DNA from: Saprospiraceae bacterium
GTDB lineage: Bacteria; Bacteroidota; Bacteroidia; Chitinophagales; Saprospiraceae
Direction: 5' to 3'
Assembly: GCA_021299835.1 (NCBI GenBank)
Contig: JAJTER010000011.1
Span: 1-44,077, forward strand
DNA: 44,077 nucleotides
In this document: piece by piece, positions 1-44,077 of the stretch
How the letters are laid out: every line of letters starts with the position of its first letter
Numbering within the stretch: the stretch's first letter is position 1
Translations under genes and position numbers: made by a program
Notes under the pieces: model-generated
What the model saw: the letters and a program-made list of their open reading frames with translations, nothing else
Told to the model about the DNA's origin: nothing
The model's database searches: none

Positions 1-2417
1 GGATTATTCTGTATTTTTCCATTATTATCCAATACTTTGGATAAGTCGGTGTAAGGCCTTCCACTGGCAAAGTTATAAGTGGCGAAAAAGTCAAACTTGC
101 CAAGGTGCAGATTACCATTTATTTTTAGCTGATGTCTCCTATCGTTTGAGGATGGGAAAGCGATGCCATTTCCAATTTCCTTAAATTGGTTGGTTGATTT
201 ACTTAACGTATAGGCAAGCATTCCTGAAAAGTATTTTCCTGTGTGCTGAATGAAAAAATCCATTCCCTTTGTTTGACCTTTCCCATCATATAAGATGAAA
301 CTCGGCGGTCGCTGTGTACTGTCTGGATTATTCACATTGTTGACGGCTAAGGCTTGTTCCAATACACCCTGACTGTTTTTCTGATAAAATTCTACATCAA
401 ATTCCCAATTATTCCATTTTAAGTTAGCACCAATCATGGAATTATTACTACTAAGAACGGGAAATTGTTTATTGCTTAAAACCCAGTAGCCATAATTTCT
501 GCCATATCGATCTTCATGATTTAGCTGTCTTAAAAATTGATAATATCTACCAAAGGAGCCTTTTACAGAAAAAGGAGTGTTTGATTTATGATAGTTTACA
601 TCGATACTTGGCGAAAAATAGAAGTTCTTTTCATAAAAATTTAATCTGCCTCCAATATTAAAAGTCCAGTCGTTCGTATGTTGGTTTAACTCAACGAATG
701 CTGCGGATTGCATCGCTTCATTTTGACCAGTTAAGGGTTTAATTCTATCTTGTCTGATATCGTAATTAACTTGATTATTAGTCGTTTGAAAGCCATAAAT
801 CCAGGATTGTTCCTTTGAAACAGTATATCTGCTTATCCATTTCAGATCCTGACCGGCGACTTTATTAAAATGGGTGTTTTCGAAATTAAAAATCTTATCT
901 ACTTTTCTATCCTCAACAAATTTAAAATCATTGATTATACTGGCATTATTTTGAAATTCAGTGATGGAAACATGAAGGGTATGTTGCCAGTTTTCAGATG
1001 GATTAAAATTCCATAAAAGGGAAGAACCCATATTATTCCAATCTGCTATTTCCTTGAAATATTCCTTCCGATAATAGTATGATTTCCCAACTTCCGTTTT
1101 AATAGTTTTATTATAGGAATAGTCCATCTCGTCATAGCCATAAAAAAAGGCTACCTGAATCTTTTGCTTATCACTTATTTCCCAATTCCATTTACCCTGA
1201 AGGTCATGAAATTTAAAATTTGGATTATAGGCAGCTATTTCCTTGGTGATCGTTGCATTGGGATCCACAGGCTTTACAACAGGAGTAACATTTTGTTCCT
1301 GAAGAGCACCAAATAATTTCGAATCACCAAGATTTCCATAAGTGGTTCTTCCAGAGAATAAGATGCTTTGTTTAGGAGCGATCTGCCCTTGAAGGACCGC
1401 TTGAGAAGTCAGTAAATTACTACTTATTTTTCCTGATAACTTAATATTTTCTGAAGGAGACAAGGTATTCATCTCTATAATCGATGCAGTTTTTCCTCCA
1501 TAAGATACAGGTAAAGCATTTTTAAATAATTTCACTTCCTTGATAGCATCAGAATTTACCAGACTAAACATGCCTGAAAAGTGGGTCACATTATAAAGCG
1601 TTATACCATCAAGAATGAGGAGATTCTCATCGCCATTGGAGCCTCTAACCTTTAACTCGGCAGACAAATCATCATTTGATGAAATGCCGGGTAATTGTTG
1701 AAGGCTTCGAAGGACATCATTTCCGGCGGCAAAAGAGGGCATTTTACCCCAGAAGCTGGGATTTAAATTAGAATAAATGCCCCCAGATTTATTTGTTAAG
1801 CCAGGAATTTTCGCACTGATTTCTATGAGTGGTAATGCGCTTAATTTTGGAACTAATCTTAGGGTAACATCCTCTTTATTTGAAGAAAATGTCAATATTT
1901 TAGATTCATACCCAAGATATCTGAAAGTAACGGGACTGTTTATTCTGACATTCAGGTAGAACAAGCCGTTTTCATCTGAGGAAAAACCCTCTCCATTTTC
2001 TCCAACAACATCGCCGAAAGGAAGTATTTCCCCTGTCCAGGCATCTATTAATTTACCCTTTATTTTAATGGTAGTTAATTCCAAGGGAGTCTCTACTTTT
2101 GTTACAGTTCTTTTTCTAAGGAGGATTTGACCATCCAATGCCTGAAAATACTCTAAGGGAAGGGATGCGCTTATTAATTGTAGGGCACTGTGAATATTTT
2201 CAGTAGCCAAAATCCTTTTATTCAGGCTAAGGGTTTTTATTATTTCAGGGTCATATCCAAACCTTATATTGAACCTAACCTCAAGCAGAGGTAAAACCTT
2301 GGTGAGTAAAATTTCTGGATTATTGGATTGAGCATTCACAAAGGAAGAGCAAATTCCCAAAAAGAGGAATGAAAAAATAAATACAATTGTTTTGATAGAT
2401 GTTAGTCTATTCAACAT
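1..2417 (-). CDS. TonB-dependent receptor with STN domain (FecA-type), partial
   Basis: Outer-membrane receptor that would import a ligand and signal through the FecR protein encoded just upstream. The gene runs off the left edge; about 805 codons are present and the frame reads open where I checked it (N-terminal third, around 480-540, and the last 40 codons). The start is the ATG at 2417, which overlaps the last 11 bases of fecR. A signal peptide (residues 1-30, cut after VNA) is followed by an STN-like segment (about 35-95), a carboxypeptidase-regulatory-like beta-sandwich (about 113-195, ending in the typical FRYLGYES) and a plug domain (about 220-320) with LRSLQQLPGISSNDDLSAEL, then RGSNGDENLLILDG. 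Barrel-type alternating strands follow to the window edge. The STN domain plus the sigma/FecR neighbours mark a transducing receptor. The ligand cannot be told from sequence. Confidence 0.9.
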   Translation of the reverse strand, partial: MLNRLTSIKTIVFIFSFLFLGICSSFVNAQSNNPEILLTKVLPLLEVRFNIRFGYDPEIIKTLSLNKRILATENIHSALQLISASLPLEYFQALDGQILLRKRTVTKVETPLELTTIKIKGKLIDAWTGEILPFGDVVGENGEGFSSDENGLFYLNVRINSPVTFRYLGYESKILTFSSNKEDVTLRLVPKLSALPLIEISAKIPGLTNKSGGIYSNLNPSFWGKMPSFAAGNDVLRSLQQLPGISSNDDLSAELKVRGSNGDENLLILDGITLYNVTHFSGMFSLVNSDAIKEVKLFKNALPVSYGGKTASIIEMNTLSPSENIKLSGKISSNLLTSQAVLQGQIAPKQSILFSGRTTYGNLGDSKLFGALQEQNVTPVVKPVDPNATITKEIAAYNPNFKFHDLQGKWNWEISDKQKIQVAFFYGYDEMDYSYNKTIKTEVGKSYYYRKEYFKEIADWNNMGSSLLWNFNPSENWQHTLHVSITEFQNNASIINDFKFVEDRKVDKIFNFENTHFNKVAGQDLKWISRYTVSKEQSWIYGFQTTNNQVNYDIRQDRIKPLTGQNEAMQSAAFVELNQHTNDWTFNIGGRLNFYEKNFYFSPSIDVNYHKSNTPFSVKGSFGRYYQFLRQLNHEDRYGRNYGYWVLSNKQFPVLSSNNSMIGANLKWNNWEFDVEFYQKNSQGVLEQALAVNNVNNPDSTQRPPSFILYDGKGQTKGMDFFIQHTGKYFSGMLAYTLSKSTNQFKEIGNGIAFPSSNDRRHQLKINGNLHLGKFDFFATYNFASGRPYTDLSKVLDNNGKIQNN

Positions 2418-3372
2418 CTGATTTTTGTACAATATATTTACCATCCTTTTTTTCAGCTTTTAAGTTTAGCGGCCATAATATATTAAAAAGGGCAGATGCT
2501 ATGTTTTTATTGTCAAAAGAAGTGGTGATAACCCTATTTTCCTCTGATTCAGGCAAACGGACAACCGCATCATATTGTCTTGATAATTCCGCAAGAACCT
2601 CTTTCAATGAGGCATTTTGAAAATAGAACGATCCATTGCGCCATTTTAAACCCTCATTAAGAGCAGTTGGTTGAGCATCCTGCAATATTTCACCTGGAAG
2701 TTTTTCCGTTTTTTTTCCTTTGGTAAGATAAACAGCTTTAAATTGATCACTAACTTTCACCTTTCCAGTGTAGCAAAATACCAATAATTTTTCGTCTCTG
2801 CTTCGGACATTGAAGGTAGTACCCAGGACAGTTATGGTTCCTTCCGTTGTAACCACAGAAAACGTATTGCCTTTTGATACATTAAAATAGGCTTCACCCG
2901 TTAATTTTACTTTCCGATGGGTATTAAATCTATTCCCACTATAAACAACCTTTGAGCCGGCATTTAGCGTTACCTGAGAATTATCTGGTAGGGTTACCGT
3001 AGCTATTTCAGCATTATCTGTTTTAAAGGTTTCAATCTGGGGTAAAAGACCAATAACCAAAAAAATAAGGACAGCGGCAGCTGAAGCAGCGTATAAATAA
3101 ATGGATCTGAAAGGACGTATTCTTCCTTTTTCGGTGGTTGCCTTATCTACATTCTTCCAGATTCCATCGAGGTAAGTCTTTTCAATGGGTGAATCATTTG
3201 AGCTGAAATGCTCAATTAATTTCTTTGCGGCCGCAGTATCTTCCATAATTTCGGGATTTTGTCGTATTTTTTCTTCCCAATAATTGGCATCTTGCCAGGA
3301 ATTGTTTTTAACCCAGCGAATGAAAGATTCATCCTCTACAATCTCTTTAAATGAAGGTAATCGTTCTTCCAT
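2407..3372 (-). CDS. FecR-family anti-sigma factor (DUF4974 C-terminus)
   Basis: Inner-membrane regulator that should hold the ECF sigma factor encoded at 3908-4492 until the TonB receptor signals. The 321-residue protein has a cytoplasmic N-terminal part (about 1-90, including a Trp-rich stretch near 20-32), one membrane span (about 91-111, AASAAAVLIFLVIGLLP), a periplasmic FecR domain (about 118-215, with TLPDNSQVTLNAGS, GEAYFNVSKG and VLGTTFNV) and a C-terminal DUF4974-like STN-related domain (about 250-318, FQNASLKEVLAELSRQYDA). Length and order are standard for Bacteroidota FecR. The ATG at 3372 lies 3 bases after the stop of the upstream lipoprotein gene, and the 3' end overlaps the receptor start by 11 bases, so the three genes are almost certainly co-translated. 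Confidence 0.93.
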   Translation of the reverse strand: MEERLPSFKEIVEDESFIRWVKNNSWQDANYWEEKIRQNPEIMEDTAAAKKLIEHFSSNDSPIEKTYLDGIWKNVDKATTEKGRIRPFRSIYLYAASAAAVLIFLVIGLLPQIETFKTDNAEIATVTLPDNSQVTLNAGSKVVYSGNRFNTHRKVKLTGEAYFNVSKGNTFSVVTTEGTITVLGTTFNVRSRDEKLLVFCYTGKVKVSDQFKAVYLTKGKKTEKLPGEILQDAQPTALNEGLKWRNGSFYFQNASLKEVLAELSRQYDAVVRLPESEENRVITTSFDNKNIASALFNILWPLNLKAEKKDGKYIVQKSDVE

Positions 3373-3375
3373 AGC

Positions 3376-3837
3376 TTATTGTGAAAAAAGTTCATCTAAA
3401 TATTTACTTCTGTTTTGAGCATTGTAAACCATCTTACAACTCCCATTCCCACTTTGCATCATACTTGTACAGGTACCATCTTTATTTGTCGCATCCAAAT
3501 GTCGTCGATTCAATGCACAGTGTCCCAATTCATGAAAAATAACATATTCTTTTTCTGTCATAGTTGCAGTTTCCCAAAATAACCTGTCAATCATCAGGTG
3601 TTTTTCCCCTGATGTTAATTGATTGCATCGACCTAAGACGCCGTCGGTATCTATATCAATAATTTGCCCTATAATATCTTCCATATTTATGTTTTTGCCC
3701 CTTGAAGAACCTTCCTTTTTAAAAGATTCAAAGAAAAAAGTTAATCTTTCGTCCGCTTCAGGTGCAATCAAATTTTCTTCTTTCTGGCAAGAAAGAAATG
3801 AAATAAACAAGAATGGGAACAAATGAATTTTTTTCAT
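3376..3837 (-). CDS. Small lipoprotein with HExxH zincin motif, between sigma and anti-sigma genes
   Basis: A 153-residue predicted lipoprotein: Lys-Lys then a hydrophobic stretch ending in a lipobox FLSC with Cys17. Residues 102-113 read HELGHCALNRRH, an HExxH zinc-binding motif with a further His seven residues after the second His. About 12 residues later comes a TSMMQSG segment that could act as a metzincin-like Met-turn. The metzincin signature normally has its third His one residue earlier, so the match is to a zincin-like fold rather than a named family. Four Cys lie outside the lipobox (71, 107, 123, 134). It sits between the sigma gene (70 bases upstream) and fecR (3 bases downstream), which is not the usual FecI-FecR-receptor order. 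A proteolytic role in signalling is inference; it could instead process the ligand or be inactive. Confidence 0.75.
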   Translation of the reverse strand: MKKIHLFPFLFISFLSCQKEENLIAPEADERLTFFFESFKKEGSSRGKNINMEDIIGQIIDIDTDGVLGRCNQLTSGEKHLMIDRLFWETATMTEKEYVIFHELGHCALNRRHLDATNKDGTCTSMMQSGNGSCKMVYNAQNRSKYLDELFSQ

Positions 3838-3859
3838 TAAAATTATTTATACAGTTAAT

Positions 3860-3897
3860 TATATGTTAAGAAGCAATAAAATGGAATTTTGTACTCA
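3860..3897 (-). promoter_or_regulatory. Candidate ECF-sigma promoter for the lipoprotein-fecR-receptor operon
   Basis: On the minus strand TGAGTACAAAAT (3897 to 3886) is followed 12 bases later by CTT (3873-3871) and then by TATA (3863-3860), 22 bases before the ATG at 3837. The same 12-mer, CTT and TATA with identical spacing lie upstream of the divergent lipoprotein gene at 4560-4597. It does not resemble the housekeeping TTTG/TAnnTTTG promoter. Assignment to the neighbouring ECF sigma factor is inference. Confidence 0.55.
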
Positions 3898-3907
3898 TTC
3901 TTCAGGA

Positions 3908-4492
3908 CTATTTTATAAATAAAAAAATAAGTATGAAAATAGATATCATACTTTTCCTTAAAGCCTCCAAAGCGCGCGTTACCAAGTTACGGGCAGACTG
4001 GTAATTTAGTCCCATAATTTCAATTATCTGATCGTAATCCATTTCACTGTGAAACTTAAGGTACAAAATTTCTTGTTGCCGGCTACTCAATTTACTTATG
4101 GCAACGGTTAGTTCTTTTGAGCGAAGTTCCGTCTCCTCATTTTCGATCCAACTATTTTCCACGGAGAAAGAAATGTCGTTTTTAATATCGGTTTCAGGAT
4201 CTAAGGTTTGGGTTTTAAGACTTTTATTAAGATCCTTTATTAGCCTACGTCTAAAAGAAACATATAAATATTTTCTAATGTGATCTGTTTGCCCTATGGT
4301 TTCCCTGGTTCGCCATAATTCTACAAAAAGATCCTGGAGGCTGTCTGCAATAAGTTCTTTATCGGCGGTAAATTTTTTGCCATATTTGGCAAGAGCCTCC
4401 GCTTCATTTCGGAAAATCGATTCAAGGGCATTTTTATTTCCCAACTTTAGTTGTTGCCAAAGTTGGGTATCATCCGAAAACGTATTTTGCAT
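3908..4492 (-). CDS. ECF RNA polymerase sigma factor (FecI-like)
   Basis: A sigma-70 family extracytoplasmic-function factor of 194 residues from the ATG at 4492; an in-frame TTG at 4522 would add ten non-conserved residues and is less likely. Region 2 covers about residues 20-90, with DSLQDLFVELWR as region 2.2. Region 4 covers about 135-185, with LSSRQQEILYLKF followed by the helix-turn-helix MDYDQIIEIMGLNYQSARNL. It heads a cluster with a FecR anti-sigma factor and a TonB receptor, so it probably acts in cell-surface signalling. The C-terminus after the last region 4 helix is strongly hydrophobic (SMISIFILIFLFIK), unusual for a soluble sigma factor. A housekeeping-type promoter is visible at 4540-4569. 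Confidence 0.92.
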   Translation of the reverse strand: MQNTFSDDTQLWQQLKLGNKNALESIFRNEAEALAKYGKKFTADKELIADSLQDLFVELWRTRETIGQTDHIRKYLYVSFRRRLIKDLNKSLKTQTLDPETDIKNDISFSVENSWIENEETELRSKELTVAISKLSSRQQEILYLKFHSEMDYDQIIEIMGLNYQSARNLVTRALEALRKSMISIFILIFLFIK

Positions 4493-4539
4493 AATAAGCG
4501 GCGTCAGAAGGAATAGTTTCAAAAGGAATTTGGTAAAAT

Positions 4540-4569
4540 TAAAATTATTTTAATTAAAGTGAGTACAAA
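4540..4569 (-). promoter_or_regulatory. Possible housekeeping promoter of the ECF sigma gene
   Basis: On the minus strand TTTG (4569-4566) is followed after 18 bases by TAATTTTA (4547-4540), a 7 of 8 match to the Bacteroidota TAnnTTTG -7 box, about 48 bases before the sigma start. It overlaps the TGAGTACAAAAT element of the divergent gene, so the two promoters could not easily be used together. Based on pattern match only. Confidence 0.35.
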
Positions 4570-4597
4570 ATAAACGGTGGAGTCTTATCCAAGTATA
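4560..4597 (+). promoter_or_regulatory. Candidate ECF-sigma promoter for the repeat lipoprotein
   Basis: TGAGTACAAAAT (4560-4571), then CTT (4584-4586) and TATA (4594-4597), 34 bases before the ATG at 4631. All three elements recur with the same spacing upstream of the lipoprotein-fecR operon on the other strand (3897-3860), while the surrounding bases differ. This is the expected pattern for a promoter shared by one sigma factor. Confidence 0.55.
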
Positions 4598-4630
4598 GAA
4601 ACAACATTCCAGAACACAAAACGTAGAATT

Positions 4631-5581
4631 ATGTTAAAGCAAATGTTTAAATTAGGAAGTTTGGTAGCCATTTGTGGTACCCTTTTATTTACAGGTTGTG
4701 AGCAAATGGATGCTGACATTGCATTGAGCGAAGATTTCAATCCCATTGAACGACTTGCCTTTGGTGTGGCAGGACATGAGGGAGCGGGTCCAAAAGGACA
4801 TGGTGGAGGACCTAAAGGCTTTGGAAAATGTTTTGACATTGTTTTTCCAGTTACCGTAATTTATCCTGATAAAACAACCAAAGAGGTTGCCAGTAAGGAG
4901 GCTTATATGACCTTGATTAAAAGCTGGAAGGAAGCAAATCCTGCACGTAAAGAGAGACCAACGTTAGCTTTTCCTTTTGAAGTTACCCTGGAAGATGGCA
5001 GTACAGCTACCATTGAAAATGAAGATGGATTAAAGACATTAGCGATGAGTTGCCGACCACAAGGTGGACCAAAAGGAGGCATTTGTGGCGGTTGTTTCAC
5101 TCCGGTTTTTCCTGTAACTATCTCATTTCCTGATGGTACATCCAAAGTAGCGACATCAGCTACAGATTTTAAAGCTCAATTAGTAGCATGGAGAGCGGCC
5201 AATTCAAGTTCAACAGGTCATCCTCAGATTACCTTTCCTTACTCTGTAAAATTGAAATTAGACAGTAGTATTGTTGTGTTAAAAAATACTGATGATTTGA
5301 AAGCGTTGATGGCTGCTTGCAAAGAGGAGAGACCTCACAGACCTTCTTGCTTCAGTGTGTTATTTCCTGTGACGATTGTTTATCCAGGCGGTAAAGAGGA
5401 GAGTGCAACAGATCAGAAAGATTTTGTTACCAAAGTTAGAGCCTGGAGAACGGCTAATCCTACCGCAACGGGCCGTCCTGAAATGAAGTTTCCATTAACG
5501 GTGAAATTTACAGACGGAACAACCAAAGTGGTCAGTTCAAAGGAAGATTTAAAAACTGCTGCCAGTGCATGTAAAGGTTAA
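4631..5581 (+). CDS. Lipoprotein of three Cys-bounded repeats
   Basis: A predicted 316-residue lipoprotein from the ATG at 4631; the frame stays open upstream to 4577 but those residues are not signal-like. A hydrophobic N-terminus ends in the lipobox FTGC. A Gly/Lys/His-rich linker (GAGPKGHGGGPKG) follows, then three repeats of about 75 residues. Each repeat opens with Cys (CFDIVFPVTV, CFTPVFPVTI, CFSVLFPVTI) and closes with Cys (MSC, AAC, SAC), which suggests one disulfide per repeat. Within each repeat an FPVT.(Y/F)P.G half is followed by a W(K/R).AN segment and a second FP...V half with a D-G turn, so each unit looks like a doubled beta motif. Function unknown. Its divergent position and shared promoter motif suggest it is a target of the adjacent sigma factor, perhaps the surface product of that signalling system. 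Confidence 0.85.
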   Translation: MLKQMFKLGSLVAICGTLLFTGCEQMDADIALSEDFNPIERLAFGVAGHEGAGPKGHGGGPKGFGKCFDIVFPVTVIYPDKTTKEVASKEAYMTLIKSWKEANPARKERPTLAFPFEVTLEDGSTATIENEDGLKTLAMSCRPQGGPKGGICGGCFTPVFPVTISFPDGTSKVATSATDFKAQLVAWRAANSSSTGHPQITFPYSVKLKLDSSIVVLKNTDDLKALMAACKEERPHRPSCFSVLFPVTIVYPGGKEESATDQKDFVTKVRAWRTANPTATGRPEMKFPLTVKFTDGTTKVVSSKEDLKTAASACKG

Positions 5582-5617
5582 AAAAATTAGATTTTTGTAA
5601 AACTAATGTGCTTTTGA

Positions 5618-5646
5618 GAGGCTGCCTAACAAGGTAGCCTCTTTTT
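5618..5646 (+). terminator. Rho-independent terminator
   Basis: GAGGCTGCC, loop TAACAA, GGTAGCCTC, then TTTTT. A nine-pair stem with one G-T wobble, 36 bases after the repeat-lipoprotein stop codon. Confidence 0.85.
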
Positions 5647-5668
5647 GTTATACAACTTTATTCATTGG

Positions 5669-5705
5669 GCGTCTTCTCTCCGATGCTTCGCGTCTTCTCC
5701 CCGAT
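5669..5705. repeat. Short tandem direct repeat in an intergenic gap
   Basis: GCGTCTTCTCTCCGAT at 5669-5684 and GCGTCTTCTCCCCGAT at 5690-5705 match at 15 of 16 bases with a 21-base period. They lie in the 338-base gap 5582-5919, which otherwise holds the terminator at 5618-5646, a loosely periodic AGGATTTACA/GGATTACAG stretch near 5718-5746, and AT-rich DNA before the phosphatase start. No gene is visible in this gap. Confidence 0.5.
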
Positions 5706-5919
5706 AGGTTTTGAATCAGGATTTACAAGATTTTTAGGATTACAGCTAACGTCCTTGGTTTGGAGGTAATGTTTATTTGTAAATATATTATTTTGTATAA
5801 ACTCAAAGGGACATAGCCCAGCCATCTTAGTTGCCAACGAACTATAACAATAATATATTCAGCGCTTTAATTTTAAATATTATTATATCTATCTTGGTGG
5901 TGAAAACGTATGAAATCAA

Positions 5920-7395
5920 ATGTCAAAAATGAATACAGATAAAAAAACACGCAGGAAATTTTTAAAAGAGTCCGCAGCTTTAGCGCTAACTACGATGGCA
6001 TTTCCAGCTTGGAAAAATGAAGCAATATCCTTTTCTGTTTTTCAAGCTATGGGAACCAGAGTTGGAGAGGTTACTGATACTACCGCTATTATCTGGACCA
6101 GGTTAACTGCGAAGAAAGAAAGAAATAATAAAGGAATAGTAATTCCTGGTCGCGCTCAGGATTATAAAAATAATCAGTTGCCAGAACCAAAAGTTCCTAC
6201 AGACGAACTTGAAGGTGCCTGTCAGGGTATTTCGGGTTTTGTGAGAATTCATTACGGTACCGAAGAATCTCTGGGAAATGCCAAAAGGAGTGATTGGGTA
6301 GGGGTTTCTGAAAAAACGGATTTTATACATCATTTTCATTTAAAAAATTTACAGTCAAATGCTACTTATTTTTATGAAAGTGAAGTTTCAGATCATAAAA
6401 ACGAAACAGAATCTTTTAAAATAAAGGGAAAATTTCAAACAGCGCCTGCTCAAAATGCTGTTTCGGATATACGATTTTGTTTGATGACCTGTCAGGGATA
6501 TCCAGACAGGGGGCATTCGGATGGGCATCATATTTATCCTGCTATGTTAGCCTTAAAGCCTCATTTTGCTTGTCTCACTGGAGATTTAGTTTATTATGAC
6601 AATGATATGCCTCGTGCTAATAATGCGCGCCTTGCCCGGTATCATTGGGAAAGAATGTTTAGTTTGCCACGATTGGTTGACTTCAATATGCATGTAAACA
6701 CTTATTGGTTAAAAGATGATCACGACACGCTGGATAATGATTCCAGTCCAGGGGGTAATATGGGGGAATTGTCATTTACCGAAGGTCAGCATATTTTTCG
6801 TCAACAAGCGCCCATTTCAGACGGATTAAGTTATAGAACTTTTAGATGGGGTAAAGATCTTCAAATATGGCTCACAGATGGTAGAGATTTTCGTTCAAAT
6901 AACGATATGCCAGATGGTCCGGAAAAAACAATATGGGGTGCAGAACAAAAAGCCTGGTTTAAGAAAACGGTTAAAGAAAGCACTGCTACCTGGAAAATTT
7001 TAGTAAGCCCAACACCATTAGTTGGGCCAGACCGTGTGCAGAAGAACGATAACCACAGTAATCCCGGGTTTAAATATGAAGGCGACGAAATAAGAAACTG
7101 GATTAAGGAAAATGTACCTGATCATTTCTTTATAATATGTGGAGACCGTCATTGGCAATACCATTCCGTTCATCCTGAAACAGGCTTAAACGAATTCAGT
7201 ATTGGCGCAGCGAGCGACGAACATGCTGGAGGTACACCAGGGGAGAACAAAGATTATCACCAATTTCATCTGGTAAAAGGTGGCTTTATGTCGGTCGATG
7301 TAAACCGTCTAAAGAATAAAGGTCGTATATCATTTCAGCATCACGACATTTATGGAGCTGTTGTTTATAAATGGGAAAAAGAAAAGAATATTTGA
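5920..7395 (+). CDS. Tat-exported PhoD-like metallophosphatase
   Basis: A 491-residue alkaline phosphatase D / PhoD-like metallophosphoesterase predicted to hydrolyse phosphate esters outside the cytoplasm. The N-terminus carries a twin-arginine signal (TRRKFLKESAALALTTMAFPA, residues 10-30), which fits export of a prefolded metal enzyme. A PhoD N-terminal beta domain (about 37-175, FQAMGTRVGEVTDTTAIIW) precedes the catalytic domain. Metal-site motifs seen are GDLVYYDND (about 221-229), KDDHDTLDND (265-274) and CGDRHWQYHS (about 407-416). Both ATG 5920 and ATG 5929 are possible starts; both precede the RR motif. The gene stands alone after a 338-base gap. Substrate is not determined: phosphomonoesterase and phosphodiesterase activities both occur in the family. 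Confidence 0.9.
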   Translation: MSKMNTDKKTRRKFLKESAALALTTMAFPAWKNEAISFSVFQAMGTRVGEVTDTTAIIWTRLTAKKERNNKGIVIPGRAQDYKNNQLPEPKVPTDELEGACQGISGFVRIHYGTEESLGNAKRSDWVGVSEKTDFIHHFHLKNLQSNATYFYESEVSDHKNETESFKIKGKFQTAPAQNAVSDIRFCLMTCQGYPDRGHSDGHHIYPAMLALKPHFACLTGDLVYYDNDMPRANNARLARYHWERMFSLPRLVDFNMHVNTYWLKDDHDTLDNDSSPGGNMGELSFTEGQHIFRQQAPISDGLSYRTFRWGKDLQIWLTDGRDFRSNNDMPDGPEKTIWGAEQKAWFKKTVKESTATWKILVSPTPLVGPDRVQKNDNHSNPGFKYEGDEIRNWIKENVPDHFFIICGDRHWQYHSVHPETGLNEFSIGAASDEHAGGTPGENKDYHQFHLVKGGFMSVDVNRLKNKGRISFQHHDIYGAVVYKWEKEKNI

Positions 7396-7401
7396 TTTTT
7401 T

Positions 7402-7573
7402 TCTCAAAAGGAGTATGGATCAACTATCATAGTTACCGATATTCGGCCTGGATTTGTTGACACTGGTAGGGCTAAATGCGATGGTCTTTTTGGTTATAGG
7501 AAAGAAAAAAGTCGTTTATTTCACAAAAAGATGGAGTTTAAACGGTATTTTATTAAAAATAATTCCTTTGTAA
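7402..7573 (+). pseudogene. Remnant of a short-chain dehydrogenase/reductase gene
   Basis: In one frame positions 7405-7488 read QKEYGSTIIVTDIRPGFVDT followed by GRAKCDGLF, the conserved post-catalytic PG-x-V-x-T segment of SDR enzymes. One frame further on (about 7496-7573) the DNA reads IGKKKVVYFTKRWSLNGILLKIIPL and a stop, which resembles the basic C-terminal tail (KKKVVYVTKRW) of the same SDR subfamily. The stretch normally joining the two is missing, so an internal deletion plus a frameshift has occurred. The Rossmann and catalytic YxxxK parts are absent. It begins only a few bases after the phosphatase stop codon. Recognition is from remembered family patterns, not a search. Confidence 0.65.
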
Positions 7574-7582
7574 GGATGTTTT

Positions 7583-8068
7583 TTACGGTCTCCATTTAAA
7601 AGATTTTTCATCTATGGCTCTCATGGTACACAAAATACCGTCTAAATGGTCATATTCATGCTGCAATAACTCAGATAAAGTGTCTGCCATATTCCATTCC
7701 TGAGTTTGCCAATTTTCATCTAAATATTTTATTGTCAAATTTTTATGTCTTTTTACTTTGACCAAAAGGTTCGGAAAACTCATGCAGTCATCCCAAAGTT
7801 CAAACATTTCTTCGCTCAAAAAGGTGAATTCAGGATTTATAAATACGATTGGTTTATCAATATTCATGTAAATCAATCGCTTCATAATGCCTAATTGTGG
7901 TGCAGCAATGGCTCGTCCGAAATTATATTTTTCTCTGATTTCCTGCATTACGTTGTGCAAGTCTGCTACCCAATCTTTAACTAAAGGTAATTCTGATGGC
8001 AAAACAGGTTTACAAACTTCGTATAGTAAAGGATTGCCTAATTGTAATAAGTTTTCTAATCGTTTCAT
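7583..8068 (-). CDS. def: Divergent peptide deformylase
   Basis: A 161-residue peptide deformylase, which removes the formyl group from new N-termini using a metal held by one Cys and two His. Motif 3 is intact as HEYDHLDG (residues 137-144, HExDHLxG). Motif 1 is GRAIAAPQLG instead of GxGLAAPQ, and motif 2 is WDDCMSFPN (Cys95) instead of EGCLS, so the Cys and Ser are kept but the Glu-Gly are not. Length is slightly short but within the family. The ATG at 8068 is well placed. The altered motif 2 suggests a secondary deformylase paralogue rather than the main housekeeping enzyme, which would lie elsewhere (inference). Confidence 0.88.
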   Translation of the reverse strand: MKRLENLLQLGNPLLYEVCKPVLPSELPLVKDWVADLHNVMQEIREKYNFGRAIAAPQLGIMKRLIYMNIDKPIVFINPEFTFLSEEMFELWDDCMSFPNLLVKVKRHKNLTIKYLDENWQTQEWNMADTLSELLQHEYDHLDGILCTMRAIDEKSFKWRP

Positions 8069-8202
8069 ATATTTTCACAAATAAAAGTCAATTTAATAAT
8101 TCTTAAAGTTCCGATAAAACGAGTATATTTAAAAATTAAATTTTTTCTGGAAAAGTGGCCACAGGGGCAGGTCTATAAATAGTAAATGCGAATCAAACTA
8201 GT

Positions 8203-8210
8203 TACTTTTG
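8203..8210 (+). promoter_or_regulatory. Possible -7 box upstream of the small secreted protein gene
   Basis: TACTTTTG is an exact match to the Bacteroidota TAnnTTTG box, 90 bases before the ATG at 8301. No clear TTTG -33 element lies at the right distance. Confidence 0.3.
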
Positions 8211-8300
8211 GAAAACTTTAGTTTTTGCTACTAAACCCTAATTACTTGAAAAGTACTTATAAACGAAATTAAATCGAGAGTCAACGCCAAAAAAAATATT

Positions 8301-8840
8301 ATGATAACTAAAAGATTTGTTTTTTCCTGCCTCATTATTCTGGTAACAGGTGTAATGTATTTTCCATTGCAAGCTCAGCAAAAAAATGGTACCCCCCTTG
8401 CTAACTTTTCTGGCGAGTGGAAATCTAAAGAATCAATAAGTATGGGGGGAAATATTTATTGCGCTTATTCATTGGACGACCGAATGTCCTCTAAAACAAT
8501 GAAAATAGCAAATCAGGCAAATTTTCTTACCATAGAAACAGCAAATTTGTCTGCTGGATTAGCTCTGACAACCAGCCATGAAAAACTAATCCTCGATGGT
8601 AAAGAAAGTCAAGTTAATTATGGCCCGGGAATAGAAAAGAAGTTTACCGTAAAATGGTCCGCTGATGAACAAACTATGACGGTTAACTCAATTTCCTATC
8701 AGGGTCAAGTTATTCATTACGTGACAGAAGTCTGGAAGTTGAGCAACGATGGAAAGTCTATTTCAGTTCAGGCAAACGCGAAATCAAACGTTTGGGATGA
8801 AGAGCGTTCCTGGAAGACCGAATTCGAAAAAACTAATTAG
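8301..8840 (+). CDS. Small secreted protein of unknown function
   Basis: A 179-residue protein with a clear signal peptide (residues 1-26, CLIILVTGVMYFPLQAQ). The mature part is rich in beta-strand-like alternation and begins NFSGEWKSKESISMGG, then later TEVWKLSNDGKSISVQ. That start-and-end pattern is reminiscent of small lipocalin-like or avidin-like barrels, but I do not recognise a family. There is no lipobox and no sorting domain. It stands alone with 232 AT-rich bases upstream and a minus-strand gene downstream. Probably periplasmic. Confidence 0.75.
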   Translation: MITKRFVFSCLIILVTGVMYFPLQAQQKNGTPLANFSGEWKSKESISMGGNIYCAYSLDDRMSSKTMKIANQANFLTIETANLSAGLALTTSHEKLILDGKESQVNYGPGIEKKFTVKWSADEQTMTVNSISYQGQVIHYVTEVWKLSNDGKSISVQANAKSNVWDEERSWKTEFEKTN

Positions 8841-8892
8841 TTTTCAAATCCATTTTAGTCAAGGAATGACTTTTGTGAAAATCCTTCAGGAA

Positions 8893-9837
8893 TTATGAAT
8901 TATACCTGATTTTGAAATCTTCAATGATTTTGTTTTTCTCCATCAATTCCTTAGTCATCAGGTCTAATTCCTTTTTAAATTCTCCCAATGCTTTGTCCTT
9001 TTCACCCAATGCTATGTTCTTTTCACCTATGGTCTTAATATAGTCTCGCTCCTGATTTTCTAATAAGGCATTAATACTTCGCCAGGCTTCCTGTTCAATC
9101 TCAATAAGTTTCTTTTGTTCCGGATCAACGCCAGTATGGTGCAGAATATCTGTAACCATCTTTAAATCTTCGTTATCAATCTTATGTTTAAAATCTTTGA
9201 TGATTTTTCCGCCATCTAAGAAATTGGATTGTTCAAAGATACTTAAAAGCTTATCCAGGCTGGTTTGATACCTTTCGGTAATTCTATTTACCTGAACGAT
9301 AAAACTATCGTGGGTTAACTTTTCAACAAAATCACTTTTAATATGAATAATTTTTTTTGCGATGAGATCCTTATAATTCCGTTCTACTTTAATACAGGCC
9401 GTTTCAATTTCAGGCAGATTAAATCCTAAGATATATATCGTGGTAATGGGCAAAATATGTTTTTCATTATTAACCATATCTTCTCTCTTATACTGTTCTC
9501 CCAGATAATTTCTGAACCTCATCAGGTCGATATTGTTCTTCACTTTTTGAATTTCGATGAGGACTTTTTTTCGTTCACCCGATTCTGTTAAAATGGTAGC
9601 GATAAAGTCTAATCGAAAGAAATTAATAGATAATTGCTCTTTAATTTGTTGTTTTATGAATTTTTTTTTGCCAGGAGTACTTTTTTCATAATCTTTTGAA
9701 TAAATAAATTCCTGAGGTTTTACCTCGACGGCTTCAATATTTTCCTCTAAAAGCGTACCCATAAAGAATTTAGCAACCCTATCATTCTCCATCAATCTTT
9801 TAAACACAATGTCATAAATAGGATTAGCAATAACCAT
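8893..9837 (-). CDS. Rpn/PDDEXK-family nuclease-like protein
   Basis: A 314-residue protein of the family annotated as Rpn recombination-promoting nuclease or PD-(D/E)XK transposase-like. The N-terminus has the family opening NPIYDIVFKRLMEN with a DVVFK-like block. The nuclease core shows FRLDFIA (Asp77) and then VLIEIQKVK (Glu95, Gln97), matching the D...ExQ form of the PDDEXK site. Residues about 265-305 are charged heptad-like repeats (EKNIALGEKDKALGEFKKEL), probably a coiled coil. Despite the name these proteins are not part of an insertion sequence here: no terminal repeats or partner genes are seen. A -7 box lies 18 bases before the ATG. The host role of such genes is poorly understood. 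Confidence 0.85.
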   Translation of the reverse strand: MVIANPIYDIVFKRLMENDRVAKFFMGTLLEENIEAVEVKPQEFIYSKDYEKSTPGKKKFIKQQIKEQLSINFFRLDFIATILTESGERKKVLIEIQKVKNNIDLMRFRNYLGEQYKREDMVNNEKHILPITTIYILGFNLPEIETACIKVERNYKDLIAKKIIHIKSDFVEKLTHDSFIVQVNRITERYQTSLDKLLSIFEQSNFLDGGKIIKDFKHKIDNEDLKMVTDILHHTGVDPEQKKLIEIEQEAWRSINALLENQERDYIKTIGEKNIALGEKDKALGEFKKELDLMTKELMEKNKIIEDFKIRYNS

Positions 9838-9854
9838 GTTATTATTTATTTTAT

Positions 9855-9862
9855 CAAAGGTA
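9855..9862 (-). promoter_or_regulatory. -7 box of the Rpn-like gene
   Basis: TACCTTTG on the minus strand, an exact TAnnTTTG match, 17 bases before the ATG at 9837. No convincing -33 TTTG was found. Confidence 0.4.
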
Positions 9863-9996
9863 CGCTATAATCACATCAGAAACCGTGACTTGAAAAAATG
9901 ATACGTTTTAGGATGAACTAATGAGTTTAGCCATTTTTTGATGCCAAAAGAATTAATAGGATTATAAAAATGAAACAGAAAAAATATACATCCTGA

Positions 9997-12438
9997 CTAC
10001 ACCGGATTTAACTGTTTATCAAGGGACGCTATCCCCATTTGTTGCAATAAACGTTGAAAAGTATCCATAGATAAGGATCCGTTCGCCAGTTTTTTTCGGA
10101 AAGATGCTGCACCGGATTCACTGAAAATAAAATTTTGACTTCTCCATAAATTCAAAGCCAATGGAATACGTTTTAGAATGGTTAAGAGGGTAATTAAGTC
10201 AGCACAGGTAGTATCAACGTTTTCATCCGTATTTGCCAAATTAACTAAACCAGCGTAAATTTTTTCATTGGCGAGTTGCGTTAGTTCTGGTATTTCCATT
10301 ATTTCAAATTTCCAATCTCTCATAATTTGAAGGATGGATTGAACCTGTTTAAGGTCCATATCCCTGGATAATAATTCATTTTTAAATTCAATATTATAGA
10401 TATGGGCAGCGGTATCTTTAAATGGGGTGGGAATGGGCATGTCAATTTCCTTTAATCCCAACATTAGGGGATAGGTTTCCTGAAACATTCCCCTAAAGGT
10501 ATATTCTACAGATTTAAGACTTTGTTGGTTAATCTGGTCCACAATTTTCCTTTTTTCATCACGGAAAAGATGCCAGAATGAAAACCTTTCCCCTCCACAA
10601 TAGTCTTGCATAATACCTATAACGCTACCTAAATCAGTACCTTTAATGGCAGCATCAATTTTATTTGTCATTTTTTCAAAGGTCTCCACAGGCATATCCA
10701 GAGAAATCTGTCCATATAGGTTATACTGACCAAGATAAAGGACCACAAAGGCAAATTCTTTGACTTTAAAGGTTGTTTGGGAAACTATGAGTGTTCTTCC
10801 GGCAGCGATGGCGTGCGTACCTGATTTCCAACGATTAAAATTCAAACTTTTCATTTGATAACTGAAGAGAATCAACTCTTCTGGATAATCTTCAAAAAGA
10901 GAGGAAGCTGCATAGTGCATACCCACTCTTTCCAATGAAACGGCAGCAGGAATTACATTTTTCTCATAGCTGACAGAACCATTTTCATACACATTACTAG
11001 GTATTTCTTTCAATTTTTGAAGAAATAAATCCCTGAATTGGTAAGAAGTCACTTGCTCGGCGTAATGCATGGCCCGATGGGCATATTGTAAAATCTGATC
11101 TGTTTCCAATCCGGAAATTTCATCAAAAAACCAACCGCAACTCGTAAACATTAACAGCGTATGTCGCTGCATTTCCAGTAACCTCAATAGATTGACTTCC
11201 TCTTCAGGTGTCAAAGTTCGTGTAGCATGTTTTTCAAAAAAAGATTTTATGGACGATGATTTTCTATGTAAAATCACCTCTATATAATCATTCCTGGCTG
11301 ACCAGGGATCGCTTAGTAAACCTGCAGTTTCCTTTTCAAAAATGGGAATAAGATTATCTCTAAGGTCATTTAAAATATCCCGGAGCGGCCTTCTCCATTT
11401 TTGATTCCAGGCATTGTTTCCTCCGGTATGGCACCCACAATCGTCCTGCCAGCGATCCACGCCATGAACGCAACTCCAGGAACTATTTTCATGAATTTGT
11501 GCCTCAAATAGGGGAGGATTCTCCGATAAATACTGCCCGTAATTGGTAAGCGTTACGTTTTCATTGTGCATCAATGAATCAAAACAGGCCGCCAAAGCCA
11601 TTTCTCCAAATTGATGGTGGTGTCCATAGCTCTCACCATCAGTGGCAATATGACTAAGTTGAGGGGAATCATTTTCGTCGAAAACATGAATCATTCTCTC
11701 TGCAAAGGATTTTCCGTCATTCAACAAGCCATTAAATGCGACCGATTGGGCGATACCTCCGTCATAAAAGAAAAGAGTAATCGCTTTACCTGAGGGCAAT
11801 TTACATAAATAGGCATTCCTTGGATCGATGTTATCATGAGAACAGGTTGTCCATTTTTCGTCAGTCAATTTCCTGAACGCTTTACCTTGTCTGGGCGCCA
11901 ATATGGTATAAAGTATATCATTTTCTGCCAGCATTTCCAGGGTTTCTGTGTCAACCGCTGTTTCTGCCAACCACATACCCTCGGGTTTCCGTTGAAAACG
12001 AGATTCAAAATCACGAATACCCCATATTATTTGTGTCTCCTTATCACGCCTATTTGCCAGTGGCATGATAATGTGATTATACACCTGAGCGATAGCAGAA
12101 CCATGACCGTTATAATAGGTAAGGCTCTGTTTATCAGCATCTAAAATAGCTTGATATGAGTTTGGATCAAACTTTTCCATCCAGGCAAGGAGCGTTGGAC
12201 CTATATTAAAACTCATGTAGGTATAATTGGAAACGATACCCTTTATTTCTTGCTTATGGTTGAGCAATCTCGCAGCAGAATTTGGAGCATAACACTCAAA
12301 ATTTATTCTTTCATTCCAGTTGTGGAAAGGAGCCGCTGATTCCTGATATTCGATCTCGCCTAACCACGCATTTTCACGCGGAGGTTGATAAAAATGTCCG
12401 TGAATACAAACGAATTTTTTCAGGTCTGATTTTAACAT
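9997..12438 (-). CDS. GH57 family glycosidase with DUF3536 domain
   Basis: A glycoside hydrolase family 57 enzyme of 813 residues from the ATG at 12438. A GTG at 12474 in the same frame would leave only two bases to the divergent gene and adds nothing family-like. The GH57 barrel opens with CIHGHFYQPPRENAWLGEIE. The likely catalytic Glu is in GMWLAETAVD (about residue 159), and the Asp acid/base candidate is in IATDGESYGHHHQF (about residue 267). The C-terminal half (about 300-810) is helical and matches the DUF3536 architecture. There is no signal peptide, so it acts in the cytoplasm, probably on an alpha-glucan or related storage polymer (inference from the family). It is divergently transcribed from the PIG-L gene with a 38-base gap. 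Confidence 0.88.
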   Translation of the reverse strand: MLKSDLKKFVCIHGHFYQPPRENAWLGEIEYQESAAPFHNWNERINFECYAPNSAARLLNHKQEIKGIVSNYTYMSFNIGPTLLAWMEKFDPNSYQAILDADKQSLTYYNGHGSAIAQVYNHIIMPLANRRDKETQIIWGIRDFESRFQRKPEGMWLAETAVDTETLEMLAENDILYTILAPRQGKAFRKLTDEKWTTCSHDNIDPRNAYLCKLPSGKAITLFFYDGGIAQSVAFNGLLNDGKSFAERMIHVFDENDSPQLSHIATDGESYGHHHQFGEMALAACFDSLMHNENVTLTNYGQYLSENPPLFEAQIHENSSWSCVHGVDRWQDDCGCHTGGNNAWNQKWRRPLRDILNDLRDNLIPIFEKETAGLLSDPWSARNDYIEVILHRKSSSIKSFFEKHATRTLTPEEEVNLLRLLEMQRHTLLMFTSCGWFFDEISGLETDQILQYAHRAMHYAEQVTSYQFRDLFLQKLKEIPSNVYENGSVSYEKNVIPAAVSLERVGMHYAASSLFEDYPEELILFSYQMKSLNFNRWKSGTHAIAAGRTLIVSQTTFKVKEFAFVVLYLGQYNLYGQISLDMPVETFEKMTNKIDAAIKGTDLGSVIGIMQDYCGGERFSFWHLFRDEKRKIVDQINQQSLKSVEYTFRGMFQETYPLMLGLKEIDMPIPTPFKDTAAHIYNIEFKNELLSRDMDLKQVQSILQIMRDWKFEIMEIPELTQLANEKIYAGLVNLANTDENVDTTCADLITLLTILKRIPLALNLWRSQNFIFSESGAASFRKKLANGSLSMDTFQRLLQQMGIASLDKQLNPV

Positions 12439-12476
12439 AAAATTTTGTAATATTGAGGTTGTAAAAGTAATCACCC

Positions 12477-14990
12477 ATGCGTAAACTATCCTTATTATTA
12501 TTCTTATTTTCTTTATTTCTTTTTAATGGTCTTTATTCGCAGGCTCCTGAGAAATGGAATTCAGCTAAAATTTACCATGAAATTCAGAAACTTAATTTCC
12601 TTGGTTCAGTCCTTTATCTGGCTGCTCACCCCGATGATGAAAATACCAGACTCATCACCTATCTCGCAAATCACGGAAAAGCAAACACGGCCTATTTGTC
12701 ATTAACCAGAGGAGATGGAGGTCAGAATTTAATCAGCCCGGAGATAAGAGAATTGTTAGGTTTAATAAGAACCCAGGAATTATTGGGTGCCAGACAAATA
12801 GATGGGGGGAAACAGTTTTTTTCCAGAGCAAATGATTTTGGATTTTCTAAAAATCCGGATGAAACTTTCAGGATTTGGGAAAAGGAGAAAGTCATGGAGG
12901 ATTTAATTGCCGTGATAAGATATTGGCAACCCGATGTTATCATTAATAGATTCGATCACAGAAGTCCTGGGAAAACGCATGGTCATCATACTGCCTCGGC
13001 CATGCTGGGTGTTGAAGCATTTGATATGGCTGCCGATCCAAAGGTTTTTCCAAATCAGTTGAGTCGTTTACCCCTTTGGCAACCCAAAAGATTATTTTTT
13101 AATACCTCCTGGTGGTTTTACGGAAGTCAAAAGGCATTTGACGAAGCAGATAAGAGTAAATTGCTTCAGTTTGAAGTAGGCGTTTATTATCCTTTATTGG
13201 GCAAATCAAATAATGAAATTGCTGCGGAAAGCCGGAGTATGCACAAAAGCCAGGGCTTTGGTTCTTTAGGTGTAAGAGGCTCGGAAACAGAATATCTGGA
13301 ATTATTAAAGGGAGATTTACCTGAAAATAATAATCTTTTCGCAGGTATAAATACTACCTGGAGTAGGGTGAAGGGGGCTGAAAAGGTGGGCGCATTATTA
13401 AAAAAGGTGGAAAGTAATTTCTCCATGCAGTCGCCATACACCGTTTTACCCGATTTGTTACTGGCCTTAAAAGAGCTGGAAAAATTACAGGATAGTTATT
13501 GGAAGAGAGAAAAATTAAAAGATATTAAGCTCATTATCAAGCAATCTTTAGGTCTCTTTCAGGAGGCAGTAGCCATGGAATCTGCTGCTACGCCAGGTGA
13601 AAATATCAAAGTTCAGCTGGAGTTTATTCATAGAAGCCCGGTCAAAGTTACCTTACAGTCTTTGCAGGTTTTACCCACAAGCATGGATACTGTAATGGGC
13701 ATGGAGCTGGCAAATAATAAGGGTTTCAAACTATCAAAGCAAATTCAGGTGCCTAAAAATATTCAATTAACCAGTCCGTACTGGTTGATTGACCAATGGA
13801 ATTTAGGCGTATATACTGTTAGCGACGAAAAACTAAGAGGTTTACCTGAAACGCCAAAATCATTAAAAATAAAGGCAAATTATCTGATTGAGGGTATTCC
13901 TTTTTCATTGGAATCTGATATTGTGTATAAAATAGATGATCCGGTGGCAGGCGAAGTCTATCAGCCTTTCGAAATTATTCCTGCCATAACAGGTAGTTTT
14001 CAGGAATCTGTCAATGTATTTGCAACTAGAGATAGCCAACGATTAGAGGTCGTAGTGAAGGCAAATAAGTCAACACTTTCAGGTGTGGTTACGCTGGATG
14101 TTCCAAACGGCTGGACCTTTTTTCCTAAAGAACAAGAGGTTCAATTTGGAAGGAAAGGAGAAGAGAAAGTACTTTCCTTTTGGGTAACACCTCCTTCGTT
14201 TCAGTCAGAGGGAAATGCACGCGTTTTGATGAAAGCGGACGGTGAGGTGTACGACAAAAAAATACTGATAATAAAGCATGCTCACATACCTTCACAAACC
14301 GTTTTGCTCTCGTCCAATGCAAAGTTAGTGCGCATAGACCTGGAAAAATCAGGAGATAAAATAGGATATCTCATGGGGGCAGGTGACGTAGTACCCGCCA
14401 GTCTTTCCCAAATGGGTTTTCAGGTGACGATGTTAAATGTAAATAATCTGACGGAGGAAAATCTGAAATTTTTTGATGCCGTGGTCTTGGGTGTAAGAGC
14501 TTATAATACCGTTGAAGGCATTGAGTTCAAACAAAAAGCATTATTCAAATACGTCGAAAATGGAGGTAATCTGATTGTTCAATATAACACAACGGGCGAT
14601 TTAAAGGTAACGGAAAAGGAATTAGCTCCTTTCCACATGACGCTTTCCCGTGAAAGAATTACAGACGAAGATGCTCCCGCAACGTTGTTGGTCCCTAATC
14701 ATAGCATATTAAATTTTCCAAATAAAATAAGCGATAACGATTTCAAAGGTTGGGAACAAGAAAGGGGTTTATATTTCCCTGGAAAATGGGATTCCGCTTT
14801 CACACCTATTTTAAGGTTTAACGATCCTGGGGAAAAACCAATTGATGGTGCACTTTTGGTTGCAAAATATGGAAAAGGCTATTACATATACAGCGGTCTT
14901 TCCTTCTTTAGAGAATTACCTGCTGGGGTGCCAGGCGCTTTCCGCTTATTCGCAAATATGATTTCAATGGGTAAAGAAATAAAGCCATGA
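12477..14990 (+). CDS. Secreted PIG-L (LmbE-like) deacetylase, multidomain
   Basis: An 837-residue exported protein whose N-terminal domain is a PIG-L/LmbE zinc deacetylase, the fold that removes N-acetyl groups from amino sugars. A signal peptide (1-22, ending LYSQ) is followed by AAHPDDE at about 49-55 (zinc and catalytic residues), the conserved LTRGDGGQN and RTQELLGARQIDG, and the second zinc motif HGHHTA at about 168-173. The middle section (about 380-610) looks like NPCBM/Ig-type beta domains. The C-terminal part (about 620-835, VRAYNTVEGIEFKQKALFKYVENGGNLIVQYN) resembles a ThuA/GATase-like flavodoxin fold. It leads a probable operon: its TGA overlaps the start of the next small gene. 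Confidence 0.9.
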   Translation: MRKLSLLLFLFSLFLFNGLYSQAPEKWNSAKIYHEIQKLNFLGSVLYLAAHPDDENTRLITYLANHGKANTAYLSLTRGDGGQNLISPEIRELLGLIRTQELLGARQIDGGKQFFSRANDFGFSKNPDETFRIWEKEKVMEDLIAVIRYWQPDVIINRFDHRSPGKTHGHHTASAMLGVEAFDMAADPKVFPNQLSRLPLWQPKRLFFNTSWWFYGSQKAFDEADKSKLLQFEVGVYYPLLGKSNNEIAAESRSMHKSQGFGSLGVRGSETEYLELLKGDLPENNNLFAGINTTWSRVKGAEKVGALLKKVESNFSMQSPYTVLPDLLLALKELEKLQDSYWKREKLKDIKLIIKQSLGLFQEAVAMESAATPGENIKVQLEFIHRSPVKVTLQSLQVLPTSMDTVMGMELANNKGFKLSKQIQVPKNIQLTSPYWLIDQWNLGVYTVSDEKLRGLPETPKSLKIKANYLIEGIPFSLESDIVYKIDDPVAGEVYQPFEIIPAITGSFQESVNVFATRDSQRLEVVVKANKSTLSGVVTLDVPNGWTFFPKEQEVQFGRKGEEKVLSFWVTPPSFQSEGNARVLMKADGEVYDKKILIIKHAHIPSQTVLLSSNAKLVRIDLEKSGDKIGYLMGAGDVVPASLSQMGFQVTMLNVNNLTEENLKFFDAVVLGVRAYNTVEGIEFKQKALFKYVENGGNLIVQYNTTGDLKVTEKELAPFHMTLSRERITDEDAPATLLVPNHSILNFPNKISDNDFKGWEQERGLYFPGKWDSAFTPILRFNDPGEKPIDGALLVAKYGKGYYIYSGLSFFRELPAGVPGAFRLFANMISMGKEIKP

Positions 14991-15142
14991 TGAATACCGA
15001 AAATGAATCGTCACTTCCTGAAAAATTTAACGAGGATGTGCCACCCATACTGGGAACGTGGAATAAATTATACCTGTTTGTATTAGTTTTCCATGCCCTG
15101 CTCATCATTCTGTTTTATTTATTCACGAAAGCTTTCTCTTAA
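14987..15142 (+). CDS. 51-residue single-span membrane protein next to symporter
   Basis: A short gene: MMNTENESSLPEKFNEDVPP, then ILGTWNKLY and a membrane span LFVLVFHALLIILFYLFTKAF before the stop. The ATG at 14987 overlaps the upstream TGA as ATGA, a classic coupled arrangement, and the symporter starts 13 bases downstream. The conserved-looking W-N-K-L-Y just before the span and the placement suggest an accessory subunit of the symporter, in the way that other solute symporters pair with small membrane proteins. That is inference; no family name is assigned. Confidence 0.75.
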   Translation: MMNTENESSLPEKFNEDVPPILGTWNKLYLFVLVFHALLIILFYLFTKAFS

Positions 15143-15155
15143 ATAAATTGTCATC

Positions 15156-16901
15156 ATGGCTTTAATCGATTGGATTGTACTGGTAGGAACTATCGCTGGC
15201 ATTATCATTTATGGTATCTGGAAAACACGAAATGTCAACACGACGCAGAGTTATCTCCAGGGTGATCACGATCTAAAATGGTGGTCTATTGGTCTATCCA
15301 TTATGGCCACTCAGGCAAGTGCCATTACATTTTTATCGACACCTGGCCAGGCTTATGAAGACGGCATGGGTTTTGCCCAATTTTATTTCGGTCTGCCATT
15401 AGCTATGGTTATTTTATCTGTTTTTGTCCTACCTATTTATTATAAGTTAAAAGTCTATACCGCTTACGAATATCTGGAAGGACGATTCAATCTGGCAACA
15501 AGAACATTTACAGCTATCTTATTTTTGATTTCAAGAGGATTAGCGGCAGGACTGACCATATTTGCACCAGCCATTATCCTATCCACCATACTTGGATGGC
15601 AGTTAAACCTAACCATACTGGTTTTGGGCTTAGGCGTTACCTTATATACTGTTTCTGGGGGTACAAAAGCAGTCAGCGTAACCCAATTTCACCAAATGGT
15701 CATTATTTTGGCTGGTATGTTCGTTGCTGCCATAGTACTTGTTTACAAGCTTCCCGAGGATGTAGGTTTTACTGATGCCGTGAGATTTGCCGGATCCATG
15801 AACAAGTTGCAAGTGGTTGATTTTTCATGGGATCTTTCGAACAGATATACTTTCTGGTCAGGGATGATTGGAGGTGTTTTCTTGTTTTTAAGTTATTTTG
15901 GTACCGACCAATCGCAGGTTCAACGGTATTTATCGGGAAAAACACTGACGGAAAGTAGATTGGGGCTTATGTTCAATGGATTACTAAAAGTCCCCATGCA
16001 GTTTTTGATATTATTTGTAGGTATTTTAGTTTTTGTCTTTTTTCAATTCAATAAAAGTCCTTTACATTTTAATGAGGGTAATACCAATGCCATAAAGAAA
16101 AATGACAGCTATGCCCTTCAGTATGAGGCATTAAATAAAGAACACGAAACCTTATTTGAAAGAAAAAAAGAGGTGATTCACCAATATATCAGCCAGTTAA
16201 AATCGGGAGACGAAAAAATGATTGCCGCGGGAAAAGCGCAGGTAAATCAGGTAATGAAGGAGGAAAAAGATTTAAGAGTAGAAGCTGGAACCCTTATTAA
16301 AAAAGCATTACCAGCAGCGTCTATAAAGGATACAGATTATGTTTTTATCACTTTTATACGCGATTTTCTTCCTGTAGGTATTGTCGGACTACTTTTAGCG
16401 GTTATTTTTTCTGCGTCCATGTCTTCCACCTCCTCCGAATTAAATTCTTTGGCAACCACCACCGTCATTGATATTTATAAAAGGTCATTTGTGAAAGACC
16501 AAACGGATCAACATTACCTGTTTGTCTCCAAGGCATTTACCTTATTGTGGGGTGCCATAGCCGTTTTATTTGCCCTTTCAGCCCGGTTATTTGAAAATCT
16601 GATTCAGGCCGTGAACATAGTTGGCTCTCTTTTTTATGGCACCATTCTGGGCATATTTTTAGTAGGCTTTTTTATGAAAGCGGTAAAGGGTCAGGCAGTT
16701 TTTATAGCGGCTATTGCCACAGAATTAATCATCCTACTTCTATTTTATCTGAATGAAACGGGTACACCTATTTCCTTTGGAGGGAAAGAAATTGTGGTAA
16801 ATATTGGCTATCTCTGGTTGAATCTTATTGGATGTAGTTTAGTCATGCTTATTTCATGGATTTTAAATAAAATATTGGTTCCTGCCTCAAAAAAATTGTA
16901 A
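15156..16901 (+). CDS. Sodium:solute symporter (SSS family)
   Basis: A 581-residue inner-membrane symporter coupling sodium to uptake of a small solute. Family features include QSYLQGDHDLKWWSIGLSIMATQASAITFLSTPG near the N-terminus, AYEYLEGRFNLATRTF, SGGTKAVSVTQFHQ, SYFGTDQSQVQRYLSG and the late sodium-site helix SASMSSTSSELNSLATTTVIDIYK. About 13 spans are expected. Residues about 300-395 form a hydrophilic, charged, coiled-coil-like insertion (EALNKEHETLFERKKEV) between two spans; many SSS proteins lack this loop. Encoded with a deacetylase and a sugar-acid-type dehydratase, so a sugar or sugar acid is the likely cargo (inference). Confidence 0.92.
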   Translation: MALIDWIVLVGTIAGIIIYGIWKTRNVNTTQSYLQGDHDLKWWSIGLSIMATQASAITFLSTPGQAYEDGMGFAQFYFGLPLAMVILSVFVLPIYYKLKVYTAYEYLEGRFNLATRTFTAILFLISRGLAAGLTIFAPAIILSTILGWQLNLTILVLGLGVTLYTVSGGTKAVSVTQFHQMVIILAGMFVAAIVLVYKLPEDVGFTDAVRFAGSMNKLQVVDFSWDLSNRYTFWSGMIGGVFLFLSYFGTDQSQVQRYLSGKTLTESRLGLMFNGLLKVPMQFLILFVGILVFVFFQFNKSPLHFNEGNTNAIKKNDSYALQYEALNKEHETLFERKKEVIHQYISQLKSGDEKMIAAGKAQVNQVMKEEKDLRVEAGTLIKKALPAASIKDTDYVFITFIRDFLPVGIVGLLLAVIFSASMSSTSSELNSLATTTVIDIYKRSFVKDQTDQHYLFVSKAFTLLWGAIAVLFALSARLFENLIQAVNIVGSLFYGTILGIFLVGFFMKAVKGQAVFIAAIATELIILLLFYLNETGTPISFGGKEIVVNIGYLWLNLIGCSLVMLISWILNKILVPASKKL

Positions 16902-16941
16902 TTAAGACGGAAAAAGGTTATTTTGAGTAAAAATAATATCC

Positions 16942-18657
16942 GTGGAAGTAAATAATTTGAGAAGTAGAAACTGGTTCGCCAGGGAAGGTAAGGATGGCAT
17001 CATCTATAGGGCATGGATGAAAAACCAGGGAATACCCGCCCATCATTTTGAAGGTAAGCCAGTCATTGGTATTTGTAATACATGGAGCGAATTGACGCCT
17101 TGCAATGCGCATTTCAGAGAATTGGCTCAAAAAGTTAAAAATGGCATTTACGAGGCCGGAGGTTTTCCCGTCGAGTTTCCCGTTATGTCAACAGGGGAAA
17201 CTTTAATTAAACCTACCGCCATGCTTTATCGAAATCTGGTAAGCATGGACGTGGAGGAAAGTATTCGCGCAAATCCTTTAGATGGAGTAGTTTTACTTTG
17301 CGGTTGTGATAAAACGACGCCATCGCTAGTTATGGGCGCTTGTAGCGTCGATATTCCTACCATAGTGGTGAGTGGAGGTCCTATGCTAACAGGAAAATAT
17401 AAAGGGACAAATATTAGTACTTCCGATTTATGGCGTTTCAGTGAAGCCCAAAGAATGGGTGAAATCACTCAAAAGGATATGCAGGAGGTGGAAGCGGGTA
17501 TGTGCCGCAGTGCAGGTCACTGTGGCGTTATGGGCACTGCCTCAACCATGGCTTGTATGGTGGAGGCTTTGGGTCTGACCCTTCCAGGAAATGCTGCCAT
17601 TCCGGCTGTGGACTCCAATAGAAGAGTTTTGGCGCATCATTCTGGTATGCGTATTGTAGAAATGGTAAAGGAAAATCTGACCCTTTCAAAAATATTAACC
17701 AGAGAGGCTTTTGAAAATGCGATTATTGTGAATACGGCCATTGGTGGTTCCACTAATTTTGTTCTGCATTTACTGGCTATCGCGGGCCGTATTGGCGTCG
17801 ATTTGACCTTAGATGATATGAATAATTTAGCAAAGGATATTCCGTTATTGCTGAATTTACAACCTTCCGGAGAATATTTCATGGAAGATTTTTACTATGC
17901 CGGCGGACTTCCCGCTGTCTTGAAAGAATTGGATAAACATCTTCGTGGACAGGTAATTACCGTTAATGGTCATACGGTGAAGGAAAATTTCAGCTCTGCA
18001 AAATCTTATAATGATCGTGTAATCAGTCCTATAGATCAACCCGTAAATACGGTTTCTGGCGTGGCCGTGCTCAAAGGTAACCTATGTCCTGATGGTGCCG
18101 TGTTAAAACTCTCCGCTGCAAGTCCTGAATTGATGAAACATAAAGGTCAGGCAATAGTATTCGAAGATATTGACGATTATAAAAATAGGATTAATGACCC
18201 TGAGTTGCCTGCAACGGCCGACAGTGTGCTTGTACTTAAACAGGTAGGTCCAGTGGGTTATCCGGGCATGCCAGAGGTGGGAAATTTAGGTCTTCCTCCC
18301 AAATTATTGCTTGAAGGGGTACGGGATATGGTTCGTATTTCTGACGGAAGGATGAGTGGAACAGGTTTTGGTACCTGCATTTTACACGTGTCACCTGAAT
18401 CAGCAGTTGGTGGCCCTTTAGCTATCGTACAAGACGGAGATTGGATTGAACTGGACGTTTCCGCGCGAAGTCTTAATTTGTTGATCAGTCAGGAAGAGAT
18501 TAATGAGCGTTTGGCCAAAGCGCCCCAGTTTAACGGCATCGTAGATCGTGGATACGTTCGTTTACATCAAACGCACGTGGAACAAGCTCACCTGGGAGCA
18601 GATCTTGATTTTCTAAAAGGAGGCTCAGGCAGTAAGGTAACGAGAGATTCACATTAA
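16942..18657 (+). CDS. IlvD/EDD family dehydratase, sugar-acid type
   Basis: An iron-sulfur dehydratase of 571 residues. The start appears to be the GTG at 16942, 40 bases after the symporter stop: an in-frame TGA lies just upstream and the family block SRNWFAREGKDG follows at once. Cluster ligands are visible as Cys54 (TPCNAH), Cys122 (GCDKTTPS) and Cys194 (GHCGVMGTASTM), with the Mg-site Lys124. The C-terminal block GYVRLHQTHVEQAHLGADLDFL is typical of arabonate/xylonate/galactonate-type dehydratases rather than of biosynthetic dihydroxy-acid dehydratase. No ilvB/N/C neighbours are present. It should convert an aldonate to a 2-keto-3-deoxy sugar acid in the cytoplasm. The exact substrate cannot be read from sequence. 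Confidence 0.85.
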   Translation: MEVNNLRSRNWFAREGKDGIIYRAWMKNQGIPAHHFEGKPVIGICNTWSELTPCNAHFRELAQKVKNGIYEAGGFPVEFPVMSTGETLIKPTAMLYRNLVSMDVEESIRANPLDGVVLLCGCDKTTPSLVMGACSVDIPTIVVSGGPMLTGKYKGTNISTSDLWRFSEAQRMGEITQKDMQEVEAGMCRSAGHCGVMGTASTMACMVEALGLTLPGNAAIPAVDSNRRVLAHHSGMRIVEMVKENLTLSKILTREAFENAIIVNTAIGGSTNFVLHLLAIAGRIGVDLTLDDMNNLAKDIPLLLNLQPSGEYFMEDFYYAGGLPAVLKELDKHLRGQVITVNGHTVKENFSSAKSYNDRVISPIDQPVNTVSGVAVLKGNLCPDGAVLKLSAASPELMKHKGQAIVFEDIDDYKNRINDPELPATADSVLVLKQVGPVGYPGMPEVGNLGLPPKLLLEGVRDMVRISDGRMSGTGFGTCILHVSPESAVGGPLAIVQDGDWIELDVSARSLNLLISQEEINERLAKAPQFNGIVDRGYVRLHQTHVEQAHLGADLDFLKGGSGSKVTRDSH

Positions 18658-18946
18658 ATAAATTTTTATATCTCTCTTTGAATAGATAGTTGGCTCACTG
18701 TTTATTGAATTTATGGCATTTCAATGTATTGAAATGGTTTGGTGTAGGTGTATTGGAAGATGGCTTTATTTCTGAAATATTGTCGGGTATTTTATTCGTA
18801 TAGATTTTCTTTCCCATTTCAGTTTATAGTGTTTTGACAATCTAACAGGGATTTTAATGAGGACTTAAGGGAATTCGTGGTTGCTTTTTTATTGATGCTG
18901 AAATAAAGCTATGCCTTTCTTAATGACTTTGCAATAAACGCTTAAT

Positions 18947-20572
18947 ATGATTTTTAATATGCATATTCACAAAACTGCTCTTTACTCCGGTAGAATTCTT
19001 TTCCTCTTTTATTTGATTTTCTCGTTTGAAGCCACCCTTTTGGGACAGGATAAACCCAATATTATCTGGATTTCTGCAGAAGATATGAGCCCAAGATTAC
19101 CGGCTTATGGCGATTCAACCATCAAAACACCTCATATTTCCCGATTGGCAAAGGAAGGTATCATTTATGATCATGTTTATACCACAGCAGGGGTATGTGC
19201 GCCAAGTCGAAATGCCATCATTACGGGGTCCTACCAAACTTATAACGGGGGACATAATATGCGAACCTTAAACAATACTTATCCGGAACAAACAGGTCTT
19301 CCCAAATCGTACAGTGCGGTCATGCCTGCTGAAATACGTTGTTTTCCTGAGTATTTAAGGCAGCAAGGCTATTATACAACGAATAATAATAAAACAGATT
19401 ACCAGTTTGAAGCACCTCCAACCGCGTGGGACGAGGTTTCTAACAAAGCTACCTGGCGAAACAGACCCAAAGGAAAACCATTTTTTAGTGTCTTTAATTT
19501 TAATATCACGCACGAATCACAGATTTGGGCGAATGCAGATAAACCTTTACGGGTTGATCCCTTAAAAGTGTTGTTACCTCCATTTTATCCTGATAATCTT
19601 GTCGCCAGAACAGAAGTAGCCAGGCATTATTCTAATATTTCTACCCTGGATGATGAAATAGGTGTTTTATTAAAAAAGTTGGAAGAGGATGGGCTCCTTG
19701 ATAATACCATTATTTTTTTCTGGACAGACCATGGGGATGGTTTACCCTTCTATAAAAGAGAAATTTACAAAAGAGGCTTACATGTCCCTCTAATTATTAG
19801 ATTTCCCAATGGAAAAGGAGGGGGTGTCAGAGATTCTCGTTGGATCAGTTCGATTGATTTTGCACCAACGGTTCTTTCACTGGCGGGTATCAAAACGCCA
19901 AAGGGTTTGGCTGGTATTCCGTTTTTAGGTAAATATGCTAAAACAAAGGGAAGAGATATGGTTTTTGCCGCCAGAGATCGTCTGGATTCTCATTACGACA
20001 GGGTGAGAACGGTGCTTGCCCCCAAATATCAATATGTCAGGAATTATTTTCCTGAATTACCCCGATATATGGATTTGGAATATAGGAAACAACAACCATT
20101 AATGCGGAATATCCTAAAAATGAGGGAGGAAGGTACCTTGACAGGTTTTCAGAATCTATGGTTTGAAAAAACTAAACCTAAAGAAGAATTATACGATTGG
20201 GAAAAGGATCCTTTTGAATTGGTTAATTTGGCCGATGACCCAAAATATACAAGCATTCTCAAGAAAATGCGTCAGCAAATGGATGAATGGCAACAAAAAT
20301 TCCCTGATAAGGGTGGGGTACCTGAAAAGGAGCTGATAAAAGAATGGTGGAATGGCGATAATAAGCCTCCCATCACCGCATTACCCAAGGTGACGAAAAA
20401 AAATGGAAAACTGCAACTTGTTTGCCCAACAGTTGCTGCCTCTATAGGTTGGAGAAATAAAGGGGAAAAAAGTTGGAATATTTATAGTGAACCCATAAAT
20501 ACGCCAACTCAAACCATAGAATTTATAGCTATGAGAATTGGATATTTATCGAGTGAAATAGGAACTTATTAA
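18947..20572 (+). CDS. Secreted type I sulfatase
   Basis: A 541-residue sulfatase with a signal peptide (cut near LLGQ, residue 34); starts at 18947 or 18959 are both possible. The formylglycine motif is CAPSR at residues 84-88, the Cys-type signature, so activity needs a separate maturase not encoded here. Other site residues are in WISAEDMSP (metal Asp46), GGHNMRTL and WTDHGDG (about 259-265). The AEDMSPRLPAYGD opening resembles N-sulfoglucosamine-sulfohydrolase-like (heparan) sulfatases in Bacteroidota. It follows the deacetylase/symporter/dehydratase operon by 289 bases (18658-18946) that hold no recognisable gene or clear promoter. The context suggests use of a sulfated, possibly amino-sugar-containing, polysaccharide. 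Confidence 0.9.
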   Translation: MIFNMHIHKTALYSGRILFLFYLIFSFEATLLGQDKPNIIWISAEDMSPRLPAYGDSTIKTPHISRLAKEGIIYDHVYTTAGVCAPSRNAIITGSYQTYNGGHNMRTLNNTYPEQTGLPKSYSAVMPAEIRCFPEYLRQQGYYTTNNNKTDYQFEAPPTAWDEVSNKATWRNRPKGKPFFSVFNFNITHESQIWANADKPLRVDPLKVLLPPFYPDNLVARTEVARHYSNISTLDDEIGVLLKKLEEDGLLDNTIIFFWTDHGDGLPFYKREIYKRGLHVPLIIRFPNGKGGGVRDSRWISSIDFAPTVLSLAGIKTPKGLAGIPFLGKYAKTKGRDMVFAARDRLDSHYDRVRTVLAPKYQYVRNYFPELPRYMDLEYRKQQPLMRNILKMREEGTLTGFQNLWFEKTKPKEELYDWEKDPFELVNLADDPKYTSILKKMRQQMDEWQQKFPDKGGVPEKELIKEWWNGDNKPPITALPKVTKKNGKLQLVCPTVAASIGWRNKGEKSWNIYSEPINTPTQTIEFIAMRIGYLSSEIGTY

Positions 20573-20591
20573 CAGATAACAATTAAATAAA

Positions 20592-20624
20592 GAGGCTACC
20601 CTGACCTGCAGGATAGCCTCTTTC
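20592..20624. terminator. Bidirectional terminator between convergent genes
   Basis: GAGGCTA, C/A mismatch, CCTG, loop ACCTG, CAGG, TAGCCTC, with TTTC on the right and AAA on the left. It lies between the sulfatase stop (20572) and the end of the TonB receptor gene (20635), so it can serve both strands. The outer stem resembles the terminator at 5618. Confidence 0.85.
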
Positions 20625-20634
20625 TTGTTTATGT

Positions 20635-23055
20635 TTAGATTAAAACAGAAAACCCAATAATGGCATTAAAACCTGGTGCTACTATGCCAGAACTGTAGGT
20701 TCTATACCTTTGATTCGTTAAGTTTTCAAGGCCAATATTTAAGGTGCTAGATTTAAAAACGGTAAACATTCCTTTCATATTTAAAGTGTGCCAACTGGGT
20801 GAATATGGTTTTCCGTTTTCATCTTTGGCATAAATGGCTGGTTTTTGACGCTCCTCCTCGTTTAAATTTTCATAAGAAACGGAGGCGCTATAAACGGCAT
20901 AAAATTGAAGATGTATTTTTCCTTTTTTATAACCTAATGTACTCAATCCAAAAGCAGGTGCTGCATGTCGGGAATTAGTTGTTGCGCCATTGTTCAGTTC
21001 TTCTTTACCTATCTGGACATTATATCTGCTGGAGAGATAAAAACCCAAAGGCAAATCGATTTCGAAACCGGCATGAAAGCCATAAATTTCTGCAAAAGCG
21101 GCATTCTGTATGCTGTAGGCTTTACTCATTTTGCCATTATAAAGGATGCTATCTTTTCCATCCACTTTAGTTGCCCTGCGAACCATTGCATTTTGGAGAT
21201 AAGTATAATATCCAGTAAGATCTATTTTTAGCGAATTTCCAATTAATTTTGAAAGGTTAATTTCTCCATTATAGGCTATTTCAGCCGTTAAATCAATATT
21301 GGGAACAACTACTTCACCCGATACAACATCAAATAATTTACCCATATCATCTACATTTGGTGCCCGAAAACCTGTTGCTGCATTGAGGCTTATTTTGGTT
21401 TTATCATCAGGTGAAATGACAAGTCCTGCATTACCACTAAAGGCTCCGTTCTGGATATTCGTTGTTTTAAATGCAAAAGGGAAAAAGGCCAGATTGCGCG
21501 AAAAATCAGCCTCCATATTGAATAAATTATACCGAATACCCAGTTGTGCGGTATATTTTTTTGAAACAGGATATTGGTAATTTCCAAAAATGGCGTAGCT
21601 ATTCCACCGTGCCTGAGGATACCGGTCGGCGACTAAAATAGGTGCTTCTGTTTGTATGTTTTTAGCCGTTGCCTGAGAACGAACTTTGTTCCCAACAGAT
21701 TCCAAACCATAATAAAGAATGCCTTTTTTAAACGTTTTTTTCAAATCGATATTGATAGAAAGGGCATTTACCTTTTCAACTTGCGTCCTTAATCTATATC
21801 TGTTGCTACCCGAAAAATTTCTGTCTATTCTGCTTTCTTCAAAATATTGATGGGCCATTCGAAATGTTAAAGCGTCATACAAGAGATTATCCCCAAAATG
21901 CTGAACTGAAAAATGATTCATTTGCCAAATCTGTGGCCCATAATTCCAAACAGCTGAAACAGGCATTCCGGCAGTATTCACCTCTATCAGCCTGTCATAA
22001 CGCGGATAGGAAGTGGTAGCAGAACGATGAAATCCATATTGAATTTCCCATCTTTCTGAAGGCTTATACAAAAATTTTTGCATTACATTTTGTTGGTCAT
22101 AGCCGGAAGGTACTTGTATTCGTGGATTAGCATTTTGAATAATTTTATCCATATTTTCGACCTGATCTACATAGAATGGCCTCAGATAACTATCTGGGCC
22201 ATATTTTCCCATTTTTAAATCTCCAAATTGGTTGAAACTATAACTGGTAACGGAAGCAAGTTGCTTTGTCCCAATATGAAGTGTTCCATGTGTGGTTTCT
22301 TCTTTATTTGCGGAGGAATATCTCGAACTTATATTGGCATGGATATCCCATTTTTTGTCAACAGATAATCGCGGTTTAATGGTCTGAAAATTCATTACAC
22401 CTCCAATGGCATCACTGCCATAAATTACTGATCCGGGTCCAAATATAACCTCCGTATTCTCAATAGTAAATGGATCCAGTGAAATAACATTTTGAAGATT
22501 ACCCGCTCTGAAAATGGATGTATTCATTCTGACTCCATCTATAACATAAAGCAATCTGTTTGTTGAAAATCCTCTAATCATTGGGCTTCCACCTCCTTGC
22601 TGACTCTTTTGAATGGCAACTTCTCCCGATATTCCCAATAAATCAGCCGCCGTTTGGGGTTGTAATAATTGAACGTCACTGGTTGAAATGGTACGTATTT
22701 TTGACGGAATACCTTTTGACGATTCCTGCCATCTGGAGGCTGAAATCACCATTTCATCCAAAGTTATACCTGCTTCTTCCAGGTAAATGATAAATCCTTT
22801 TTCCTTTATAGATGAATAACTTTCAATAATGGGCTTAAATCCAAGGTAACGGATATCAATTTTTTCAGTTGTTATAAATGGAGAGAGATCTACCTGTCCA
22901 TTTTTGTTGGTTATTCCTTGAATATTTGGATTTTCACTGTGTAGAAGAACTGATTCCAACGGTACTTTTCCCTCTTTACTTAATATGGTGGCTGTCTGAC
23001 CATGTCCGATATGGATGAGGCCAAAAACCAAAAACCATGATAAGATTATCCTCAT
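20635..23055 (-). CDS. TonB-dependent receptor, heme/hemoglobin-type
   Basis: An 806-residue outer-membrane receptor. A signal peptide (1-19) is followed by a carboxypeptidase-regulatory-like domain (about 20-105, ending IRYLGFKP), a plug (about 110-235) and the barrel ending in a C-terminal aliphatic strand (FNAIIGFSVLI). The plug carries QQGGGSPMIRGFSTNRLLYV, DGVRMNTSIFRAGNLQNV and VIFGPGSVIYGSDAIGGV, the form seen in hemoglobin/transferrin/lactoferrin-type receptors. It has no STN domain and no sigma/anti-sigma partner, unlike the receptor at the left edge. It is the last gene of an operon with the two membrane or periplasmic proteins at 23101-24284. A heme or metal ligand is likely but not proven. 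Confidence 0.92.
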   Translation of the reverse strand: MRIILSWFLVFGLIHIGHGQTATILSKEGKVPLESVLLHSENPNIQGITNKNGQVDLSPFITTEKIDIRYLGFKPIIESYSSIKEKGFIIYLEEAGITLDEMVISASRWQESSKGIPSKIRTISTSDVQLLQPQTAADLLGISGEVAIQKSQQGGGSPMIRGFSTNRLLYVIDGVRMNTSIFRAGNLQNVISLDPFTIENTEVIFGPGSVIYGSDAIGGVMNFQTIKPRLSVDKKWDIHANISSRYSSANKEETTHGTLHIGTKQLASVTSYSFNQFGDLKMGKYGPDSYLRPFYVDQVENMDKIIQNANPRIQVPSGYDQQNVMQKFLYKPSERWEIQYGFHRSATTSYPRYDRLIEVNTAGMPVSAVWNYGPQIWQMNHFSVQHFGDNLLYDALTFRMAHQYFEESRIDRNFSGSNRYRLRTQVEKVNALSINIDLKKTFKKGILYYGLESVGNKVRSQATAKNIQTEAPILVADRYPQARWNSYAIFGNYQYPVSKKYTAQLGIRYNLFNMEADFSRNLAFFPFAFKTTNIQNGAFSGNAGLVISPDDKTKISLNAATGFRAPNVDDMGKLFDVVSGEVVVPNIDLTAEIAYNGEINLSKLIGNSLKIDLTGYYTYLQNAMVRRATKVDGKDSILYNGKMSKAYSIQNAAFAEIYGFHAGFEIDLPLGFYLSSRYNVQIGKEELNNGATTNSRHAAPAFGLSTLGYKKGKIHLQFYAVYSASVSYENLNEEERQKPAIYAKDENGKPYSPSWHTLNMKGMFTVFKSSTLNIGLENLTNQRYRTYSSGIVAPGFNAIIGFSVLI

Positions 23056-23100
23056 GGAAATGATTTAAACGTTACTAAAATGATAAATGGTACAAGGGCT

Positions 23101-23634
23101 TTAATAACGTAATCGGGGAGGCGGACTAAGAGATTGTACTAATAAGATATCCGTAAATGTACTGCTTGTAATAGGTTTATTACGCCCATTCTCAGAGGTT
23201 TCTACTCCGTTAAACGGAGTAAATATAAAATAGATTGATTTATAATAATCTGAAAATGTAAATGGAAAATGGTTTGCATGGTTTGAAGTATCTATCCCGG
23301 CATATAGCAGTTTTTGCTTATTTTTCTTAGTCGCCGTTTCAGCTTTATCCCACCAACAAAGGTATTGTAATGAATCCCCAACATCGGATACTTCAACCAC
23401 ATCATACATTTGGCCATTGTATTCAAATTCTTTATCATGTTCCCACTTTAGTAACTTAGGAATGTCTTTTTTTAAAAAAGTTAACTTAACCAATTCATTT
23501 TCAGGTATTCCTTCCACTAGTTTACGTTGTACGGCTTCTTGAATAACCTTTTGTTGAAGAGATAAATACAAATAGGTCCCATAAAATGGGGCAATGAAAA
23601 GAACCATGAAAAAAAAGGGAACTATTTTTTTCAC
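23101..23634 (-). CDS. Periplasmic anchored protein with C-terminal PPPR tail
   Basis: A 177-residue protein with an N-terminal membrane span (IVPFFFMVLFIAPFYGTYLYLSL) and no lipobox. A helical basic segment follows (QEAVQRKLVEGIPENELVKLTF), then a soluble domain with KWEHDKEFEYNGQMYDVVEV and the block LQYLCWWDKAETATKK. The tail ends SPPPRLRY. I recognise the general type as a small conserved protein found beside Bacteroidota TonB receptors, but no function is known to me. It ends 45 bases before the receptor start and begins 2 bases after the SdpI-like gene stop, so it is in the same operon. It may help the receptor or a metal-linked process (inference). Confidence 0.7.
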   Translation of the reverse strand: MKKIVPFFFMVLFIAPFYGTYLYLSLQQKVIQEAVQRKLVEGIPENELVKLTFLKKDIPKLLKWEHDKEFEYNGQMYDVVEVSDVGDSLQYLCWWDKAETATKKNKQKLLYAGIDTSNHANHFPFTFSDYYKSIYFIFTPFNGVETSENGRNKPITSSTFTDILLVQSLSPPPRLRY

Positions 23635-23636
23635 CT

Positions 23637-24284
23637 TTATTTACCTCGTTTATAATCGATGTAGGAATAAATAATAGGAATTAATGTGATGATCAGAAGG
23701 GTCACAATAAAAATAGGAAGAAATACTTTCTCATCACTTATGAGAATAGAGCCTAATAGCAGGGCTAAACCTCCAATAATCCAAACTTTTGATCCTAATT
23801 TATGGGTATTATACCAAACGCGTTCATCCTCTAACGTCCATGGTGTTCGGATGCCTATATAATAATTGGGTTTCATATCCTTAAAATAATTACCCAACAC
23901 GGCAAACAAACCACCGATAAATCCAAAAAGTATGGATGTGTTTGAAATTTTGCCGGCCAGACTAGTGTATAAAATATAAGTAGTAAGAATGGAGAAGAAA
24001 ACAGCCATCATAAATCTTATGGCATAATATTTATTATCCTCCAAGGAAAGGTTGTGTTTAGGATCAATTTGCGGAAGTACCAACATTAAAAAATAAATGC
24101 CTACACCCAAACTGCCTGGCAAAAAAATAAGAAATTGTTTAGATGACCAACCATCTGCCTCACCAGCCAAATTGAAATGGGTGGGTACAATATCGGGTAA
24201 TTGGTTCCATATTTTAAACAAGTAAACATAAGGAATGATTAAAAACAACCACAATATCAGTTCGCGATATACTTTTTTTGACAT
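23637..24284 (-). CDS. SdpI/DUF1648-type membrane protein
   Basis: A 215-residue integral membrane protein. The N-terminal DUF1648 block is WNQLPDIVPTHFNLAGEADGWSSK between two spans, and the SdpI-family block RTPWTLEDERVWYNTHKLGSK is near residues 145-165. Six spans are predicted. SdpI of Bacillus is an immunity protein and signal receptor for the SdpC toxin, but most family members have no proven role. Here it leads the operon for the periplasmic protein and the TonB receptor. A promoter with TTG and TATATTTG lies just upstream. Confidence 0.85.
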   Translation of the reverse strand: MSKKVYRELILWLFLIIPYVYLFKIWNQLPDIVPTHFNLAGEADGWSSKQFLIFLPGSLGVGIYFLMLVLPQIDPKHNLSLEDNKYYAIRFMMAVFFSILTTYILYTSLAGKISNTSILFGFIGGLFAVLGNYFKDMKPNYYIGIRTPWTLEDERVWYNTHKLGSKVWIIGGLALLLGSILISDEKVFLPIFIVTLLIITLIPIIYSYIDYKRGK

Positions 24285-24313
24285 AACTATGTCGTTTTGA
24301 TTATTTCCATAGT

Positions 24314-24341
24314 CAAATATAATGGTTAAAAGGGTTTACAA
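24314..24341 (-). promoter_or_regulatory. Promoter of the SdpI-like/TonB receptor operon
   Basis: On the minus strand TTG (24341-24339) is followed after 17 bases by TATATTTG (24321-24314), an exact TAnnTTTG match, 29 bases before the ATG at 24284. Confidence 0.5.
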
Positions 24342-24345
24342 TGTT

Positions 24346-24353
24346 TATATTTG
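24346..24353 (+). promoter_or_regulatory. -7 box of the GH65 gene
   Basis: TATATTTG, an exact TAnnTTTG match, 14 bases before the ATG at 24368. It supports that start over the ATG at 24341, which would lie upstream of the box. It forms a back-to-back pair with the minus-strand promoter at 24314. Confidence 0.4.
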
Positions 24354-24367
24354 TAAAAAAAGTTGAA

Positions 24368-26416
24368 ATGAGGATTTTTATCGTTTTTACCCTATTATAC
24401 ATAAATCAAACATTTGCCTACCTAAATGCTCAAGGTATTGACCCTTGGGTGATAGCAGCAGAAAATTGGGATAAGGAAAAATATGCCGGCGTGACAGTGG
24501 CCAATGGTATGATTGGCATTGTTTCTTCTCAGGAACCTTTTAAGGTGAAAGATGTCGTATTATCAGGTGCTTATGATTTATATGGCAGAGGCAGAGTCAG
24601 TAATTTCCTAAGAAGTTTTAATCTTTTGAATATGCAGGTGGGCATAGACGGGGAACAGATTAACAAGGGGAATATTCAACATTTAAAGCAAACACTAGAC
24701 ATGAAAAATGGTCGCTTTAGTGTTCAACTTGATTTTGGTGACAAAGCTTTTATTACCTATTCTTATTATGCTTTGAGACAATTACCTTTTTGTGTCCTCA
24801 TGGATGTGTCAATTACTGCTAAAAAGGATATTACCATAGGTGCCTCGAGTGTCATGGAGGCTCCGGATGCACTGAAGGAAGTCCAAAATTACTATAACGA
24901 AATAGACAGACCTCATGTGGTCATCAGTTTGCTTACTTCTTTAGCAAAAAGTCCAACGGGAAAGTTGGAAATGGCTGCTTCCACTTCGTTTCTTTTTTCC
25001 GAACATCATGGAAATGAGCCCAGAGTAATTCATGAAATGTGGGATAACAATATGCATCTCATGAAATTTTCAAAAAAATTAAAAGCGGGGGAAACGTATT
25101 CTTTTGCGATTACCGGGAGCTCCATCACCTCAGCTCATCATGATGACCCTCTGAATGAAGCGGAAAGATTAACTATTTTTTCAAAATTGGAAGGGAAAGA
25201 CAGGTTGATAAATAATCATAAAGCCGCCTGGCAGGAACTATGGAAAAGTGATATTCAGATTGTTGGAGATGAACAGGCTCAGCAAGATGTTCATAGTATG
25301 CTCTATCATTTGTATTCTTTTGTGAGGGAAGGTTCAAATATGAGTATTTCCCCAATGGGGCTCTCTGGTTTGGGGTATAACGGCCATATTTTTTGGGATT
25401 CTGAATTATGGATGTACCCCGCTCTATTGGTTATGCAACCAAAAATGGCAAAATCTATGATTCAATATAGGTTTGACCGCCTGGAAGCCGCACGACGCAA
25501 TGCTTTTAATCATGGTTACAAAGGTGCTATGTTTCCCTGGGAAAGCGCAGGGACTGGGGTGGAAGAAACGCCTGTTTGGGCGTTAAGTGGCCCTTTTGAA
25601 CATCATATTACCGGTTGTGTCGGTTTTGCTGCCTGGAATTATTACGCGATGACGCAAGATAAAGAGTGGTTGAGGAATATTGGATGGCCTCTGTTAAAGG
25701 AAACAGCTGATTTTTGGGCCAGTAGGGTAGAGCGGAAAGGGCCTGGAAAATATGAGATTAATAATGTGGTTGCCGCCGATGAATGGGCTGAAAATGTCGA
25801 TAATAATGCATTTACCAACGCTGTTGCCATTACCAACTTGAAAGCAGCAACCAAAGCGGCGCTTTTACTTGGAATCTTTCCCGATGCCGATTGGTCTCTT
25901 GTTGCTCAAAATATCCCAATCCTTCAAATGAAAGACGAAGAATCAGGAAAAATCATTACGCAGGAACACGCAACGTACAAAGGAGAAGGAATCAAACAAG
26001 CGGATGTAAATCTCCTCGCATTTCCCTTAAAGTTTATTACTGATACTGCTCAAATACGAAGAGATTTATATTTTTATGCTAAAAGAGTTCCCGATCAGGG
26101 TACGCCTGCCATGACACATGCCATTTTCTCGTTATTGTCCTCCAGACTTGGAGAATCAAATAGAGCGTATCAATTTTTTAAAGAATCTTACGAGCCTAAT
26201 TTAAATCCTCCGTTTCGCGTCATTGCCGAAACAAAAGGGGGAACGAATCCCTATTTTGGCACAGGAGCAGGCGGTGTTTTGCAAGCAGTGTTAATGGGAT
26301 TTGGTGGTCTCGATTTGACAGACAAAGGTATCAATCAAGTAAAGTCGAGCCTACCTAAGCAATGGAAAAAATTAATCATTACCGGTGTTTTGGGGAAAAC
26401 TTATGTAGTGGAATAA
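24368..26416 (+). CDS. Exported GH65-family enzyme
   Basis: A glycoside hydrolase family 65 enzyme, the group holding acid trehalases and maltose, trehalose and kojibiose phosphorylases. The ATG at 24368 gives 682 residues with a signal peptide (MRIFIVFTLLYINQTFAYLNA). Family blocks seen are the N-terminal beta-domain start GVTVANGMIGIVSS, the (alpha/alpha)6 signature HIFWDSELWMYPALL (about 340-354), MFPWESAGTGVEETP, and the acid region VAADEWAENVDNNAFTN (Glu about 472), which lines up with the catalytic GPDE.HENVDNNAYTN of the family. Export argues for a hydrolase rather than a phosphorylase, since phosphate-dependent enzymes are usually cytoplasmic (inference). It converges on the serine hydrolase gene with only 2 bases between stops. 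Confidence 0.88.
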   Translation: MRIFIVFTLLYINQTFAYLNAQGIDPWVIAAENWDKEKYAGVTVANGMIGIVSSQEPFKVKDVVLSGAYDLYGRGRVSNFLRSFNLLNMQVGIDGEQINKGNIQHLKQTLDMKNGRFSVQLDFGDKAFITYSYYALRQLPFCVLMDVSITAKKDITIGASSVMEAPDALKEVQNYYNEIDRPHVVISLLTSLAKSPTGKLEMAASTSFLFSEHHGNEPRVIHEMWDNNMHLMKFSKKLKAGETYSFAITGSSITSAHHDDPLNEAERLTIFSKLEGKDRLINNHKAAWQELWKSDIQIVGDEQAQQDVHSMLYHLYSFVREGSNMSISPMGLSGLGYNGHIFWDSELWMYPALLVMQPKMAKSMIQYRFDRLEAARRNAFNHGYKGAMFPWESAGTGVEETPVWALSGPFEHHITGCVGFAAWNYYAMTQDKEWLRNIGWPLLKETADFWASRVERKGPGKYEINNVVAADEWAENVDNNAFTNAVAITNLKAATKAALLLGIFPDADWSLVAQNIPILQMKDEESGKIITQEHATYKGEGIKQADVNLLAFPLKFITDTAQIRRDLYFYAKRVPDQGTPAMTHAIFSLLSSRLGESNRAYQFFKESYEPNLNPPFRVIAETKGGTNPYFGTGAGGVLQAVLMGFGGLDLTDKGINQVKSSLPKQWKKLIITGVLGKTYVVE

Positions 26417-26418
26417 GA

Positions 26419-27852
26419 TTACCGCATTTTTTCAAATTTTAAATGAATTAAATCAGAAGTATCCATAAAAATATGGGTAATGTTTCCTTTTTTATCTGTT
26501 ATAGGGCGTAAGGAAGTGAAAAAGGGACGGGCGGAATATTTTCCATCGGAAGCCTTTTTCACCTCTGCCTGACCCCGATTAGGATGGATACAGTATAAAG
26601 TATTATTTAATAGCTGAAATGAATATCGGACATCCATTTCTTTACAAAAATAATCGCCCTGCCATGACTGTGAATCTTGGATGTCCATCGGCGAGGATTC
26701 TGTTGCCTTTGTAGTAGGAGGTGTCTTTGGCATTTCATTTTCCAGAGGAATAGAAAATAAGATGGACATGATTTTTTTCGTCGTTTTTATGGCATCAAAG
26801 GAGCTATAATTACTTTTTAATATAATCACCTGATTCGTTGAGGGTAGCCAGGTAAACGCGGTGCGGTAGCCAGCACTTGACCCAGTATGTTGCCAGAAGT
26901 TAATGTTTTTAAAAGTGTCATTTTCAATGCCTAAAGCATAATTAAGGGTGTCGCCATTGGTCAGAACGGCTTTTTTAAGTAAGGAATAAATGGGTGGTTC
27001 TTCCTGTTTTCCTGCTTTGGTTAAATGGCTAAACCATTTTTCGACATCGTCGAGAGACATATAAATACCTCCTTGCCCAAAGGCAGTGCTATTGTCATAT
27101 ACAGCAGTCCATTGGTTATTTGATGGACTATAGGAATTTGCCATATCTGGAAAAATTTCACCTTGTTTATCCATAACAAAAGATTTGCTCATACTTAAAG
27201 GTTGAAATATATTTTCATTCAAATACGCCTCATAGGATAAATGACTTACTTTTTGGATAATTTCCGCCAGTAGCATATATCCGGTATTACAGTAACTAAA
27301 GGCAGAACCAGCGGGAAAATTTTGACCTTCTGACATCTCTACCAACTGCAGGGCATCTTCTTGAAAAATAGGATGGCCCATTCTACCTCCCTGAAGGGCA
27401 AGTTTACTGTATATTTCCCTTAAGCCACTGGTATGCTGCATCAGTTGAAGAATGGTTACATCTCCGCTCGATATATTTATAAGGGTTGGAAAAAAAGTTG
27501 ATAGCTTATCTGAGAAGGCTAATTTTTTCTCTTTAATCAAATGAAGAATGGCATAATTGGTGATATGTTTAGCCACAGATCCCAGGTCTGAAACGGTCGA
27601 TTCCCTGAAAGGAGTTCCATTCTCCAGATTAGCCATTCCATAACTATTTCTGAAAGAAACATTACCATTCGTAATAATACTAAGTGAAAAGCCGGGATGC
27701 TTTGTATGATCTATTTCGTTAAATAAAGCATCTATTTTTATGGAAAGGCTTTCCTGCTGAGCCATAACACAAACGGAAAGATTGCCTAAGGCAAATATCA
27801 TCAAAATTTTCAAACGCAGTGAATTAATCATATTCTTGAATAATTTTAGCAT
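26419..27852 (-). CDS. Serine hydrolase, class C beta-lactamase/penicillin-binding-protein-like
   Basis: A 477-residue exported protein of the beta-lactamase superfamily (class C / AmpC-EstB-like). The N-terminus has a hydrophobic signal (cut near CVMAQQ, residue 32); internal starts at 27831 are possible. Catalytic motifs are SVAK (Ser92-Lys95), YCN (Tyr187-Asn189) and the HTG variant of KTG in QHTGSSAGYRT (about residue 325). A C-terminal beta-rich domain (about 385-477, PFFTSLRPITDKKGNITH) is common in these peptidase- or esterase-like proteins. Not a clinical-type resistance gene by context: it is probably a cell-wall peptide or ester hydrolase. It is divergent from the PQQ dehydrogenase gene with a 50-base AT-rich gap. 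Confidence 0.9.
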   Translation of the reverse strand: MLKLFKNMINSLRLKILMIFALGNLSVCVMAQQESLSIKIDALFNEIDHTKHPGFSLSIITNGNVSFRNSYGMANLENGTPFRESTVSDLGSVAKHITNYAILHLIKEKKLAFSDKLSTFFPTLINISSGDVTILQLMQHTSGLREIYSKLALQGGRMGHPIFQEDALQLVEMSEGQNFPAGSAFSYCNTGYMLLAEIIQKVSHLSYEAYLNENIFQPLSMSKSFVMDKQGEIFPDMANSYSPSNNQWTAVYDNSTAFGQGGIYMSLDDVEKWFSHLTKAGKQEEPPIYSLLKKAVLTNGDTLNYALGIENDTFKNINFWQHTGSSAGYRTAFTWLPSTNQVIILKSNYSSFDAIKTTKKIMSILFSIPLENEMPKTPPTTKATESSPMDIQDSQSWQGDYFCKEMDVRYSFQLLNNTLYCIHPNRGQAEVKKASDGKYSARPFFTSLRPITDKKGNITHIFMDTSDLIHLKFEKMR

Positions 27853-27902
27853 TAAATTATAAATAAATAGTTAAATTAAAGCTATCATTCCAATACAAAT
27901 CG

Positions 27903-30092
27903 ATGAAAACTTTTAAGACACTTATTTTTTTAAAAGTATTTTGCCTTGTTGTCATCTTACAAAGTGCTTGTGAGAATGAAAATTCAACAGATTATACTAC
28001 CTGGAAATATTATAATGGTACGCCAGGGGCATTAAAATATTCTTCACTCAAAGAAATAGATACCCTGAATATTTCCTCCTTACAACCCGTCTGGACTTAT
28101 CAAACAGGGGATGCTGACACCGCGGCACGATCTCAGATTCAGACAAATCCAATCGTTATAAATGATGTCCTTTATGGTATCAGCCCTCAATTAAAGCTTT
28201 TTGCCTTGAGGGCAGAAACCGGAAAAAATATATGGGTTTTTGATCCGACAAAGGAGTGGAAAAACGGACCAGCTGACAGGGCATCTTTTCATAACATGAT
28301 TAATGCCCGTGGACTTTGTTATTGGACGGATAATAAAGGGGAGGAAAGATTATTTTATACCGTCGGTTCTTTTACTATCGCCATAGATGCAAAAACTGGG
28401 AAACCGGTTACTTCTTTCGGTGAGGGTGGTGCCATCGATTTACATGAAAATCTTGGGAGAGAGGTATCCGATTTGATTGTTGTAAATACCTCACCAGGAG
28501 TTATTTATAACGATTTGTTAATCTTGGGAACGCGGGTTGATGAAAATTCTCCTGCAGCTCCCGGTCATATTCGGGCGTACGATGTGCGGACAGGTAAGAT
28601 GAAATGGATTTTTCATACCATTCCCCAACCTGGCGAACATGGTTATGATACCTGGGAAGATAAAAATGCCTATAAATATGCAGGCGGTGCAAATGTATGG
28701 AGTGGATTTTCATTGGATGAGAAAAAGGGGGTGATTTTTGCAGGAACAGGTTCGGCCGCTTATGATTTTTATGGTGGAAACAGGAAGGGTTCCAATTTAT
28801 TTGCTAATTGTCTCTTAGCCATTGATGCAAATACAGGTAAAAGAAAATGGCATTTTCAATTTATTCATCACGATGTCTGGGATAAGGATTTACCCACTCC
28901 GCCCGTTCTCACTTCCCTGGAGAGAGATGGAAAATCGGTGGATGTGGTCATTCAAACCACTAAAAATGGGCAGATTTTCGTTTTTGAAAGAGAGAATGGA
29001 AAGCCCTTTTTTCCCATTATTGAAACTAAGGTTCCCACAAATTCCGATCTGGAAGGGGAGAAGCCCTGGCCTACCCAACCCATTCCTTCTCTTCCCGAAC
29101 CATTCTCGAGACAGACCTTGACAAAAACTGAAATAAATCCTTATTTGGAAGGGGAAGAAAGGACTTGGGTTGAAGAAAAAATGGCCACTTTACGCTATGG
29201 GCATGCTTTTGTTTTACCAGGAAAAACGCCGTCGTTAATCTATCCGGGTTTCGATGGTGGCGGAGAATGGGGAGGTTCTGCCGTTGACCCTCAGGAGGAT
29301 ATTCTATGGGTGAATAGCAATGAAATGCCCTGGATTATGGAAATGAAAGCAGTAAAAAAGAGGGAGGTAAGGAAAGAAACTATTTATGCTGCCGGAAAAC
29401 GACTGTTCGAGGAACAATGTGCCGTCTGTCACGGGGAAAATAAAAAGGGTTTGGGAAATAATCCTTCTTTGGAAAATATAACATCGAGATATAATCAATT
29501 AACCTTAACCACTCTATTGAATAGTGGCCGACGAATGATGCCTTCTTTTAAAAGACTTCCCGATGCTGAAAAGGAGGCCATTGCTTCTTATTTATTAGCA
29601 TTACCAAATGGAAAGCAAGCGTATGTAGAAAGGGACAAAAGAAAAGAAACCGCTTATGACCGGGTTCCATATAAAATGGCAGGGTATAATAAATTTTTAA
29701 CGCCAAAAGGTAATCCTGCAATTTCTCCGCCCTGGGGTTCGTTAAATGCTATAAATCTCAAAACTGGAAAACTTTTATGGAAAGTGGCTTTAGGAGAATA
29801 CCCAGAACTGAAGAAAAAGGGAGTTCCGCCAACAGGTACAGAAAATTATGGAGGGCCAGTGGTAACGGCTGGAGGTTTAGTTTTTATAGCTGGAACACCT
29901 GATAAAATGTTTAGGGCATTTAATAAAATGACCGGAAAATTAGTATGGTCGTATGAATTACCATTTGCTGCTTTTGCAACGCCTGCAATGTATAAAATAG
30001 GGGATAAACAATATATAACCATTGCTTGCGGGGGCGGAAAACTAAAAACAACATCGGGTGACGTTTACGTTACTTTCGCTATACCAGATTAA
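27903..30092 (+). CDS. PQQ-dependent dehydrogenase with cytochrome c domain, lipoprotein
   Basis: A 729-residue quinoprotein of the PQQ glucose-dehydrogenase-like group. The N-terminus is a lipoprotein signal (CLVVILQSAC, Cys23), placing it on the periplasmic side of a membrane. Propeller blades start at about 33 (TTWKYYNGTPGALKYSSLKEI) with recurrent AIDAKTGK / AIDANTGKRKWHF W-motifs. A cytochrome c module sits late in the chain at about 495-575: QCAVCH (haem Cys506, Cys509, His510) with MMPSF as the likely distal Met. It is followed by the last propeller section (NAINLKTGKLLWKVALGEYP, 620-725). The enzyme should oxidise a sugar or alcohol and pass electrons to the respiratory chain. It is followed after 24 bases by a small outer-membrane-type gene. 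Confidence 0.92.
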   Translation: MKTFKTLIFLKVFCLVVILQSACENENSTDYTTWKYYNGTPGALKYSSLKEIDTLNISSLQPVWTYQTGDADTAARSQIQTNPIVINDVLYGISPQLKLFALRAETGKNIWVFDPTKEWKNGPADRASFHNMINARGLCYWTDNKGEERLFYTVGSFTIAIDAKTGKPVTSFGEGGAIDLHENLGREVSDLIVVNTSPGVIYNDLLILGTRVDENSPAAPGHIRAYDVRTGKMKWIFHTIPQPGEHGYDTWEDKNAYKYAGGANVWSGFSLDEKKGVIFAGTGSAAYDFYGGNRKGSNLFANCLLAIDANTGKRKWHFQFIHHDVWDKDLPTPPVLTSLERDGKSVDVVIQTTKNGQIFVFERENGKPFFPIIETKVPTNSDLEGEKPWPTQPIPSLPEPFSRQTLTKTEINPYLEGEERTWVEEKMATLRYGHAFVLPGKTPSLIYPGFDGGGEWGGSAVDPQEDILWVNSNEMPWIMEMKAVKKREVRKETIYAAGKRLFEEQCAVCHGENKKGLGNNPSLENITSRYNQLTLTTLLNSGRRMMPSFKRLPDAEKEAIASYLLALPNGKQAYVERDKRKETAYDRVPYKMAGYNKFLTPKGNPAISPPWGSLNAINLKTGKLLWKVALGEYPELKKKGVPPTGTENYGGPVVTAGGLVFIAGTPDKMFRAFNKMTGKLVWSYELPFAAFATPAMYKIGDKQYITIACGGGKLKTTSGDVYVTFAIPD

Positions 30093-30116
30093 GTTTAAAT
30101 CTCTAAATCATTTATT

Positions 30117-30644
30117 ATGAAAAAATGGTGTTTTTTATTGTTCCTGGGTTTGAATGCAAGCCTTTTAACTGCACAGGATGATCTTCCCGGTTCGATTATC
30201 AAAACAAATCCTTTTGGATTAGCTTTTGGTAATTTCAATCTTGCTTACGAAAAGGTTTTAAGTGAATCCTCCTCTGTTATTGTTAAAGCAAAATATACCT
30301 ATAAGTTTTTAGGACTTAAGGTTAATGTTGCTGGCGTTGGTGCGGGTTATCGCTATTATCTCTCCCATGCTAAAAAGCCAGCACCGGGCGGCTTTTATGT
30401 AAATCCGGAAATTGCCTATAATACAGGTTCTTCGGGCGAATTTAAATATGGTACGTTTGTAGTAGGTGGTGAAATTGGGTATCAAATTGGCTCAAAAAAA
30501 GGGGTGGTTTTTGATGTTGGCATTGGACCAAAATACACTACCTTTTTTGGAAGTTTTGAGCAACTCGCATTTGATGGTTTGGATAATGCAGCAGCCAGCA
30601 TCCTTTTACCCGGTATAACCGTAGCTGTAGGTTACGCATTTTAA
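30117..30644 (+). CDS. Small outer-membrane beta-barrel-like protein
   Basis: A 175-residue protein with a signal peptide (1-19, ending LLTAQ). The mature part begins IKTNPFGLAFGNFNLAYEKVL, the usual opening of small Bacteroidota outer-membrane barrels of the DUF3575-like type, and continues with alternating Gly/aromatic strands (VGAGYRYYLS, YVNPEIAYNTG, VGGEIGYQIG, DVGIGPKYTTFFG). It ends in a strand with a C-terminal Phe (VAVGYAF), the typical signal for barrel assembly. It lies 24 bases after the PQQ dehydrogenase and may be co-transcribed with it. Function unknown. Confidence 0.8.
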   Translation: MKKWCFLLFLGLNASLLTAQDDLPGSIIKTNPFGLAFGNFNLAYEKVLSESSSVIVKAKYTYKFLGLKVNVAGVGAGYRYYLSHAKKPAPGGFYVNPEIAYNTGSSGEFKYGTFVVGGEIGYQIGSKKGVVFDVGIGPKYTTFFGSFEQLAFDGLDNAAASILLPGITVAVGYAF

Positions 30645-30645
30645 T

Positions 30646-30653
30646 TATATTTG
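30646..30653 (+). promoter_or_regulatory. -7 box of the bestrophin-like gene
   Basis: TATATTTG, an exact TAnnTTTG match, directly after the previous stop codon and 39 bases before the ATG at 30693. It overlaps the left arm of the palindrome at 30650-30683. Confidence 0.4.
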
Positions 30654-30683
30654 TTGCCCTTAAACTACCTTAAGGGCAACAAA
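30650..30683. repeat. Perfect 14-bp inverted repeat
   Basis: TTTGTTGCCCTTAA, loop ACTACC, TTAAGGGCAACAAA: all 14 pairs match. No T-run follows on either strand, so it is a poor intrinsic terminator. It lies between the stop at 30644 and the ATG at 30693 and overlaps a -7 box, so it could be an operator or a 5' mRNA hairpin; it could also be a T-less terminator or mRNA-stabilising stem for the upstream gene. Confidence 0.75.
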
Positions 30684-30692
30684 TAACAAGTA

Positions 30693-31598
30693 ATGATTTC
30701 ATATAATGCTAAAGATTGGTTTACATTTATATTTAAAATACATAAAACAGAAACGATGCAACGCCTTCTCCCGTTGCTACTCGGCGTAGGTGTATATGCA
30801 GGTTCCTGGGCTTATATTGAAAATATTTTTTTTGCAGATAATAAAACCATTGGTTTATTTAATAATATTGGGATTGTTTATTCTATATTAGGATTTACGC
30901 TTTCCCTTTTTTTAGTATTCAGAACAAATACTGCTTATGACCGATGGTGGGAGGGAAGAAGATTGTGGGGCGATTTGACGAATGCCATTAAAAATATATC
31001 TATCCATTTACATAGTAGTTTACCTATTGAAAACGAGAGAAGAAGAGCTTATTATAGTGCTTTAATGCATCTTTTTTCTATTTCATTAAAGCAGCATTTA
31101 CAAGATAAAAGGTTGCACGCTAACCATTTTGAAATATTTGAAGAGAATAATCCCATTGTCGACGAAAAAAGTACCATACTTAGCTCAAATCACCAACCAC
31201 AGATTATAGTCAAACTGCTAATGCTTGCTTTAAAAGCAGATGTGCGACACGGTCTTTTTTCCATCAATGACCTGGAGCTGTATAGAATGGAAATAAATAA
31301 ATTTATGGATGTTTCCGGGGGGTGTGAACGTATAAAAAATACACCTATTCCTTTTACTTACAGTGTGTTCATCAAGAAATTCATATTTATGTATGTCATG
31401 CTTTTTCCTATTGTATATAGCACCCAACTATTCTTTTTTATCATTCCTGTGACCATGTTTATTCTCTATGTTCTGGCGTCCATAGAATTGATTGCAGAAG
31501 AAATTGAAAATCCGTTTAATGGCGACGAAAGTGATTTGCCCCTTGACGCCATTGTAAAAAACATAGGAAAAAGCACAAGAGAAATATTTTTTGGGTAG
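30693..31598 (+). CDS. Bestrophin-like (UPF0187 / YneE) chloride channel
   Basis: A 301-residue member of the bacterial bestrophin family, membrane channels that pass anions (some bacterial members pass cations). Recognised blocks are the first span YAGSWAYIENIFF, FTLSLFLVFRTNTAYDRWWEGRRLWG (about 72-97, the strongest family signature), a helical cytoplasmic middle, FTYSVFIKKFIFMYVMLFPI and the C-terminal EEIENPFNGDESDLPLD. Length fits the family. It ends 6 bases before the stop of the giant gene on the opposite strand. It probably has its own promoter at 30646. Confidence 0.9.
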   Translation: MISYNAKDWFTFIFKIHKTETMQRLLPLLLGVGVYAGSWAYIENIFFADNKTIGLFNNIGIVYSILGFTLSLFLVFRTNTAYDRWWEGRRLWGDLTNAIKNISIHLHSSLPIENERRRAYYSALMHLFSISLKQHLQDKRLHANHFEIFEENNPIVDEKSTILSSNHQPQIIVKLLMLALKADVRHGLFSINDLELYRMEINKFMDVSGGCERIKNTPIPFTYSVFIKKFIFMYVMLFPIVYSTQLFFFIIPVTMFILYVLASIELIAEEIENPFNGDESDLPLDAIVKNIGKSTREIFFG

Positions 31599-31604
31599 TT
31601 TTTA

Positions 31605-31900
31605 CTAACGCATTAAAGTAATTTCACCTTTTACAATTTTTGTATCGCCTTGAATCAATTTTACTTTGGCTGCAAAAACAAAAACAGCGGGATCAAGTAA
31701 CTTACCCAGATAAGTACCATCCCATCCCAATCCTTTTATTTTTGGATTAAATTCTTTTGCCTCAAAAACGAGGGTTCCCCATCGGTCAAAAATCCCCATC
31801 CATTCAATACTCTCGACCGATTTATCGGCATATATCTCAAAACGGTCGTTTATACCGTCACCATTTGGTGAGAAAGCGGTGGGCGCATAAATTCTTCCTC
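31605..31900 (-). other. T9SS type B sorting domain (gliding motility-associated C-terminal domain)
   Basis: The last ~98 residues of the giant protein: YAPTAFSPNGDGINDRF, then IFDRWGTLVFEAKEF, GWDGTYLGKLLDPAVFVF and a closing VKGEITLMR. This is the standard signature (F-S-P-N-G-D-G-x-N-D, RWG, WDG, G-x-x-x-L-x-R) of the type B C-terminal domain that targets proteins to the type IX secretion system in Bacteroidota. Confidence 0.93.
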
Positions 31901-34900
31901 TTTCATCGACATTGATAACTTGTATGTCAGATGATTGACAGCCATTTATGTCTGTAAGCGTCACTTTATAAGTGGTTGTTTTAAAGGGGAATACTTCGGG
32001 CGCTAAACAGTTTTTACAAACAAAAGGTATTCTGTCTGCTTCCCACTGAATATTTTTAATCCATTCATCAGGAATATTTTTTGTTACGGGTAATTCAATG
32101 GTATCTCCTAAAAAAATGGTTTGATCTGCACCAAGACTTATTTTTAAACCTTCAGGTGGAGATTTTATTAATAAGATGGTGTCTGTTTTACATCCTATAT
32201 CATCTGTGATGCTCAGGAAATGTTGGCCACCTTTTAGATTTTGAAAAATTAAATTTGAAGAATTTTTTCCGTCAAACGAAACAATATAGGGTGGGAAACC
32301 TCCTTTGATTTCTTTAATAGTAATAATTCCTGTAGTTGGATTATTACAAGCAGGCGCTTGAATTTGGGCAATTACATTTATTTTTTCACCCGTCGGAGGG
32401 AAAATTTGAACGGTATCTAAAGAAATGCAATCATTTGAATTATCCTTCACTTGAAGAACATAAATACCTTGCTTATTAATTTCCGGAGTCAGGGTATTGT
32501 TACCATTTACGATGCTTCCATTGTTGGTTTTCCAAAGTATGTCAGGGGAATAAGTCAATGCGAAAATTTCCCCCATTAGTTTAATATTTACATTGTCGCA
32601 AAGGAAATTAACATCTTGACCAGCACTTATTTTAGGATAAATAATCTTATCTATAATATTTGTAGTGTCAGTGGCAAAACATCCCGAATTTTTATCAGTC
32701 ACTACAAGGACGTATTTACCTGCCATTCTGGTTGATATCGTTGCGTTTGTTTTTACACCAGTAAATGTCAACGGGGTACTCCAAAGAAAAGAGAATTTAG
32801 AAGGATCAATATTTGATTTGATTTCAATGATTGAATCTTTGCAGGTTAGGGTGTTTTCATCGGGCAATTGAAAATCAGGTACGGATAATACGTTTAAATT
32901 TATGGTGTAATTAATTCTTGGACAAGGGGATGTCAATGATGGAAACTGATTAATTTCATATTTCCCAACGCCAAGATTTTCGGGTAAAATATTATTGAAA
33001 ATGGTATCAACCAAAGTGGAGTTTACCTTTTTAATTGTCCATATTTTATTTTCCTCTTTTTTATTTTCGAAAAGTAGGTGAAGTAATTTTTCCGAAGGAT
33101 CATTTTGACAAATAGTTAAGTCTTTGATATTATTTTCTAAACAAAAATTGGGATCTCTGATTATTTTAAACCGAATAATAGAATCGCATCCTGTAAAAGC
33201 CGCATTTTTTAAAATAAGCTGATAGGTGCCTGTATCTGTATATATTACATTTCTAAACTGGAAAACCTCATTAGGTTTAAGCAAGGTATCAAAATAAAAT
33301 AAGGCTTCGTTATAAACCAAAACTTCAATTATGGCGAGACTATCACAGCCATTTAAGGTAACTTTTGGAAAAACTTTTTCATAAATACCTGCCTTTTTAA
33401 TAGATAAGTCATTCCACCTTATTTCATCCCCAAAACACAACACTGCTTTTTCAATAATTTGCTTTTGAGGCTCTGTTTTGATGTCTAACAGGAGTAAGCT
33501 ATCGCAACCTTTTGAGGAACCGAGTGGAAAGAATTGACTATAATTACCAGATTCTGCATATTTTTTTCCATTAATTAATACAGTATCTCCCAGGCAGAAT
33601 ATTTTTTCAATGGTACCTGTATCAGGTTTATTTACCTCTAAAATTAAGGTCCATATCGAGTCGCATGCATTAACATTAGCTCTTCTTTCGATTTTGGTGT
33701 AAATCCCTGTTTCGTAAAACTTAAAATTAGAAATTTGAATGGTGTCACCTTCACAAATTGACCTTCGCAGGGTGTCTTTAGGCACAAAATAATTGTTTAA
33801 AGTCAGGACAATCAAGCTGTCACAGCCATTTTTTGAAAAGCCACTAAATCTTTTAATATAGGTTCCGGGGTTTTTTATAGACGTTTCAAAGAAAGGATAT
33901 TCATCGTTTGGACATATATATTTATCTAAATATAAAGTAGCGTCGTTTATTACTTTTACATTTAGTTCTACGATGGAATCACATCCTGAGGCACTTACTT
34001 TTTTTAATTGCTGAATATATTTTCCTTCCTTAAAATAGGATAAACCATTGTAAATTAGCGTGTCACCAAGGCAAATGGTGGTGTCTTTTATAGATTTATT
34101 TATCGTTGCCGCAGTGATTTTCACCTCAATGATAGAATCACATCCATTGGTCGCGGCATTGTCGAGGGTAATTTGGTAGATACCTGTAGCAGTAAATGTT
34201 TCACCCCATTTCCGTATAGTATCAGAGGGACATAAAGGAAGACTAATGCTGCTAAATTTAGCTTGAGACACACTAATTTTTAATTGAACCAGGGTATCGC
34301 AACCAATATTGTTTACTGCCGTATCTAAATAGGTATAATCTCCGGCCAGAGTAAAAGATTTTCCACCTCTTTGAATGGCGTCACCTTGACATATAATAAT
34401 TTTTTCTTCTTTAAGGGGTTGGGATGTAACTACCAAACTTAAATTTATAGTGGAATCACAGCCCACTGCATTTTTTTGTAATAAGGTTATGTTATAATTT
34501 CCTGAAGTCTTGTAGGTCTTATTTTCAAATGTCACTGAATCATTCCAGCAAATTTCTTTTTTCAAGGCTATAACGGATGGATTTAGTGCATTTAGATTTA
34601 AAGTAAGCAAACTATCGCATTGATTTGCTGCTGCTTTTGTGAATTTTTGCACGTAAGTACCTGGTGTAGTATAGTTAAATGCGTTGAGTGTATAGCTTTT
34701 TCCCTGACAAAAAGAAGCGGTTACCTTTCCCGACGCTATGGGATTGACGCTTAGGTTAATTTGAATGGTACTATCACAACCATTTGACTTTAAACCTTTT
34801 AAGTTTTGAAAATATATACCAGACGAGGTGAAAGTTTGATTATTTAGCAATAAAAAATCACCTTCACAAATGCTTCGTTGTAAATTTGCCGTATCACTTT

Positions 34901-37900
34901 TTTGCCAAACTAAATTAAAAGTTATAGTACTGTCACAACCCACCGCATTCTTCAATTTTATATTATACACCCCTGGGGCGGTATATACATTTCCCCATTG
35001 GGCATACCTTTCACCTGGGCAAAGCAAGGCATCGACTTTGCCGGTTGAAATATTATTTACGGTTAATTGTAGTTCGTTTAGACGACTACAACCAGCTTGA
35101 TTCAAGGAATTAAAACGATAGATCCCAGCATTTTTATAATATTGAGCACCAAAAAAGGTTGAATCGTTGTTGCATATCGCTTTTTTAGTTATCAAAGTGT
35201 CTTTTAAAGCGGGAAGGATGGTTAATTTAAGTATGCTATCGCATCCATTCCTATTTTTAACTGGATATTTGATAAGATAGGAACCAATATTTGTAAAAGC
35301 TTGATTTTGGACGGTTAGTATATCGCCGTTACATAAATACTCAGTTACTCTATTTGTATCTGACGGATAATAAGTTATGTTTATTTGGATGGTACTATCG
35401 CATCCTAAAGATGACGCTTTTGGTATTTTCTGAAAATAGCTGCCAGCTGTACGGTAAAATTGGTTGTTAATTTTCACTGAATCACCAAAACATATAAAAT
35501 TTTGCAGGGTACTTTTTGCTTCCGGAAAGTATTTTATGTCAATGATATAAAGGCTGTCACAAACCACATCGGAGGCAGAATTCACTCTTTCATAGTACGT
35601 TCCAGCTTTATCGTACGTTTTGCCTTTAAATTGGTATTTTTCCCCTAAACAAAGACTTACGTTTACTCTTTGTGTTAAATCTGGGTAGTTTTCTAATCTA
35701 ATGAGAATCAAAGAATCACAACCGCCTTCTGCCGCTTTCGGTAAAGTAATGGCATATACACTGGGTACAGAATAAGTCAAATTACGATAGGTAAACGTTC
35801 TATTCGGGCATATCTTTACAAAAATTTCTCTGGTAAGTGGCGGGGCAAGGAGTAGTTCCAGTTCTATAATACTATCGCATCCAGCCATATTTTGCCCTGA
35901 AAGAACCTGCTTATACTTTCCGGGAATATTTAATTCTCTGTCAAAAAATGAAAAAGATTTTCCAGGACAGATGTATTCTGTAAGGTAGGTGGTAGATATT
36001 TTTGCAATTTTTAAGGAAAGGTTTATTATCGAATCACATCCATTTTTCGCCCCATTTTTTACAATCTGGGTGTAATTGCCCTCTGAATTAAACGTTCTGC
36101 CACCTACCACGATGAAGGATCCTTCACAAATGGTTATATCAAGGTTTGAACGAGACAGAGGTTTGACTGTCAAATTTAATTCGACAAGACTATCACAACC
36201 CTGAGCAGTTTTTAATATCTGGGTAAAACTGCCTGAAGCCGAATAATTTGTGCCTCCAACCGTAAAGGATTCACCTTCACAAATTGTTGCTGTAATGGCT
36301 GACGATTTTTTTTGAAGAATATTTAAAATCAAGGTAGTAACACTGTCACAACCCTGTACTGATCCTCCTTTTAAAGTCTGAATGTAGGTACCCGATTGAT
36401 TTATATTTTTTCCATCAAAGAAATAGCTTTCGCCAAAGCACTTTGTTTGAGAAATCTGTGCCGTTTTTATTTTATTAACGGTAAAGTCCAAATTTAAAAT
36501 ACTGTCACAGCCTCTTCCTGAAGCCTTAGGTATTAGCCGTTGATATATACCGGTGGCATTAAACACTTCGCCATTCCAGGTATAAGTACCACCTTCACAA
36601 ACACTTAACGTACTATTTAATATTCCATTTGGAATGATTTTCAGATTAATTTCGAGTAAGCTATCGCAACCATTTCCTGCTTTTTTACTTAATATTTGAT
36701 TGTATGTCCCTTCAAGATTATAGGTCTGCCCGTTTTCAGTGAGCGAAGAACCGGTACAAATCTCTTTTACAATACTCCCTTTTTTTAACTCATTGACAAC
36801 TAAAGTTAGATTGATGGTACTATCGCAGCCGTTGGCGGCACCCCCTTTTAGTATTTTTGTGTAAGAACCGGCTTTATTAATATTGGAACCATTAAAATTA
36901 AAAAGTTGTCCTTCACAAATCGTCTCCGTTCTATTTTCTGATTTAGGTTGATTGACGTTTAATGTAAGATTTATCGTAGAATCGCAACCATTTTTAGCAC
37001 CTCCAGTTAGCTTAATTGTATAATTACCTGAACTTGTAAATGTTTGATTACCGGCTATATAGGATTCTCCAGTACAAATGGTTTGACTTATAGTAGCAGT
37101 ACTATTTGGTTTAACTGTAAGATTTAATTTTACTAAACTATCGCAACCTCCTGCGGCGGCACCAGGAAAATTTTCTTCATATGAACCAGTGGTGGTATAA
37201 TCCTTTCCGTTTAAAGTATATTTCTGACCTGCACAGATGGTTTCACTAATATTTTTAACAACCTGAGAGTTAATATTTAAGCTCAGATTAATAGTACTGT
37301 CACATCCTCCAACTGTTGCACCAACTAGTGTTTCAGTGTAATTACCTGCGGCGGTCAAGGTTCTGCCAAAAAATGAGTAGGAGGTATTGGGACAAATATT
37401 AGCTGAAATATTGGTTACAAAAGATTGTAAAATCTGAATGCTTAGACTTACTACGCTGTCACATCCATTGCTGGCTCCATTTTTAATAATTTCTGTAAAT
37501 TGTCCGGCAGTTGAATAGGTTTTACCATTTATAGTGTAAGATTTTCCTGTACAAAGATTTATTTGTTGGGAGGAAGTTGCTTTGGGAAGAAAATCGATAG
37601 CCTTTGACAACGTTTGCGAACAGCCTTTAAGGTCTTTTATCTGAACGGTATAATTTCCTGCATTAGCCTCTGTCGTTGTTGGTATTTTCACTGCGGCTCC
37701 ATTACCTGTAAAACCATTGGGACCGCTCCAGGTATAGGTGTCACCACCAGTTGCGTTGAGAGCCAGTTCATTGCCGACACAAAGGGGTAAATTGGCAGTT
37801 AAGGTGCCTTTGATAGAAAAAATAGTAAATTTTTGTGTCTTAATCACCCCATTGCCACAAGGGTCTTTATATTCCCAGGTTCTGGTTATAACCTCAGGCT

Positions 37901-40900
37901 CTGATTTTCCGTCAGAAAAATCAATGCCTGGAATACTCCCCGTACCATTACAATTGTCTGTCCAGGTCAATGTATTCATTGGAGGAATGGCTTCTTTGCA
38001 ATTTAAAGTCTGGTCAGCTCCTGGTTCCGAAAGGGTAGGCAGAACATTATCCTCAATTTTAATTGTTTGCTTATGTGTAATATCGTTGCCACAGCCATCT
38101 GTTGCGTCCCAGGTCCTGATTAGCTGGTAATTATTAGTGCAGGTTCCAGGCACTTTAACCTCAGTATATTTAACTGGTACTGTTAAACTACAGTTATCAG
38201 TAGCCGTTAAAATGTTAGGTATACTAACTTCCGAGCAAGCGGCTATAGTGTCAGAAGGGGTGTAGTTCCATTTAGGCGCTACTTTATCGATTACGGATAT
38301 TTTCTGTATTATATTACTTGTATTTCCACAAACATCGGTCGCTGTCCAGGTTTTTTCAAGGGTATAATTCTGGGGACAAGAACCAATGGTTTTATTTTCA
38401 GATTTAATGATATTAACTACACCACTGCAATTATCTGTAGCTATTGGTATAAAATCAACCACAGGGTCAGTGCATGATAAGTTTAGGTCAACGGGGGTAT
38501 TGGTAAATACAGGTTTTTCGATGTCTTGAACAGTAATCGTTTGTGTTTTCTCTGTTTTATTTCCACATTTATCCAGGCTAGTCCATTTTCTTAACAGGAC
38601 ATAATTATTGACGCAACTCCCCAAAACTTTTGTTTCTAAAAAAGTTAAGGAAGGATTATTGTCACAATTATCCGTAGCTGTCAGCGTTACGATAGGTGGA
38701 ATATTAATACAGTTAACAGTAACATCATTTGGAACGCCTATTATTACAGGAGCGATTAAATCGTTTACCGTTATGGTTTGTTCGTACGTTTTGCTGTTAT
38801 TACATTTATCGGTGGCGATCCATTTTCTTATGATTTTATAATTTCCGAGACATCCCACATCAGTGGTTTCAGAAAACACGAGGGTTGGACTAATATCACA
38901 GTTATCACTGATTTGTGGATTAGTTACAGGTGGTACCAGGTCACAGTTCACGGTAACGGAGCTGGGTGGATTTATAAAAGTGGGCGCTTCGGTATCTTGA
39001 AGGGTGATTTTCTGCATTTTTTCGTTAATATTACCACAGGCGTCAATAGCCTTCCATGTTCTGGTAATGACACCATTATTCGGGCAAGTTCCGGGTGAAA
39101 TGGCTTCTGTAAATGTTAATAGGGGAGTCAAATCGCACAGATCTGATACCGTAACAGTTGGATTTGTTGGAATGGCGTTGCAACTTGCGGTGACGTCACT
39201 GGGAACCCCATTTATTGTGGGCGCTTCGGTATCGGTAACCTCTATGGTCTGAGAAGCGATTTGAGTATTTTTGCAGGCATCTTCAGCGGTCCATGTTCTT
39301 ATTAAATTGTAATTTCCGGGGCAAGAACCAGCTATTTTTTCCTCTTTAAAGGTTAAAGTTGGCGTGGCATCGCAAATATCCAACACTACGGGGTTTATCA
39401 CCGTTGGAACATTGGGACAACTTACCTTCACGTTCGCAGGTACCCCTGAAAATACGGGAGCTGTGACGTCCTGAACTTGAATAATTTGCTTAACTATAGT
39501 CGCATTACCACATTTATCAGTAGCCGTCCATTTTCTTTCCAGTTGATAATTTTGTGGGCAAGAGCCAGATATTTTGGTTTCAAGAAAGGTAACGATGGGA
39601 TTAAGATCGCAATTATCAGTGGCTTTAGGATCTATTTTTAAGGGAATTTGATCACAATTAACTACTATATCAGTGGGAATATTTGAAAATGAGGGGGCGA
39701 CATCATCTTTAAGGGATATTTTTTGAATGTTTTTAGTCGTATTACCGCATGCATCTTTTACTTCCCAGGTTCTGGTAATGATTTCCGTAAATGGGCAAAT
39801 TCCAGCGACTTTTGTTTCTAAAAATTGAATGGGAGGTAGGCTAGCGCTACAATTGTCTGTTGCTGTAACAGTAGGAAGGGCCGGTATTTCGCCACAATTA
39901 ATAATGGCATCATTGGGAATGCCTGAAAAAACAGGAGAAATATTATCAATAACGGTAATCGTTTGTTTTCCGATATCCGTGTTGTTACATGCGTCTTTAA
40001 TGGTCCAGGTTCTTTGTATTTTGTAATTTCCAACACACAGAGGGTCAATTACTTCACTAAATTGAATTGTAGGCGCGGCATCACATAAATCTATTCCCTG
40101 GAGGACGGGAGCGACTGGGATTTGATTACAATTTACAGAAATATCAACAGGTAAATTTATAAAGGAAGGCTTTACTTCATCTTTAATCGTTATGTTCTGT
40201 GTTTTAATGAGGGTGTTACCACATTGGTCTTTGGCAATCCAGGTTCGCTGGATAAGATAGGATTGAGGGCAACTGCCGGGTATTTGTATTTCACTGAAAG
40301 TTAATGTTGGGTTTGGGTCACAAAGATCGGAAATGGTGGGGTTAGTCACTGGAGGGATTAAATTACAGGTACTACTCAGATCGGCAGGGAAATTAGAAAA
40401 AACGGGAGGTACATTGTCAATTACATTTATTTGTTGAGCAGCTGAAACTGAATTTCCACATTGGTCTGTTGCCTTCCATATTCTGAAAATAACATAATTA
40501 CCAGCGCAGGTTCCTGCTACTATAGAATCTTTCTGTGTAACAGTTGGCGACATATCACAGTTATCGGTAGCCGTTATCACAGGGACGGCAGGTATGGCAT
40601 TACAAGATACCTGGACGCTTGCTGGTACACCAACTAACTGCGGGCCAATTTCATCCTTTACCTGAATAATCTGTTTATGGCTATTTTTATTACCACAGAT
40701 ATCTTGAATTTCCCAGGTTCTTTCAATGGTGAAATTTTGAGGGCAACTTCCAGGTATAGTTACTGTTGAAAATGTGATGGTCGGACTTGGGTCACAATTA
40801 TCTGAATAGGCGGGGGTCCAGCTTGGGGGTGTGCTGTTGCAAGGAATAACCAGATTTGCAGGAGGATTAATAAATTGTGGAGGCGTATTATCCACAACGG

Positions 40901-43245
40901 TAATGATTTGCACGGCCTCTCTCTCATTTCCACACACGTCTTTCGCTTTCCATTTTCTGGTGATGGTATAATTTCCCATACAGGCAATCCCCTTTTCCTC
41001 CGAAAAAGTAATGACAGGATTTAGGTCACAATTATCAGTGGCGGTAGGATTTGTAACCATTGGAATGGCATTACAGTTAACGGTTACATTTGGTGGCACA
41101 CCAACAAATTGAGGGGCTAAAGGGTCTGTAACAGTTATTGTTTGGACGAAATTGGTAGTATTTAAGCATAAATCAACGGCAGTCCAGGTTCTGCTAATAG
41201 TATAAAAGCCAGCACAACCTGGATTTTTTACGTCTGCATAGGTTATTTTTGGATTTGGATCACAGTTGTCTGTGGCAGTGGCTGTTGGATTTTGTGGAAC
41301 GTTATCACAACTCAACGATAAGGTTGACGGTAGATTTATAAATTGAGGAGGAGTATTATCTGAAAAATTTATCCTTTGAATGTATTCGTCATCATTTCCA
41401 CAGGCATCTGTAGCTAACCAAGACCTTTTTACTTGAAAACTACCTAAACAAAACCCTTTGATGGTATCTATGGTTAAGGTAAGTGTGGGCGCTACATCGC
41501 AATTATCCTTAATAGACATTACAGGTAGGGGAGGACTGTCACTGCAACTAACACTTAAATCACCTGGATTATTAAGAAAAACTGGACTAATTTCATCTTT
41601 AACCACAATTTTTTGTGTGATGGTCGTCTCATTTTGACAGGCATCTTTTACTTTCCATGTTCTGATTAAGCTAAAATTATTGGGACAGATACCCGGAATG
41701 GTATCTTCTTTAATGACCACATTTGGATTTAAATCGCAATTATCTGAAACATTCAAGGAAATCAAATTTGGCAGATTTTCACAAGAGACGGTGAGATCTG
41801 CCGGGGAATTAGCTATAACGGGAGCCTCAGTGTCGGAAACATTTATTTCCTGAATATGAATGGCAGTGTTGCCACATGAATCAGTGGCAGTCCAGGTTCT
41901 TTTTAAAATATAATTGCTTGGGCAAGACCCATTGATTTTTTGCTGCGCATATTGAACCTGTACATTTATAGTACAATTATCTGTTGCGGTTAAAACGGGT
42001 GCTGCGGGTATGTTACTACATGCGGTGCTTATGGAATTAGGTAAATTATTAAATACTGGCTTTTCATTGTCAATTACCGTTATTAGCTGGGTTAAGGTTT
42101 GTTGGTTATTACATACGTCTGTTGCCTTCCATGTTCTGGTAATGGTGTAACTGCCTGAACACCCGGTACTTTTTGTTTCCTGAAAAGTAATGACAGGATT
42201 TGAGTCACATAAATCAGATGCTGTTACGACAGGAATAGAAGGAATAGCATTACAATTTACGGACACATTGGAAGGAACGCCTGTCATTACAGGTGCCTTT
42301 ATGTCAACTACCTGGATAGTTTGTGTCTTTGTAAAGGTATTATTACATGCATCGGTTAGTAACCAGGTTCTATTTATAGTGTATTTTCCCGCACAAGTTC
42401 CCGGGGTTTTTGTTTCTGTAAAGCTTATGATTACACTCGAACAATTGTCTGTGAATGTGGGCGTTGCAGCTACTGGAATACTGTGGCACTCAACAACAAC
42501 ATCTGCGGGGAAATTTATGAAACTGGGTTTTTCCTTATCTGAAACATTGATTTTTTGAATATGCGTCCTCTCGTTTTGACATGCATCCTTTGTTACCCAG
42601 GTATTTTGGATGGTATATTCATTAGGGCAAGAACCTGGTAATTGAACTGAGGTAAAGGTTAAGGATGGATTCATATCGCAACTATCACTGACCGTTAGGA
42701 CAGCATTGGCGGGGATATTAGTACATGAGACATTTATGTCAGCAGGAAGAGAACTAAAAGTTGGGGCTGTAAGGTCTTTTACGGTTATGGTTTGAACATA
42801 AGTGGATTGATTATCACATTCATCTCTCGCAGTCCATGTTCTTTTAATGGTTTTATTATTAGCGCAATTACCTGGAATGGTCTCTTCTAAATAAGTGATA
42901 CTAATATTATTAGAAGCACTGCAATTGTCAGTAAAGGTTGGGTCCTGTTTTAATGGTATGTTTCCGCAACTTACTGTGACATTAGGCGGTGTGTTGGTAA
43001 TTACGGGAGCTTGTGTATCAACTATTTGAATGGTTTGTGTCCTTACATTGGTATTTCCGCATTTATCTTTTAAGGTCCAGGTATATCTAACCGTTTTTTG
43101 ATTTACACAAGTACCATTTATAATTTCTGATAGAAAAGTTAAGACGGGATTTGCATCGCAATTATCATTAAAGGTGGGTGTTATTGGGGCTGGAATGGTT
43201 GGACATTGTGCGGTATAATTACCTGGAAAAGTTAAAAACTGCGGT
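31605..43245 (-). CDS. Giant T9SS type B surface protein with HYR-like and GCDS repeats (main part)
   Basis: About 3,880 codons of one reading frame. Order from N to C: HYR-like repeats (43245-37805), an Ig-like module (SGPNGFTGNG...NYTVQIKDLKGC, near 37600-37800), GCDS repeats (37575-33150), Ig/PKD-like segments (KYVLVVTDKNSGCF, YVLQVKDNSNDC), an SprB-like repeat (PACNNPTTGIITIKEIKGGF) and the type B sorting domain (RGRIYAPTAFSPNGDGINDRFEIY ... VKGEITLMR, 31605 to about 31900). This domain sends proteins through the type IX system to the cell surface, so an adhesin or matrix role is likely (inference). The first in-frame start codon is the ATG at 42674, but the open frame continues upstream with two more repeats, without any ATG, GTG or TTG and without a stop, up to a frameshift near 43245. 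The true start is beyond the window. Confidence 0.88.
33150..37575 (-). repeat. About 28 protein repeats of ~52 residues ('GCDS' repeats)
   Basis: Each unit has C.G.(S/T)(Y/F)...(G/N)(K/R).(Y/F)...G.Y......A..NGCDSxxxLxLxV. I counted 28 GCDS-like cores from ASNGCDSVVSL to AFTGCDSIIRF; variants are GCSR, VVCDS and GCDT. Two Cys per unit suggest one disulfide each. The DNA is diverged between copies, so these are old protein repeats rather than recent duplications. Confidence 0.85.
37805..43244 (-). repeat. About 23 protein repeats of ~79 residues (HYR-like)
   Basis: Unit pattern: PxFxxxPxDxxVxCxxIPxxPxxTxxDNCDxxPxxTFxExxxxGxCxxNYxxxRTWxAxDxCGNxxxxxQxIxVxDxxAP. I counted 21 units from the repeat containing 42674 onward plus two before it. 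They resemble hyalin (HYR) repeats of immunoglobulin fold with four conserved Cys. Copies differ in about half their residues. Confidence 0.85.
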
Positions 43246-44077
43246 TGCCGTGGTGTCTTTTAAGGTGATTAGTTGCTTACAAATGGCTGAATTACCACAA
43301 TTGTCAAAAATTTCATAATTTCTTTCAAGTAGTCCGTTACAATCTGTTCCTGTTTGAGTTTCTGAAAGTAAAGTTATATTAGTATTCAAATAAGGGCATG
43401 GGAAATTTATGGCTCCTCCCCCTGCTATGAAAGCGGTGATGGTTGAAAATGGGGGGTATAAGGCGGAACTACATTTAATCACATTGGGTGGACAAATGGT
43501 ACATTCTTTAACTGTCAACCTGAAAATATCAATAAACTTACAGCCAAATCCATTGGTAGCGGTAACAGTGTAGGTTTGATTTCCACTATTTATTAATTTG
43601 TAATTTCCTCCTCCCAATGAAGTTATTCCAGTATTGGGAGAAAAAGTATAAGTAAAATTGGTGGATAAACTGAAGGTTAAGGAGTCATTTTTACAACCTT
43701 CTTTATCATCTATGGAAAAAGTGGGAATGGGCTGATGGGTTACCGGAAATTCAAAGGTTTGGAAACTACAAGGATCATTCTGGTCAGTAACTCTAACCGT
43801 GTAATTAGTGGTTTGACCATTTGCAGGTGGAACAAAAGTACTGGAGGTTCCAAGGACGAATGACGGATTATTGCTATTGTACCAGGCAATGTTATAACCA
43901 CTCCCCGGGCCTGTTATATTTACGGTCAGGGTTTTTTCTGCATTGGTACTGTTTTGACAAAACACTTTGCTAAGTGGCGTAACATTAATAGTAGGTTTAG
44001 GTAAGGTGGTGACAGTTACTTCGCGCGATGATGTTAAGGTAGTTCCACAGGTGCTAATATTACTGGACCAGGTTGCG
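43219..44077 (-). CDS. Upstream part of the giant surface protein, partial and frameshifted
   Basis: About 286 codons, open to the right edge of the window (ATWSSNISTCGTTLTSS at the very end), so the start lies outside. It holds Ig/PKD-like segments (NYTVRVTDQNDPCSFQTFEF, QTYTVTATNGFGCKFIDIF) and a degenerate HYR-like unit (DCNGLLERNYEIFDNCGNSAICKQLITLKDTTA). It then meets a stop at 43219-43221 after AVFNFSR. In the next frame the same DNA reads PQFLTFPGNYTAQCPTIPAP, exactly the expected repeat start after DTTA, so one extra base near 43245 splits a single gene. This is either a true mutation or a sequencing/assembly error. With the signal peptide upstream and the sorting domain downstream, a real frameshift would block secretion of the repeat region. 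Confidence 0.8.
   Translation of the reverse strand, partial: ATWSSNISTCGTTLTSSREVTVTTLPKPTINVTPLSKVFCQNSTNAEKTLTVNITGPGSGYNIAWYNSNNPSFVLGTSSTFVPPANGQTTNYTVRVTDQNDPCSFQTFEFPVTHQPIPTFSIDDKEGCKNDSLTFSLSTNFTYTFSPNTGITSLGGGNYKLINSGNQTYTVTATNGFGCKFIDIFRLTVKECTICPPNVIKCSSALYPPFSTITAFIAGGGAINFPCPYLNTNITLLSETQTGTDCNGLLERNYEIFDNCGNSAICKQLITLKDTTATAVFNFSR

Follow-up and report, generated by a model that had tools for sequence, protein, structure and literature searches.

In the passages of Antonov et al. 2013 (PMC3711429) that are relied on here, unclustered frame breaks of non-orphan genes are regarded as likely indel mutations or sequencing errors. The same passages name seven A-rich heptamers and give the prfB-type +1 programmed frameshift as CTT_TGA_C with an upstream Shine-Dalgarno, and homopolymers of about 7-9 bases are the slippage and phase-variation lengths used there and in the corresponding part of PMC1088944. 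Literature searches returned no report joining programmed frameshifting to Bacteroidetes adhesins, no report on the HYR domain in Saprospiraceae, and no report linking CHU_C, type IX secretion and HYR. The locus compared with these systems is a giant repeat-protein gene of a Saprospiraceae bacterium in which the reading frame is broken. With a probability of roughly 0.93, the break is read here as an indel of one base net, not programmed, that interrupts one giant gene for a type IX-secreted surface protein where two repeats meet. Selection has kept the gene intact in other respects, and the indel would be either a slip of assembly or consensus close to the end of the contig or a loss-of-function mutation that arose very recently, possibly at the level of strains.

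The window, that is, the whole stretch of DNA analysed (44,077 nucleotides), is the whole of contig C71 from an assembly of 205 contigs and 4,043,840 bases. On the minus strand the upstream frame enters at the contig end (44077), runs for 285 codons and ends ...ITLKDTTATAVFNFSR-stop, the stop being TAA at 43221-43219. A second minus-strand frame, offset by one base, gives PQFLTFPGNYTAQC... from 43244 on and continues for 3,879 residues to a stop at 31607-31605. This downstream frame is free of stops from 43259 to 31608 (3,884 codons), and its preceding in-frame stop lies at 43262-43260; the frame change must therefore fall within 43259-43222, where the two long frames overlap by 38 nt only. 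The first ATG, GTG or TTG of the downstream frame was found at 42674, 190 codons after 43244, and the mechanical ORF call for this part is 31605-42674 (3,689 residues). Over 12.5 kb, the other two frames of the minus strand hold 328 and 405 stops, the 405 belonging to the frame whose first 285 codons are open. The downstream open frame is far beyond chance: at 328 stops per 4,158 codons, even a 195-codon open stretch would arise by chance with a probability of roughly 1e-7. Both sides of the break look like coding sequence by coding score. Frames, stops and the missing start were thus recomputed, and the frame break was borne out at the coordinates given for it in an earlier note on this DNA. 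The parts of the gene are collected in table 1.

Table 1. Parts of the giant gene and of its frame break (window positions).
Feature	Position	Strand	Remarks
Upstream part of giant gene	43219..44077	-	Open at contig end; Ig_7 domain; HYR-like repeat last
Ig_7 (CHU_C-associated Ig-like) domain, upstream part	43732..43956	-	
Stretch open in both frames, 38 nt	43222..43259	-	Frame change must lie inside
Best-supported frame-change place, D...P boundary between two repeats	43244..43248	-	Profile score 27.2
HYR-repeat coding, 190 codons without any ATG/GTG/TTG	42675..43244	-	
Downstream open frame, 3,884 codons + stop	31605..43259	-	
HYR_4C repeat array	37824..43226	-	DNA search: 19 places (E <= 0.001); motif: 22 boundaries
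53-residue repeat array	33165..37604	-	27 copies of a CDS/CDT motif
C-terminal type IX secretion sorting domain (CHU_C / Bac_Flav_CTERM, type B)	31608..31886	-	

The C-terminal domain scored above the curated cut-offs of both PF13585 (42.5 bits, cut-off 27) and TIGR04131 (46.7 bits, cut-off 35), as in T9SS type B sorting-domain proteins, and by itself suggests that the organism belongs to the Bacteroidota. The N-terminal end, where an export signal would be expected, falls beyond 44077, where the contig ends. The downstream part belongs to HYR_4C (PF23237), with 275.2 bits over its length, above the cut-off, and nine of the 19 places pass the cut-off singly. Judged by the names of its domains, the product would be a secreted, surface-anchored repeat protein, probably with the role of an adhesin. 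In the whole genome, all 19 HYR_4C matches at E <= 0.001 lie within this gene. In the 53-residue array, 24 of the 26 spacings between CDS/CDT motifs are exactly 53 residues (the others being 51 and 102), and a second cysteine was seen by eye about 30 residues upstream in nearly every repeat. Searches of this array gave only two PKD matches in Pfam (E up to 5) and one match in NCBIfam, all below their cut-offs, and nothing was found among PDB sequences with phmmer (E up to 0.1).

Register across the break was assessed using 22 repeat boundaries taken from the first 1,800 downstream residues and anchored on the upstream side only. All 22 have proline at the expected place and the following cysteine at a constant distance. 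Thirteen candidate frame-change places were scored against the profile of these boundaries, and the top score (27.2) was obtained with the frame changing directly after 43248-43246, the next places scoring 21.7 and 20.9. The 22 boundaries, which are themselves part of the profile, score 25.5-45.6, a range that includes 27.2; the upstream frame alone (17 positions, stop included) scores -1.1. The break sits within one repeat boundary, with the spacing kept. The earlier note had proposed a single gene interrupted by a net shift of one base, and this holds; the shift place it had named agrees with the profile optimum, although the exact base, after 43248-43246, is likely and not proven.

Relatives were sought by searching the upstream part in 199 genomes of the family, own included, of which 132 matched at E <= 0.001, and the nine best-matching other genomes (G125, G019, G075, G137, G007, G213, G088, G100 and G066) were examined. 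The alignment takes in most of the upstream part in eight of them and its last 151 residues in G066; all nine are distant, with only about 26-37% protein identity. In each of them the boundary lies inside one continuing open frame, the D...P spacing is kept (six by the script's pattern, three by eye), and the shift is present in none. Other searches for the site were made at the DNA and peptide level: a peptide-pattern scan of genome contigs for the upstream protein matched 27 times, none of these being confirmed as a relative, a gapped DNA pattern spanning the site had no match at the site in other genomes, and plasmids searched for the same site gave no match. A DNA search of 40 relatives (own included) had matches in four; besides the own genome, these were three short stretches of 65-86 bases. 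The upstream protein matched in three of all seven genus genomes, the own and, weakly, G004 and G005.

Among the congeners (genus set of seven genomes, own included), an ortholog of the C-terminal 631 residues was found in G002 only, at 93% identity; in the other five the best match is a different protein, at 29-31%. The G002 copy (contig C99) is 94.3% identical to downstream residues 394-3879 over 3,486 residues, with no gaps. This copy starts with its own contig, about 1.2 kb downstream of the site, and nothing in G002 matches the upstream part, so that the site is covered by no close relative. Over the 3,486 codons compared, dS is 0.257, dN 0.028 and dN/dS 0.11, and dN/dS ranges from 0.07 to 0.19 in seven blocks of up to 500 codons; these ratios show purifying selection on this part of the gene. 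Along the gene (window 31608-42065 against L069, the G002 contig), dS ranges between 0.15 and 0.41 in blocks of about 500 codons, suggesting that blocks may have recombined. Given a dN/dS of 0.11, a lack of further stops over 11.6 kb and an indel-free comparison with G002 in the part compared, any real break must be recent; even if all amino-acid changes had followed it on this lineage, it would occupy at most about 22% of the window branch.

An assembly or consensus error has a little better than an even chance of being the cause of the indel; the gene of the living organism would then be unbroken, and the lesion would stem from low coverage or a mixture of strains close to the contig end. 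The break lies 832 bases from the contig end, and the terminal 1.4 kb of the contig has no second match in the assembly. An error also agrees with the lack of any other stop or indel over 11.6 kb, with the purifying selection on the comparable part and with the unbroken frames of all nine examined relatives. The proximity of the end is, however, weak evidence of a bad consensus, since contig ends near such repeat genes are common and in eight of the nine relatives, too, no more than 1.6 kb separates the match from a contig end (G075 is the exception). The same placing is seen for G000:C71, the window's own contig, and at the contig start for the G002 ortholog.

The quality of the consensus itself also speaks against an error. 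The best place lies outside any long homopolymer, and 45 of 48 homopolymer tracts (A/T of at least 7, G/C of at least 6) lie wholly within long window ORFs that run on through them, seven of the 45 being in the giant gene, and this is not the picture expected from a platform prone to homopolymer errors. Startless breaks were counted in 60 stretches of the assembly, window included (812,870 of 4,043,840 bases; 620 coding segments, 724,131 coding bases), and five frame pairs without a start codon near the junction were found. Three of these (L070, L077 and L110), with a start 19-30 codons in, were read by us as ordinary neighbours; the remaining two are rmuC (L121) and the giant gene of the window. 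The count is a lower bound, as eight more pairs that overlap by at least 100 nt have start codons and were left out. Such rarity of startless breaks in the sampled assembly indicates a good consensus. The broken rmuC lies at 2599-3848 (plus strand) of L121 (G000:C42), its halves in different frames; one half matches PF02646 positions 1-49, its 18.8 bits falling short of the cut-off of 26, and the other matches positions 78-290 with 229.3 bits, about 28 profile positions being missing between them.

A genuine recent indel, which would make this copy of a dispensable surface-protein gene a null or strain-level allele, is a serious candidate but falls somewhat short of an even chance. It is favoured by the small number of startless breaks elsewhere in the sample and by rmuC, which is likewise broken and lacks part of its profile. 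As five of six congeners best-match a different protein (29-31%), the gene may be dispensable. The low dN/dS and the lack of a second lesion stand against this, as does the small share of the branch that the break could occupy. Between the two, we infer a slight lean to assembly error over recent mutation, at odds of about 55 to 40.

Very improbable, by comparison, is programmed or tolerated +1 frameshifting, ribosomal or transcriptional, by which the full protein would be made. In its favour, the frame change brings back a repeat boundary with perfect spacing, and coding scores are obtained on both sides, but the signals tested for are lacking. Ten shift-prone motifs, a selection of known ones that included homopolymer heptamers and prfB-type words, were sought in 43300-43200 and none was found. 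The longest A and T runs in the same interval are A4 and T5, which bears out the earlier note in placing the site outside any long homopolymer, and none of the seven A-rich heptamers named in the cited passages of PMC3711429 therefore fits. The fold of 43140-43243, as a candidate stimulatory RNA structure, gave a z of -0.60, with 58 of 200 shuffles folding at least as well, and Rfam gave no match at gathering thresholds. Near the best place, none of the codons ACG, GCA and ACC (ranking 44th, 22nd and 17th in use) is one of the rarest, whereas CCG, read in the second frame, is, at 4.8 per 1000. Recoding is disfavoured because the nine examined relatives, distant as they are (about 26-37% identity), read through in one frame and no tested shift-prone signal is present, and the break offers no evidence for it. 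Still less probable is a real break at which an unrecognised shift-prone motif would allow, through a +1 shift, low stochastic production of the full-length surface protein.

Two candidate mechanisms were tried and set aside in their own right. For transcriptional slippage or homopolymer phase variation, the runs are only A4 and T5, and no tandem repeat was found in 31000-44077. For a prfB-type +1 shift, the motif is absent, no stop codon stands at the shift place, and the examined relatives do not share the shift.

Two separate adjoining genes, for which only the stop codon and the missing start speak, are scarcely credible, given 190 codons of repeat-coding sequence without a start, one repeat boundary split exactly and single frames at this place in the examined relatives, and the earlier view that the downstream part, with no start before 42674, is not a normal separate gene stands.

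The non-programmed indel bears mainly on annotation. A mechanical caller gives a separate 285-residue fragment and a 3,689-residue ORF from 42674, and with this split call the repeat count and the N-terminal side of the giant protein would be misread. Were the break real, translation would stop short of the sorting domain, eight codons beyond the site, and the product would lack surface anchoring.

Compared with the described systems, the window site resembles the prfB-type shift in that both have a net +1 change of frame, but differs from it in having neither the motif nor a stop at the shift place and in the lack of any shift in the examined relatives. Giant HYR-repeat proteins of the same family, probably type IX-secreted (type B sorting domain, TIGR04131 / CHU_C), carry the region in long single frames, whereas the window copy is split; in the G075 relative the region from Ig-like to HYR lies in a single open frame of 3,904 codons, against a window copy split at one boundary. 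With nine relatives examined, the frame break has the character of a singleton indel or sequencing error, and no differences were found from the singleton frame breaks dealt with in the cited passages of PMC3711429, which it resembles in that no examined relative shares the shift and both halves match one kind of protein.
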